From Nitrospirota bacterium (GTDB taxonomy: Bacteria; Nitrospirota; Thermodesulfovibrionia; Thermodesulfovibrionales; UBA9159): 37,341 nucleotides of DNA. The notes under the pieces were generated by a model. It was not told the origin of the DNA. It did not search any database and saw nothing but the letters and a program-made list of their open reading frames with translations. A program made the position numbers and the translations under genes. Positions within the stretch are counted from its first letter, which is position 1; every line of letters starts with the position of its first letter. The stretch is taken from contig JAJYIF010000032.1 of assembly GCA_021790195.1 (NCBI GenBank), positions 1 to 37,341 of the forward strand. The letters run 5' to 3'. Below, in pieces: positions 1 through 37,341 of the stretch.

Positions 1-4
1 TCAT
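1..4 (-). CDS. Start of a minus-strand gene running off the left edge
   Basis: An ATG on the minus strand (bases 4 to 2) is preceded by a strong Shine-Dalgarno match, GAGAGGAGGA, at 11-20, with about 6 bases between its core and the start codon. Only one codon lies in the window, so nothing can be said about the product. It is on the same strand as the large nuclease-NTPase gene to its right and could be part of the same accessory block, but a gap of nearly 400 bases separates them. Confidence 0.4.
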
Positions 5-387
5 GGCAAGTCCTCCTCTCGATTTGTTGAATCTGTCCCGATACAACATACTCGATCGGGGGACTTGTCTTCTACCTTTTAATCATAGGGTCTGGATGCA
101 GGCGAACGTGAATGATCCGGGAAGTAACAAACAGCGCTATCTCACGAAATTCGTCCCGTAACCGATACGGCGAAACCTTGGCTTGTCATAAGGCGCAAGC
201 GGTCTGTTCCGGCCCCCTTCAGAATCAAGGGTCCACCTGATAACAAGCACCGAAACGATCTTCTCGCAAATGAGTACTTCCGGTTGAAACATGTATCACA
301 CTAAAACGTCCGAATACACGGAACAAGACCTGACCCATCTGACCTGCTTTCTTCTGAGAAATAGTGACTGGACCTCTTCTTCTTTTC
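5..387. other. Intergenic stretch without a recognisable gene
   Basis: No convincing coding region is seen here. The short open frame reaching into the 3' end of the next gene reads as a shadow. A 6-bp inverted repeat, CCCGAT (37-42) with ATCGGG (55-60), lies in the presumed leader of the gene that starts at the left edge and could form a weak hairpin. I found no persuasive promoter or terminator. Confidence 0.5.
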
Positions 388-3033
388 CTATTGTGCGCTT
401 CCTGGCTCAGAATTCTTCTTGAATGCCCCCTCGTCTTCATCGGCGTCATAAACTTCATCAAAAAGACCCGGGGCTTGTATGGCTTCTTCTGACTCAGCGT
501 AAAGTTCATTAAATCGAGGCAGATTTTCGTGATATCTTCTTAAAATAAACTCCTTATCTCTTGTGTAGCCACTTATAATATCTGAAACAATTGATTTGCC
601 AAAAAAGGGATTTATTGGCGTTTTGTTTTGAGCTCGTTCCAGGTCCTCCTGCTCCTTAAGATATTTCAAGAAGAGATCGACTCGCTCAAATCTCACAAGA
701 GTTCGTTGGTACTTATCTTCATCTCGGCCGGTTAAGTTGTCGACCTTTTTCATAAAGAGAGCCAATTCATCGCGCAGTGCTCCGTCATTCAAAGGGGTAT
801 CCTGCAAAATCAAATCCAGATAACAGAATTTGTTTACAAGATATTTTAAGTAGTAGTCACCTGCACCCGTAATCATGACGTGCGTGACATCCTGAAGAGA
901 CTCCTGCGATTTCGTATTTACCTCAATCAGCCTCCATCTAACTAATCTTTCTGCGGTTCTTATTACATCGTCAAGATTATCAAAGCTATTTTCGAACTCA
1001 TACAATACTTTGTTCCATTCGATAAACCCGCGTCCCATTGGGGAGTATTCGCTATTATGTAGCCTAAGAAGTTCGAGGAGTCTGAGAGCTGTGAAGTGGC
1101 TGCTGTTCCTTTCAGTTCCGCAATCAAAAACATTCATGACAGGATTGTCGATTGTCTCCTTGTAATACATTCTATCCTTCAGCATAACCGATTTAACGAA
1201 TTCGTGAAACGCGACCTGATAGTCTTCCTCCCTTTGAAATATTCGCAACATTTTGTCAACATCAGTCGCTCCAGAAACCAGGAAAGTATTGAACATATCG
1301 AGCGCCAATCTCATGTTTCCGTAACAGATGGCCTCTACAAAATATGCGATCCATTTACTTTTAACAAAAATACTTGATTGCAAAATTGTCAAGAAATCCA
1401 CAATTGCTTTCTTATCTAACGTAATTCCACTCCTCAGAATTAACTTTATTTCGTCGTCCGAGCGGACTAAGACTCTTGTGGCGTAATTGAGTCTATATTC
1501 TAGGAGACGTCGAAACCGCGGCGAAGCAATGTGGAATTTTCTGCTAGTGTAGGCGTTCAATATTTTTTGAGTGCTGGCAGTGTGATAGGATTCCTCGCGC
1601 ATGGAAAGCACCGTTAGAGAATTCACGTCTCGTGTTAGTTTCTGTGCTAAGAGGAAAAGAACTTCTTGGAACCTAGGAGACAGCTGATCTACGTTATCAA
1701 TAAAAATAAATATTGCACGTCCCCTTTCTCGACAGTCATTCAACAATCGCGTGACGTAATCGACTATATCATCTTTCCATTCCTCAAGATATGGGGATAT
1801 TCTCTTCTCATATTCATTCTGATCAAGATTCTCAGATTTGAAATAGGACTCGTAGAGGAGTTCTAGCTTCCTCTTATAGATTCTCTTTAGGGTCTTTCTC
1901 GTTTCCTTTATTGTCTCCGAATACCTATTTCTTATTTCCTCCAAAAGAGAACTGTAGATTCTCTCTTCCAACTGGTGTGGTTCCGTAGGAGGGCCTAGCA
2001 AGCTAATATAGAACCATACGGCATTTCTTTCCAAAATATCCTTCCCGGTTAGTCTAATATAGCGCTTTATAAAGGTAGTCTTTCCAGACCCAATACCCCC
2101 GAGTAATAAATAAAGCTGGCCGATATTTCTTTCAACCGCAGATTTCATCTCCGTATCAAAGCTTCCCGAATCCCTTATTCCAGTAAAGACCTGTTCGGTT
2201 CCTTGTTTTCTCAGGAAAAGGGGGATATAATCCTTTACAACATTGTCGAGATCAAGTGTCGCCGACTGCACGGATCGTGAATGGACATAGCATGACTCTA
2301 GAATTTCCAGTTCAGCCTTATCAGCGATATCCAAGAAGAATGCATCTATAACTGGATGGAGCTGGGCATGCAAGCGGTTTCTCTCTAGAGGAAGGTTGGC
2401 ATTATATAGTTTGTCTAATACTCTGTATTGCCCCCTTTTTGAATAGCTAACTATTGCAAACTGATCTTCCAAAGAACCCTTGTTTAGCGCGTCATAGGAC
2501 AATAAATTCCAAAATTCAAGAAAGTTATTCTTTATATCATTCGGCGAATAGAAAATGACTGAGTATCCCTCTCTCCATGATCCCTCGGGCTGAAAACTTT
2601 TAAAAATGATCCAGGAGAATCCATTAGACGCAATAGCATACCTTATGGTCAGATCGTCTACACAGTATTGGCGCACCTGATCGATTGCCTCTTTCACTTC
2701 CTTTGATGTCTGAACAGTTCCGGATAACTTCAATCGCCTTCTTCCCGAAGCCTCGGGCAGAAGGAAGGCGGTTCCCTCTCTCTTCGCTTCTACCGCAATA
2801 TACGGTCTATTGCCCAACCGCAATTGATAATCCGTGTAGCCTGCCTTATAACCTCGAGTGTGGTCTTCACGACTGAGCAAAAACTCAGGCCACATCAACA
2901 CCTCTTTAAGAATCCTATCCACTAATTTTACTCTAGTGTCAGTTTCGCTGGCTTGCCCTCGATTTTTGCAGAATTCAGTGAACTCAGAGCAGATGCTATC
3001 AAACCTTTGTAATGCCTCGTCGGGATCACTCAT
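388..3033 (-). CDS. PD-(D/E)xK-type nuclease fused to P-loop NTPase, probable defence protein
   Basis: 881 residues. The N-terminal ~130 residues resemble the nuclease domain of type I restriction R subunits: D68 in a TDY motif, then E82-x-K84 in VEAK, then a QVRQY segment (Q119, Q122). A P-loop NTPase follows, with Walker A GGIGSGKTT at 312-320, Walker B IFIFIDNVDQ at 441-450 and an arginine at 479 in LSMREESY. The remaining ~400 residues are mostly helical and not recognised; I see no clear TPR or WD repeats. The frame extends upstream to 3210, but the ATG at 3033 is preferred: it has GGAGAG in front and a good promoter at 3098-3126 that lies inside the longer version. Nuclease plus NTPase on one chain is typical of anti-phage proteins. 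That role is inference, and no named defence system was recognised. Confidence 0.8.
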   Translation of the reverse strand: MSDPDEALQRFDSICSEFTEFCKNRGQASETDTRVKLVDRILKEVLMWPEFLLSREDHTRGYKAGYTDYQLRLGNRPYIAVEAKREGTAFLLPEASGRRRLKLSGTVQTSKEVKEAIDQVRQYCVDDLTIRYAIASNGFSWIIFKSFQPEGSWREGYSVIFYSPNDIKNNFLEFWNLLSYDALNKGSLEDQFAIVSYSKRGQYRVLDKLYNANLPLERNRLHAQLHPVIDAFFLDIADKAELEILESCYVHSRSVQSATLDLDNVVKDYIPLFLRKQGTEQVFTGIRDSGSFDTEMKSAVERNIGQLYLLLGGIGSGKTTFIKRYIRLTGKDILERNAVWFYISLLGPPTEPHQLEERIYSSLLEEIRNRYSETIKETRKTLKRIYKRKLELLYESYFKSENLDQNEYEKRISPYLEEWKDDIVDYVTRLLNDCRERGRAIFIFIDNVDQLSPRFQEVLFLLAQKLTRDVNSLTVLSMREESYHTASTQKILNAYTSRKFHIASPRFRRLLEYRLNYATRVLVRSDDEIKLILRSGITLDKKAIVDFLTILQSSIFVKSKWIAYFVEAICYGNMRLALDMFNTFLVSGATDVDKMLRIFQREEDYQVAFHEFVKSVMLKDRMYYKETIDNPVMNVFDCGTERNSSHFTALRLLELLRLHNSEYSPMGRGFIEWNKVLYEFENSFDNLDDVIRTAERLVRWRLIEVNTKSQESLQDVTHVMITGAGDYYLKYLVNKFCYLDLILQDTPLNDGALRDELALFMKKVDNLTGRDEDKYQRTLVRFERVDLFLKYLKEQEDLERAQNKTPINPFFGKSIVSDIISGYTRDKEFILRRYHENLPRFNELYAESEEAIQAPGLFDEVYDADEDEGAFKKNSEPGSAQ

Positions 3034-3097
3034 GGTTTTCTCTCCAATGTTGCTTTTGTTTGATATTTGCCCACGGTGCGCGAAAAATATTTTGTTA

Positions 3098-3126
3098 AAT
3101 CTACAACTTTCTACGCGTTCTGTCAA
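3098..3126 (-). promoter_or_regulatory. Sigma-70-type promoter of the nuclease-NTPase gene
   Basis: Read on the minus strand, a perfect -35 TTGACA (3126-3121) is followed after exactly 17 bases by TAGATT (3103-3098). Transcription would begin near 3091, giving a leader of about 58 bases to the ATG at 3033. This promoter decides the start codon: the longer open frame, beginning at 3210, would start upstream of it. Confidence 0.7.
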
Positions 3127-3260
3127 TGAGTGAAAGTGAAGGGAAGTTCCCCAATTATTTCTCAGGCGCTGGAGCGTAACATGCTCAGGGCGGCGTGGAG
3201 TCATGGGCATGGGGCAAGTCTCGCTTTTTTTCAGACTATTTAGACTGGTGACATTTCCTG

Positions 3261-3411
3261 TTAATAATTTGCGGCCAGTTTCGGCTTTCTGAAACTATCA
3301 TGTGCAGCGGAGTCAGGAAGGTCAGGTCTTGTTTCTTGCACATGGTTCACAGGATATGACATAACTTTTTCCATTTATAACCTGCTGACAGTTTCGCACT
3401 AAGGAAACTTT
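3261..3411. repeat. Pair of similar 38-bp sites, each with an AGTTTC-N8-GAAACT dyad
   Basis: Copy 1 is 3261-3298 with dyad arms at 3277-3282 and 3291-3296. Copy 2 is 3374-3411 with arms at 3390-3395 and 3404-3409. The copies are offset by 113 bp. Outside the arms they also share a TT-ATAA start, a TGC just before the dyad, and CAG/TTTCG around the left arm. The 8-base centres differ (GGCTTTCT against GCACTAAG), as expected if a dimeric protein contacts only the arms. They lie about 135-285 bp upstream of the nuclease-NTPase promoter. An operator role is inference; a duplicated small repeat is the alternative. Confidence 0.55.
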
Positions 3412-3704
3412 CGATTCCTGTGAGGATATAATGCAAGATTAGGTATTCTTGTTTTGAGGACTTATCTGCGATCGGTATTCGGCGAGTGATCGTCCAGTAG
3501 GCTGCTGAAAGAGGCAGCTTCTTCACCCATGCCGGGGTATTTTTGGGGGACAGGAAATTGGACCGGACAGCGCCACCTCTTCCGGTCAGGCACAGACTAT
3601 TTTCGCAGGCACATATTTTATGAAATATTCCTATTTACCTCAATCTGCAATTTCAATAGTCGGGTTCCTCTTTTCGGATTGGTGGGATGAATGTGCGAGA
3701 AGAA

Positions 3705-3733
3705 TAGTTACCCGATGAGTCGGTCAGTATAAT
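3705..3733 (+). promoter_or_regulatory. Candidate promoter for scpA
   Basis: A perfect TATAAT at 3728-3733 stands 17 bases after a weak -35, TAGTTA (3705-3710), giving a leader of about 35 bases before the scpA ATG. A short inverted repeat CTTATG/CATAAG lies in that leader. The -35 matches only three of six consensus bases, so this is tentative. Confidence 0.4.
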
Positions 3734-3775
3734 GACTTTTCCCTGCCTTATGGTTTATCATAAGAACCTGCTCTC

Positions 3776-4546
3776 ATGGAAGAATCCTACAGCATAAAAC
3801 TGCCGGCGTTTGAAGGTCCCCTCGACCTCCTCCTGCATCTCATTAAGGAGAACAAGATCGACATTTATGACATCCCGATCGCCATCATTACGCACCAGTA
3901 CCTTGAGTACATAGAGATCATGAAGGAGCTCAATCTCGATATCGCGGGCGAATTCCTCGTCATGGCCGCGACGCTCATTCACATAAAGTCGAGGCTGCTT
4001 CTTCCCGTCGAGGAGGAGGCCCCCGAGGCGCAGGAGGACCCGAGGTTAGAGCTCGTCCAGAGGCTCATCGAATATCAGGCGTTTAAGGAGGCGTCGCTTG
4101 CCCTCAGGGAAAGAGAGACGGAATGGGGCAAGGTGTTTTGGCGGGAGGTCTCGGGCAGGGATGAGGGCACAGCCCCGGCAGATTCAGAGGCCGGGGGCGA
4201 ACTCGACCTTTTCGATCTCAGTCTTTTTGACCTCCTGACCGCGTTCAAAAAGCTGCTGGACAAGGCGCCCGCAGACGTTGTGACCATAAACCGCGAGACC
4301 CTGACGGTCAAGGACAGAATAGCCTTCATAAGCGAAAGACTCGAGAATACGGACGCCATACGCTTTGAAGATCTTTTTGAGGGGACCCATACCAAGTCCC
4401 GCCTGATTGTGACCTTTGTCGCCCTTCTCGAAATCCTCAGGCTTGGACTCGCCCGCGCTTACCAGGAGAAAGACTTCGGCCCTATATGGATCATTAATCC
4501 TCAGAGGCGGCCTGCGGTCGGCGCTGCGGAGAACTCCGCGTTGTGA
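3776..4546 (+). CDS. scpA: Segregation and condensation protein A
   Basis: 256 residues, normal for ScpA, the kleisin that bridges SMC heads and binds ScpB in bacterial chromosome condensation. The N-terminus has the family hallmark FEGPLDLLLHLI at 11-22, followed by the helical stretch ending in MAATLIHIKSRLLLP; the C-terminus has the winged-helix part with FEDLFEG and VTFVALLEILRLGLA. The middle (about 125-160) is acidic and variable, as is usual. The start is the first ATG after a candidate promoter; the ribosome site is weak. scpB does not follow, which is the more common partner arrangement. About 200 non-coding bases separate it from rplI. Confidence 0.93.
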   Translation: MEESYSIKLPAFEGPLDLLLHLIKENKIDIYDIPIAIITHQYLEYIEIMKELNLDIAGEFLVMAATLIHIKSRLLLPVEEEAPEAQEDPRLELVQRLIEYQAFKEASLALRERETEWGKVFWREVSGRDEGTAPADSEAGGELDLFDLSLFDLLTAFKKLLDKAPADVVTINRETLTVKDRIAFISERLENTDAIRFEDLFEGTHTKSRLIVTFVALLEILRLGLARAYQEKDFGPIWIINPQRRPAVGAAENSAL

Positions 4547-4750
4547 CGTTCTGCGGATCGCTTTCCAGGGTCGGCCCGGCGGTCCGTTCATGCTCATTAT
4601 TGACCTTCGGTTGTGCTATACTATTTGCAAGGTAAAGCAGGTGTGTCAGGACGCTGCTCATGCATTTCTATTTCAAAGTTCAGTTTTGCGATGAGATTTG
4701 TCTATTTTGAATTTACTATACTTTTTTGATGATTGGAGGAGGTTGACCGG

Positions 4751-5212
4751 ATGAAAGTAATTCTACAGGACGATGTAAAGAATCTTGGAAAGATGGGCGA
4801 GATCGTGAATGTATCGGACGGGTATGCGCGAAATTACCTGATACCCAAGAAGCTCGCAGATGTGGCCAATGTGAAGAACGTCAGGGCCCTGGAGCACGAG
4901 AAGAAAAAACTGGAGGAAAAAGCAAAGAAGATCAGAAACGATGCCCAGGGATTGGCCGGAAGGCTGGCCTCGGTGGCGATCACTCTTCACGCAAAGGTTG
5001 GAGAGGAGGAGAAGCTTTTCGGCTCCGTCACCGCGATGGACATAGCCGAGGCCCTTAGGAAAGAGGGGATAGAAATCGACAAGAAGAAGATACTCCTCGA
5101 TGAGCCGATCAAGCGGCTCGGCTCGTATTCGGTGGGGGTCAAGATACATTCGGATGTGACCGCTAATGTAAACGTGAAGGTGGTTTCTGAAAATGAGGGG
5201 GAGGAAAAGTAG
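4751..5212 (+). CDS. rplI: Large ribosomal subunit protein bL9
   Basis: 153 residues. It begins with the classic MKVILQDDVKNLGKMGE and has the NYLIPKKLA segment of the N-terminal rRNA-binding domain, then the long charged connecting helix (about 40-75) and the C-terminal domain. The ATG at 4751 is chosen because GGAGGAGG at 4735-4742 sits 8 bases upstream; the upstream in-frame extension runs through this ribosome site. The usual partners rpsF, ssb and rpsR are not upstream, so rplI has been separated from them here. dnaB follows after 15 bases, a common bacterial arrangement. Confidence 0.96.
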   Translation: MKVILQDDVKNLGKMGEIVNVSDGYARNYLIPKKLADVANVKNVRALEHEKKKLEEKAKKIRNDAQGLAGRLASVAITLHAKVGEEEKLFGSVTAMDIAEALRKEGIEIDKKKILLDEPIKRLGSYSVGVKIHSDVTANVNVKVVSENEGEEK

Positions 5213-5227
5213 TTTCCTCGCGGAGCA

Positions 5228-6598
5228 ATGAGGGAAGCAGATTTAGCCCTTGACAGGCTTCCGCCGCAGAACATCGAGGCGGAACAGTCCATCCTCGGCG
5301 CCGTCCTTATCGAAGGCGAGGCGATAAACAGGGTCCTCGAAGTCCTTTCGCCTGAGGATTTTTACCGTGAATCCCACCGGAAGATATTTGTCTCCATGGT
5401 CGATCTCTTCGAAAAAAATGAAGCGATAGACCTTATTACTGTCACTGATGCCCTGAAGAAAGCCAATGAGCTCGAAGCCGCAGGCGGCGTCACTTACCTC
5501 TCCAGCCTTCTCAATCTCGTTCCCACAGCCGCCAACGTGAGGTATCATGCAAGGATAGTCAAGGAGAAGGCCCTTTTGAGGGGGCTCCTCAGATCGGCCA
5601 CCGAGATCGCCGCGAAGGTTTATGAGTCTGCCATGGAAGCGGATGAGATGGTGGATTACGCGGAAAAGACTATATTCGATATCTCGGACAAGCGGACCAA
5701 GACTTCATTCTTTGTCCTCAAGGACGTGATCAAGAGCAGTTTCGAGATGATCGAGCACCTCTATGACAAGAAAGAGGCTATAACAGGAATACCGTCAGGC
5801 TTCAGGCAGCTGGACGAATTGACGACCGGGTTCCAGCCTGGAGACCTTATTATAATCGGGGGAAGGCCCTCCATGGGAAAGACCGCGCTCGGTCTTAACA
5901 TAGCCCAGCACGTAGGGCTTGAAATGAAGGAGCCCGTTGCGGTCTTCAGCCTTGAGATGTCCAAGGAGCAGCTTGCCCTGAGGATGCTGTGCTCCGAGGC
6001 GATGGTCGACTCCAACAGCGTGAGGAAGGGTTTTATCAGGAAAGAGGACTGGCACAAATTGACGAGCGCCGCCGGAAAACTTGCCGAGGCGCCTATTTAT
6101 ATCGATGATTCCTCTGGCACAACCGTGCTCGAAATGAGGGCCAAGGCGAGGCGGCTGAAGATGGAGCACGGGGGTCTGAGCCTCGTCCTCGTGGATTATC
6201 TCCAGCTGATGAGGGGCCGGGGAAACTTCGAAAGAAGGGAGCAGGAGATATCGGACATATCCCGTTCCCTGAAGGGGCTGGCAAAGGAATTGAAGGTGCC
6301 GGTCATAGCGCTCAGTCAGCTGAACAGGGGCGTTGAGCTGAGGAAGCCCCCCATACCGAACCTCGCGGACCTGAGGGAATCGGGGGCGATCGAGCAGGAC
6401 GCGGACGTGATCATATTCCTTTTCAGGGACGAGGTCTACAACAGAAACGATCCCGCCGTCAAAGGCAAGGCCGAGATCATAATCGCAAAGCAGCGCAACG
6501 GTCCGACCGACAAGATAAACCTCACCTTCCTTTCCCACTGCACAAGGTTTGTGCCTTACGCCGACAGGGATTACGAAGACATGGAGGAGGTTTTTTGA
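5228..6598 (+). CDS. dnaB: Replicative DNA helicase DnaB
   Basis: 456 residues, the usual length. It is the hexameric 5'-3' helicase at the replication fork. The N-terminal domain starts with PPQNIEAEQSILGAVL. The RecA-like C-terminal domain has Walker A GGRPSMGKTAL at about 215-225, Walker B LVLVDYLQLM, the ALSQLNRGVE motif and the ADLRESGAIEQDADVI arginine-finger region, ending with [16 protein letters not shown]. No intein or insertion interrupts it. It follows rplI by 15 bases. Its stop codon overlaps the TTG start of the mobA-like gene, and GGAGGAGG near its 3' end serves as the ribosome site of that gene. Confidence 0.97.
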   Translation: MREADLALDRLPPQNIEAEQSILGAVLIEGEAINRVLEVLSPEDFYRESHRKIFVSMVDLFEKNEAIDLITVTDALKKANELEAAGGVTYLSSLLNLVPTAANVRYHARIVKEKALLRGLLRSATEIAAKVYESAMEADEMVDYAEKTIFDISDKRTKTSFFVLKDVIKSSFEMIEHLYDKKEAITGIPSGFRQLDELTTGFQPGDLIIIGGRPSMGKTALGLNIAQHVGLEMKEPVAVFSLEMSKEQLALRMLCSEAMVDSNSVRKGFIRKEDWHKLTSAAGKLAEAPIYIDDSSGTTVLEMRAKARRLKMEHGGLSLVLVDYLQLMRGRGNFERREQEISDISRSLKGLAKELKVPVIALSQLNRGVELRKPPIPNLADLRESGAIEQDADVIIFLFRDEVYNRNDPAVKGKAEIIIAKQRNGPTDKINLTFLSHCTRFVPYADRDYEDMEEVF

Positions 6599-7230
6599 TC
6601 GGGGCGGTCCTTGCGGGCGGAGAGAACAGGCGGATCCCCGTCCTCAAGGGCTTTCTTAATATCGAGGGGAGGGCGATAATAGAGCGGACCCTCGCCACGC
6701 TCTCTGCGGTCTTCGATAAGGTTGTGATCAGCACCAATATCCCCGAAAGACACTTTTACCTCGGCGTTCCCCTCATCGGCGACATAATAAAAGAGAAAGG
6801 CCCGGTCATAGGTATGCTTTCGGTGCTTTACGCCACAGGGGAGGAAGCGGTTTTCTTTGTCGCATGCGATATGCCGTTTGTCAGCGGTAAACTGGTTAGA
6901 TACATGGCCTCGGTCTACGAACGTGAGAGGCCGAAGATAGAAGGTCAAAGGTCAAAGGCCAAAGGTCAAAATAGCATTGACGCGGTGGTCCCTGTGTTCG
7001 AAGGCAAGACAGAGCCTCTTTTCGGCATCTATACAAGGAACGCAGTATGCACTATGGAGACGATGGTCCGGACAGGAAAAAGGGGCCTTATCTACATGCT
7101 GGACAATATGAATGTGAGGTATATCGGCGACGAAGAGGTGAGGGCCATGGACCCTGAGGGCAGGTCCTTCGTGAACGTAAACACGATCGAGGATTATGAA
7201 AGAATCGGAGGGAAGACGTGTTTGGTTTAG
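6595..7230 (+). CDS. mobA: MobA-like molybdenum cofactor guanylyltransferase
   Basis: 211 residues of the nucleotidyltransferase fold. The start is [19 protein letters not shown], a variant of the LAGG-x-S-x-RMG-x-DK signature: LAGG and the later lysine are kept but the RMG part is replaced. [11 protein letters not shown] carries the metal-binding aspartate, and [16 protein letters not shown] and [11 protein letters not shown] follow the MobA pattern. The family links GMP to molybdopterin for DMSO-reductase-type enzymes. Translation starts at TTG (6595-6597) inside the dnaB stop, with GGAGGAGG at 6583-6590, so it is coupled to dnaB. Odd point: a four-unit 7-bp repeat at 6941-6968 encodes a low-complexity insert (QRSKAKGQ). 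The altered signature means another sugar- or nucleotide-transferase role is possible. Confidence 0.8.
6941..6968 (+). repeat. Four tandem 7-bp units inside mobA
   Basis: Units AAGGTCA, AAGGTCA, AAGGCCA, AAGGTCA follow without a gap within the coding frame. Loss or gain of one unit would shift the frame. Comparable 28-bp, four-unit runs occur in alr (8109-8136) and at the junction of two lipoprotein genes (9667-9694). Confidence 0.85.
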
Positions 7231-7427
7231 GGACTGGAGAGCTGGTTGTAATACTGATTATAGTCTTCCTTATCTTCGGCGGCTCGCGCCTACCGGAGAT
7301 AGGGAAGGGCATCGGCCAGGCAATCCGGAATTTCAAGAAAGCGACCTCGGAGCCTGATGAGATAAACGTGACCCCGAAAAAGCCGGTTGAGGAAAAGAAA
7401 GAGGAGGAGAAAAAGGGGGGTGCATAG
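7218..7427 (+). CDS. tatA: Twin-arginine translocase subunit TatA/E
   Basis: 69 residues with the TatA plan: a short N-terminal transmembrane helix (about 7-22), the hinge [15 protein letters not shown], an amphipathic helix, then a highly charged tail rich in Lys and Glu. TatA forms the pore for folded, often cofactor-bearing, proteins. The start is GTG at 7218, with GGAGGGAAG directly upstream, and overlaps the mobA-like gene by 13 bases. The pairing is sensible, since molybdoenzymes are common Tat cargo. No tatC lies nearby. TatA, TatE and single-type TatA/B cannot be told apart from this gene alone. Confidence 0.93.
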
Positions 7428-8601
7428 AGGGGCCGTAGCAGAGATAGATCTTGACGCCATAGCCCATAACCTTGGCGTGGTCGGGAGGATGAGCGGCCGC
7501 CGGCCTGTTATCGCGGTGGTGAAGGCGGACGCTTACGGCCACGGTGCGGTCGAGGTTTCAAAACGGCTGGCAGAGGAAGGCATATCCCACCTTGCGGTTG
7601 CCTTTGTCGGAGAGGCGATAAGACTCAGGGAGGCGGGTATCCGAACTCCGATCATCGTTCTCTTTGACAAGCAGGACCTGCCGCCCATTTTCGAGTTCGA
7701 TCTGATCCCGGTTGTGCATGATCTCAAGTTTGCGGAAAGGTTGTCAAGAGAGGCCGGGAAGAGAGGCCGCGTTCTTGATATCCATGTGAAGATAGACACA
7801 GGTATGGGAAGGCTCGGCTTTAACCGGGGGGAACTCGCCCGGCAGGTCATGACGGTGGCCAAGCTGGATTCCCTGAGTATAAAAGGCCTGATGAGCCATT
7901 TCTCGGATTCGGATGTGGCGGACAAATCCTTTGCTGAGATCCAGCTGGGCAAGTTTATTGCAGTTAGGGAGACCCTATTGAAGAACCTGAAGAGGCCTGC
8001 AGAGTTGTTATGTCATATGGCCAACAGTGCGGCTACCATGACCCTGAGGCAGGCTCATTTTGACGCTGTGAGAGCAGGCCTTATGCTTTACGGTTGCTCG
8101 CCTTTACAGAAGTCGGAAGCCGGAAGTCAGAAGTCTGGAGAGAGACGCGGATCCACTCTTCATCTCAGACCAGCCATGAAGGTCAAAACAGAGATCATTA
8201 CCTTAAGGAGATTGAAGAAGGGGACGCCGGTGAGTTACGGTAGGACGTTTATAACGAGGAGGGAGAGCCTAATAGCTGTACTGCCTGTCGGGTACGCCGA
8301 CGGGATCAGCAGGGCGTTTTCAAACAATGCGGACGTTCTTGTAAGGGGCAGGAGGGCTCCTATAGTAGGGAGGGTCTGCATGGATTTGATGATGGCAGAC
8401 GTAACAGAAATAAAGGGCGTAAAAGAGGGAGACGAAGCTGTGCTTCTCGGCAGACAGGGGAGGGCGGAAATAACCGCAGGGGAGCTTGCGGACCGGATCG
8501 CAACAGTCCCGTATGAGGTCCTTACATCTATGGGCACGAGATCCAGAAAAGCTTATGTTTCCTCCGGGTCGACACGGAAGAGCAACATTAAACGGGCTTA
8601 A
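7420..8601 (+). CDS. alr: Alanine racemase
   Basis: 393 residues. A PLP enzyme converting L- to D-alanine for peptidoglycan. The N-terminus [12 protein letters not shown] is followed by [14 protein letters not shown] with the PLP lysine. Later come the [10 protein letters not shown] and HMANSAAT segments, then [19 protein letters not shown] and [13 protein letters not shown], the second active-site region. The GTG at 7420 is preferred because it lies after GAGGAG and starts at the normal point of the family; it overlaps the tatA stop. An upstream TTG at 7387 would add a basic stretch inside tatA. Odd point: a four-unit 7-bp repeat at 8109-8136 inserts about 13 residues ([15 protein letters not shown] region) just before LRPAM, where relatives have a short loop. 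Confidence 0.95.
8109..8136 (+). repeat. Four tandem 7-bp units inside alr
   Basis: Units GAAGTCG, GAAGCCG, GAAGTCA, GAAGTCT follow without a gap. They encode an in-frame low-complexity loop. The unit length and copy number equal those of the repeat in mobA, although the unit sequence differs. Confidence 0.85.
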
Positions 8602-8700
8602 TGCTTTTTGCGCGGAATATTGTCATTATAGCCGCATCTCTGCGGTTGTCTTTATTGGGTTGGGAGACGGCAAATGCTGGAATGAAAGGAGGTGAACAGA

Positions 8701-9090
8701 ATGAGGATACCTTTTTTAAAACAGATCTCCTGGTATTTGGTTGTTGCAATGTTTGTTATAGGGATCGTTCCGAGACTGGAGGGGGCGATGGCCCCGTCCT
8801 CTGTGATCGCTTCTCAATTTGACAGGGCTACCGACCTCGAACGGATACAAAGGGCCCTCGAAACAAAGGTCGTAAAGGAGAGGCTGGAGAAGCTGGGCTT
8901 TACAACCGAAGAGATCAGCTCAAAATTTGACAGGCTCAGCGACTCTCAGATACACCAACTTGCCCTGCAGGCTGATGATTTGCGGGTTGGAAAGGATGCC
9001 GGGGGAGTGTTAATCGCGCTTTTAATAATCGCTCTTATAGTGGTAGCTGTTCTGTACTTCACCGGTCGCAAAGTCATAGTAACAAAATGA
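8701..9090 (+). CDS. PA2779-like small membrane protein
   Basis: 129 residues. There is a hydrophobic N-terminal segment (about 8-28), then a soluble helical stretch with LERIQRALETKVVKERLEKLGF and repeated DRLSDSQIHQLA-type helices, and a C-terminal transmembrane helix (about 101-122) ending in basic residues. This layout and the neighbour match the PA2779 family, uncharacterised small proteins found beside PA2778-type C39 peptidases. The start at 8701 is fixed by a near-perfect AAAGGAGGTGA at 8686-8695; an upstream GTG at 8692 lies inside that ribosome site. Its stop overlaps the start of the peptidase gene, so the two are coupled. Function unknown. Confidence 0.8.
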   Translation: MRIPFLKQISWYLVVAMFVIGIVPRLEGAMAPSSVIASQFDRATDLERIQRALETKVVKERLEKLGFTTEEISSKFDRLSDSQIHQLALQADDLRVGKDAGGVLIALLIIALIVVAVLYFTGRKVIVTK

Positions 9091-9686
9091 TGTTCATGAA
9101 CAAATGCGTGACGGGTGTGAGATCCTTTCCGGCCCGTCACGCATTTTCGTTTCTTCTCCCTGTTCTCATTATTGTGACTGGCTGCGCTTCGGTCGGCGCC
9201 CGGGCAGGGGTAAGCACTGAGAATGCGCGCATCATCAAAGGCGTACCCTTTTATCCTCAGAAAGAAAACCAGTGCGGCCCGGCGACCATTGCCGCAGTCC
9301 TGAATTACTGGGGCATCCCCGTTACACCGGTGGAGGCGGCGAGGGAGATCTACAGCCGGTCTGCGAGGGGGACCCTGAGCATAGACATGGTCCTCTATGC
9401 AAAGGGAAAAGGACTTGAGAGCTCCTGGTACTCCGGAGGACCGGACGACCTCAGGAATGAGATAAATGCAGGTCTGCCGCTCATAGTCCTCGTGGACAGG
9501 GGTTTTTCCTTTCTGCAGGTGAACCATTTTATGGTTGTCGTCGGATACAATGAGAAAGGAGTGATAGTCAACTCGGGAGAGGACGAGAAAGAGTTTATCC
9601 CGATGAGTGAGTTTCTGAGGTCGTGGGAGAGGACAAAATATTGGACGTTGCTGATAAAGAAGCCAAGAGTGATAAGTAAAGAGTGA
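9087..9686 (+). CDS. PA2778-like C39 family peptidase lipoprotein
   Basis: 199 residues. An N-terminal signal ends in a lipobox, IIVTGC, so it is probably a lipoprotein. The papain-like C39 core follows: QKENQCGPATIAAVLNYWG has the catalytic cysteine after the conserved Gln, and VNHFMVVVGYNEKG has the histidine. The family includes bacteriocin-leader peptidases, but this stand-alone envelope type is associated with PA2779-like proteins and its substrate is unknown. It overlaps the preceding gene by four bases (ATGA). In several relatives a TPR region follows on the same chain; here TPRs are in the next gene. The last codons and stop lie in a 7-bp repeat tract (9667-9694). Confidence 0.85.
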   Translation: MMFMNKCVTGVRSFPARHAFSFLLPVLIIVTGCASVGARAGVSTENARIIKGVPFYPQKENQCGPATIAAVLNYWGIPVTPVEAAREIYSRSARGTLSIDMVLYAKGKGLESSWYSGGPDDLRNEINAGLPLIVLVDRGFSFLQVNHFMVVVGYNEKGVIVNSGEDEKEFIPMSEFLRSWERTKYWTLLIKKPRVISKE

Positions 9687-9694
9687 CAAGTTGA
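9667..9694 (+). repeat. Degenerate 7-bp repeat tract at a gene junction
   Basis: Units GAGTGAT, AAGTAAA, GAGTGAC, AAGTTGA. They supply the last residues and TGA stop of the peptidase gene, and the TTG start of the TPR gene. The units are less alike than those in mobA and alr, so common origin is less sure. Confidence 0.55.
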
Positions 9695-10182
9695 AAAACG
9701 AACATTTCAGATTTCTGAACTTCACGCTGCTCCTTGGCCGCTGGTTGACGCTTTTATTTTGCTTGTTGTCTTTGGGCTGCGCCTTGCCGAGGATAATCGT
9801 ACTCGATGATCCCTTGAGTCCCGGGGAGCATCTTAACCTCGGGGTGGCCTATGAGAAGAAGGGAGAATGGGACAGCTCAATAGCGGAATATAAGGCGGCG
9901 TCTGATAAGATCCCCATCGCTTATACATATTTAGGGAACGTCTATTTTCAGAAGGGCGATTTTAAAAAAGCCGAGGAATATTATAAGAAGTCGATAGAGA
10001 GAGACCCTGCTGATGGAGACGCCTACAACAATCTCGCCTGGCTTTATTACACAAAGAAGGAGAACCTCGGCGAGGCGGAGGGTCTGGCCCTGAAGGCCCT
10101 CGAAGTCACCCCCTCAAAGAAAGACCTTTACCAGGACACCCTCGATAAGATAAGGGAACTGAAAGCCGGTTTGCACGATTGA
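9691..10182 (+). CDS. TPR lipoprotein
   Basis: 163 residues. A hydrophobic signal (about 12-30) ends at LLSLGC, a plausible lipobox. TPR motifs follow: LNLGVAYEKKGEWDSSIAEY, then AYTYLGNVYFQKGDFKKAEE, then AYNNLAWLYYTKKENLGEAE. Such repeats bind other proteins. No ATG gives the signal peptide, so TTG at 9691 is used; its ribosome site is poor, and only four bases separate it from the peptidase stop, which suggests coupling. It may work as the detached TPR half of a PA2778-like protein. Its stop lies 5 bases from the convergent OsmC gene, with no terminator visible between them. Confidence 0.8.
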   Translation: MKNEHFRFLNFTLLLGRWLTLLFCLLSLGCALPRIIVLDDPLSPGEHLNLGVAYEKKGEWDSSIAEYKAASDKIPIAYTYLGNVYFQKGDFKKAEEYYKKSIERDPADGDAYNNLAWLYYTKKENLGEAEGLALKALEVTPSKKDLYQDTLDKIRELKAGLHD

Positions 10183-10187
10183 TGACC

Positions 10188-10616
10188 CTATTTCAGCAGT
10201 CTCGCCTTTAACGTAATCTCCGTACCCGTAAGCGCCTGAGACACCGGACAGCCCTTCTTGACCGCCTCGGCCTGCTCCAGGAAAGTCTTCTCGTCTATCC
10301 CCGGTATCTTCGCTTCTGTGTCCAACTCGATGGAGGTGATCTTGAATCCTTCTCCGACCTTGTCTATGTGGACCTTTGCAGAGGTCTGGATTCGCTCGGG
10401 CCTGAATCCGGCCTTCTCTATGAAGAGGGACAAGGCCATTGAAAAACAGCCCGCATGGGCGGCCCCGATAAGTTCCTCCGGGTTTGTGCCGAGACCGTTT
10501 TCAAAACGCGAGGAGAAGGAATAAGGTCCGTCGAACGCCCCGCTCCCGAGCTTCATACGCCCTTTTCCCTTAAGCAAATCACCTTCCCAAACAGCTTCCG
10601 CCTTTCGCACCGGCAT
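10188..10616 (-). CDS. osmC: OsmC family peroxide-detoxifying protein
   Basis: 142 residues, the normal length. OsmC-type proteins reduce organic hydroperoxides with two cysteines. Both are present: one in GAAHAGCFSMAL and one in KKGCPVSQAL. The N-terminus RKAEAVWEGDLLKGKGRMKL and the GTNPEELIGAAHA helix match the OsmC subgroup more than Ohr. The ATG at 10616 has AAGGAGGT directly upstream. It is on its own strand unit, convergent with the TPR lipoprotein gene, and the two-domain stress protein lies upstream on the same strand across a 163-base gap. Confidence 0.92.
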   Translation of the reverse strand: MPVRKAEAVWEGDLLKGKGRMKLGSGAFDGPYSFSSRFENGLGTNPEELIGAAHAGCFSMALSLFIEKAGFRPERIQTSAKVHIDKVGEGFKITSIELDTEAKIPGIDEKTFLEQAEAVKKGCPVSQALTGTEITLKARLLK

Positions 10617-10779
10617 GTCTGTACCTCCTTATTCAATCTGCTGAATCGGATAGCGAGCGCATTCCTTGCAGCTTGATGTGTGGTTAGCGAGCGAATATGG
10701 GAAATAACAACTCCCTACGATAAGATACCTCGCAGCTCGCTGCGTGGTTCTTCATTATATTTTCCCGAAGCGGAGAAAC

Positions 10780-11667
10780 TCATTTCTCGCCCGTCTTTCC
10801 CAGGAGGACCGGACAGCCGGCCTGGCCGAGGACGCGTCTGGACACGCTTCCCAGCATGCCCTTTATTCCCTTCAGTCCCCTGGAGCCCAGAGCCACGAGA
10901 TCGACCTTCAAGGCCTCGGCCCTCGCTATTATCTCAGTCGCCGGATCCCCGCGCCTGGAAACCTCTTTTATGTTCGCAAACTTTCCGCTTAAATGTGATT
11001 TGGCAAGATCGAGCGTCCTTTCGGAGTCCTGTATCTCTATGACCCTCGCCTTTGCGATATAGTCCTTGATCTTTTCGTCCATCTGCATGACGAGCCTCTC
11101 AGGAATGTCGGAGGCGGCGGACCACGCGACATTCATGACTGTCATCTCAGTGTCGTCCGGGAAGGGCATGGAGGCGAGAAGGTCCGCGGTGGAGGTGGCC
11201 GAATGCGAGCCGTCGGTCGCGAAGAGCACCTTCATTTTACCCGAGACCCGCCATTTGGCAGGCCGGGTCACGAGCAAAGGGAGCGGAGAGTTGATGGCGA
11301 CAGACCGCGTTACGCTCCCGAGGAGAAAGGATTTGAGGCCTTTTAAGCCTCTTGCGCCCATGACTATAAGGTCCGCGTTGGAATCTGCCGCAACTTCTAT
11401 GATCGAGCTGTCCGGTAGCCCTTCTTCCTCCAGAGTAGAGATCTTTGCCTTAAGGGGTTTAAGAATATCCGCTGAGGTACGAAGGATCCTGGGAGCGACT
11501 CTTTTTATAGCGTGTCTGATCTGGGCGTGGTAGTCGTCGGCATAAGGGATATCCGAAACGACATACAACACGATGATTTCATCTTTCTGGGAGAGATGGA
11601 ATCGTGTAAGAAACCTTGCCGCTTCCTCCGAGCATTTCGACCCGTCAGTGGCGAATACTACCTTCAT
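10780..11667 (-). CDS. Universal stress protein with two UspA domains
   Basis: 295 residues made of two tandem UspA folds, roughly 1-140 and 145-295. Each starts with the VLFATDGS type strand (MKVVFATDGSKCSE and MKVLFATDGSHSAT) and ends with the ATP-binding loop pattern G-x2-G-x9-G-S/T: GARGLKGLKSFLLGS in the first and GSRGLKGIKGMLGS in the second. Both halves therefore probably bind nucleotide. Such double proteins are linked to starvation and oxygen or redox stress. The ATG at 11667 has GGGAGAAG upstream. The 163 bases between this gene and osmC hold AGCGAGCG motifs and other short repeats but no clear promoter. Confidence 0.92.
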   Translation of the reverse strand: MKVVFATDGSKCSEEAARFLTRFHLSQKDEIIVLYVVSDIPYADDYHAQIRHAIKRVAPRILRTSADILKPLKAKISTLEEEGLPDSSIIEVAADSNADLIVMGARGLKGLKSFLLGSVTRSVAINSPLPLLVTRPAKWRVSGKMKVLFATDGSHSATSTADLLASMPFPDDTEMTVMNVAWSAASDIPERLVMQMDEKIKDYIAKARVIEIQDSERTLDLAKSHLSGKFANIKEVSRRGDPATEIIARAEALKVDLVALGSRGLKGIKGMLGSVSRRVLGQAGCPVLLGKTGEK

Positions 11668-11775
11668 TTCTTCTCCCTGACCATGTTTCTTGATTAAAGC
11701 TTATCACATATTCCGGACATTACAACGGGGAGAAGAGGGGTCGAAATCGATTATCGCGCCCTCGATTTGCGGTAC

Positions 11776-11853
11776 TTATTTGCTCTTTTTCTTTTTTGCA
11801 GTGGCCTTCTTGGGGCCGCACGTCGAAGCCTTGTGACCGGGTTTGCATGCCAT
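11776..11853 (-). CDS. 25-residue Lys/Cys-rich mini-protein
   Basis: A very short gene, supported by signals more than by homology. It starts MACKPGHKASTCGPKK and ends in a run of lysines with a final SK. It has two cysteines (C3, C12) nine residues apart, one histidine and ten lysines, and no hydrophobic stretch. The ATG has AAAGGAGA 9 bases upstream and a near-consensus promoter at 11893-11921, with a leader of about 35 bases. No terminator with a T-run is seen, although an AAATCGA/TCGATTT inverted repeat lies just downstream. It could bind nucleic acid or metal, or be a leader peptide; none of these is shown. I do not recognise a family. Confidence 0.6.
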   Translation of the reverse strand: MACKPGHKASTCGPKKATAKKKKSK

Positions 11854-11892
11854 AGCGACTGTCTCCTTTCTAAAGAGGATGAACTACTTCCA

Positions 11893-11921
11893 ACTATAGC
11901 ATCGGGGCGAAGGGCTGTCAA
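11893..11921 (-). promoter_or_regulatory. Near-consensus sigma-70 promoter of the mini-gene
   Basis: On the minus strand, a perfect TTGACA (11921-11916) is followed after exactly 17 bases by TATAGT (11898-11893), five of six consensus bases. Transcription would start near 11886, about 33 bases before the mini-gene ATG. This is one of the best promoter matches in the window. Confidence 0.8.
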
Positions 11922-12032
11922 TTGAAAAGCGCGGAATAACTGGAAGTTGTCGTTTCAGGCAATGGAAAAGGCCTTGCGCGGCAAATGCCGTCTATTTATG
12001 GATGATAATGTCTGTTAGGCTTGTGAAGTCAA

Positions 12033-12746
12033 TTAGACTTTCGACGCCTCGACAATCCTTTCGGCGTTTGAAAGGAAGAGGGTATCCGCAACACTTGTCC
12101 CGAATTCTTTACTGACTTCTTTATAGGCGCCGGAGAGGACCGGCGGCCTGTTCCTGTCATCGTGTGCGTCGGTGGCTACAAAGTCGACAAGCCCTTTCTT
12201 TATCATCCCAATTGATATCTTCCGCAGACCCTTGCCGAAACCCCCTGTAAGACTCATCGCAGTTATCTGGCAAAGGGCTCCGTTATCCCGCAATTTCCCG
12301 AGAGCGGGAAGATCGTTCATCAGGCGGAGATGTCTTTCCGGATGCGTGATTATCGGTATGATCCCCCTGTGCCTCAAATTGAAGATCAGGTTGTCTACGT
12401 TCGGCGGAAGGATGTAGTCGGGCATCTCGATGAGCATGTATCCGGAGCCGCCGAGCGTAGGCACTTCCCCTTTTTCGACCCGATCCAGGAGGTCGACTGA
12501 GACCCTTACGTCCGCGCCGTAAGAAAGTCTCGGCGTTTCGGGTGCAATCTTTTTCAGGTCCTCCAATACGGACCGGATCCCGCTGCTTCTGTTTTCGTAA
12601 GTGCCGGGGAGGATGTGCGGAGTGGCGAAGATATGGTATATCCCGTCACCGGCGGCGATATTGAGCATCCTCAGAGACCCGTCCGTCTCGGAGGGGCCGT
12701 CGTCCATGCCCGGCAGTATATGACAATGAATATCGATAAAGTTCAA
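12033..12746 (-). CDS. cpsB: CpsB/YwqE-type PHP tyrosine phosphatase
   Basis: 237 residues. A PHP-fold, metal-dependent phosphatase that removes phosphate from tyrosine kinases of capsule synthesis. Metal ligands are visible in order: DIHCHILPGMDDG (H-x-H), ATPHILPGTYENR, MLIEMPD, ITHPERHLR and VATDAHDDRNRPP. The ATG at 12746 begins directly with MNFIDIHCHI, as in relatives. It is the last gene of the exopolysaccharide run, 36 bases after the O-antigen ligase gene, and its likely substrate is the Wzc-type kinase at 16711-18984. This phosphatase type was first described in Gram-positive capsule systems, but it also occurs in Gram-negative EPS loci. Confidence 0.93.
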   Translation of the reverse strand: MNFIDIHCHILPGMDDGPSETDGSLRMLNIAAGDGIYHIFATPHILPGTYENRSSGIRSVLEDLKKIAPETPRLSYGADVRVSVDLLDRVEKGEVPTLGGSGYMLIEMPDYILPPNVDNLIFNLRHRGIIPIITHPERHLRLMNDLPALGKLRDNGALCQITAMSLTGGFGKGLRKISIGMIKKGLVDFVATDAHDDRNRPPVLSGAYKEVSKEFGTSVADTLFLSNAERIVEASKV

Positions 12747-12782
12747 GTCCTGACCTGCTGCCTCTCAATCCGTCCCCGGCAA

Positions 12783-14069
12783 CTAAGATTCACTCAAAGA
12801 TCTCCTGCTCATGAAGACCCCGATTCCCAGCACGAGAAAAAAGAGGATGGCGTTCGACGGAATGTGAAGATTGAAGTCGACTATGCTGTGTACCGCTATG
12901 GTTGTCAGGGATGATAGCAGCGCGGCCCCGATATACAGTCCCCTTCCCTGCCAGTCGGTCTTGAGTATTCTTCTGAGGACCGTAAACAAGAAAATGACGA
13001 CCAGGAAGGTCCCCACGATTCCGAACTCGAGAAGCAGTTCCAAGTAGTCGTTGTGGGCATGAGTCCAATAAAGATAAAGCCCCTCGGGCTGATAGATCTT
13101 GAAGATGTAGCGAAAAGTCCCGAGACCGCTGCCGAGCAAGGAATAGTCCCTGAATGCCGAGAGAGTTCCCTGCCACGCTGTCAGTCTCTGCAGGCCCGAG
13201 ACTTCGCTCTGTGAGAATCTTTCTATAATTGGGGAGACCCCGAGAAAGAGAAGATATATCGCCAGGACAAGAGAGAACAAAATTATCGGAATAAGCTTCT
13301 TCTTGGACACTCCCTTCATGAAGACCATAAGGGAGAAGACGAGCACGCCCGCGAAGAAAGATATTATCCCTCCCCTCGAGAGGCTGAAAAAAAGCGATAT
13401 CGTCATCGTGACTCCGAAGAACGCAAACAGGATTTTCTTTTCGAGGCGCCTCGCCCTTAAGGCGATTCCTATTGAAAAGGGAATAATCATGCCGATAAAC
13501 CCGGCGAAATGGTTCTTGTTTATAAATGTGCCGTAAGGAGAGGCGTTCTCGTGGATGGGTTTCTTGATCCAATATATCTTCCCATTCCATGTGGCATGCT
13601 GAATTATTGCGAATATGCTCAAGAAGAACCCGAATGCAACGAGGGTCTTGAGGACCCTGTCAGCATCCTCCTCGTCTTTCAGTCCGAAAGCGGCGATAAA
13701 GAACACCGCAAGATAGATGAAGAGGCGGGCTGTTTCCATCTCGGTAGCGAATGGGTAGATCGAAATGCTGTGAAAGGCCGGACTCTTCGGGGTAACGGAG
13801 ACCAGCTCCTCGAACCTGGGATAAATGATGCCCAGCATAGAAACCGGAAGCGGGACCAACTGAAAAAGAGGGTAAGAAAAAAGGAGGAGAGAAAGAAGAA
13901 CGACCCCTTTTCCGCCTGCGAAGGTGTCGACGTCTCCGCGAGTGCTCCATAGGAAATACATGAGGGCGGCGACAGCTACAAAGGCTGTGATGGCCATCGT
14001 CCATGGATATACCGCGCCGAAAAGCAGCGCCGCAATTATGACCACCGCGCTGAGACTAATGCTTATCAT
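12783..14069 (-). CDS. O-antigen ligase / EPS polymerase (Wzy/WaaL family)
   Basis: 428 residues and highly hydrophobic, with about ten to twelve transmembrane helices. A loop between roughly 155 and 190 holds the long periplasmic segment, and the family signature occurs near residue 325 in YWTHAHNDYLELLLEFG. The C-terminal helices contain LTTIAVHSIVDFNLHIPSNA, also typical. Such proteins join repeat units into polysaccharide or transfer the chain to a lipid or protein acceptor; sequence alone does not decide which. Within an EPS locus with Wza- and Wzc-like proteins, a polymerase role is likely. The start at 14069 overlaps the J-domain gene by 14 bases. Confidence 0.9.
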   Translation of the reverse strand: MISISLSAVVIIAALLFGAVYPWTMAITAFVAVAALMYFLWSTRGDVDTFAGGKGVVLLSLLLFSYPLFQLVPLPVSMLGIIYPRFEELVSVTPKSPAFHSISIYPFATEMETARLFIYLAVFFIAAFGLKDEEDADRVLKTLVAFGFFLSIFAIIQHATWNGKIYWIKKPIHENASPYGTFINKNHFAGFIGMIIPFSIGIALRARRLEKKILFAFFGVTMTISLFFSLSRGGIISFFAGVLVFSLMVFMKGVSKKKLIPIILFSLVLAIYLLFLGVSPIIERFSQSEVSGLQRLTAWQGTLSAFRDYSLLGSGLGTFRYIFKIYQPEGLYLYWTHAHNDYLELLLEFGIVGTFLVVIFLFTVLRRILKTDWQGRGLYIGAALLSSLTTIAVHSIVDFNLHIPSNAILFFLVLGIGVFMSRRSLSES

Positions 14070-15507
14070 AATCGATCCTTGTGATCTTAAGGCCTCCGTC
14101 TACTCTGCCGAGAGACCACCTCGCTCTGCCGTTAATCGCAGGCCCCATGTCCCCGCCCAACCTCTTGATGCTGTAATCTCCAGTCACAGTTATCGCGTCG
14201 TCTTTCTTACTGATGCTCACATTCTTCAGCACGTAACTGTACCTGCCGTTTTCGAAATTCTTTTTGTAGGACTCCCTGATGTCGTCATAGCGCATATTGC
14301 CGTTCTCTATCGCGGATCTCGAAAAGAAAGCCATGAATTTTGAGATGTCGCCTTCCTCATATGCATGAACATACTGGACCATGAAGAAGAAAACCTCCGT
14401 CTCGAGATCACTGAGCTTTGCGTTGAGCGCCTCATCTTCAGGGCCGGCCCCCTTCTGTCCGGGGAGGCTCCCCGGCTGTTTGTCGGAAGATCCACGGGGG
14501 GGCACTGCAGCCATTTCTTTTTTGGGGGCTTTGTCCTGCACGACAAAGGCAGGGACATTTCCTGATGCTAACTCTATTTCCCGTAAACGGCTTTTTCCCT
14601 CGGGCGCGACAGGGACCACTTTAAGGCTTTTCTCCATTTGATTCGGGACTCTCGCTGCGCGGGACCGAGACGCTCCGGCAATCTCCGTCCCGGCTGTCCT
14701 CCTCCGGGGCTGTACGCCGGACCCTTCTCTGTAAAAAATCCGCATTTCGGACGGCGTCGCTTGCTGCGTCTCCGGTTGAACCCTGACCTCCCTGGGGTAT
14801 GCCGGGACATCTGCTATGTGCGCGGACTGCTGTCGCAGGGGTTGAGCCTTCTTCGTCTGCGGAAGATACCGGTCCTGTCTGTTATTCAGAAAGATCGTCA
14901 GCAAAATCGCAAGAGAAATCAGGATAGAACACGGTATAATCAACTTCGGTAGCAGCCTTCTCAGTCCGGGTGAGATAAACGGATATCTTGCAGGCCGTCG
15001 TCTGTGAGAGGTACTCCCAGGGTGGATCCTAAGATACGTGTCTCCGGTCATTGTAGTTCTCATATCGTATTCCTTCTTCTTTTCAGGGTTTTTTAGAATA
15101 TCATAAGCGGCATTGATCTGCTTCGCGCATCTCGCAGCATCGGCGCTGCTGTTTCTGTCCGGGTGGTAAATGAGCATCAGGTCCTTCCAGCGTTTGTGGA
15201 TCTGATTGAGGGACGCGGTGCGGGGCAGAAAAAGAGTCAGATAATGGTCATTTTTCGGATTGAAATGCAATCTTATAAGGATGTCTCTTAGGTGCTTTTG
15301 TATGTATTCGATGCTGATACCCTTTCCGGATAGAAAGTTCCTGGCTGGCTCTGCCTCATTCAGTATATCTATCAATGCGTCCGAGTATCGCACCGCCTGT
15401 GTGCTGAAACGCTCCCAGGATATGCCCGCTTTGACTTCGCCCATGAATTCCAAAGCCTCCTGATAGATCAGTTTCTTGCCGGAACCATCGAAAGAGAATC
15501 TATCCAT
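14056..15507 (-). CDS. Membrane-anchored J-domain protein with NTF2-like C-terminus
   Basis: 483 residues. Residues about 100-155 form a J-domain with the key HPD motif in LMLIYHPDRNSS and the KQINAAYDILKNPEKKKEYD helix, so it can be expected to stimulate an Hsp70 ATPase. A transmembrane helix lies near 190-210 (LIIPCSILISLAILLTIFL), followed by a long Pro/Gln/Arg-rich linker. The last ~115 residues resemble NTF2/SnoaL-like folds (VQYVHAYEEGDISKFMAFFS, then WSLGRVDGGLKITRIDYD). The J-domain is therefore cytoplasmic and the NTF2-like part probably periplasmic. Its place between the polymerase and the TPR gene suggests a role in assembling or controlling the EPS machinery. The overlaps are 14 bases downstream and 40 upstream. 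Confidence 0.82.
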   Translation of the reverse strand: MDRFSFDGSGKKLIYQEALEFMGEVKAGISWERFSTQAVRYSDALIDILNEAEPARNFLSGKGISIEYIQKHLRDILIRLHFNPKNDHYLTLFLPRTASLNQIHKRWKDLMLIYHPDRNSSADAARCAKQINAAYDILKNPEKKKEYDMRTTMTGDTYLRIHPGSTSHRRRPARYPFISPGLRRLLPKLIIPCSILISLAILLTIFLNNRQDRYLPQTKKAQPLRQQSAHIADVPAYPREVRVQPETQQATPSEMRIFYREGSGVQPRRRTAGTEIAGASRSRAARVPNQMEKSLKVVPVAPEGKSRLREIELASGNVPAFVVQDKAPKKEMAAVPPRGSSDKQPGSLPGQKGAGPEDEALNAKLSDLETEVFFFMVQYVHAYEEGDISKFMAFFSRSAIENGNMRYDDIRESYKKNFENGRYSYVLKNVSISKKDDAITVTGDYSIKRLGGDMGPAINGRARWSLGRVDGGLKITRIDYDKH

Positions 15508-16805
15508 GCATCCCCGCTTATCTTGTTATCGAACCTGTCCGATTGTTCTCTCTTGATCCCGATGCTCACGGCTTTGCATTTCGGCGGTGTAGTGAATTCC
15601 AGATCTATCTTCTTCCATAGATTCGTCCCTGTAACGGGTTCCGTCTTCTTTACGAAAGGATCGCACAGAAAAGCCGACGCTTCAAAAATGATCCCGTTCA
15701 GCGTCGTGATGTTGTGAGTCCTTATATACCCTGACAACCTGTATTTATTGCCTGGATTCACCGGGACGACCTGCTGCGCGATATAGATTCCCGGGTTGCT
15801 TTTTCCGTTGAAATTGACGCTCAGGGATGCAAATCCCGACCAGTGAATATCCTTATCGATAAAGATCCTTACGCCGTCAGAGGACCCTGTCTTCCAGTCG
15901 AAGCCTCCGTTTTCTATGGGGAGTTCAAAATCGCCGTTCCAAAGCATCTCATCTGCGGACCTCTTAGCGGAAATAGCGAACCTCTTTTGAAACTCCTCCC
16001 AAAGCGACTGAGCCTCTTTCATCTCTCCCTCACGGATAAGAAAATCGCAATATTGCAAGTAATCGCTCATACCAGGACTGAACTTTCTCAGCATCCTCCA
16101 CGCGTCCGCGGATGCGCCGAGAAGCCTGTTAGACATAACAAAAAGGAGATAGCGTTTGTAGAACCTGTAATCTGCGGGAACAAGATTTGTGATCATTGTC
16201 TCAGGAGCAACTCCGAGAGTGAAACAAAGAGAATAGACGTTTTCCTGATCGTCAGGGGCCATGTAGATATAACGGCGGAATAATTGGATAGCATCAGAGA
16301 ACTCGTTCTGACGAAGGAAGAAGACCCCTGCCTCCCATGTAATTGCTGGATTGTTCTTGTCCAGGTAAACAGACTTCCTTATGGCCCGCTCTGCCTGCGC
16401 CGTCATGCCGCTGTCCCGATAAGCCCTGGCGAGCCCAAGCCAGACCTGACCATCCGTAGGGTTCCTCTTCAGTGAAAGAAGGTAATATTTTATGGCCTTG
16501 CTCGGGTCCGGCGAGTCCTGGGCCGTATAATGAAGGAAACCGAGCAGATAATAATAACGGGCATCTTCACCTGTTAACAGAGACGCATACGAAATCTTCC
16601 TTCCATTCAGTTTGGAAAGGTCTTGCGCGTAATACTCGGAAAAGGCCTGTCTGAGGAAAGCAATCAGTACAAGTATCGAGAGTATTGCAAAAAGGATCCT
16701 GAAAAAAACATTATGCGTTGTCCGTTTTTCGTCTCTTTCGCTTCTCTTTATGATCGTCGTAACCATCTCCATAATAATGAGAATAATAGTAGGAATACGA
16801 ACCAT
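15468..16805 (-). CDS. Membrane-anchored TPR protein with carbohydrate-binding-like C-terminus
   Basis: Up to 445 residues. A transmembrane helix (about 36-53, FRILFAILSILVLIAFL) is followed by TPR-like repeats (YYYLLGFLHYTAQD, then AIKYYLLSLKRNPTDGQVWLGLARAY and two more). The C-terminal ~160 residues look like a jelly-roll carbohydrate-binding module: MLWNGDFELPIENGGFDW, ASLSVNFNGKS, YIAQQVVPVNPGNKYRLSGYI and DAWIDSLSMVP. This layout occurs in EPS loci. The start is uncertain: 16805, 16772 and 16766 are all ATG, all overlap the kinase gene by 56-95 bases, and none has a good ribosome site. A role near the export channel or polymer is inference. Confidence 0.78.
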   Translation of the reverse strand: MVRIPTIILIIMEMVTTIIKRSERDEKRTTHNVFFRILFAILSILVLIAFLRQAFSEYYAQDLSKLNGRKISYASLLTGEDARYYYLLGFLHYTAQDSPDPSKAIKYYLLSLKRNPTDGQVWLGLARAYRDSGMTAQAERAIRKSVYLDKNNPAITWEAGVFFLRQNEFSDAIQLFRRYIYMAPDDQENVYSLCFTLGVAPETMITNLVPADYRFYKRYLLFVMSNRLLGASADAWRMLRKFSPGMSDYLQYCDFLIREGEMKEAQSLWEEFQKRFAISAKRSADEMLWNGDFELPIENGGFDWKTGSSDGVRIFIDKDIHWSGFASLSVNFNGKSNPGIYIAQQVVPVNPGNKYRLSGYIRTHNITTLNGIIFEASAFLCDPFVKKTEPVTGTNLWKKIDLEFTTPPKCKAVSIGIKREQSDRFDNKISGDAWIDSLSMVPARN

Positions 16806-18984
16806 ACCTAAGATCAGCCTGCGTCATTCCGTTAAGAACGACACCCAGTATCTTAGCATTCACGCCTTGCAAAAGTTTCCTCGCCTGCACAGCCACATCT
16901 TTCGGGGTGTTTCCCGCGCGCGTGACCATAATCACACCGTCGATCAGTGTGCTTAGAACAATGCTATCTGATAATCCGAGCACAGGTGGAGAATCAACAA
17001 GAATAAATGAATAGTCGGGAAACAGATCAGCCATCAGGCCCTTGAACCTGTAAGAACTAAGCAGTTCTGAAGGGTTGGGAGGGATAATTCCTGAGGTTAT
17101 AACGTCCAAATTCTCGATCTTAGTTTTCTGGATCAGACCATCACTCAGTTCCATGTGCCCGGCCAGAAAAGCGGAAAGTCCGTATGAGTTATCGACGTCA
17201 AAGATCTTGTGGATCTGCGGCCTGCGCATGTCGGAATCTATTATGATACCTTTTCCGTAGGTGTGAGTAAGAGCAACCGCAATATTGACGACCGTTGTGG
17301 TTTTGCCCTCACCCTGTCTTGCCGAGGTAACCAGCATCGACTTCGGAGGTCTGCCTGCGGAAGAGAATTGAATATACGTTCCGATAGACCGATAAGCCTC
17401 AGAGAGGGGTGATTTCTTGTCTTCAAACGTAATAACCGGGAACACTCCCTTTTCTGCCTTCTTAGTCAGTTCGGGTACAAGACCGAGGGAGGGAAGGGCA
17501 ACTTCTTTTTCTACGTCGTCAGAGGTCTTTACGGTATTGTCCAAGTATTCGACAAAGAAGGCCAATCCGATACCTCCGAGTAATCCGATCATTATCGCGA
17601 TAAGGAAATTTTTTCTTTTGTCTGGTTTGTAAGGTCCGCGGGGGACTTCAGCTCTGTCAAGTATCTGGATATTGCTTGCAGTAAGACTGGCCGTAACGCC
17701 CACTTCCTTGAGCCGCTGCAGCAAGTTGTCATACAGCTCCCTGTTCGTGTCCGCCTCTCTCTTCAGTATCTGATACTGCACCATCTTTTCATTCTGACCG
17801 GTTACCTCTTTCTTATATTTTTCGAGAGCGGAATTAAGGTACTGCTCTTTCTTAACTGCGGCATCATAATCCACTCTCAACCCTTCCAGCGCCTTTCTGG
17901 TTTCGGCATCTATTCTTTTCTTTAACTGGCTTGACTGCTCCTTAAGCCGCACCATCTTTGGATAATCGGGTTTATATACTTTGGACAACTGAGCATACTC
18001 TGTTTCCGCAGCCGCATAATCTTTTTGGAGACCCTGAATAAGGGCGTTGTTTTGAACTGCGGCTATGGCTTCCCCATTCTGTCGCTGTGACTCTCTGTAC
18101 GTGACCTCTTTAGTAACTCTGTCGGACGTTGCTTTGACGAGTTGTGAAGACAAATCCGCGAGTCTTTTCGTCACCATACTTTGTCCCCGTGAATCCTTCG
18201 TATCGCTCGAAGTGTCGCTTAAGAAAACGATGCCGTTCTCGGCAACATATTTGTTCAGTGCTTCATCGGCCCTTTCCACTTTCGCCTTCAGGTCCTGAAG
18301 CTGCTTTTCGAGCCAATCCCTCGCCTGAAGCGTGGCATCAAATTTACTCTCGATGTTAAAATCTATGAACATCTTTGCGACGTCATTTGCGACATTTGCG
18401 GCCAATACGGGGCTCCGGCTGTCGAAGCTTACTCTCACAATCCTTGACTTCTGTTCGGGCATGACATTTAGATTTCCAAGGAACAAATCAATAAGACCAG
18501 GATTCAGATCCTCATCCATATTCGGTTTAGCGGTGTCTCCGATAGTGTTGGCTTGAGGCCTCTGAGGTGGGACATGGCCGAGGAACTCGGCGTTCTGGTC
18601 TAGCTTCATAGAGCGGATCACCCTCTTCGCAAGTGTCCTGCTTTTGAGGATCTTGTACTGTGTCTGATAATAAGCGTCTTCCGTCCTTTCATTTTCATAA
18701 ACATCTTTGATATTTATAACATTAGGATTCTCTTTGTCGATCTTTATAGCGACAGATGCCCTGTAAATAGGAGTCATCAGAAAGGTGCCGAGCAGCGCAG
18801 TTGTAACTGCTACAAGGAAGAAAGTTATAACAATCCATTTCCGTCTTAGAATCACCCTCAGATAGTCTCTGAGGTGTGGTTCTTTCCCCTGCAAAGAAAC
18901 ATAATCCGCAGGGAACGAAACAGCATATTCCTCAACTCTCTGCAGGCTTCTGTTTTCCTGCGGCTTATCATTCATGTTATTCAT
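16711..18984 (-). CDS. Wzc-type polysaccharide co-polymerase and tyrosine autokinase
   Basis: 757 residues. An N-terminal Wzz/chain-length domain (about 35-480) lies between two transmembrane helices (50-72 and 460-478), with a long periplasmic coiled-coil region between them. The C-terminal BY-kinase has Walker A SARQGEGKTTT at 554-564, Walker A' GIIIDSDMRRP at 579-589, and Walker B FILVDSPPVLG. The tail is a tyrosine cluster (YGSYSYYYSHYYGDGY), the usual autophosphorylation site, then a basic end. These proteins control polymer length and export with a Wza-type channel. The CpsB-type phosphatase in the same run is the expected partner. ATG at 18984 follows GGAGATGGAAGAGG. The gene begins 43 bases after the wza-like gene stop. 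Confidence 0.94.
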   Translation of the reverse strand: MNNMNDKPQENRSLQRVEEYAVSFPADYVSLQGKEPHLRDYLRVILRRKWIVITFFLVAVTTALLGTFLMTPIYRASVAIKIDKENPNVINIKDVYENERTEDAYYQTQYKILKSRTLAKRVIRSMKLDQNAEFLGHVPPQRPQANTIGDTAKPNMDEDLNPGLIDLFLGNLNVMPEQKSRIVRVSFDSRSPVLAANVANDVAKMFIDFNIESKFDATLQARDWLEKQLQDLKAKVERADEALNKYVAENGIVFLSDTSSDTKDSRGQSMVTKRLADLSSQLVKATSDRVTKEVTYRESQRQNGEAIAAVQNNALIQGLQKDYAAAETEYAQLSKVYKPDYPKMVRLKEQSSQLKKRIDAETRKALEGLRVDYDAAVKKEQYLNSALEKYKKEVTGQNEKMVQYQILKREADTNRELYDNLLQRLKEVGVTASLTASNIQILDRAEVPRGPYKPDKRKNFLIAIMIGLLGGIGLAFFVEYLDNTVKTSDDVEKEVALPSLGLVPELTKKAEKGVFPVITFEDKKSPLSEAYRSIGTYIQFSSAGRPPKSMLVTSARQGEGKTTTVVNIAVALTHTYGKGIIIDSDMRRPQIHKIFDVDNSYGLSAFLAGHMELSDGLIQKTKIENLDVITSGIIPPNPSELLSSYRFKGLMADLFPDYSFILVDSPPVLGLSDSIVLSTLIDGVIMVTRAGNTPKDVAVQARKLLQGVNAKILGVVLNGMTQADLRYGSYSYYYSHYYGDGYDDHKEKRKRRKTDNA

Positions 18985-19026
18985 GCCTCTTCCATCTCCT
19001 GAATAAAAACAGATAGTAGTATAGTA

Positions 19027-20040
19027 TTAATGACTGACCATCACTCCGCCCGTACTGTAGCCCCCTCTGACGAACCCGAAGAAATTGCTGAGAAAACTCC
19101 TGAAACCGTTTGAGCCCACAACTACGATATCATTCTCCTTTAACTGGACATCATCGCTTTTGCCATCGCAGATATCTTCATAGTTTATTGAGAATACTTC
19201 CCGTGAGCCATCCCCTTTGTCCCGTAACAGTTTGACGTCGGCAGGATCTGCTTCGAATTTCAGACCTCCGGCGATTATGATCGCCTGCCTGAGCGTGGTC
19301 TTCGGCTGGAAGGGGAAAGCACCCGCTCTGTTTACCGCTCCATCGACAAAGATAGATCCGGCTTTTGCCACATTTATTACATCTCCCCCAAAGACGGGGA
19401 TATTCAGTGAAAAGTCCCCCTTCTGGAGCAGCTCGCTCAGATTAATAACGATAGTCTCGGGTTTGGCCGCGCCCTTGATTTGAGAATCAGCAGGTCGCAG
19501 GACGTAACAAATATCTCCTGCATCTTTGAGACCGCCTGCCATAGTCAGCATATCGAGGAGATATCTTTGTCCAGTGACCGAATAGACTTGAGGACTTGCA
19601 ACAGCGCCTATCACAGCGATCCTCTGGGACTTATATTCTTTTACACTAACACTAACGCGGGGTTCTTGAAGGTATTTTTCGAGCTTAGAACTGATCTCCT
19701 GTTCGAGTTGAAGCGGCGTCAAGCCCTTAGCCTTGACATCACCAATCAAGGGCATGCCTATGAACCCCTGACTGCTCACCCTCGCCGTTGTCTTGAGATC
19801 GTCAGCCTGGAAGACGTCGATTTCGAGCAGGTCATCCGCGCCGATTTTATAATCTGCGTTTCTGTCGGTTTTCACTGCCATGGCCGATTTGATCAAAAGA
19901 TCATTGAGCTTATCAGACTTACTTTCCTGCTTGATTTCCGAATCGATCTTCTGGACATTGACCTCTTGGTTCCCGCCACACCCCGACAAGACAAGAAGAC
20001 CGAAAACCACTAACGCTGAAATAATAATCAACCTTTTCAT
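19027..20040 (-). CDS. Wza-type polysaccharide export outer-membrane lipoprotein
   Basis: 337 residues. The signal peptide MKRLIIISALVVFGLL ends in a VLSGC lipobox (C21). A poly-export domain follows (YKIGADDLLEIDVFQADDL, and ISSKLEKYLQEPRVSVSV), then two SLBB-type segments (RIAVIGAVASPQVYSVTGQ and SIFVDGAVNRAGAFPFQPKTT). These make the periplasmic ring of the channel. The ATG at 20040 is chosen because it gives a proper signal peptide; an in-frame start at 20082 would place 14 residues before it. The ribosome site is weak. It is the first gene of the minus-strand EPS run, behind a terminator at 20150-20185 that ends the fecR-like unit. Confidence 0.9.
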   Translation of the reverse strand: MKRLIIISALVVFGLLVLSGCGGNQEVNVQKIDSEIKQESKSDKLNDLLIKSAMAVKTDRNADYKIGADDLLEIDVFQADDLKTTARVSSQGFIGMPLIGDVKAKGLTPLQLEQEISSKLEKYLQEPRVSVSVKEYKSQRIAVIGAVASPQVYSVTGQRYLLDMLTMAGGLKDAGDICYVLRPADSQIKGAAKPETIVINLSELLQKGDFSLNIPVFGGDVINVAKAGSIFVDGAVNRAGAFPFQPKTTLRQAIIIAGGLKFEADPADVKLLRDKGDGSREVFSINYEDICDGKSDDVQLKENDIVVVGSNGFRSFLSNFFGFVRGGYSTGGVMVSH

Positions 20041-20084
20041 GTTACATATTACTTTAGACAGGTATACAAAATCAATAATCACGG

Positions 20085-20111
20085 CAAGAGAATCTCAAGA
20101 GACGCAAGAGA
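20085..20111. repeat. Three CAAGAGA repeats upstream of the wza-like gene
   Basis: On the plus strand CAAGAGA occurs at 20085-20091, 20096-20102 and 20105-20111, starts 11 and 9 bases apart, which is close to one helix turn. They lie 45-71 bp upstream of the wza-like ATG. Phased short repeats at such a place are often activator or repressor sites; that role is inference. Confidence 0.45.
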
Positions 20112-20149
20112 AGTCAGCATCCGAGAATATGTATAACGCCGCACGGACT

Positions 20150-20185
20150 AAAAAAACAAACGCCTCCTGAACTCAAGAGGCGTTT
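20150..20185 (-). terminator. Rho-independent terminator after the fecR-like gene
   Basis: Read on the minus strand, a perfect 9-bp stem AAACGCCTC / GAGGCGTTT (20185-20158) with a 10-base loop is followed by G and seven T (to 20150). It lies about 30 bases beyond the fecR-like stop and before the wza-like gene, so the two are separate transcription units or are joined only by read-through. Confidence 0.9.
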
Positions 20186-20216
20186 GCAGAAAAAGTTACT
20201 TTACTGAATTCAATCT

Positions 20217-20972
20217 CTAATCAGAAGGGCTTGCCTCATACAGGCTGTTGACTAGGAAATAACCGCCGGTAATGGCAGCGGCGCCTCCTCCGGCCACCCA
20301 CAGAGGTGTCGCGTCACTTTTATCCGATGTAGTGCCGCCTCCTCCCGATGTGCCGCCTGCCAGTTGGACTGTCCTTATATTTGCGGAGTCTTTACCTTCG
20401 ATGTAGATTGCATTGCCCGCTGTAACGCTCTGCAACTGGACCCCCATGCCGCTTCTCACGGTAAGCGTTCCGCTAATAGCAGTTATCCTTGTACCTTTAC
20501 CGTCATAGTTTATGATGCCCTTGATCTCATCCTGTGACGAAAGGCTCACCTTCCGGATCAGGGCAGACGCTTCCATGGTCTGGACCGTCGAAGTCGGCGT
20601 CTTCACAGAAAAGGAAACCCCGCGCGGCACGCTGAAAATTATTTGACCGCTATTCATATTTATCGCATAACTTCCCCTGGAACCCGAGACCATTATCTCG
20701 GAATTCTTTCCGACTTCCATCCTTACCGAATCCCTGAAGATCAGGGACATGTTACCGTCCTTTGACCTGAGGGTTGCGCCGTCAATCACCGGATAGGTCT
20801 TTCCGCTTACCGATATCCACTGGTTGAATGCGGTCTTCATTTGAGCGGCGCCGCTTCCGACTACATCGCCAAGGATATTGATGGAAGGCTCCGCCGCTAA
20901 AGCCAACTGGCCGAAAACGAATAGAACAGACAAAAGCATTGCAATAAGTACACTCATCTTCCGCACACTCAT
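20217..20972 (-). CDS. FecR-domain exported protein
   Basis: 251 residues. A signal peptide (about 1-27, ending QLALA) is followed by a FecR-like beta-rich domain: SVSGKTYPVIDGATLRSKDG, then SLIFRDSVRMEVGKNSEIMV and FSVPRGVSFSVKTPTSTV. A Gly/Ser/Thr linker (TSGGGGTTSDK) leads to a C-terminal hydrophobic helix (TPLWVAGGGAAAITGGYFLV). Classical FecR passes an iron signal to a sigma factor, but in EPS and exosortase loci FecR-domain proteins stand alone with unknown jobs. No sigma-factor or TonB receptor gene is beside it. The ATG at 20972 has AAAGGAGG upstream; a promoter, a dyad and a palindrome precede it, and a strong terminator follows. Confidence 0.82.
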   Translation of the reverse strand: MSVRKMSVLIAMLLSVLFVFGQLALAAEPSINILGDVVGSGAAQMKTAFNQWISVSGKTYPVIDGATLRSKDGNMSLIFRDSVRMEVGKNSEIMVSGSRGSYAINMNSGQIIFSVPRGVSFSVKTPTSTVQTMEASALIRKVSLSSQDEIKGIINYDGKGTRITAISGTLTVRSGMGVQLQSVTAGNAIYIEGKDSANIRTVQLAGGTSGGGGTTSDKSDATPLWVAGGGAAAITGGYFLVNSLYEASPSD

Positions 20973-20988
20973 TTCTTTCCTCCTTTAG

Positions 20989-21006
20989 TTTTCTTATATA
21001 AGAAAA
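20989..21006. promoter_or_regulatory. Perfect 18-bp palindrome in the fecR-like leader
   Basis: TTTTCTTATATAAGAAAA reads the same on both strands. It lies just upstream of the ribosome site of the fecR-like gene and inside its predicted transcript. It may be a protein-binding site; as RNA it has no room for a loop and would pair only partly. Confidence 0.5.
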
Positions 21007-21009
21007 TAT

Positions 21010-21034
21010 ATTAATTTATAGCTACTAAATTAAT
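21010..21034. promoter_or_regulatory. Operator-like dyad over the fecR-like promoter
   Basis: Perfect 9-bp arms, ATTAATTTA (21010-21018) and TAAATTAAT (21026-21034), stand 7 bases apart. The right arm overlaps the -10 element at 21030-21035 and the centre lies near the expected transcription start. A dimeric repressor bound here would block the promoter. No candidate regulator gene is nearby, and the AT-rich context raises the chance of coincidence. Confidence 0.5.
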
Positions 21035-21058
21035 ACCACTTTCAAGCCAATTTGTCAA
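21030..21058 (-). promoter_or_regulatory. Sigma-70-type promoter of the fecR-like gene
   Basis: On the minus strand TTGACA (21058-21053) is followed after 17 bases by TATTAA (21035-21030). The predicted start near 21023 gives a leader of about 50 bases, which holds the palindrome at 20989-21006. Confidence 0.65.
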
Positions 21059-21068
21059 ACAAATTATT

Positions 21069-21437
21069 TCACCTCTGTGGCCCCATCACGTTTCTCTCAT
21101 AACTGAGATCAACAGGCCCCGAACCCGGATTGGTCCACATGAGGCAATAATACTGTTCCTTACCGGCGACGAAGACCCCGGCGTCCTTCGATATGGCGTC
21201 CTTGGAAACCTCATAAAAAACCTTACCGGCTTCGTGATAATGGATATTGAAATTGAGAGGCCCGGAAGCATCGAAAGAATAATTAAGCCTTTCGCCCGGC
21301 AGCAGTTCGAGACAGTCTTCATGTACGTCCGAGGGTTTCAATACCTCCGTCGAAGTCACCTTGGTGCCTACGGATGCGCATCCTCCCATTATAAAGAAGA
21401 TAAACAGCAATACCGAAAAGAATCTGGTCCTGGACAT
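21069..21437 (-). CDS. Small lipoprotein, function unknown
   Basis: 122 residues. The signal ends in IMGGC, a plausible lipobox at about residue 20. The mature part has the pattern LLPGERLNYSFDASGPLNFNIHYHEAGKVFYEV and QYYCLMWTNPGSGPVDLSYE, a beta-rich layout that recalls GOLD-like domains (polar tail of a beta-sandwich), but I cannot assign it firmly. Two cysteines (about 42 and 98) could form a disulphide. The ATG at 21437 has AAAGGAGG upstream and a promoter lies at 21485-21512. It is divergent from the small membrane protein at 21538 and stands just upstream of the fecR-like gene on the same strand. Confidence 0.75.
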   Translation of the reverse strand: MSRTRFFSVLLFIFFIMGGCASVGTKVTSTEVLKPSDVHEDCLELLPGERLNYSFDASGPLNFNIHYHEAGKVFYEVSKDAISKDAGVFVAGKEQYYCLMWTNPGSGPVDLSYERNVMGPQR

Positions 21438-21484
21438 CGGGCGCCTCCTTTACTCACTGGTTTTCACACCTTCTTATTAAGATC

Positions 21485-21512
21485 ATTATATACTATTAAT
21501 CATCTATGTCTA
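21485..21512 (-). promoter_or_regulatory. Promoter of the small lipoprotein gene
   Basis: On the minus strand TAGACA (21512-21507), five of six consensus bases, is followed after 16 bases by a perfect TATAAT (21490-21485). The leader to the ATG at 21437 would be about 40 bases and contains AAAGGAGG. Confidence 0.6.
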
Positions 21513-21537
21513 ACTAAGGTTCCGATAGGAGGATACT

Positions 21538-21741
21538 ATGAAGATCAGCGTAGAGCTCGTTGTCGGATTGGCGCTGACCCTGGTTTCTGCGTACTACTGG
21601 GGAGCGGTGGGGCATGGTCACGGAAACATGATACCGGTCTTTTATCGGTATACGTTCCGACTATATCCTTACATTGATATTGTATTGACCTTCATTGGCA
21701 TGTTGCTTTTTTACAGAGGATTGATGAAGCTGAGAAAATAG
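21538..21741 (+). CDS. Small two-helix membrane protein
   Basis: 67 residues with two probable transmembrane helices, about 4-24 and 45-62, joined by a loop with the sequence [14 protein letters not shown]. The tail is basic (LMKLRK). The ATG at 21538 follows AGGAGG with good spacing. It is divergent from the lipoprotein gene and lies 80 bases before leuC on the same strand. No family was recognised. The His-rich loop could bind a metal, but this is a guess. Confidence 0.7.
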
Positions 21742-21821
21742 CCTGCGTCTTCACTAGGATGCATGGAGAAAACCCTTGTCTATCCCTTTTTGTTAGAGGT
21801 ATAATACCGCGAGAGGTGTCA

Positions 21822-23099
21822 ATGACTGGAAAACAAATGACGATTACGGAAAAGATATTAGCCGCACATTCGGGCCTTGATGAAGTGTCCGCAGGCGAAT
21901 TGATCAATGCCAGGGTCGATCTGGTCCTCGCCAATGACATCACGGCACCGATCGCGATACAGGAATTCAAGAAGATAGGCGCGAAGGGAGTGTTTGACAG
22001 GGACCGTGTCGCTTTCATCCCCGACCATTTTGCTCCCCAAAAGGACATCAAGGCTGCCGAGCAGTGTAAGATGCTGAGGGAGTTTTCGAGGCAGTACGAC
22101 CTCGGACTCTATTTCGAAGTTGGGAGAATGGGCGTCGAACACGCGCTTCTGCCCGAGCAGGGGCTGGTCGTTCCGGGCGACCTCGTGATAGGCGCTGACA
22201 GCCACACATGCACTTACGGGGCTCTCGGCGCATTTGCGACCGGCGTCGGATCGACGGACGTGGCGGCCGCCATGGCGACGGGTGAATGCTGGTTCAAGGT
22301 CCCTGAGTCCATGAAATTCGTCTATCGCGGCAAGCCCGGCAGGTGGGTCGGAGGAAAGGACCTTATACTTCACACCATCGGAGATATAGGAGTCGATGGG
22401 GCTTTGTACCGAGCCATGGAATTCGAAGGCGATACTATAGCCGGCCTGCCTGTATACGGCAGACTTACGATGTGCAATATGGCGATTGAGGCGGGCGGCA
22501 AGAACGGCATAATCGTGCCCGACGCGGCTACGCGGGAATACGTCGGGGGCAGGGCGAGAAGGCCGTACAAGTTATATTTTTCCGATCCGGGCGCGAAGTA
22601 TGCAGAGGTGAGGGAATACGATTGTTCAAAGATACCCCTCACGGTATCGTGTCCTTCTTTGCCTTCAAATACAAAGCCTGCTGCAGAGCTTTCGGGCGTC
22701 CAGGTGGATCAGGTCGTCATCGGCTCATGCACCAACGGCAGAATCGAAGATCTCAGGGAAGCCGCGGAGGTTATAAAAGGGAAGAAAGTGAACCCCAATG
22801 TGCGGCTTATCGTTATACCCGCTACTCAACAGATCTATCGTCAGGCCATGAGAGAGGGGCTTCTTGAGACATTCGTAGACGCGGAGGCGGTGGTTTCGAC
22901 CCCGACCTGCGGGCCGTGCCTCGGAGGTCATATGGGCATCCTCGCGAAGGGGGAGAAGGCGGTGGCGACGACGAACAGAAACTTCGTCGGAAGGATGGGA
23001 CATCCTGAAAGCGAGGTCTATTTGTCGAATCCCGCGGTGGCAGCGGCGTCTGCCGTTCTCGGCAGGATCGGTGTTCCGGAGGAGGTAGTGAAATCCTGA
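21822..23099 (+). CDS. leuC: 3-isopropylmalate dehydratase large subunit
   Basis: 425 residues, the length of the shorter LeuC/HacA type. It isomerises 2- and 3-isopropylmalate in leucine synthesis with a [4Fe-4S] cluster. The three cluster cysteines are C303 in VIGSCTNGR, and C363 and C366 in [34 protein letters not shown] is also conserved. The ATG at 21822 is preferred over an upstream frame to 21759 because of GAGAGGTG just before it and the normal family start. The matching small subunit leuD is not next to it; hisG follows with a TGATG overlap. Homoaconitase or a related hydrolyase is the alternative for this subgroup. Confidence 0.92.
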
Positions 23100-23986
23100 T
23101 GAATAAAAACAAGGGAACGATACTTAAGGTTGGCCTTCCGAAAGGGAGTCTCCAGGAATCCACCTTGAGACTTTTTAAGAAGGCCGGCTATCACATAACG
23201 GTTTCGACGCGCTCCTATTACCCGGTCTTTGACGATCCGGAGATAGAGTCCATGCTTATAAGGGCTCAGGAGATGGCGCGCTATGTCGAGGACGGGGTTC
23301 TGGATTGCGGGCTCACCGGCCGTGATTGGGTGCTCGAACAGAATGCCGATGTCGTGGAGGTCGCCGAATTGAGATATGCAAAAGAAGGGTTCAGGCCGGT
23401 GCGGTGGGTCGTTGCGGTCCCGATGGAATCGAAGATTAAGAGCGTCAAAGACCTTAACGGCAAGCGCGTAGCCACAGAGCTTATGGGATTTACAAAGAGG
23501 TATTTTAAATCAAAGGGAATAAAGGCGGAAGTCGATTTCTCCTGGGGTGCGACAGAGGTCAAACCGCCTTACCTGGCGGACGCCATTGTTGAGATAACCG
23601 AGACGGGCACATCCCTCAGGGCCAACAATCTGAGGATAGTGGACACCATTATAGAATCGACGACGAGATTTATTGCTAACAAAAAGGCATGGCACGATAA
23701 AGCCAAGAGACGGAAGATGGAGAATATCGCCCTCCTTCTCAAGGGGGCCCTTGCGGCGGAGGAGAAGGTTGGGCTCAAGATGAACGTGCCCTCGAAATCC
23801 TACAAGAAGGTTCTGAGTCTGCTTTCTGCCATGCATTCGCCCACAGTCGCACCCCTTTCGGATTCAGGGTGGTACGCAGTCGATGTCGTGATAGATGAAA
23901 AGACGGTCAGGGATATCATCCCCAGACTGAAGAGCGCGGGGGCGTCGGGCATTGTGGAATATACGCTGAATAAAGTAATCCCTTGA
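23099..23986 (+). CDS. hisG: ATP phosphoribosyltransferase, long form
   Basis: 295 residues, typical of the long HisG that does not need HisZ. It starts histidine synthesis by joining ATP and PRPP. The N-terminus has [38 protein letters not shown] is also visible, and the PRPP loop region occurs at [18 protein letters not shown]. The last ~75 residues ([15 protein letters not shown] to the end) form the ACT-like domain that binds histidine for feedback control. It overlaps leuC by one base (TGATG), so the two are translated together although they serve different amino-acid pathways. No other his gene is in the window. Confidence 0.95.
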
Positions 23987-24032
23987 ATGTAGGTTTACTG
24001 TTCAGTATTAATTTACAGCAGAGGAGGACACC

Positions 24033-24914
24033 ATGCATGTGAAGGCCGTCGCGATATTTTCCGTCGTCGCATTTTTCTTTCTTTCGGCATTGTCTTACGG
24101 CGCCGAACTTACCATAGGGCTTATACCGGAGCAGAATGTCTTCAAGCAAGTGGCCAGATACCAGCCCCTCGGAGACTATATCGGGAAGAAGACAGGCATA
24201 AAAGTGAAATTTACTATATTGTCCAGATACGGCAACATCATCAAGAGGTTTGTGTCTGACAAGATGGACGGTGCCTTTTTCGGCAGTTTTACCGGGGCTA
24301 TGGCCATACAAAAACTGGGTGTGGAGCCTCTCGCGCGGCCCGTGAACCTTGACGGCTCGTCCACTTACTGGGGCTATATCTTCGCGAGGAAGGACAGCGG
24401 CATAAAGACGGCCGCCGACATGAAAGGCAAGAGGATAGCCTTTGTGGAGAAGGCCACGACCGCGGGATATATTTATCCTATGGCCTTTTTTAAGGAGCAT
24501 GGTATAAAGGACATTAATACCTATTTCAAGGAGTATTACTTTGCCGGCAGTCACGATGCCGCGATCTACGCCGTTCTTGACAGGAAGTTCGATGTGGGGT
24601 GTGCAAAGCATTCCATGTTCGACCGCGTGGCTAGGAGCAACCCCCGGGTGATAAAGGAATTGGCCATCCTCGCGAAATCCCCCCAGGTCCCATCAAACGG
24701 CCTTGCGGTAAGAAAGGATCTCAGCCCAGCCCTGAAGAAACAGCTCAAGGAGATCCTTCTGTCCATGGACAAAGACCCCGAGGGAATAGAGACGCTCAAA
24801 CATTTCGAGGCGATCAGGTTCATTCCTACGACAAAAGAGGATTACAATCCGGTGTTCGATATAGCCCGTAAAGCGGGAATAGATCTTAAAACCTATGACT
24901 ATATGAATCAGTAA
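24033..24914 (+). CDS. PhnD-like periplasmic binding protein
   Basis: 293 residues. The signal peptide is cleaved near SYGA-ELT (about 23). The mature protein follows the phosphate/phosphite/phosphonate (PhnD) fold: LTIGLIPEQNVFKQVARYQPLGDYI, then DKMDGAFFGSFTGAMAI, and FAGSHDAAIYAVLDRKFDVG. ABC transporter permease and ATPase genes are absent; a sensor kinase gene follows after three bases. So it most likely binds a small ligand and presents it to that kinase and does not feed a transporter. The ligand is not known and need not be phosphonate. The ATG at 24033 has GAGGAGG at 24021-24027. Confidence 0.88.
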   Translation: MHVKAVAIFSVVAFFFLSALSYGAELTIGLIPEQNVFKQVARYQPLGDYIGKKTGIKVKFTILSRYGNIIKRFVSDKMDGAFFGSFTGAMAIQKLGVEPLARPVNLDGSSTYWGYIFARKDSGIKTAADMKGKRIAFVEKATTAGYIYPMAFFKEHGIKDINTYFKEYYFAGSHDAAIYAVLDRKFDVGCAKHSMFDRVARSNPRVIKELAILAKSPQVPSNGLAVRKDLSPALKKQLKEILLSMDKDPEGIETLKHFEAIRFIPTTKEDYNPVFDIARKAGIDLKTYDYMNQ

Positions 24915-24917
24915 GGA

Positions 24918-26882
24918 ATGAAAAGGAAGATAGTCCTATCGCTGTTTGCCCTGTTCCTGTTTTTTTCTGTCGGCGCCGCTCTGACGATACTGTACATCAC
25001 CAACACGACCGCAACGCTGAGCCGTCTCATTGAGCTCCACCAGATAGAGCTGCTCAGGGATGGACTCCTGATCAATCTCCAGACAGTCCAGACCGATCTC
25101 TATACCGTTCATACACCGCTTGGCCAGGACCTCGACCGCATTGTGAGCAACGTCGACAACCTCGATAAGGCCGCGGCTGCCTGCAGTTCGTGTCACCATA
25201 ATCCTGAGCTCACCAAGCGCATTCAGGAGATCCAGGCGGACATAAAGGACTATGAAAGCGACCTGAGTTTCTATATAACTGCGTCCGCGGACGCCGACAG
25301 GATTGAAAAATTGAAGATGCATGCCGCGCACACAGGGAACCACCTTCTCGGCCTTATTCAGGACATGACCATCACCGCCGGCGTGAAGCTCCAGAAGATG
25401 ACCGGCAGCGCCCTGGTGAGAATAAATAACGCGCGTCTTGTCATATTCATCACCCTGATACTTGCGCTGTTCCTTGCCCTCGGTGTCTCGGTGCATCTTA
25501 CGAGGGTGATCACGCGCCCCATAAGGGAGCTTGTGGACGCTTCGCGCATGATCGCTTCGGGCCGCCTCGGTTATGAGACGTCTTACAACGACAGTACTGA
25601 GTTCGGTGAGCTCGCAAGGAGTTTCAACGCAATGAGCGCCGCTCTCAAGAGTGGGCGTGAAAAGACGGACCGATACATCGAGCAGCTTTCGGGCCTTTAC
25701 AATATAACCCTCTCTTTTTATAAAGTCACCGAGATGGAAGACGTTTATAAGGAGATATGCAGGCACGTGGCGGACCTTGTGAAGGTGAGGGAATGCACGC
25801 TTATCCTGCATGACCCGGAAAGGGACCTTTTCCTGCCGCGCGCCTCCGCAGCAGGATTGAGCGAGGAGGCCGCAGAGATACTCAGTCTCTCAAACCGCAG
25901 GATGGAGGAGATCTTCGAGTCATCGAGCGGCCTTCCCATAGTCTGCAACGAAGGCAAAAATCAGGGACGCTTCGAGCCGATGACTTCCGATGCCATGAAA
26001 GAGCGGTCGGTCCTCGTGGCGTGGCTCCAGAGGAAAGGGAGAATTGTAGGGGCCCTCCGGGTCTCGGACAAAGACGGCACCTTTACGGACGAGGACGCGA
26101 AGATACTGACCATTCTCGCCAACCACATGGCTGTTGCCATGGAGAATGCCCAGCTTTACAAGAGTCTTCAGGACCAGATGTCCGAACTGCAGGAGACACA
26201 GGGCCAGCTCATTCAGTCGGCGAAACTCGCCGCCATAGGAGAGCTCGCGTCTAACGTGGCCCATGAGATAAACAACCCCCTCACCAGCATTATCGGCTTC
26301 ACTGAGCTGATGAGGGATGACAACAACATCAACAGCATAAAAGGCCGGCTCGAGATCATCGAAAAGGAGTCCATCCGCGCGAGGGACATCGTGAGGGAAC
26401 TCCTGCACTTTGCGAGGAAGAGGCCGCTCCAGCTTACAGAGCTCGACATGAACGAAGCGCTTAAGGACGTGATCCCACTTGTGGAATCGCAGACCAGACT
26501 TAACAATATAGTCCTGTCGGAGGATTACGGTGCATTGCCGAAAACGGTCGGGGATTCCAATCAGCTGAAGCAGGTCTTCCTTAACATCATAAATAACGCT
26601 GTCGCTTCTATGCCCGGCGGGGGCAGACTCGCCCTCGGCACATTAAGATCCGGCAACAACATACTTGTCAGGTTTACAGACACGGGACATGGGATCCCGG
26701 GTGATGTCCTGCACAGGATTTTTGAGCCCTTCTACACGACCAAGAAGGACAGGGGGACAGGCCTCGGTCTTTCCATAAGCTATCGCATCATACAGGAGCA
26801 CGGCGGCAGGATAGATGTGGAAAGCCGCGTGGGGCAGGGCTCGATATTTACGGTGAGGCTCCCGATCAAGACTGTTGCCTGA
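24918..26882 (+). CDS. Sensor histidine kinase with periplasmic haem-c motif
   Basis: 654 residues. TM1 is about 5-27, then a periplasmic domain of about 145 residues with CSSCH at 89-93, a CxxCH covalent haem-c site. TM2 is about 173-195, followed by a HAMP domain (about 195-248), a GAF-like domain (about 270-410), a HisKA with H449 in NVAHEINNPLTS, and a HATPase: N-box QVFLNIINNAVASM, G1 DTGHGIP, F-box FEPFYTT, G2 GTGLGL. The haem may sense redox state, oxygen or nitric oxide. The PhnD-like gene just upstream would give a second, chemical input. No response regulator is adjacent, so its partner lies elsewhere. Confidence 0.92.
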   Translation: MKRKIVLSLFALFLFFSVGAALTILYITNTTATLSRLIELHQIELLRDGLLINLQTVQTDLYTVHTPLGQDLDRIVSNVDNLDKAAAACSSCHHNPELTKRIQEIQADIKDYESDLSFYITASADADRIEKLKMHAAHTGNHLLGLIQDMTITAGVKLQKMTGSALVRINNARLVIFITLILALFLALGVSVHLTRVITRPIRELVDASRMIASGRLGYETSYNDSTEFGELARSFNAMSAALKSGREKTDRYIEQLSGLYNITLSFYKVTEMEDVYKEICRHVADLVKVRECTLILHDPERDLFLPRASAAGLSEEAAEILSLSNRRMEEIFESSSGLPIVCNEGKNQGRFEPMTSDAMKERSVLVAWLQRKGRIVGALRVSDKDGTFTDEDAKILTILANHMAVAMENAQLYKSLQDQMSELQETQGQLIQSAKLAAIGELASNVAHEINNPLTSIIGFTELMRDDNNINSIKGRLEIIEKESIRARDIVRELLHFARKRPLQLTELDMNEALKDVIPLVESQTRLNNIVLSEDYGALPKTVGDSNQLKQVFLNIINNAVASMPGGGRLALGTLRSGNNILVRFTDTGHGIPGDVLHRIFEPFYTTKKDRGTGLGLSISYRIIQEHGGRIDVESRVGQGSIFTVRLPIKTVA

Positions 26883-26938
26883 CGGCTCCCACTTATTCTG
26901 ACATGGAGTCCTTCTGTTTTGAAAAATAGCGGCGGGGT

Positions 26939-28957
26939 GTGTTAGTATATACGCTGTTTGTCGAAATGGATCCTGAAAGTTTTCTTTCGATAGGGGCTTT
27001 TTGTTTTGTTCTGGGGGCGGTCTTTTCCTTGGTCCCGTTCCGAAAGGGGAAGAGTCTCCTTTATCTGCTCCCTGCGCTGGCGGCCCTGAACTTCGCGGCC
27101 GCGGGTCTTTACCTCGCGTTCGGCGAACCCGCAAATATCCTGTCTTTTCCCATATCGTCCGTCTTCGGGTTCCTTTTTTGCGGCGACGCCCTTTCGGGAT
27201 TTTTTATTATCGCCATCTCTGTCCTGACTTTTTCGGTATCGCTTTATTCGATCGGCTATACGAGCAGTATGAAGCATCAGGGATTGATGGGCTTTCTCTT
27301 CAACCTTTTCATCCTGAGTATGATCGCTGTAGTCACCTCCGGCAATATAGTCACTTTCCTCATATCGTGGGAAACGATGTCGGTTGTCTCTTATTTCCTT
27401 GTGACCATCGACAGGGACAAGGAATCTGCAAAGGCCGGGCTCCTTTATGCCGTAATGACCCATATCGGTACCGCTTTCATCATCGTTTCTTTCCTGCTTC
27501 TCTATGCGTACTCTGGAAGTGCGGATTTCGCCGGGATAAGGGCCTCAGCGGCTGGATTCCCCCTTGAGATAAAGTCGCTCGTATTTCTTTTTGCAGTAAT
27601 CGGTTTCGGCACAAAGGCAGGCGTTATACCTCTCCATACGTGGCTTCCTAAGGCCCACCCTGCAGCTCCTTCGAATATTTCATCTCTTATGTCAGGAGTG
27701 ATGATCAAGACCGGGATCTACGGGATTGTGAGAATTGCCGTGGACGTCCTTGGAAAGGGTCCCGAGTGGTGGGGCATCGCCGTCCTCGTGGTCGGAGCGG
27801 TCTCCTCTATCCTGGGCGTGCTCTACGCTTTGATGGAGCACGACATTAAGAGACTCCTGGCATACCACAGTGTCGAAAATATCGGCATCATACTCCTCGG
27901 CATAGGGGCGTCGATGATGTTCAGAAGCGGGGGGCTTTACAATCTTGCCGCCGTAGCCCTTATCGCGGGTCTCTATCACACTCTCAACCACGCCGTCTTC
28001 AAGGGGCTTCTCTTTCTTGGGGCGGGCTCGGTGATGCACGCGACCCACACAAAGAATATGGACGACATGGGGGGGCTTATGAAGGCGATGCCTTATACGG
28101 GACTGTTCTTTCTCGTGGGCTCTGTCTCGATATGCGCCCTTCCGCCCTTTAACGGTTTTGTGAGTGAGTGGCTGACCTTTCAGTCGCTTCTCCTCGGTTT
28201 CTCTTCCGCTTCCGTCACCTCGAAGATAGTCTCTCCTCTCGGTGGTGCGGCGCTTGCTCTCACCGGGGCCCTTGCCGCGGCCTGTTTCGTCAAGGCCTTC
28301 GGCATATCTTTCCTCGGCATGGCGAGGAGCGGACACGCAGAAAAGGCAAAGGAGTCTTCGGGCTCGATGATAGCCGGTATGGCTGTCCTGGCTGTTCTCT
28401 GTCTTGTCCTCGGGGTCTTGCCCGGAGTGGTAACGTCTATTCTCTCGCCCGCCGTATATAGTCTCACCGGCGCCGTCGGGCCGACATCTGCGATGTCCTT
28501 TCTGCATATTGATGAAACTGCCGCAAGCCTCTCTCCGGCAATGATCCTGATCACCATGGCTGTAATGTCTGCGGCGACCCTTGCCTTTGTCTTTGTGGCG
28601 GGCGGCAGGAGGAAATTGTCCTACGGAGATTCATGGGACTGCGGCATCCCGGCGCTCAATGCGCGGATGCAATACAGCGCCGCCGCGTTTACGAAACCGA
28701 TAAGGATGATCTTCAAGCGTATCTACCTTCCCAGAAGGGAACTGAGGGTTTCATATATCCTGAAGCCCTTCTTCGTGAGGTCCATAAAATACAGCGGCGA
28801 GATCACCCCGTTTTTCGAGAAATTCCTGTATGAGCCGGCCACTGACGTTATTCAGAAGATAGCGGGAAAGGTGAGGCTACTTCAGTCCGGGAGTCTCCAT
28901 CTTTATCTCGGGTATATATTAATAACTCTCGTGCTCCTTCTCATCTTCGGCAGTTGA
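26939..28957 (+). CDS. hyfB: Ehr/hydrogenase-4 component B-like antiporter subunit
   Basis: Up to 672 residues with about 16 transmembrane helices. It belongs to the Mrp-antiporter/NuoL-M-N family. The conserved segment TKAGVIPLHTWLPKAHPAAPSNISSLMSGVMIKTG carries the lysine and histidine of the proton path. WETMSVVSYFLV has the key glutamate. The C-terminal extension (GDSWDCGIPALNARMQYSA) is as in HyfB. The start is unclear: GTG at 26939 or ATG at 26966. A weak promoter (TTGAAA 26919-26924, TAGTAT 26943-26948, 18 apart) would favour the ATG. It leads the six-gene run and would be an ion-translocating module. Because the large subunit lacks nickel ligands, the Ehr name ehrA may be more fitting. 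Confidence 0.9.
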   Translation: MLVYTLFVEMDPESFLSIGAFCFVLGAVFSLVPFRKGKSLLYLLPALAALNFAAAGLYLAFGEPANILSFPISSVFGFLFCGDALSGFFIIAISVLTFSVSLYSIGYTSSMKHQGLMGFLFNLFILSMIAVVTSGNIVTFLISWETMSVVSYFLVTIDRDKESAKAGLLYAVMTHIGTAFIIVSFLLLYAYSGSADFAGIRASAAGFPLEIKSLVFLFAVIGFGTKAGVIPLHTWLPKAHPAAPSNISSLMSGVMIKTGIYGIVRIAVDVLGKGPEWWGIAVLVVGAVSSILGVLYALMEHDIKRLLAYHSVENIGIILLGIGASMMFRSGGLYNLAAVALIAGLYHTLNHAVFKGLLFLGAGSVMHATHTKNMDDMGGLMKAMPYTGLFFLVGSVSICALPPFNGFVSEWLTFQSLLLGFSSASVTSKIVSPLGGAALALTGALAAACFVKAFGISFLGMARSGHAEKAKESSGSMIAGMAVLAVLCLVLGVLPGVVTSILSPAVYSLTGAVGPTSAMSFLHIDETAASLSPAMILITMAVMSAATLAFVFVAGGRRKLSYGDSWDCGIPALNARMQYSAAAFTKPIRMIFKRIYLPRRELRVSYILKPFFVRSIKYSGEITPFFEKFLYEPATDVIQKIAGKVRLLQSGSLHLYLGYILITLVLLLIFGS

Positions 28958-28958
28958 C

Positions 28959-29876
28959 ATGGAATACCTTCAATTCATAATCATCATAATCTTCTCTCCT
29001 CTTATTCAGGGGCTAATTAAGAAGCTCAAGGCGAATATGCAGGGCAGGGTGGGACCGGGGGTATTGCAGCCCTATTATGATCTTATCAGGCTGTTGAGAA
29101 AAGACATGGTGGTGTCGCGCGTAACGTCATGGATATTCAAGGCCACGCCCTATATCGTGTTCGCCTCGACCGTTTCTGCTGCGATGATTATCCCTATTAT
29201 CACGACGAGGTCTTCCTTCGGGATGATGGGTGATGTGATAGCGGTGATCTACCTCTTTGCCGCGGGCAGGTTCTTTATGGCCCTTGCGGGCCTTGACGCC
29301 GGGACCGCCTTCGGAGGCGAGGGAAGCAGCAGGGAGATGACCGTTTCGATACTCGTGGAGCCTATGATGATGCTCAGCATCTTCACAGCCGCCATTTCGG
29401 CGGGCTCGACGAACGTCGCAAGGATTGCAGAGACGCAAAACCTGTTCTATTCACCGCCCCATATACTCGCGCTTTCGGCCTTTGTCGTGGCTGTTGTCGC
29501 GGAGACAGGAAGGATACCGGTCGACAACCCCGATACCCATCTTGAGCTAACCATGATCCATGAAGGCATGCTCCTTGAGTATTCCGGGAGATACCTTGCG
29601 CTCATGGAATGGGCGCATTACATGAAACAGATGCTGCTCTTCACGCTTGCGGCCGATATTTTCTTCCCGATAGGCATAGACAGCGGCGGGGCCCCGGCCC
29701 TGATCGCTGCATCGTTCGGGATCTATCTCTGCAAGATGTTCTTAATGGCGTGCGCTATGGCATTGATCGAGTCGGCCAGGGTTAAGCTCAGGTTCTTCCA
29801 GCTGCCCTCGCTTCTCGGCGGCGCCTTCGTCCTGGCGTTTCTTTCGCTACTGACTTATATCATGATAGGGAAATGA
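28959..29876 (+). CDS. hyfC: Ehr/hydrogenase-4 component C-like, NuoH family
   Basis: 305 residues with about eight transmembrane helices. This is the NuoH/HycD subunit that links the peripheral iron-sulphur arm to the membrane arm. Markers are IQGLIKKLKANMQGRVGPGVLQPYYDLIRLLRKD near the start, GGEGSSREMTVSILVEPMMM, and ETGRIPVDNPDTHLELTMIHEG with its acidic residues at the quinone- or hydrogenase-facing loop. It follows the antiporter gene by one base and is followed by the HyfE-like gene after three bases, so the run is co-translated. Confidence 0.92.
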   Translation: MEYLQFIIIIIFSPLIQGLIKKLKANMQGRVGPGVLQPYYDLIRLLRKDMVVSRVTSWIFKATPYIVFASTVSAAMIIPIITTRSSFGMMGDVIAVIYLFAAGRFFMALAGLDAGTAFGGEGSSREMTVSILVEPMMMLSIFTAAISAGSTNVARIAETQNLFYSPPHILALSAFVVAVVAETGRIPVDNPDTHLELTMIHEGMLLEYSGRYLALMEWAHYMKQMLLFTLAADIFFPIGIDSGGAPALIAASFGIYLCKMFLMACAMALIESARVKLRFFQLPSLLGGAFVLAFLSLLTYIMIGK

Positions 29877-29879
29877 CTT

Positions 29880-30539
29880 ATGAAGAACTGGATTGAGGCT
29901 TTTTCGGTGATAGATTTCATATCCGTGGGGATACTTCTCACGGCCGTGGCCATGAACGCCTTCAGGAGGCTCGAATCGTGCGTCAGGACCTATACGGTGA
30001 ATTCATGGCTGCTGTCCTCGCTCATAGCGATTGTGGCCTTTATGATAGGTGAGACGCACCTGTATATCGCCGCGGCCCTGACCTTGGTAACCAAGGGTAT
30101 ACTCCTGCCCGTCTTTCTCAGGAGGATCGTGAAACAGATGAAGGTCACACATGACGTCGAGCCTTACATAAACAACGCCCTCTCCCTGACCATCTCCGGA
30201 ATCCTCGTTGCGGTTGTGTATGCCTCGCTCAGCGTCGGCATCTTTGTCTCGGGCTTTTCGAAAAACGTTCTGCAGATCTCCATCGCAGTGATCCTCATAG
30301 GTCTGTTCATAATGATCACCCGGAGGAAGGCCATTACTCAGGTCATCGGGCTCCTCTTCATGGAGAACGGGCTTTTCCTTGCCGGGTTTTCCCTTACCTT
30401 CGGGATGCCTACTATCATAGAACTCGGCGTTTTGTTCGACATGCTTATGGGAGTGATAATACTAGGGATATTTGCCATTCAGATCAAAAGGGTCTTTACG
30501 TCTTCGGACCTCGACAAGCTGACGATTCTAAAGGGATGA
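29880..30539 (+). CDS. hyfE: Ehr/hydrogenase-4 component E-like, NuoK-related
   Basis: 219 residues with about six to seven transmembrane helices. HyfE is a fused relative of NuoK found in group 4 hydrogenases and Ehr complexes. Typical parts are HLYIAAALTLVTKGILLPVFLRRIV, with its conserved lysine, and TQVIGLLFMENGLFLAGFSLTFGMP, the NuoK-like glutamate helix, then ELGVLFDMLMGVIILGIF. It would form part of the proton path beside HyfC. Spacing of three bases upstream and seven downstream supports one operon. Confidence 0.9.
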   Translation: MKNWIEAFSVIDFISVGILLTAVAMNAFRRLESCVRTYTVNSWLLSSLIAIVAFMIGETHLYIAAALTLVTKGILLPVFLRRIVKQMKVTHDVEPYINNALSLTISGILVAVVYASLSVGIFVSGFSKNVLQISIAVILIGLFIMITRRKAITQVIGLLFMENGLFLAGFSLTFGMPTIIELGVLFDMLMGVIILGIFAIQIKRVFTSSDLDKLTILKG

Positions 30540-30546
30540 CTGGAAG

Positions 30547-32046
30547 ATGATAGCGATATTATTGATACCTCTCGTCACTGCGGCCCTATGTTATGCATTG
30601 AGGAGCGCGAAGACGCTCGGTTACATAAGTTTCCTCGGGACGGTTGTTCTGGCCGCAGTCGCGGTCCCGAAGGTCCTCGCCTCCTTCTCCGCCCCGGCCG
30701 AGGCCATGAAGGGAGTTCTCTACATGGACTCGGTCTCCGGCTATATCATGGCGATGGTCATATTCCTCGGCCTCGCCTCGGCCCTCTATTCCATCGGGTA
30801 TCTGGAGCACGAGCTGAAGGTGGGTCTTACGGACCTGACCGGCATGCGGAGATATTACGCCCTGCTCCATATCTTTATCTTCACGATGCTCCTCGTGACG
30901 ACGGCGAACAATCTCGCGCTTATGTGGATTGCGGTCGAGGCCACCACGATCGTCTCGGCGGTACTCATAGGCTTCGGATTCAGAAAGAGGGCCATGGCGA
31001 TCGAGGCAGCGTGGAAATACATAATCCTCTGCTCGGTGGGAATCACCTTCGCCCTCCTGGGGACCTTTATCACCTATTATGCGTCCACCGCTGTGATGGG
31101 GACCGAGGGCGCCCTGAACTGGACTGCTCTCAAGAACATCGCGGGCGAGCTCAACCCGTCCACTATGAAGCTTGCCTTTATCTTTGTGCTAGTCGGCTAC
31201 GGAACAAAGGCAGGGCTTGCGCCGATACATAACTGGCTGCCCGACGCCCACAGCGAGGCCCCGAGTCCGATAAGCGCGCTTCTTTCGGGCATACTGCTGA
31301 ATACCGCCTTCTACGGGATAATGAGGTTCGTGTCTATAGTGGAGCCGTCTACCGGAGACGTGTTCACCGGCAACCTGCTGATCCTTTTCGGTCTCATTTC
31401 CATAGGCATATCGTCCGTGTTCATCCTCGTTCAGGACAATTACAAGAGATTGCTTGCCTACAGCAGCATCGAGCATATGGGGATCATCTCCCTCGGGGTG
31501 GGGATAGGGGGGCCGCTCGGCATCTACGGCGCCCTCCTGCACATACTCAACCACGCCCTTTCAAAGCCCCTTATGTTCTTCGCCTCAGGGAAGATCCAGG
31601 CGAGGTACGGTTCGACACGGATCGAGAATGTGAGCGGCGTGCTTTCCTCGATGCCGCTTCTCGGAACGCTCACTTTTATCGGCACGCTCTCACTAGCCGG
31701 CACGCCGCCTTTTAATATCTTCATCAGCGAGTTTACGATCCTTAAGGCGGGCGTGGACAAAGGACTTTGGCCGGCAGTGGCGTTGTTTCTGCTTTTTGCA
31801 GTCGTCGTTTTTTACGGGATACTGGCGGGCTTCGGAAGGATGCTCTTCGAAGGCGCTGAGAAATTGAAGAAGGCGGCGCCTGAAGATAAGGGCGAGGCCG
31901 TAGCCAAAGTCTTGGACTTTCCGGACATGCTCGGCAGCGGCATTATGATTGTGATGGCGTTCTGCATCATTGCTCTCGGGGTATCCATTCCTGATTTTAT
32001 CGATCATGCGATAAGGAACTGCGTGGCGGTGCTCGGGGTGAGATGA
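30547..32046 (+). CDS. hyfF: Ehr/hydrogenase-4 component F-like antiporter subunit
   Basis: 499 residues, about 14 transmembrane helices, second NuoL/M/N-type subunit of the run. Markers are LALMWIAVEATTIVSAVLIGF with the helix-5 glutamate, GYGTKAGLAPIHNWLPDAHSEAPSPISALLSG with the conserved lysine and histidine, and YKRLLAYSSIEHMGIISLG. Two antiporter-like subunits (this one and the HyfB-like) suggest two ion channels per complex. The 3' end overlaps the large-subunit gene by four bases (ATGA). Confidence 0.92.
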   Translation: MIAILLIPLVTAALCYALRSAKTLGYISFLGTVVLAAVAVPKVLASFSAPAEAMKGVLYMDSVSGYIMAMVIFLGLASALYSIGYLEHELKVGLTDLTGMRRYYALLHIFIFTMLLVTTANNLALMWIAVEATTIVSAVLIGFGFRKRAMAIEAAWKYIILCSVGITFALLGTFITYYASTAVMGTEGALNWTALKNIAGELNPSTMKLAFIFVLVGYGTKAGLAPIHNWLPDAHSEAPSPISALLSGILLNTAFYGIMRFVSIVEPSTGDVFTGNLLILFGLISIGISSVFILVQDNYKRLLAYSSIEHMGIISLGVGIGGPLGIYGALLHILNHALSKPLMFFASGKIQARYGSTRIENVSGVLSSMPLLGTLTFIGTLSLAGTPPFNIFISEFTILKAGVDKGLWPAVALFLLFAVVVFYGILAGFGRMLFEGAEKLKKAAPEDKGEAVAKVLDFPDMLGSGIMIVMAFCIIALGVSIPDFIDHAIRNCVAVLGVR

Positions 32047-33614
32047 TGGAGGGCATTTTGAGGAAAGCGAAAAGGACCGCCGAACAAGGCAACGAGGTCT
32101 ATCTTGAGGTGGCAAGGGAGGACTTCAAGAAGAGCTGCGTCTTCCTTTATGAAAAGAAGCGCGCTTTCCTGCGGCTCATGTTCGCCGCCGACGAGCGGGA
32201 GACCGGCGGCGAATTCAAGATATACTCGGTCTTCTCCGTTCCGGGGAAGGACAGGTTCTATATAGTCGTCCTTCCGGTGGAGGAAGGTAGTCCAACATTT
32301 CCGTCCATTACCTCTTCGATACCGGCGGCCCATTGGTATGAACGTGAGATAAGAGACATGTTCGGACTGGTGCCCGAAGGGCACCCGGATCCGCGCAGGC
32401 TGATCTTCCATGACTCGTTTCCTGCGGATTCCCATCCCCTCCGAAAGGACTGGAGTCTTTCCGGGATGGACAAGAAGGAATGGGGCGAAGGGACAGCCGG
32501 GAAAGTCCCTTATCGGTTCATGGAGGTGGAAGGTGAAGGGATCTACGAAATCCCGGTAGGACCTGTCCATGCGGGGATAATCGAGCCCGGCCATTTCAGG
32601 TTCAGCGCTGTCGGGGAGACCATATTCTTCCTTGAGCCGCGTCTCTTCTATACACACAAAGGCACTGAGAAGCACTTTGAGAAGATCGGTTTTCCGGAAG
32701 GTGTCAGGCTTTCGGAGAGGGTTTCCGGGACATCCTCCTTTTCCCATTCTGCGGCATACTGCATGGCCGTGGAGAAGGCCATGGGGATCGAGATAAGCGA
32801 GAATGCAAAGGCTGCAAGGACCCTGCTTCTGGAGTTCGAAAGGCTGTACAACCACATAGGAGATATAGGTAACATGTGCGCCGGGACCGGCTTTGCGGTG
32901 GGATACGCGAAGGGGGCGCTTGTCAAGGAAGAGCTGATGCAGCTCAACGAGAGGATCACCGGGCATCGGTACCTGAGAGGGATGAATGTCATTGGAGGGG
33001 TCTCAAAGGACATATTCCGCCACAGGGACGACATACTCTCGACAGCAGAAAGGGCCACCCGGGAATATAAGGAGATGATGAAGCTGATCCTCGGAACTGT
33101 CTCTCATGTCGAACGTCTCGAAAACACCGGGATACTTTCGAGAGAGATTGCTCTGAAGCTCGGGGTGACCGGCGTCGCCGCGCGGGCATCAGGAGTGAAC
33201 GACGACATAAGGAAGTCCCATCCGCATCTGCTTTACGACAAACTGCTCTTCGAGCCGCATACAATGGCGAAAGGCGACGTATTTGCGAGGATGATGATAC
33301 GGGCAGAGGAGGCGGAGTGCTCCCTGTCGATGATAGATGCGCTTCTCGAAAGCAATTACAGAGGGGACTTGACGGTCGGGGTGAGGGCTATTCCGCCTTA
33401 TGCTTCTGCTCTCGGCTATGCGGAGACCCCGAGGGGCTCTGTATTCTACTGGGTCATGTCGGACAAGGAAGGAAGACCCCTCAGGGTGAAGCTGAGGTCC
33501 CCTTCTTTTTGCAACTGGCCGGCTGTACCCTTTGCGGTGCACGGTAACATCGTTCCGGATTTCCCCCTTTGCAACAAGAGCTTTAATCTATCGTATTCGG
33601 GATGCGACATGTGA
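32043..33614 (+). CDS. hyfG: Ehr large subunit: NuoC-NuoD fusion without nickel ligands
   Basis: 523 residues. The N-terminal ~140 form a NuoC domain (HWYEREIRDMFGL near 97-109, then GHPDPRRLI). The rest is NuoD/hydrogenase large-subunit-like (VGPVHAGIIEPGHFRF at 172-187). True group 4 enzymes have CGIC in the first nickel motif; here it is SGTS (S228, S231) within RVSGTSSFSH. At the C-terminus the DPCxxC motif is replaced by NLSYSGCDM, leaving only C521. Three of the four ligands are gone, so no [NiFe] site can form. It also ends right after the motif, without the maturation tail of many hydrogenases. The loss marks it as an Ehr complex subunit (ehrL-like). The true substrate is unknown. Confidence 0.9.
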   Translation: MMEGILRKAKRTAEQGNEVYLEVAREDFKKSCVFLYEKKRAFLRLMFAADERETGGEFKIYSVFSVPGKDRFYIVVLPVEEGSPTFPSITSSIPAAHWYEREIRDMFGLVPEGHPDPRRLIFHDSFPADSHPLRKDWSLSGMDKKEWGEGTAGKVPYRFMEVEGEGIYEIPVGPVHAGIIEPGHFRFSAVGETIFFLEPRLFYTHKGTEKHFEKIGFPEGVRLSERVSGTSSFSHSAAYCMAVEKAMGIEISENAKAARTLLLEFERLYNHIGDIGNMCAGTGFAVGYAKGALVKEELMQLNERITGHRYLRGMNVIGGVSKDIFRHRDDILSTAERATREYKEMMKLILGTVSHVERLENTGILSREIALKLGVTGVAARASGVNDDIRKSHPHLLYDKLLFEPHTMAKGDVFARMMIRAEEAECSLSMIDALLESNYRGDLTVGVRAIPPYASALGYAETPRGSVFYWVMSDKEGRPLRVKLRSPSFCNWPAVPFAVHGNIVPDFPLCNKSFNLSYSGCDM

Positions 33615-33643
33615 GCTAAACCGTTACAAACGAAAACAAGAAC

Positions 33644-34174
33644 ATGCTGAAAGAGATTTTAAAAAACATAATCCGAAGGAAGAGCGTTGTTCCCTTCCCT
33701 CAGGGTTTCAGGGTCAGCCCCGAAGAGGCGTCAAAGGTGACGGACCTTCAGGAGAAGATCGATGCGGTCTTCGGCAGATCGCTGAGGATACGGCAGGTGG
33801 ACGCGGGCTCCTGCAATGCCTGCGAGTGGGAATGCACGGCCCTGACCAACCCGGTCTACGACATCCAGAGGTTCGGGATTGACTTTGTCGCTTCGCCGAG
33901 ACACGCTGACGCGGTCCTTGTTACAGGGCCTGTTTCGCGCCAGATGGAGCTTGCCCTTAAGAAGACTTATCTTGCAACTCCCGAGCCGAGGTTGGTCATC
34001 GCCTGCGGCGACTGCGCAGTTGACGGCGGCGTTTACAAGGGAAGCTATGCCGTCACAGAGGGAGTCGCCAATGTAGTGCCTGTCGATTGCTACATCCCCG
34101 GCTGTCCGCCTTCGCCTATGGCGATCATATCCGGCATAATCCAGCTGCTCGAAAAACTGACCCACCTAAGATAG
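33644..34174 (+). CDS. hyfI: Ehr small subunit, NuoB/HyfI-like [4Fe-4S] protein
   Basis: 176 residues. It is the small subunit that holds the cluster next to the active site of complex I and group 4 hydrogenases. The ligand cysteines are kept: C57 and C60 in GSCNACEWEC (C64 also), C121/C124 in IACGDCAVDGG, and C154 in PGCPPSP. So the electron-transfer site survives although the large subunit has lost nickel. A 29-base gap follows the large-subunit gene. The ferredoxin-type subunits HyfA and HyfH are absent from the window, so the electron partner is unclear. A palindromic repeat begins 39 bases after the stop. Confidence 0.9.
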   Translation: MLKEILKNIIRRKSVVPFPQGFRVSPEEASKVTDLQEKIDAVFGRSLRIRQVDAGSCNACEWECTALTNPVYDIQRFGIDFVASPRHADAVLVTGPVSRQMELALKKTYLATPEPRLVIACGDCAVDGGVYKGSYAVTEGVANVVPVDCYIPGCPPSPMAIISGIIQLLEKLTHLR

Positions 34175-34213
34175 CCGATCGAAGTTTAGCAGGATACTGA
34201 AGAGTCTTTCTGT

Positions 34214-34312
34214 GTCACCCTGAATTCATTTCAGCGTTTCACACTATTTGACTTGCCGGATGCTGTTCTCCTCAGCGAATCCGCCGGGGGCGGAAAACAA
34301 GTTCAACATGAC
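34214..34312. repeat. 99-bp palindrome-ended repeat after the Ehr operon
   Basis: The left end GTCACCCTGAATTCATTTC (34214-34232) is matched in inverted form at the right end, AAACAAGTTCAACATGAC (34295-34312), whose reverse complement is GTCATGTTGAACTTGTTT. The ends are imperfect but similar over about 18 bases. Elements of this type, with CTGAA-TTCA ends, are dispersed in many bacterial genomes. It sits where a terminator is expected and may serve as one. Confidence 0.6.
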
Positions 34313-34451
34313 ATTTCTTTGCATACCTGCAAAATATGCTCCTGATTTTCTCAGTTATGCAAATCTCTTCCCCATAAACATTCCGTTATTTCAATGAGTT
34401 AGGTCTGGCATGAAACCTGCCTATATTACTGATATGGAAGAGGGGAATGAG

Positions 34452-34754
34452 ATGAAGCCAGACAAGAAATCAAGGAGGAAGACATATGCAGGAGCCGGGA
34501 CAGGCATCGTGCTTTTTGCGATAAAAGGACTTCTGCCCGGCTCTTTCCTCGGCGGGGTCATAGGGCTGAATATAGCAAGAAGTCTTCTCGGGACGCCTGC
34601 GGGTTCGATGCTCCTGCCGAGATTCATAGTCGGTCTTTTTATGTTGATAGGCGTTTTGATCTCTGGCATCATCTTCATCGCGGGGTCCACGGCAGCAGTA
34701 TGGCTTATCGGATTTGCGATGAGTCCACTGAAAATGGTGCGGAGATCAAGGTGA
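34452..34754 (+). CDS. Small membrane protein, function unknown
   Basis: 100 residues with a basic start (MKPDKKSRRKTY) and two hydrophobic segments, about 15-42 and 54-85, rich in Gly and Ile. The ATG at 34452 is chosen over one at 34410, because AGAGGGG lies 6 bases upstream. No family was recognised. It stands alone, after the palindromic repeat and before a long non-coding gap. Confidence 0.6.
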   Translation: MKPDKKSRRKTYAGAGTGIVLFAIKGLLPGSFLGGVIGLNIARSLLGTPAGSMLLPRFIVGLFMLIGVLISGIIFIAGSTAAVWLIGFAMSPLKMVRRSR

Positions 34755-35229
34755 GGAAGTAGGCGGCAGAACAGTCAATGAGCCGCTGAGTCCATACCGG
34801 GCTCTGGCTGCTGATGCGGGTCTTTCGTGCGCGATATCATCTCGTGCTCGACACGGATAATGGAGAATCTAGGTTTTTTTTGAAAAGACCGCCGACGTTC
34901 GGGACATCATGCAGTTCATAAGAAGGGCAAAGATCGATTACGGATACGAGATAGAATCCTCTATTCTCGAGAGAATGCAGCCCTCGGCGTAAGCATTCCT
35001 GACCGGAGTCGCTGGATTCTGCTCCTGACGGAAAGGCTGTCTCACACTGAATGCCAAAGAGCCTCCTTGTCTTTAAGAGGTTCAACATATTATCATTAAA
35101 TCTTCAGAGGTGCTCGTCCCCGCGGTTTAAGAAATCACGGCAGCAGTTTTCAGAGTTCGACACGGCGCGATCTGAAATGGCGCCAGGAATTATACCTCCC
35201 TTGAAAGGACAAAAACGTCGTCTCAAGTT
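34755..35229. other. Long gap with a possible gene remnant
   Basis: No intact gene is supported here. Part of it (34790-34992) reads as a short frame broken at a run of eight T. The remainder to 35229 shows no coding, promoter or terminator signal I trust. Confidence 0.45.
34790..34992 (+). pseudogene. Possible small gene broken at a T8 run
   Basis: From about 34814 a frame reads MRVFRARYHLVLDTDNGESR up to a T8 run at 34874-34881. After a +1 change there, another frame continues with FEKTADVRDIMQFIRRAKID and ends in a TAA at 34990-34992. The composition looks protein-like on both sides. It could be a real frameshift, a sequencing error in the T run, or chance. No family was recognised and no ribosome site is seen. 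Confidence 0.25.
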
Positions 35230-36123
35230 ATGAGAGCAGTACGATTATTGGCAGGGTCTTTGCGGAGCAGGGCGGCTGTCTTGATTGCAAGACTCTTTTC
35301 TTTCTCCATATTAGGCATCAGGCTGATCACGTTCCTTTTGTTGCCGGTTGAGATCGTCCGATGCATGCGCTCATGGCCCTGGGTCGTAAGGTTCGGAGAG
35401 ATGTTTCTTCCGGGACAGAGCGCATTAGGAAACCTGCTCAGGTATCATCTGGCGCAGTCCGATCAGGCCGCCTGGTCGGCGCTGGTGCATAATGCGTGGG
35501 ACCATGCGCTCAAATACAATGATTTCAGCAGCATTGACGATATCAGAAGAATTGTGGACCGGGGCAAGGGAATGCTCCTTCTCGGTATGCACTACGGAGC
35601 TTTCTTCGGGGGGTACGTGCTTTATCAGAGCGGGCTGAATCCCGCAATCCTGGCCAATCAGGTCAATGTCCCCGACCTCCCTCGGGCGCCCCTCAGAAAG
35701 TTTCTGGCGAACGAATATGTTTTCAGGGGCTCCTATGATGGCATTGCGAAGGCAGGCTACGGCGAGCGGCGGTTTGTCTCGATGATGCTGGCCCGCAGGC
35801 CCGGCATGATAATAATTGATGGGATTGCTGAAGCAAACTTCATTCTTGCGAAATGCCTCGGCGTCGATTACCCGATTGTGATTTTTCCTTTCAAACTTGC
35901 CATTGCGCATGACTTTCCCGTCGCGATCATGTGGTTTTCAAAAATTAAGGGCAAAGGATACAAATTGAATATCAGGGAGATCACTTTCAGCACTGTTGAA
36001 GAAGGGGCGGCCCAATATGCCGCCCTTCTCGATCAAATTGTGAGAGCCGACCCTTTCCTCTGGTTCTATGGACCGGATTTTGCGAGCTACTGTGACCGTA
36101 TCGCAGGGAAAGCCGTACGATAA
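35230..36123 (+). CDS. LpxL/HtrB-like acyltransferase
   Basis: 297 residues. The layout matches the lysophospholipid/lipid A acyltransferase family: an N-terminal membrane segment (about 15-40), then GKGMLLLGMHYGAFFGGYVL near 116-135 with the catalytic histidine of the H-x4-D/E motif, here HYGAFF without the usual acidic residue at the expected spot. SYDGIAKAGY and ARRPGMIIIDGIAE, then VIFPFKLAIAHDFPVAIMWF, follow as in relatives. The missing acidic residue may mean altered chemistry or loss of activity. ATG at 35230 has a weak ribosome site. It ends four bases before the CRISPR array. Confidence 0.72.
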   Translation: MRAVRLLAGSLRSRAAVLIARLFSFSILGIRLITFLLLPVEIVRCMRSWPWVVRFGEMFLPGQSALGNLLRYHLAQSDQAAWSALVHNAWDHALKYNDFSSIDDIRRIVDRGKGMLLLGMHYGAFFGGYVLYQSGLNPAILANQVNVPDLPRAPLRKFLANEYVFRGSYDGIAKAGYGERRFVSMMLARRPGMIIIDGIAEANFILAKCLGVDYPIVIFPFKLAIAHDFPVAIMWFSKIKGKGYKLNIREITFSTVEEGAAQYAALLDQIVRADPFLWFYGPDFASYCDRIAGKAVR

Positions 36124-36127
36124 GATG

Positions 36128-37226
36128 ATTTCAATTCCATAGTGGTTCGATTAAAGGAACCCTAACGGCCTATGGGCAGGAGATGACGAGGCAATTTCAA
36201 TTCCACAGTGGTTCGATTAAAGGATGTCCTCAGAGGCAAGGAAATCAAAAATCTCTATGATTTCAATTCCACAGTGGTTCGATTAAAGGTTGTAATGATT
36301 GCAGATATTGACGGTGACATATTTTGATTTCAATTCCACAGTGGTTCGATTAAAGGTTGTAATGATTGCAGATATTGACGGTGACATATTTTGATTTCAA
36401 TTCCACAGTGGTTCGATTAAAGGAGATACCCGCGTCGTCGATTGTACCCACACCACAATCATTTCAATTCCACAGTGGTTCGATTAAAGGAACTGCGTGT
36501 TGTTCTGTGCAAGGTCGGCCTGTTTAAATTTCAATTCCACAGTGGTTCGATTAAAGGACGACAATGCCCGAAGGGATCTCGACCAGACATATTTCAATTT
36601 CAATTCCACAGTGGTTCGATTAAAGGGCTTGGCCCGTGGATGGGTCAGCTATCACTATTAACAATTTCAATTCCACAGTGGTTCGATTAAAGGCTGAATT
36701 GTAGGCGAAATCGAAGACCATCACATCTAAATTTCAATTCCACAGTGGTTCGATTAAAGGCCGCTGATTACGGACGATGACCTGAAGGACATATCGATTT
36801 CAATTCCACAGTGGTTCGATTAAAGGGCCGTACTTGTCGGCACTATAATCCCCGAGAACATCATTTCAATTCCACAGTGGTTCGATTAAAGGGATCACAG
36901 AAGGGTCGAAGAATACGCCATGCAGAAGAATTTCAATTCCACAGTGGTTCGATTAAAGGTGTGTCTGTCTAGGACGAGAGTCAATAGTTATATCGATTTC
37001 AATTCCACAGTGGTTCGATTAAAGGCGCATGTGTTCTTAGTGCGTGTCATGTGTTCCTCACAATTTCAATTCCACAGTGGTTCGATTAAAGGACTCCACA
37101 AGTTCCCTATACACTGCCGTGCTTTCGTAATTTCAATTCCACAGTGGTTCGATTAAAGGGAGCGTTATAAATCTGTCCTGCAGCTACGAGCCCACAATTT
37201 CAATTCCACAGTGGTTCGATTAAAGG
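36128..37226 (-). CRISPR. CRISPR array, 17 repeats and 16 spacers
   Basis: The 30-bp repeat begins ATTTCAATTCCACAGTGG and ends GATTAAAGG on the plus strand. Repeats start at 36128, 36194, 36260, 36327, 36394, 36461, 36528, 36597, 36664, 36731, 36797, 36863, 36930, 36996, 37063, 37130 and 37197. Spacers are 36-39 bp. On the minus strand the repeat ends in ATTGAAAT, the usual 5' handle of type I-B and III crRNAs, so transcription should run leftwards and the leader lie at the right. The left-most repeat has one change (C to T at 36140), as expected for the old end. Spacers 3 and 4 are identical. No cas gene is in the window. Confidence 0.97.
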
Positions 37227-37247
37227 ATGGAGCGACAATCTGAGAGG
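37227..37247. other. 21-bp stub between last repeat and insertion sequence
   Basis: This stub lies between the last repeat and the inferred end of an insertion sequence. It is either the first part of a cut spacer or the start of the leader. It is not AT-rich, which favours spacer or a very short leader stub. Sequence to the right of the element would settle it. Confidence 0.5.
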
Positions 37248-37341
37248 TGGACCCCAATGGTTGGACAGTTTTGGGGCTGAATTAAGGTGGAAACCACCTG
37301 TCTTCATGCCGCCAGTTTTACCGGGATGCCGGGACGTGGCA
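37248..37341 (-). mobile_element. End of an IS3-family-like insertion sequence (partial)
   Basis: The edge starts TGGACCCCAATGGTTGGACA, similar to terminal inverted repeats of IS3-family (IS150-like) elements. A minus-strand reading frame ends just inside it at 37304, as is usual for the transposase. Only one end is in the window, so target duplication and family cannot be checked. Confidence 0.65.
37304..37341 (-). CDS. C-terminal end of probable transposase (partial)
   Basis: The last residues read PRPGIPVKLAA and then TGA (37306-37304). Only about 12 residues are visible. The call rests on position, 56 bases inside the inferred element end, and on orientation, not on motifs. The frame could be something else. 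Confidence 0.4.
   Translation of the reverse strand, partial: PRPGIPVKLAA

Follow-up and report, generated by a model that had tools for sequence, protein, structure and literature searches.

Avs STAND nucleases such as Avs3 carry an N-terminal effector of the PD-(D/E)xK type, and typical KAP NTPases have transmembrane helices inserted in their P-loop domain. ATPases of the ORC/Cdc6 type recur in biological conflict systems, also together with nuclease domains (PMC10853773), and BrxC is such an ATPase followed by a winged helix (PMC12839542). According to the article text of PMC9122126, the gpA-gpQ locus, which holds old and tin in P2, is a hotspot of validated anti-phage genes; eight systems were newly cloned from it, of which three were protective, and non-defence genes (partition, toxin) are found there as well. 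The article text of PMC13092281 gives 42 E. coli systems validated by DefensePredictor, and of the 31 with known or unassigned domains 13 had PD-(D/E)xK and 7 P-loop NTPase domains.

Here we analyzed a gene in a 37,341-nucleotide stretch of a Nitrospirota genome (the window, meaning this whole stretch). By computation, its product is an HsdR-type nuclease fused to an ORC/Cdc6-STAND ATPase with intact signatures, and the gene moves alone. We regard it as probably a horizontally moving single-gene, ATP-gated defence nuclease which would act against invading genetic elements, most likely phages.

The gene and the domains of its protein

The gene is a complete open reading frame of 881 codons for amino acids on the minus strand (Table 1), and the ATG at 3033 is immediately preceded by a Shine-Dalgarno-like box. 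An alternative longer frame opens at 3210, whereas the alignment to an 80% identical homologue in another genome of the phylum (G402) begins at 3033; the start methionine of this homologue is aligned with the 3033 ATG and a purine-rich run lies close 5′ of it. The profile phrog_14719 matched the window protein with E 2.8e-98 (residues 7-758 of 881 on profile positions 7-757 of 833), so the frame does not exist by chance. The same profile matched all 33 members scanned, and the protein is thus a member of a widespread family that corresponds to this computed PHROG cluster without a function name. The AlphaFold2 model, built from a 33-sequence alignment, had a mean pLDDT of 80.6 and pTM of 0.66, and no transmembrane stretch was found by hydropathy (top 19-residue Kyte-Doolittle mean 1.09).

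Table 1. Coordinates of the features in the window, with the evidence for each
Feature	Position	Strand	Evidence
Complete gene, 881-aa nuclease-NTPase	388..3033	-	stop codon 388-390; full-length homologues
GGAGAG Shine-Dalgarno-like box before ATG	3040..3045	-	sequence; compare GGGAGG in G402 homologue
HsdR-N-like PD-(D/E)xK nuclease domain, residues 26-165	2539..2958	-	Pfam HSDR_N in homologues; 3h1t profile match; invariant residues
Predicted catalytic D68	2830..2832	-	kept 54/54
Predicted catalytic E82-A83-K84	2782..2790	-	E and K kept 54/54
Q119xxxY123, QxxxY-type motif	2665..2679	-	E at 119 in second clade; Y invariant
P-loop NTPase core of ORC/Cdc6-STAND type, residues 291-500	1534..2163	-	VIA-align fold matches; AAA_16 7.4e-7, KAP 1.1e-4
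Walker A G312GIGSGKT319	2077..2100	-	glycines and lysine kept 55/55
Walker B I443FIDNVD449	1687..1707	-	DNxD kept 56/56
R479, end of strand 473-479; candidate sensor-1 arginine or arginine finger	1597..1599	-	kept 51/56; strand from model; role inferred
G572-N-M-R575, sensor-2-like motif	1309..1320	-	R575 55/55; position 573 is N or D; putative role, compare ORC/Cdc6
Helical ATPase lid, residues 501-635	1129..1533	-	model; within ORC matches
Winged-helix domain, residues 636-735	829..1128	-	separate model pLDDT 88; weak fold matches, Z <=6.4
C-terminal helical region, residues 736-838	520..828	-	S1 or cold-shock-like domains follow or replace region in some homologues
Acidic low-confidence tail, residues 839-881	391..519	-	pLDDT <50

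Homologues were collected from plasmids, viral contigs and genomes of the phylum; they are 17-31% identical to the window protein and most are full length, and the residue counts take in only the sequences covering the region concerned (54-56). An earlier note, made from the window alone, had read the protein as an HsdR-N-like PD-(D/E)xK domain joined to a P-loop NTPase, and this was borne out: all four nuclease residues that it named (D68, E82, K84, Q119) are present together with both Walker motifs. The complete signature of the nuclease in the window protein is E30, D68, E82-A-K84 and Q119xxxY123, and E30, D68, E82, K84 and Y123 were kept in 54/54 sequences that cover the N terminus, so that the loss of nuclease residues among homologues, which the note had named as evidence against itself, was not observed. 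Position 119 divides the family into two clades, one with Q (36 sequences, including the window protein) and one with E (18 sequences); the naming of Q119 as a nuclease residue therefore holds for the window's clade and does not extend to the second. Against Pfam HSDR_N the window chain alone scored 17.8 bits, below the cut-off of 25.1, while the domain was detected in 16/33 homologues (best 2.4e-11) and the profile of the N-terminal domain matched the solved HsdR 3h1t with E 6e-7 and the motifs in register. Judged by these sequence comparisons, the N-terminal domain is a PD-(D/E)xK nuclease of HsdR-N type with its catalytic residues intact, and nuclease activity is predicted for it.

The homology of this domain to HsdR brings in the reading that the gene codes for an HsdR subunit of type I restriction, either orphaned or in decay, which we hold to be very improbable. 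The motor is of the ORC/STAND type and not an SF2 helicase (Pfam SWI2_SNF2/ResIII gave no match in the window protein), the genome, which is 96% complete, has no match to HsdS (PF01420) and no second HSDR_N domain, and relatives of the gene are under strong purifying selection (copies in P2 prophages have dN/dS of about 0.03, with synonymous sites near saturation). The earlier statement that this is not a standard type I system was thus correct; the N6_Mtase (N6-methyltransferase-like) proteins of the genome lie on other contigs only.

Pfam matches of the ATPase part of the window chain alone were weak (AAA_16 7.4e-7, ATPase_2 2.7e-6, KAP 1.1e-4). The KAP match (PF07693, 22.0 bits) is above the cut-off of 20, yet it lacks specificity because the scores of AAA_16 and ATPase_2 exceed it, and an assignment to KAP was rejected on this ground. 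The inserted transmembrane helices of typical KAP members are absent as well. Lamassu (LmuA) and MADS (mad8) were also dropped, as their matches (1.3e-4 and 1.7e-5) are confined to the ATPase and their partner genes are absent in the window. A PDB sequence search with the single window chain gave nothing useful. The model of the ATPase matched a chain of the Drosophila ORC-Cdc6 complex best (VIA-align Z 15.3, rmsd 3.6, 253 residues), followed by BrxC (Z 13.1), TnsC (12.9), CED-4 (12.9), RdrA (12.2) and Avs3 (12.2), the last being the only Avs entry among the fold matches listed. These matches cover approximately residues 220-704, with some reaching 735, so the C-terminal half, which the earlier note had called unknown, includes the ATPase lid and the winged helix; by the structure models it is largely interpretable as lid, winged helix and helical end. 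Region 592-838 modelled alone (pLDDT 88) found nearly exclusively winged-helix regulators as its best matches, at weak scores (Z <=6.4), and the winged helix as a separate query gave weak and generic matches only. The GxxGxGK of Walker A (55/55), the DNxD of Walker B (56/56), R575 (55/55) and R479 (51/56) are conserved. On the models, the ATPase belongs to the ORC/Cdc6-STAND clade by its Walker A and B motifs, lid and winged helix, the winged helix being weakly matched.

The median pairwise identity within the Q clade falls from 31% in the nuclease to 21% in the ATPase and 17% in the winged helix and C terminus. Between the window protein and its closest relative, on the contrary, the lid (90%) and the winged helix (86%) are better kept than the nuclease (74%), which is suggestive of a sensor that is common to close relatives and changed in distant ones. 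An S1 RNA-binding domain is present at the C terminus of 10/33 scanned members, which are apparently the E119-clade copies (L040-L062), many of them in P2-like prophages, and this domain may point to an RNA trigger in these copies. A member on an Acinetobacter baumannii plasmid (L018:1827-4757) has about 100 extra C-terminal residues that resemble cold-shock domains by eye. In a genome of the window's own order (G134, L071:313-3075) a protein of 920 aa has part of the ATPase and the winged-helix region in common with the family (E 5e-31); it contains no nuclease, and its C terminus is of another kind, EAL-like by eye, which suggests an ATPase core recombined with other domains.

Genomic setting and distribution of the family

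The neighbours of the gene in the window, as read from translations, are housekeeping genes (scpA, rplI, dnaB and others), and no credible partner gene lies between 3034 and 3775. The earlier note had spoken of an accessory context. This does not hold for the window itself; it is supported by the low GC content of the gene (41.8%, compared with some 53% for the operon scpA-rplI-dnaB beside it) and by mobile homologues elsewhere. At the scpA loci of three relatives from the same taxonomic family (L092-L094) other genes lie upstream of scpA, and no homologue was found anywhere in all six relatives of that family. The G402 genome, which is outside the window's order, has its 80% identical copy within a stretch of about 6 kb with 33-35% GC, adjoining sequence of 51-54% GC; for the same pair of genomes ScpA is 67% and DnaB 61% identical. 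DNA similarity between the two loci is limited to 431-3033, which takes in the gene from its ATG almost to the stop codon. This pattern points to horizontal transfer of the gene alone, and as the synonymous sites of the pair are saturated, the exchange between window and G402 was not recent. The AT-rich island of G402 also has three further frames (240, 454 and 160 aa; L101:226-2768), and the one of 454 aa gave weak squalene-hopene-cyclase-like matches only. Positions 1-98 of the window are a dispersed repeat, 99-100% identical on four other contigs and situated at the very start of three, so the contig probably broke there.

It is also conceivable that an ORC/Cdc6-type ATPase with a winged helix belongs to a housekeeping DNA-repair or replication ATPase-nuclease. 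The distribution is patchy, as homologues occur in 2/230 genomes of the class and 5/296 of the phylum (the window's own genome counted in each) and on plasmids and prophages, and no housekeeping family covers the chain, which the earlier note had named as the match that would speak against it; we give this reading hardly any credence. Stop codons or frame breaks interrupt the copies at G151:C27:298910-299779 and G222:C67:325-2612, which indicates that the gene is decaying in some genomes.

Homologues were found on 30 plasmid records and on 43 viral or prophage contigs of IMG/VR. IMG/VR is biased towards prophages by construction, so that finding these 43 loci in prophages says little by itself; the searches of plasmids and of E. 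coli do not share this bias. A phage collection searched with four queries gave no match, hence the homologues are seen in prophages and plasmids and not in the sequenced phage records of that collection. A single-sequence scan of the genome contigs found no relatives. The gene stands solo in 41/53 loci, that is, with no same-strand frame of at least 90 aa within 80 bp.

Several plasmid homologues adjoin integrases or transposases, and together with the resemblance of the ATPase to TnsC this would agree with a gene that serves its carrying element in integration, replication or segregation (compare the TnsA nuclease and TnsC ATPase) and not defence. Such service is improbable in our estimate: the gene is carried by unrelated elements (prophages of P2-like and Rac-like type, IncF and rhizobial plasmids, chromosomes), there is no recurring transposase partner beyond ordinary insertion sequences, and the loci of G402 and the window have only the gene in common.

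A survey of gene neighbourhoods for a defence setting, as proposed in the earlier note, did find homologues next to defence genes and at a hotspot of anti-phage systems known from the literature. About 17 loci, with some redundancy among them (L042 and L043 are near-copies, L015 and L057 look like the same strain), adjoin gpA-like and/or gpQ-like genes of P2-like prophages, with both flanks visible in 10, and this spot is occupied by both the Q119 and the E119 clade. Defence neighbours elsewhere are individual examples, not set against a background rate: in L021 the homologue has a complete type I HsdR and YgjP as neighbours, in L016 a Tmn protein, in L012 an nSTAND3 protein, in L010 a type II methyltransferase and endonuclease, in L038 PDC-S59 and in L022 an Mrr nuclease. 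A neighbouring frame in L003 that looked SIR2-like by eye was dropped, as it matches no Pfam or PADLOC model. A frame of about 160 aa lies directly upstream of the nuclease-NTPase only in L022:7429-7914, L023:7450-7947 and L035:7445-7924; the two tested had no Pfam match, NCBIfam gave one weak DarG antitoxin match (E 0.005), and a regulator or antitoxin-like partner is possible.

Three divergent versions of the family occur in E. coli, in P2-like, Rac-like and lambdoid prophages, which makes a direct test in laboratory strains simple. The E-clade member is present in 109/5,426 genomes, for example with a replication endonuclease on one side and a KAP NTPase on the other, and the Rac-like and lambdoid members in 8/5,426 and 7/5,426 genomes respectively (one context read for each). 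At one E. coli P2 hotspot (L064:10741-12585) the homologue is followed immediately, on its own strand, by the 614-aa KAP NTPase, which matches the PADLOC candidate PDC-S49 (7e-28).

Proposed function

For a role in defence we infer a mechanism of four steps, drawn by analogy with the ATPases of Avs, BREX and RADAR, in which the winged helix and the C terminus would recognise the trigger, ATP would drive oligomerisation and DNA would be the substrate. At rest the ATPase, probably bound to ADP, would keep the nuclease inactive. The winged helix and the variable C terminus (S1 or cold-shock-like in relatives) would then detect the invader by one of its features, in the simplest case the nucleic acid, or else by a phage protein. 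ATP binding would lead to oligomerisation via the AAA+ module, and the clustered nuclease domains could cut DNA, either of the invader or of the whole cell, the latter being abortive infection. The earlier note had suggested a sensor-activated nuclease against phage or plasmids; this stays a proposal, and of the two targets phages are the more probable.

A modification-dependent (type IV) restriction enzyme would use the same parts in another way, with the winged helix and C terminus reading a modified base and the ATPase driving cleavage as in McrBC. One member was labelled 'Predicted type IV restriction endonuclease' by its submitter, and an ATPase with a PD-(D/E)xK domain but no methyltransferase or specificity partner suits such an enzyme. 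No modified-base reader was recognised in the Pfam scans of members, however, and PADLOC matches to methyl-directed restriction were weak and few (2/33, best 2.9e-4), which leaves this reading unlikely, if the least so among the alternatives to a sensor-activated defence nuclease.

In a wider proposal, which we offer tentatively and at slightly less than even confidence, the family would be an unnamed and widespread group of immune receptors, each encoded by a single gene. In these an HsdR-type nuclease would be gated directly by an ORC/Cdc6-like ATPase that senses DNA or RNA, exchangeable C-terminal S1 or cold-shock-like domains would set the trigger, and prophages and plasmids would move the gene. 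Should this hold, PADLOC, Pfam and NCBIfam have all overlooked, as a unit, a defence system that occurs in about 2% of complete E. coli genomes, on Klebsiella and rhizobial plasmids and in distant phyla. The family would also offer a compact example of a nuclease gated by an ORC-type ATPase in the same chain, and may help to ask how replication-initiator-like ATPases turned into immune switches.

Comparison with known systems

No PADLOC, Pfam or NCBIfam model covers the whole chain. Literature searches, which took in the article texts of PMC9122126 and PMC13092281, found neither a description of the family nor an assay of protection, nuclease or ATPase activity for one of its members; going by the article text of PMC13092281, a family member could be among the systems validated there by DefensePredictor.

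The systems of the gpA-gpQ locus, including old and tin of P2, occupy the same prophage locus as homologues of the gene; Old is an ATPase with a Toprim nuclease in the article text of PMC9122126, and no sequence relation to the present family was seen. The window protein is like HsdR (3h1t) in its N-terminal nuclease domain and differs from it in having neither the SF2 helicase motor nor an HsdS partner. The likeness to Avs3 lies in the order of a nuclease-type effector and then a STAND-clade NTPase, but the Avs3 entry has 2,028 residues, more than twice the length of the window protein, which moreover has an HsdR-type nuclease and a retained sensor-2-like arginine. PADLOC gave no Avs match and a TPR-like array of sensor repeats is not evident in the model, while the fold comparison is compatible with membership of Avs or with its opposite. 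BrxC of BREX and RdrA of RADAR have the same ORC/Cdc6-STAND fold; these two and SspC are, however, subunits of multi-gene systems, whereas the window protein unites nuclease and ATPase in one solo gene.
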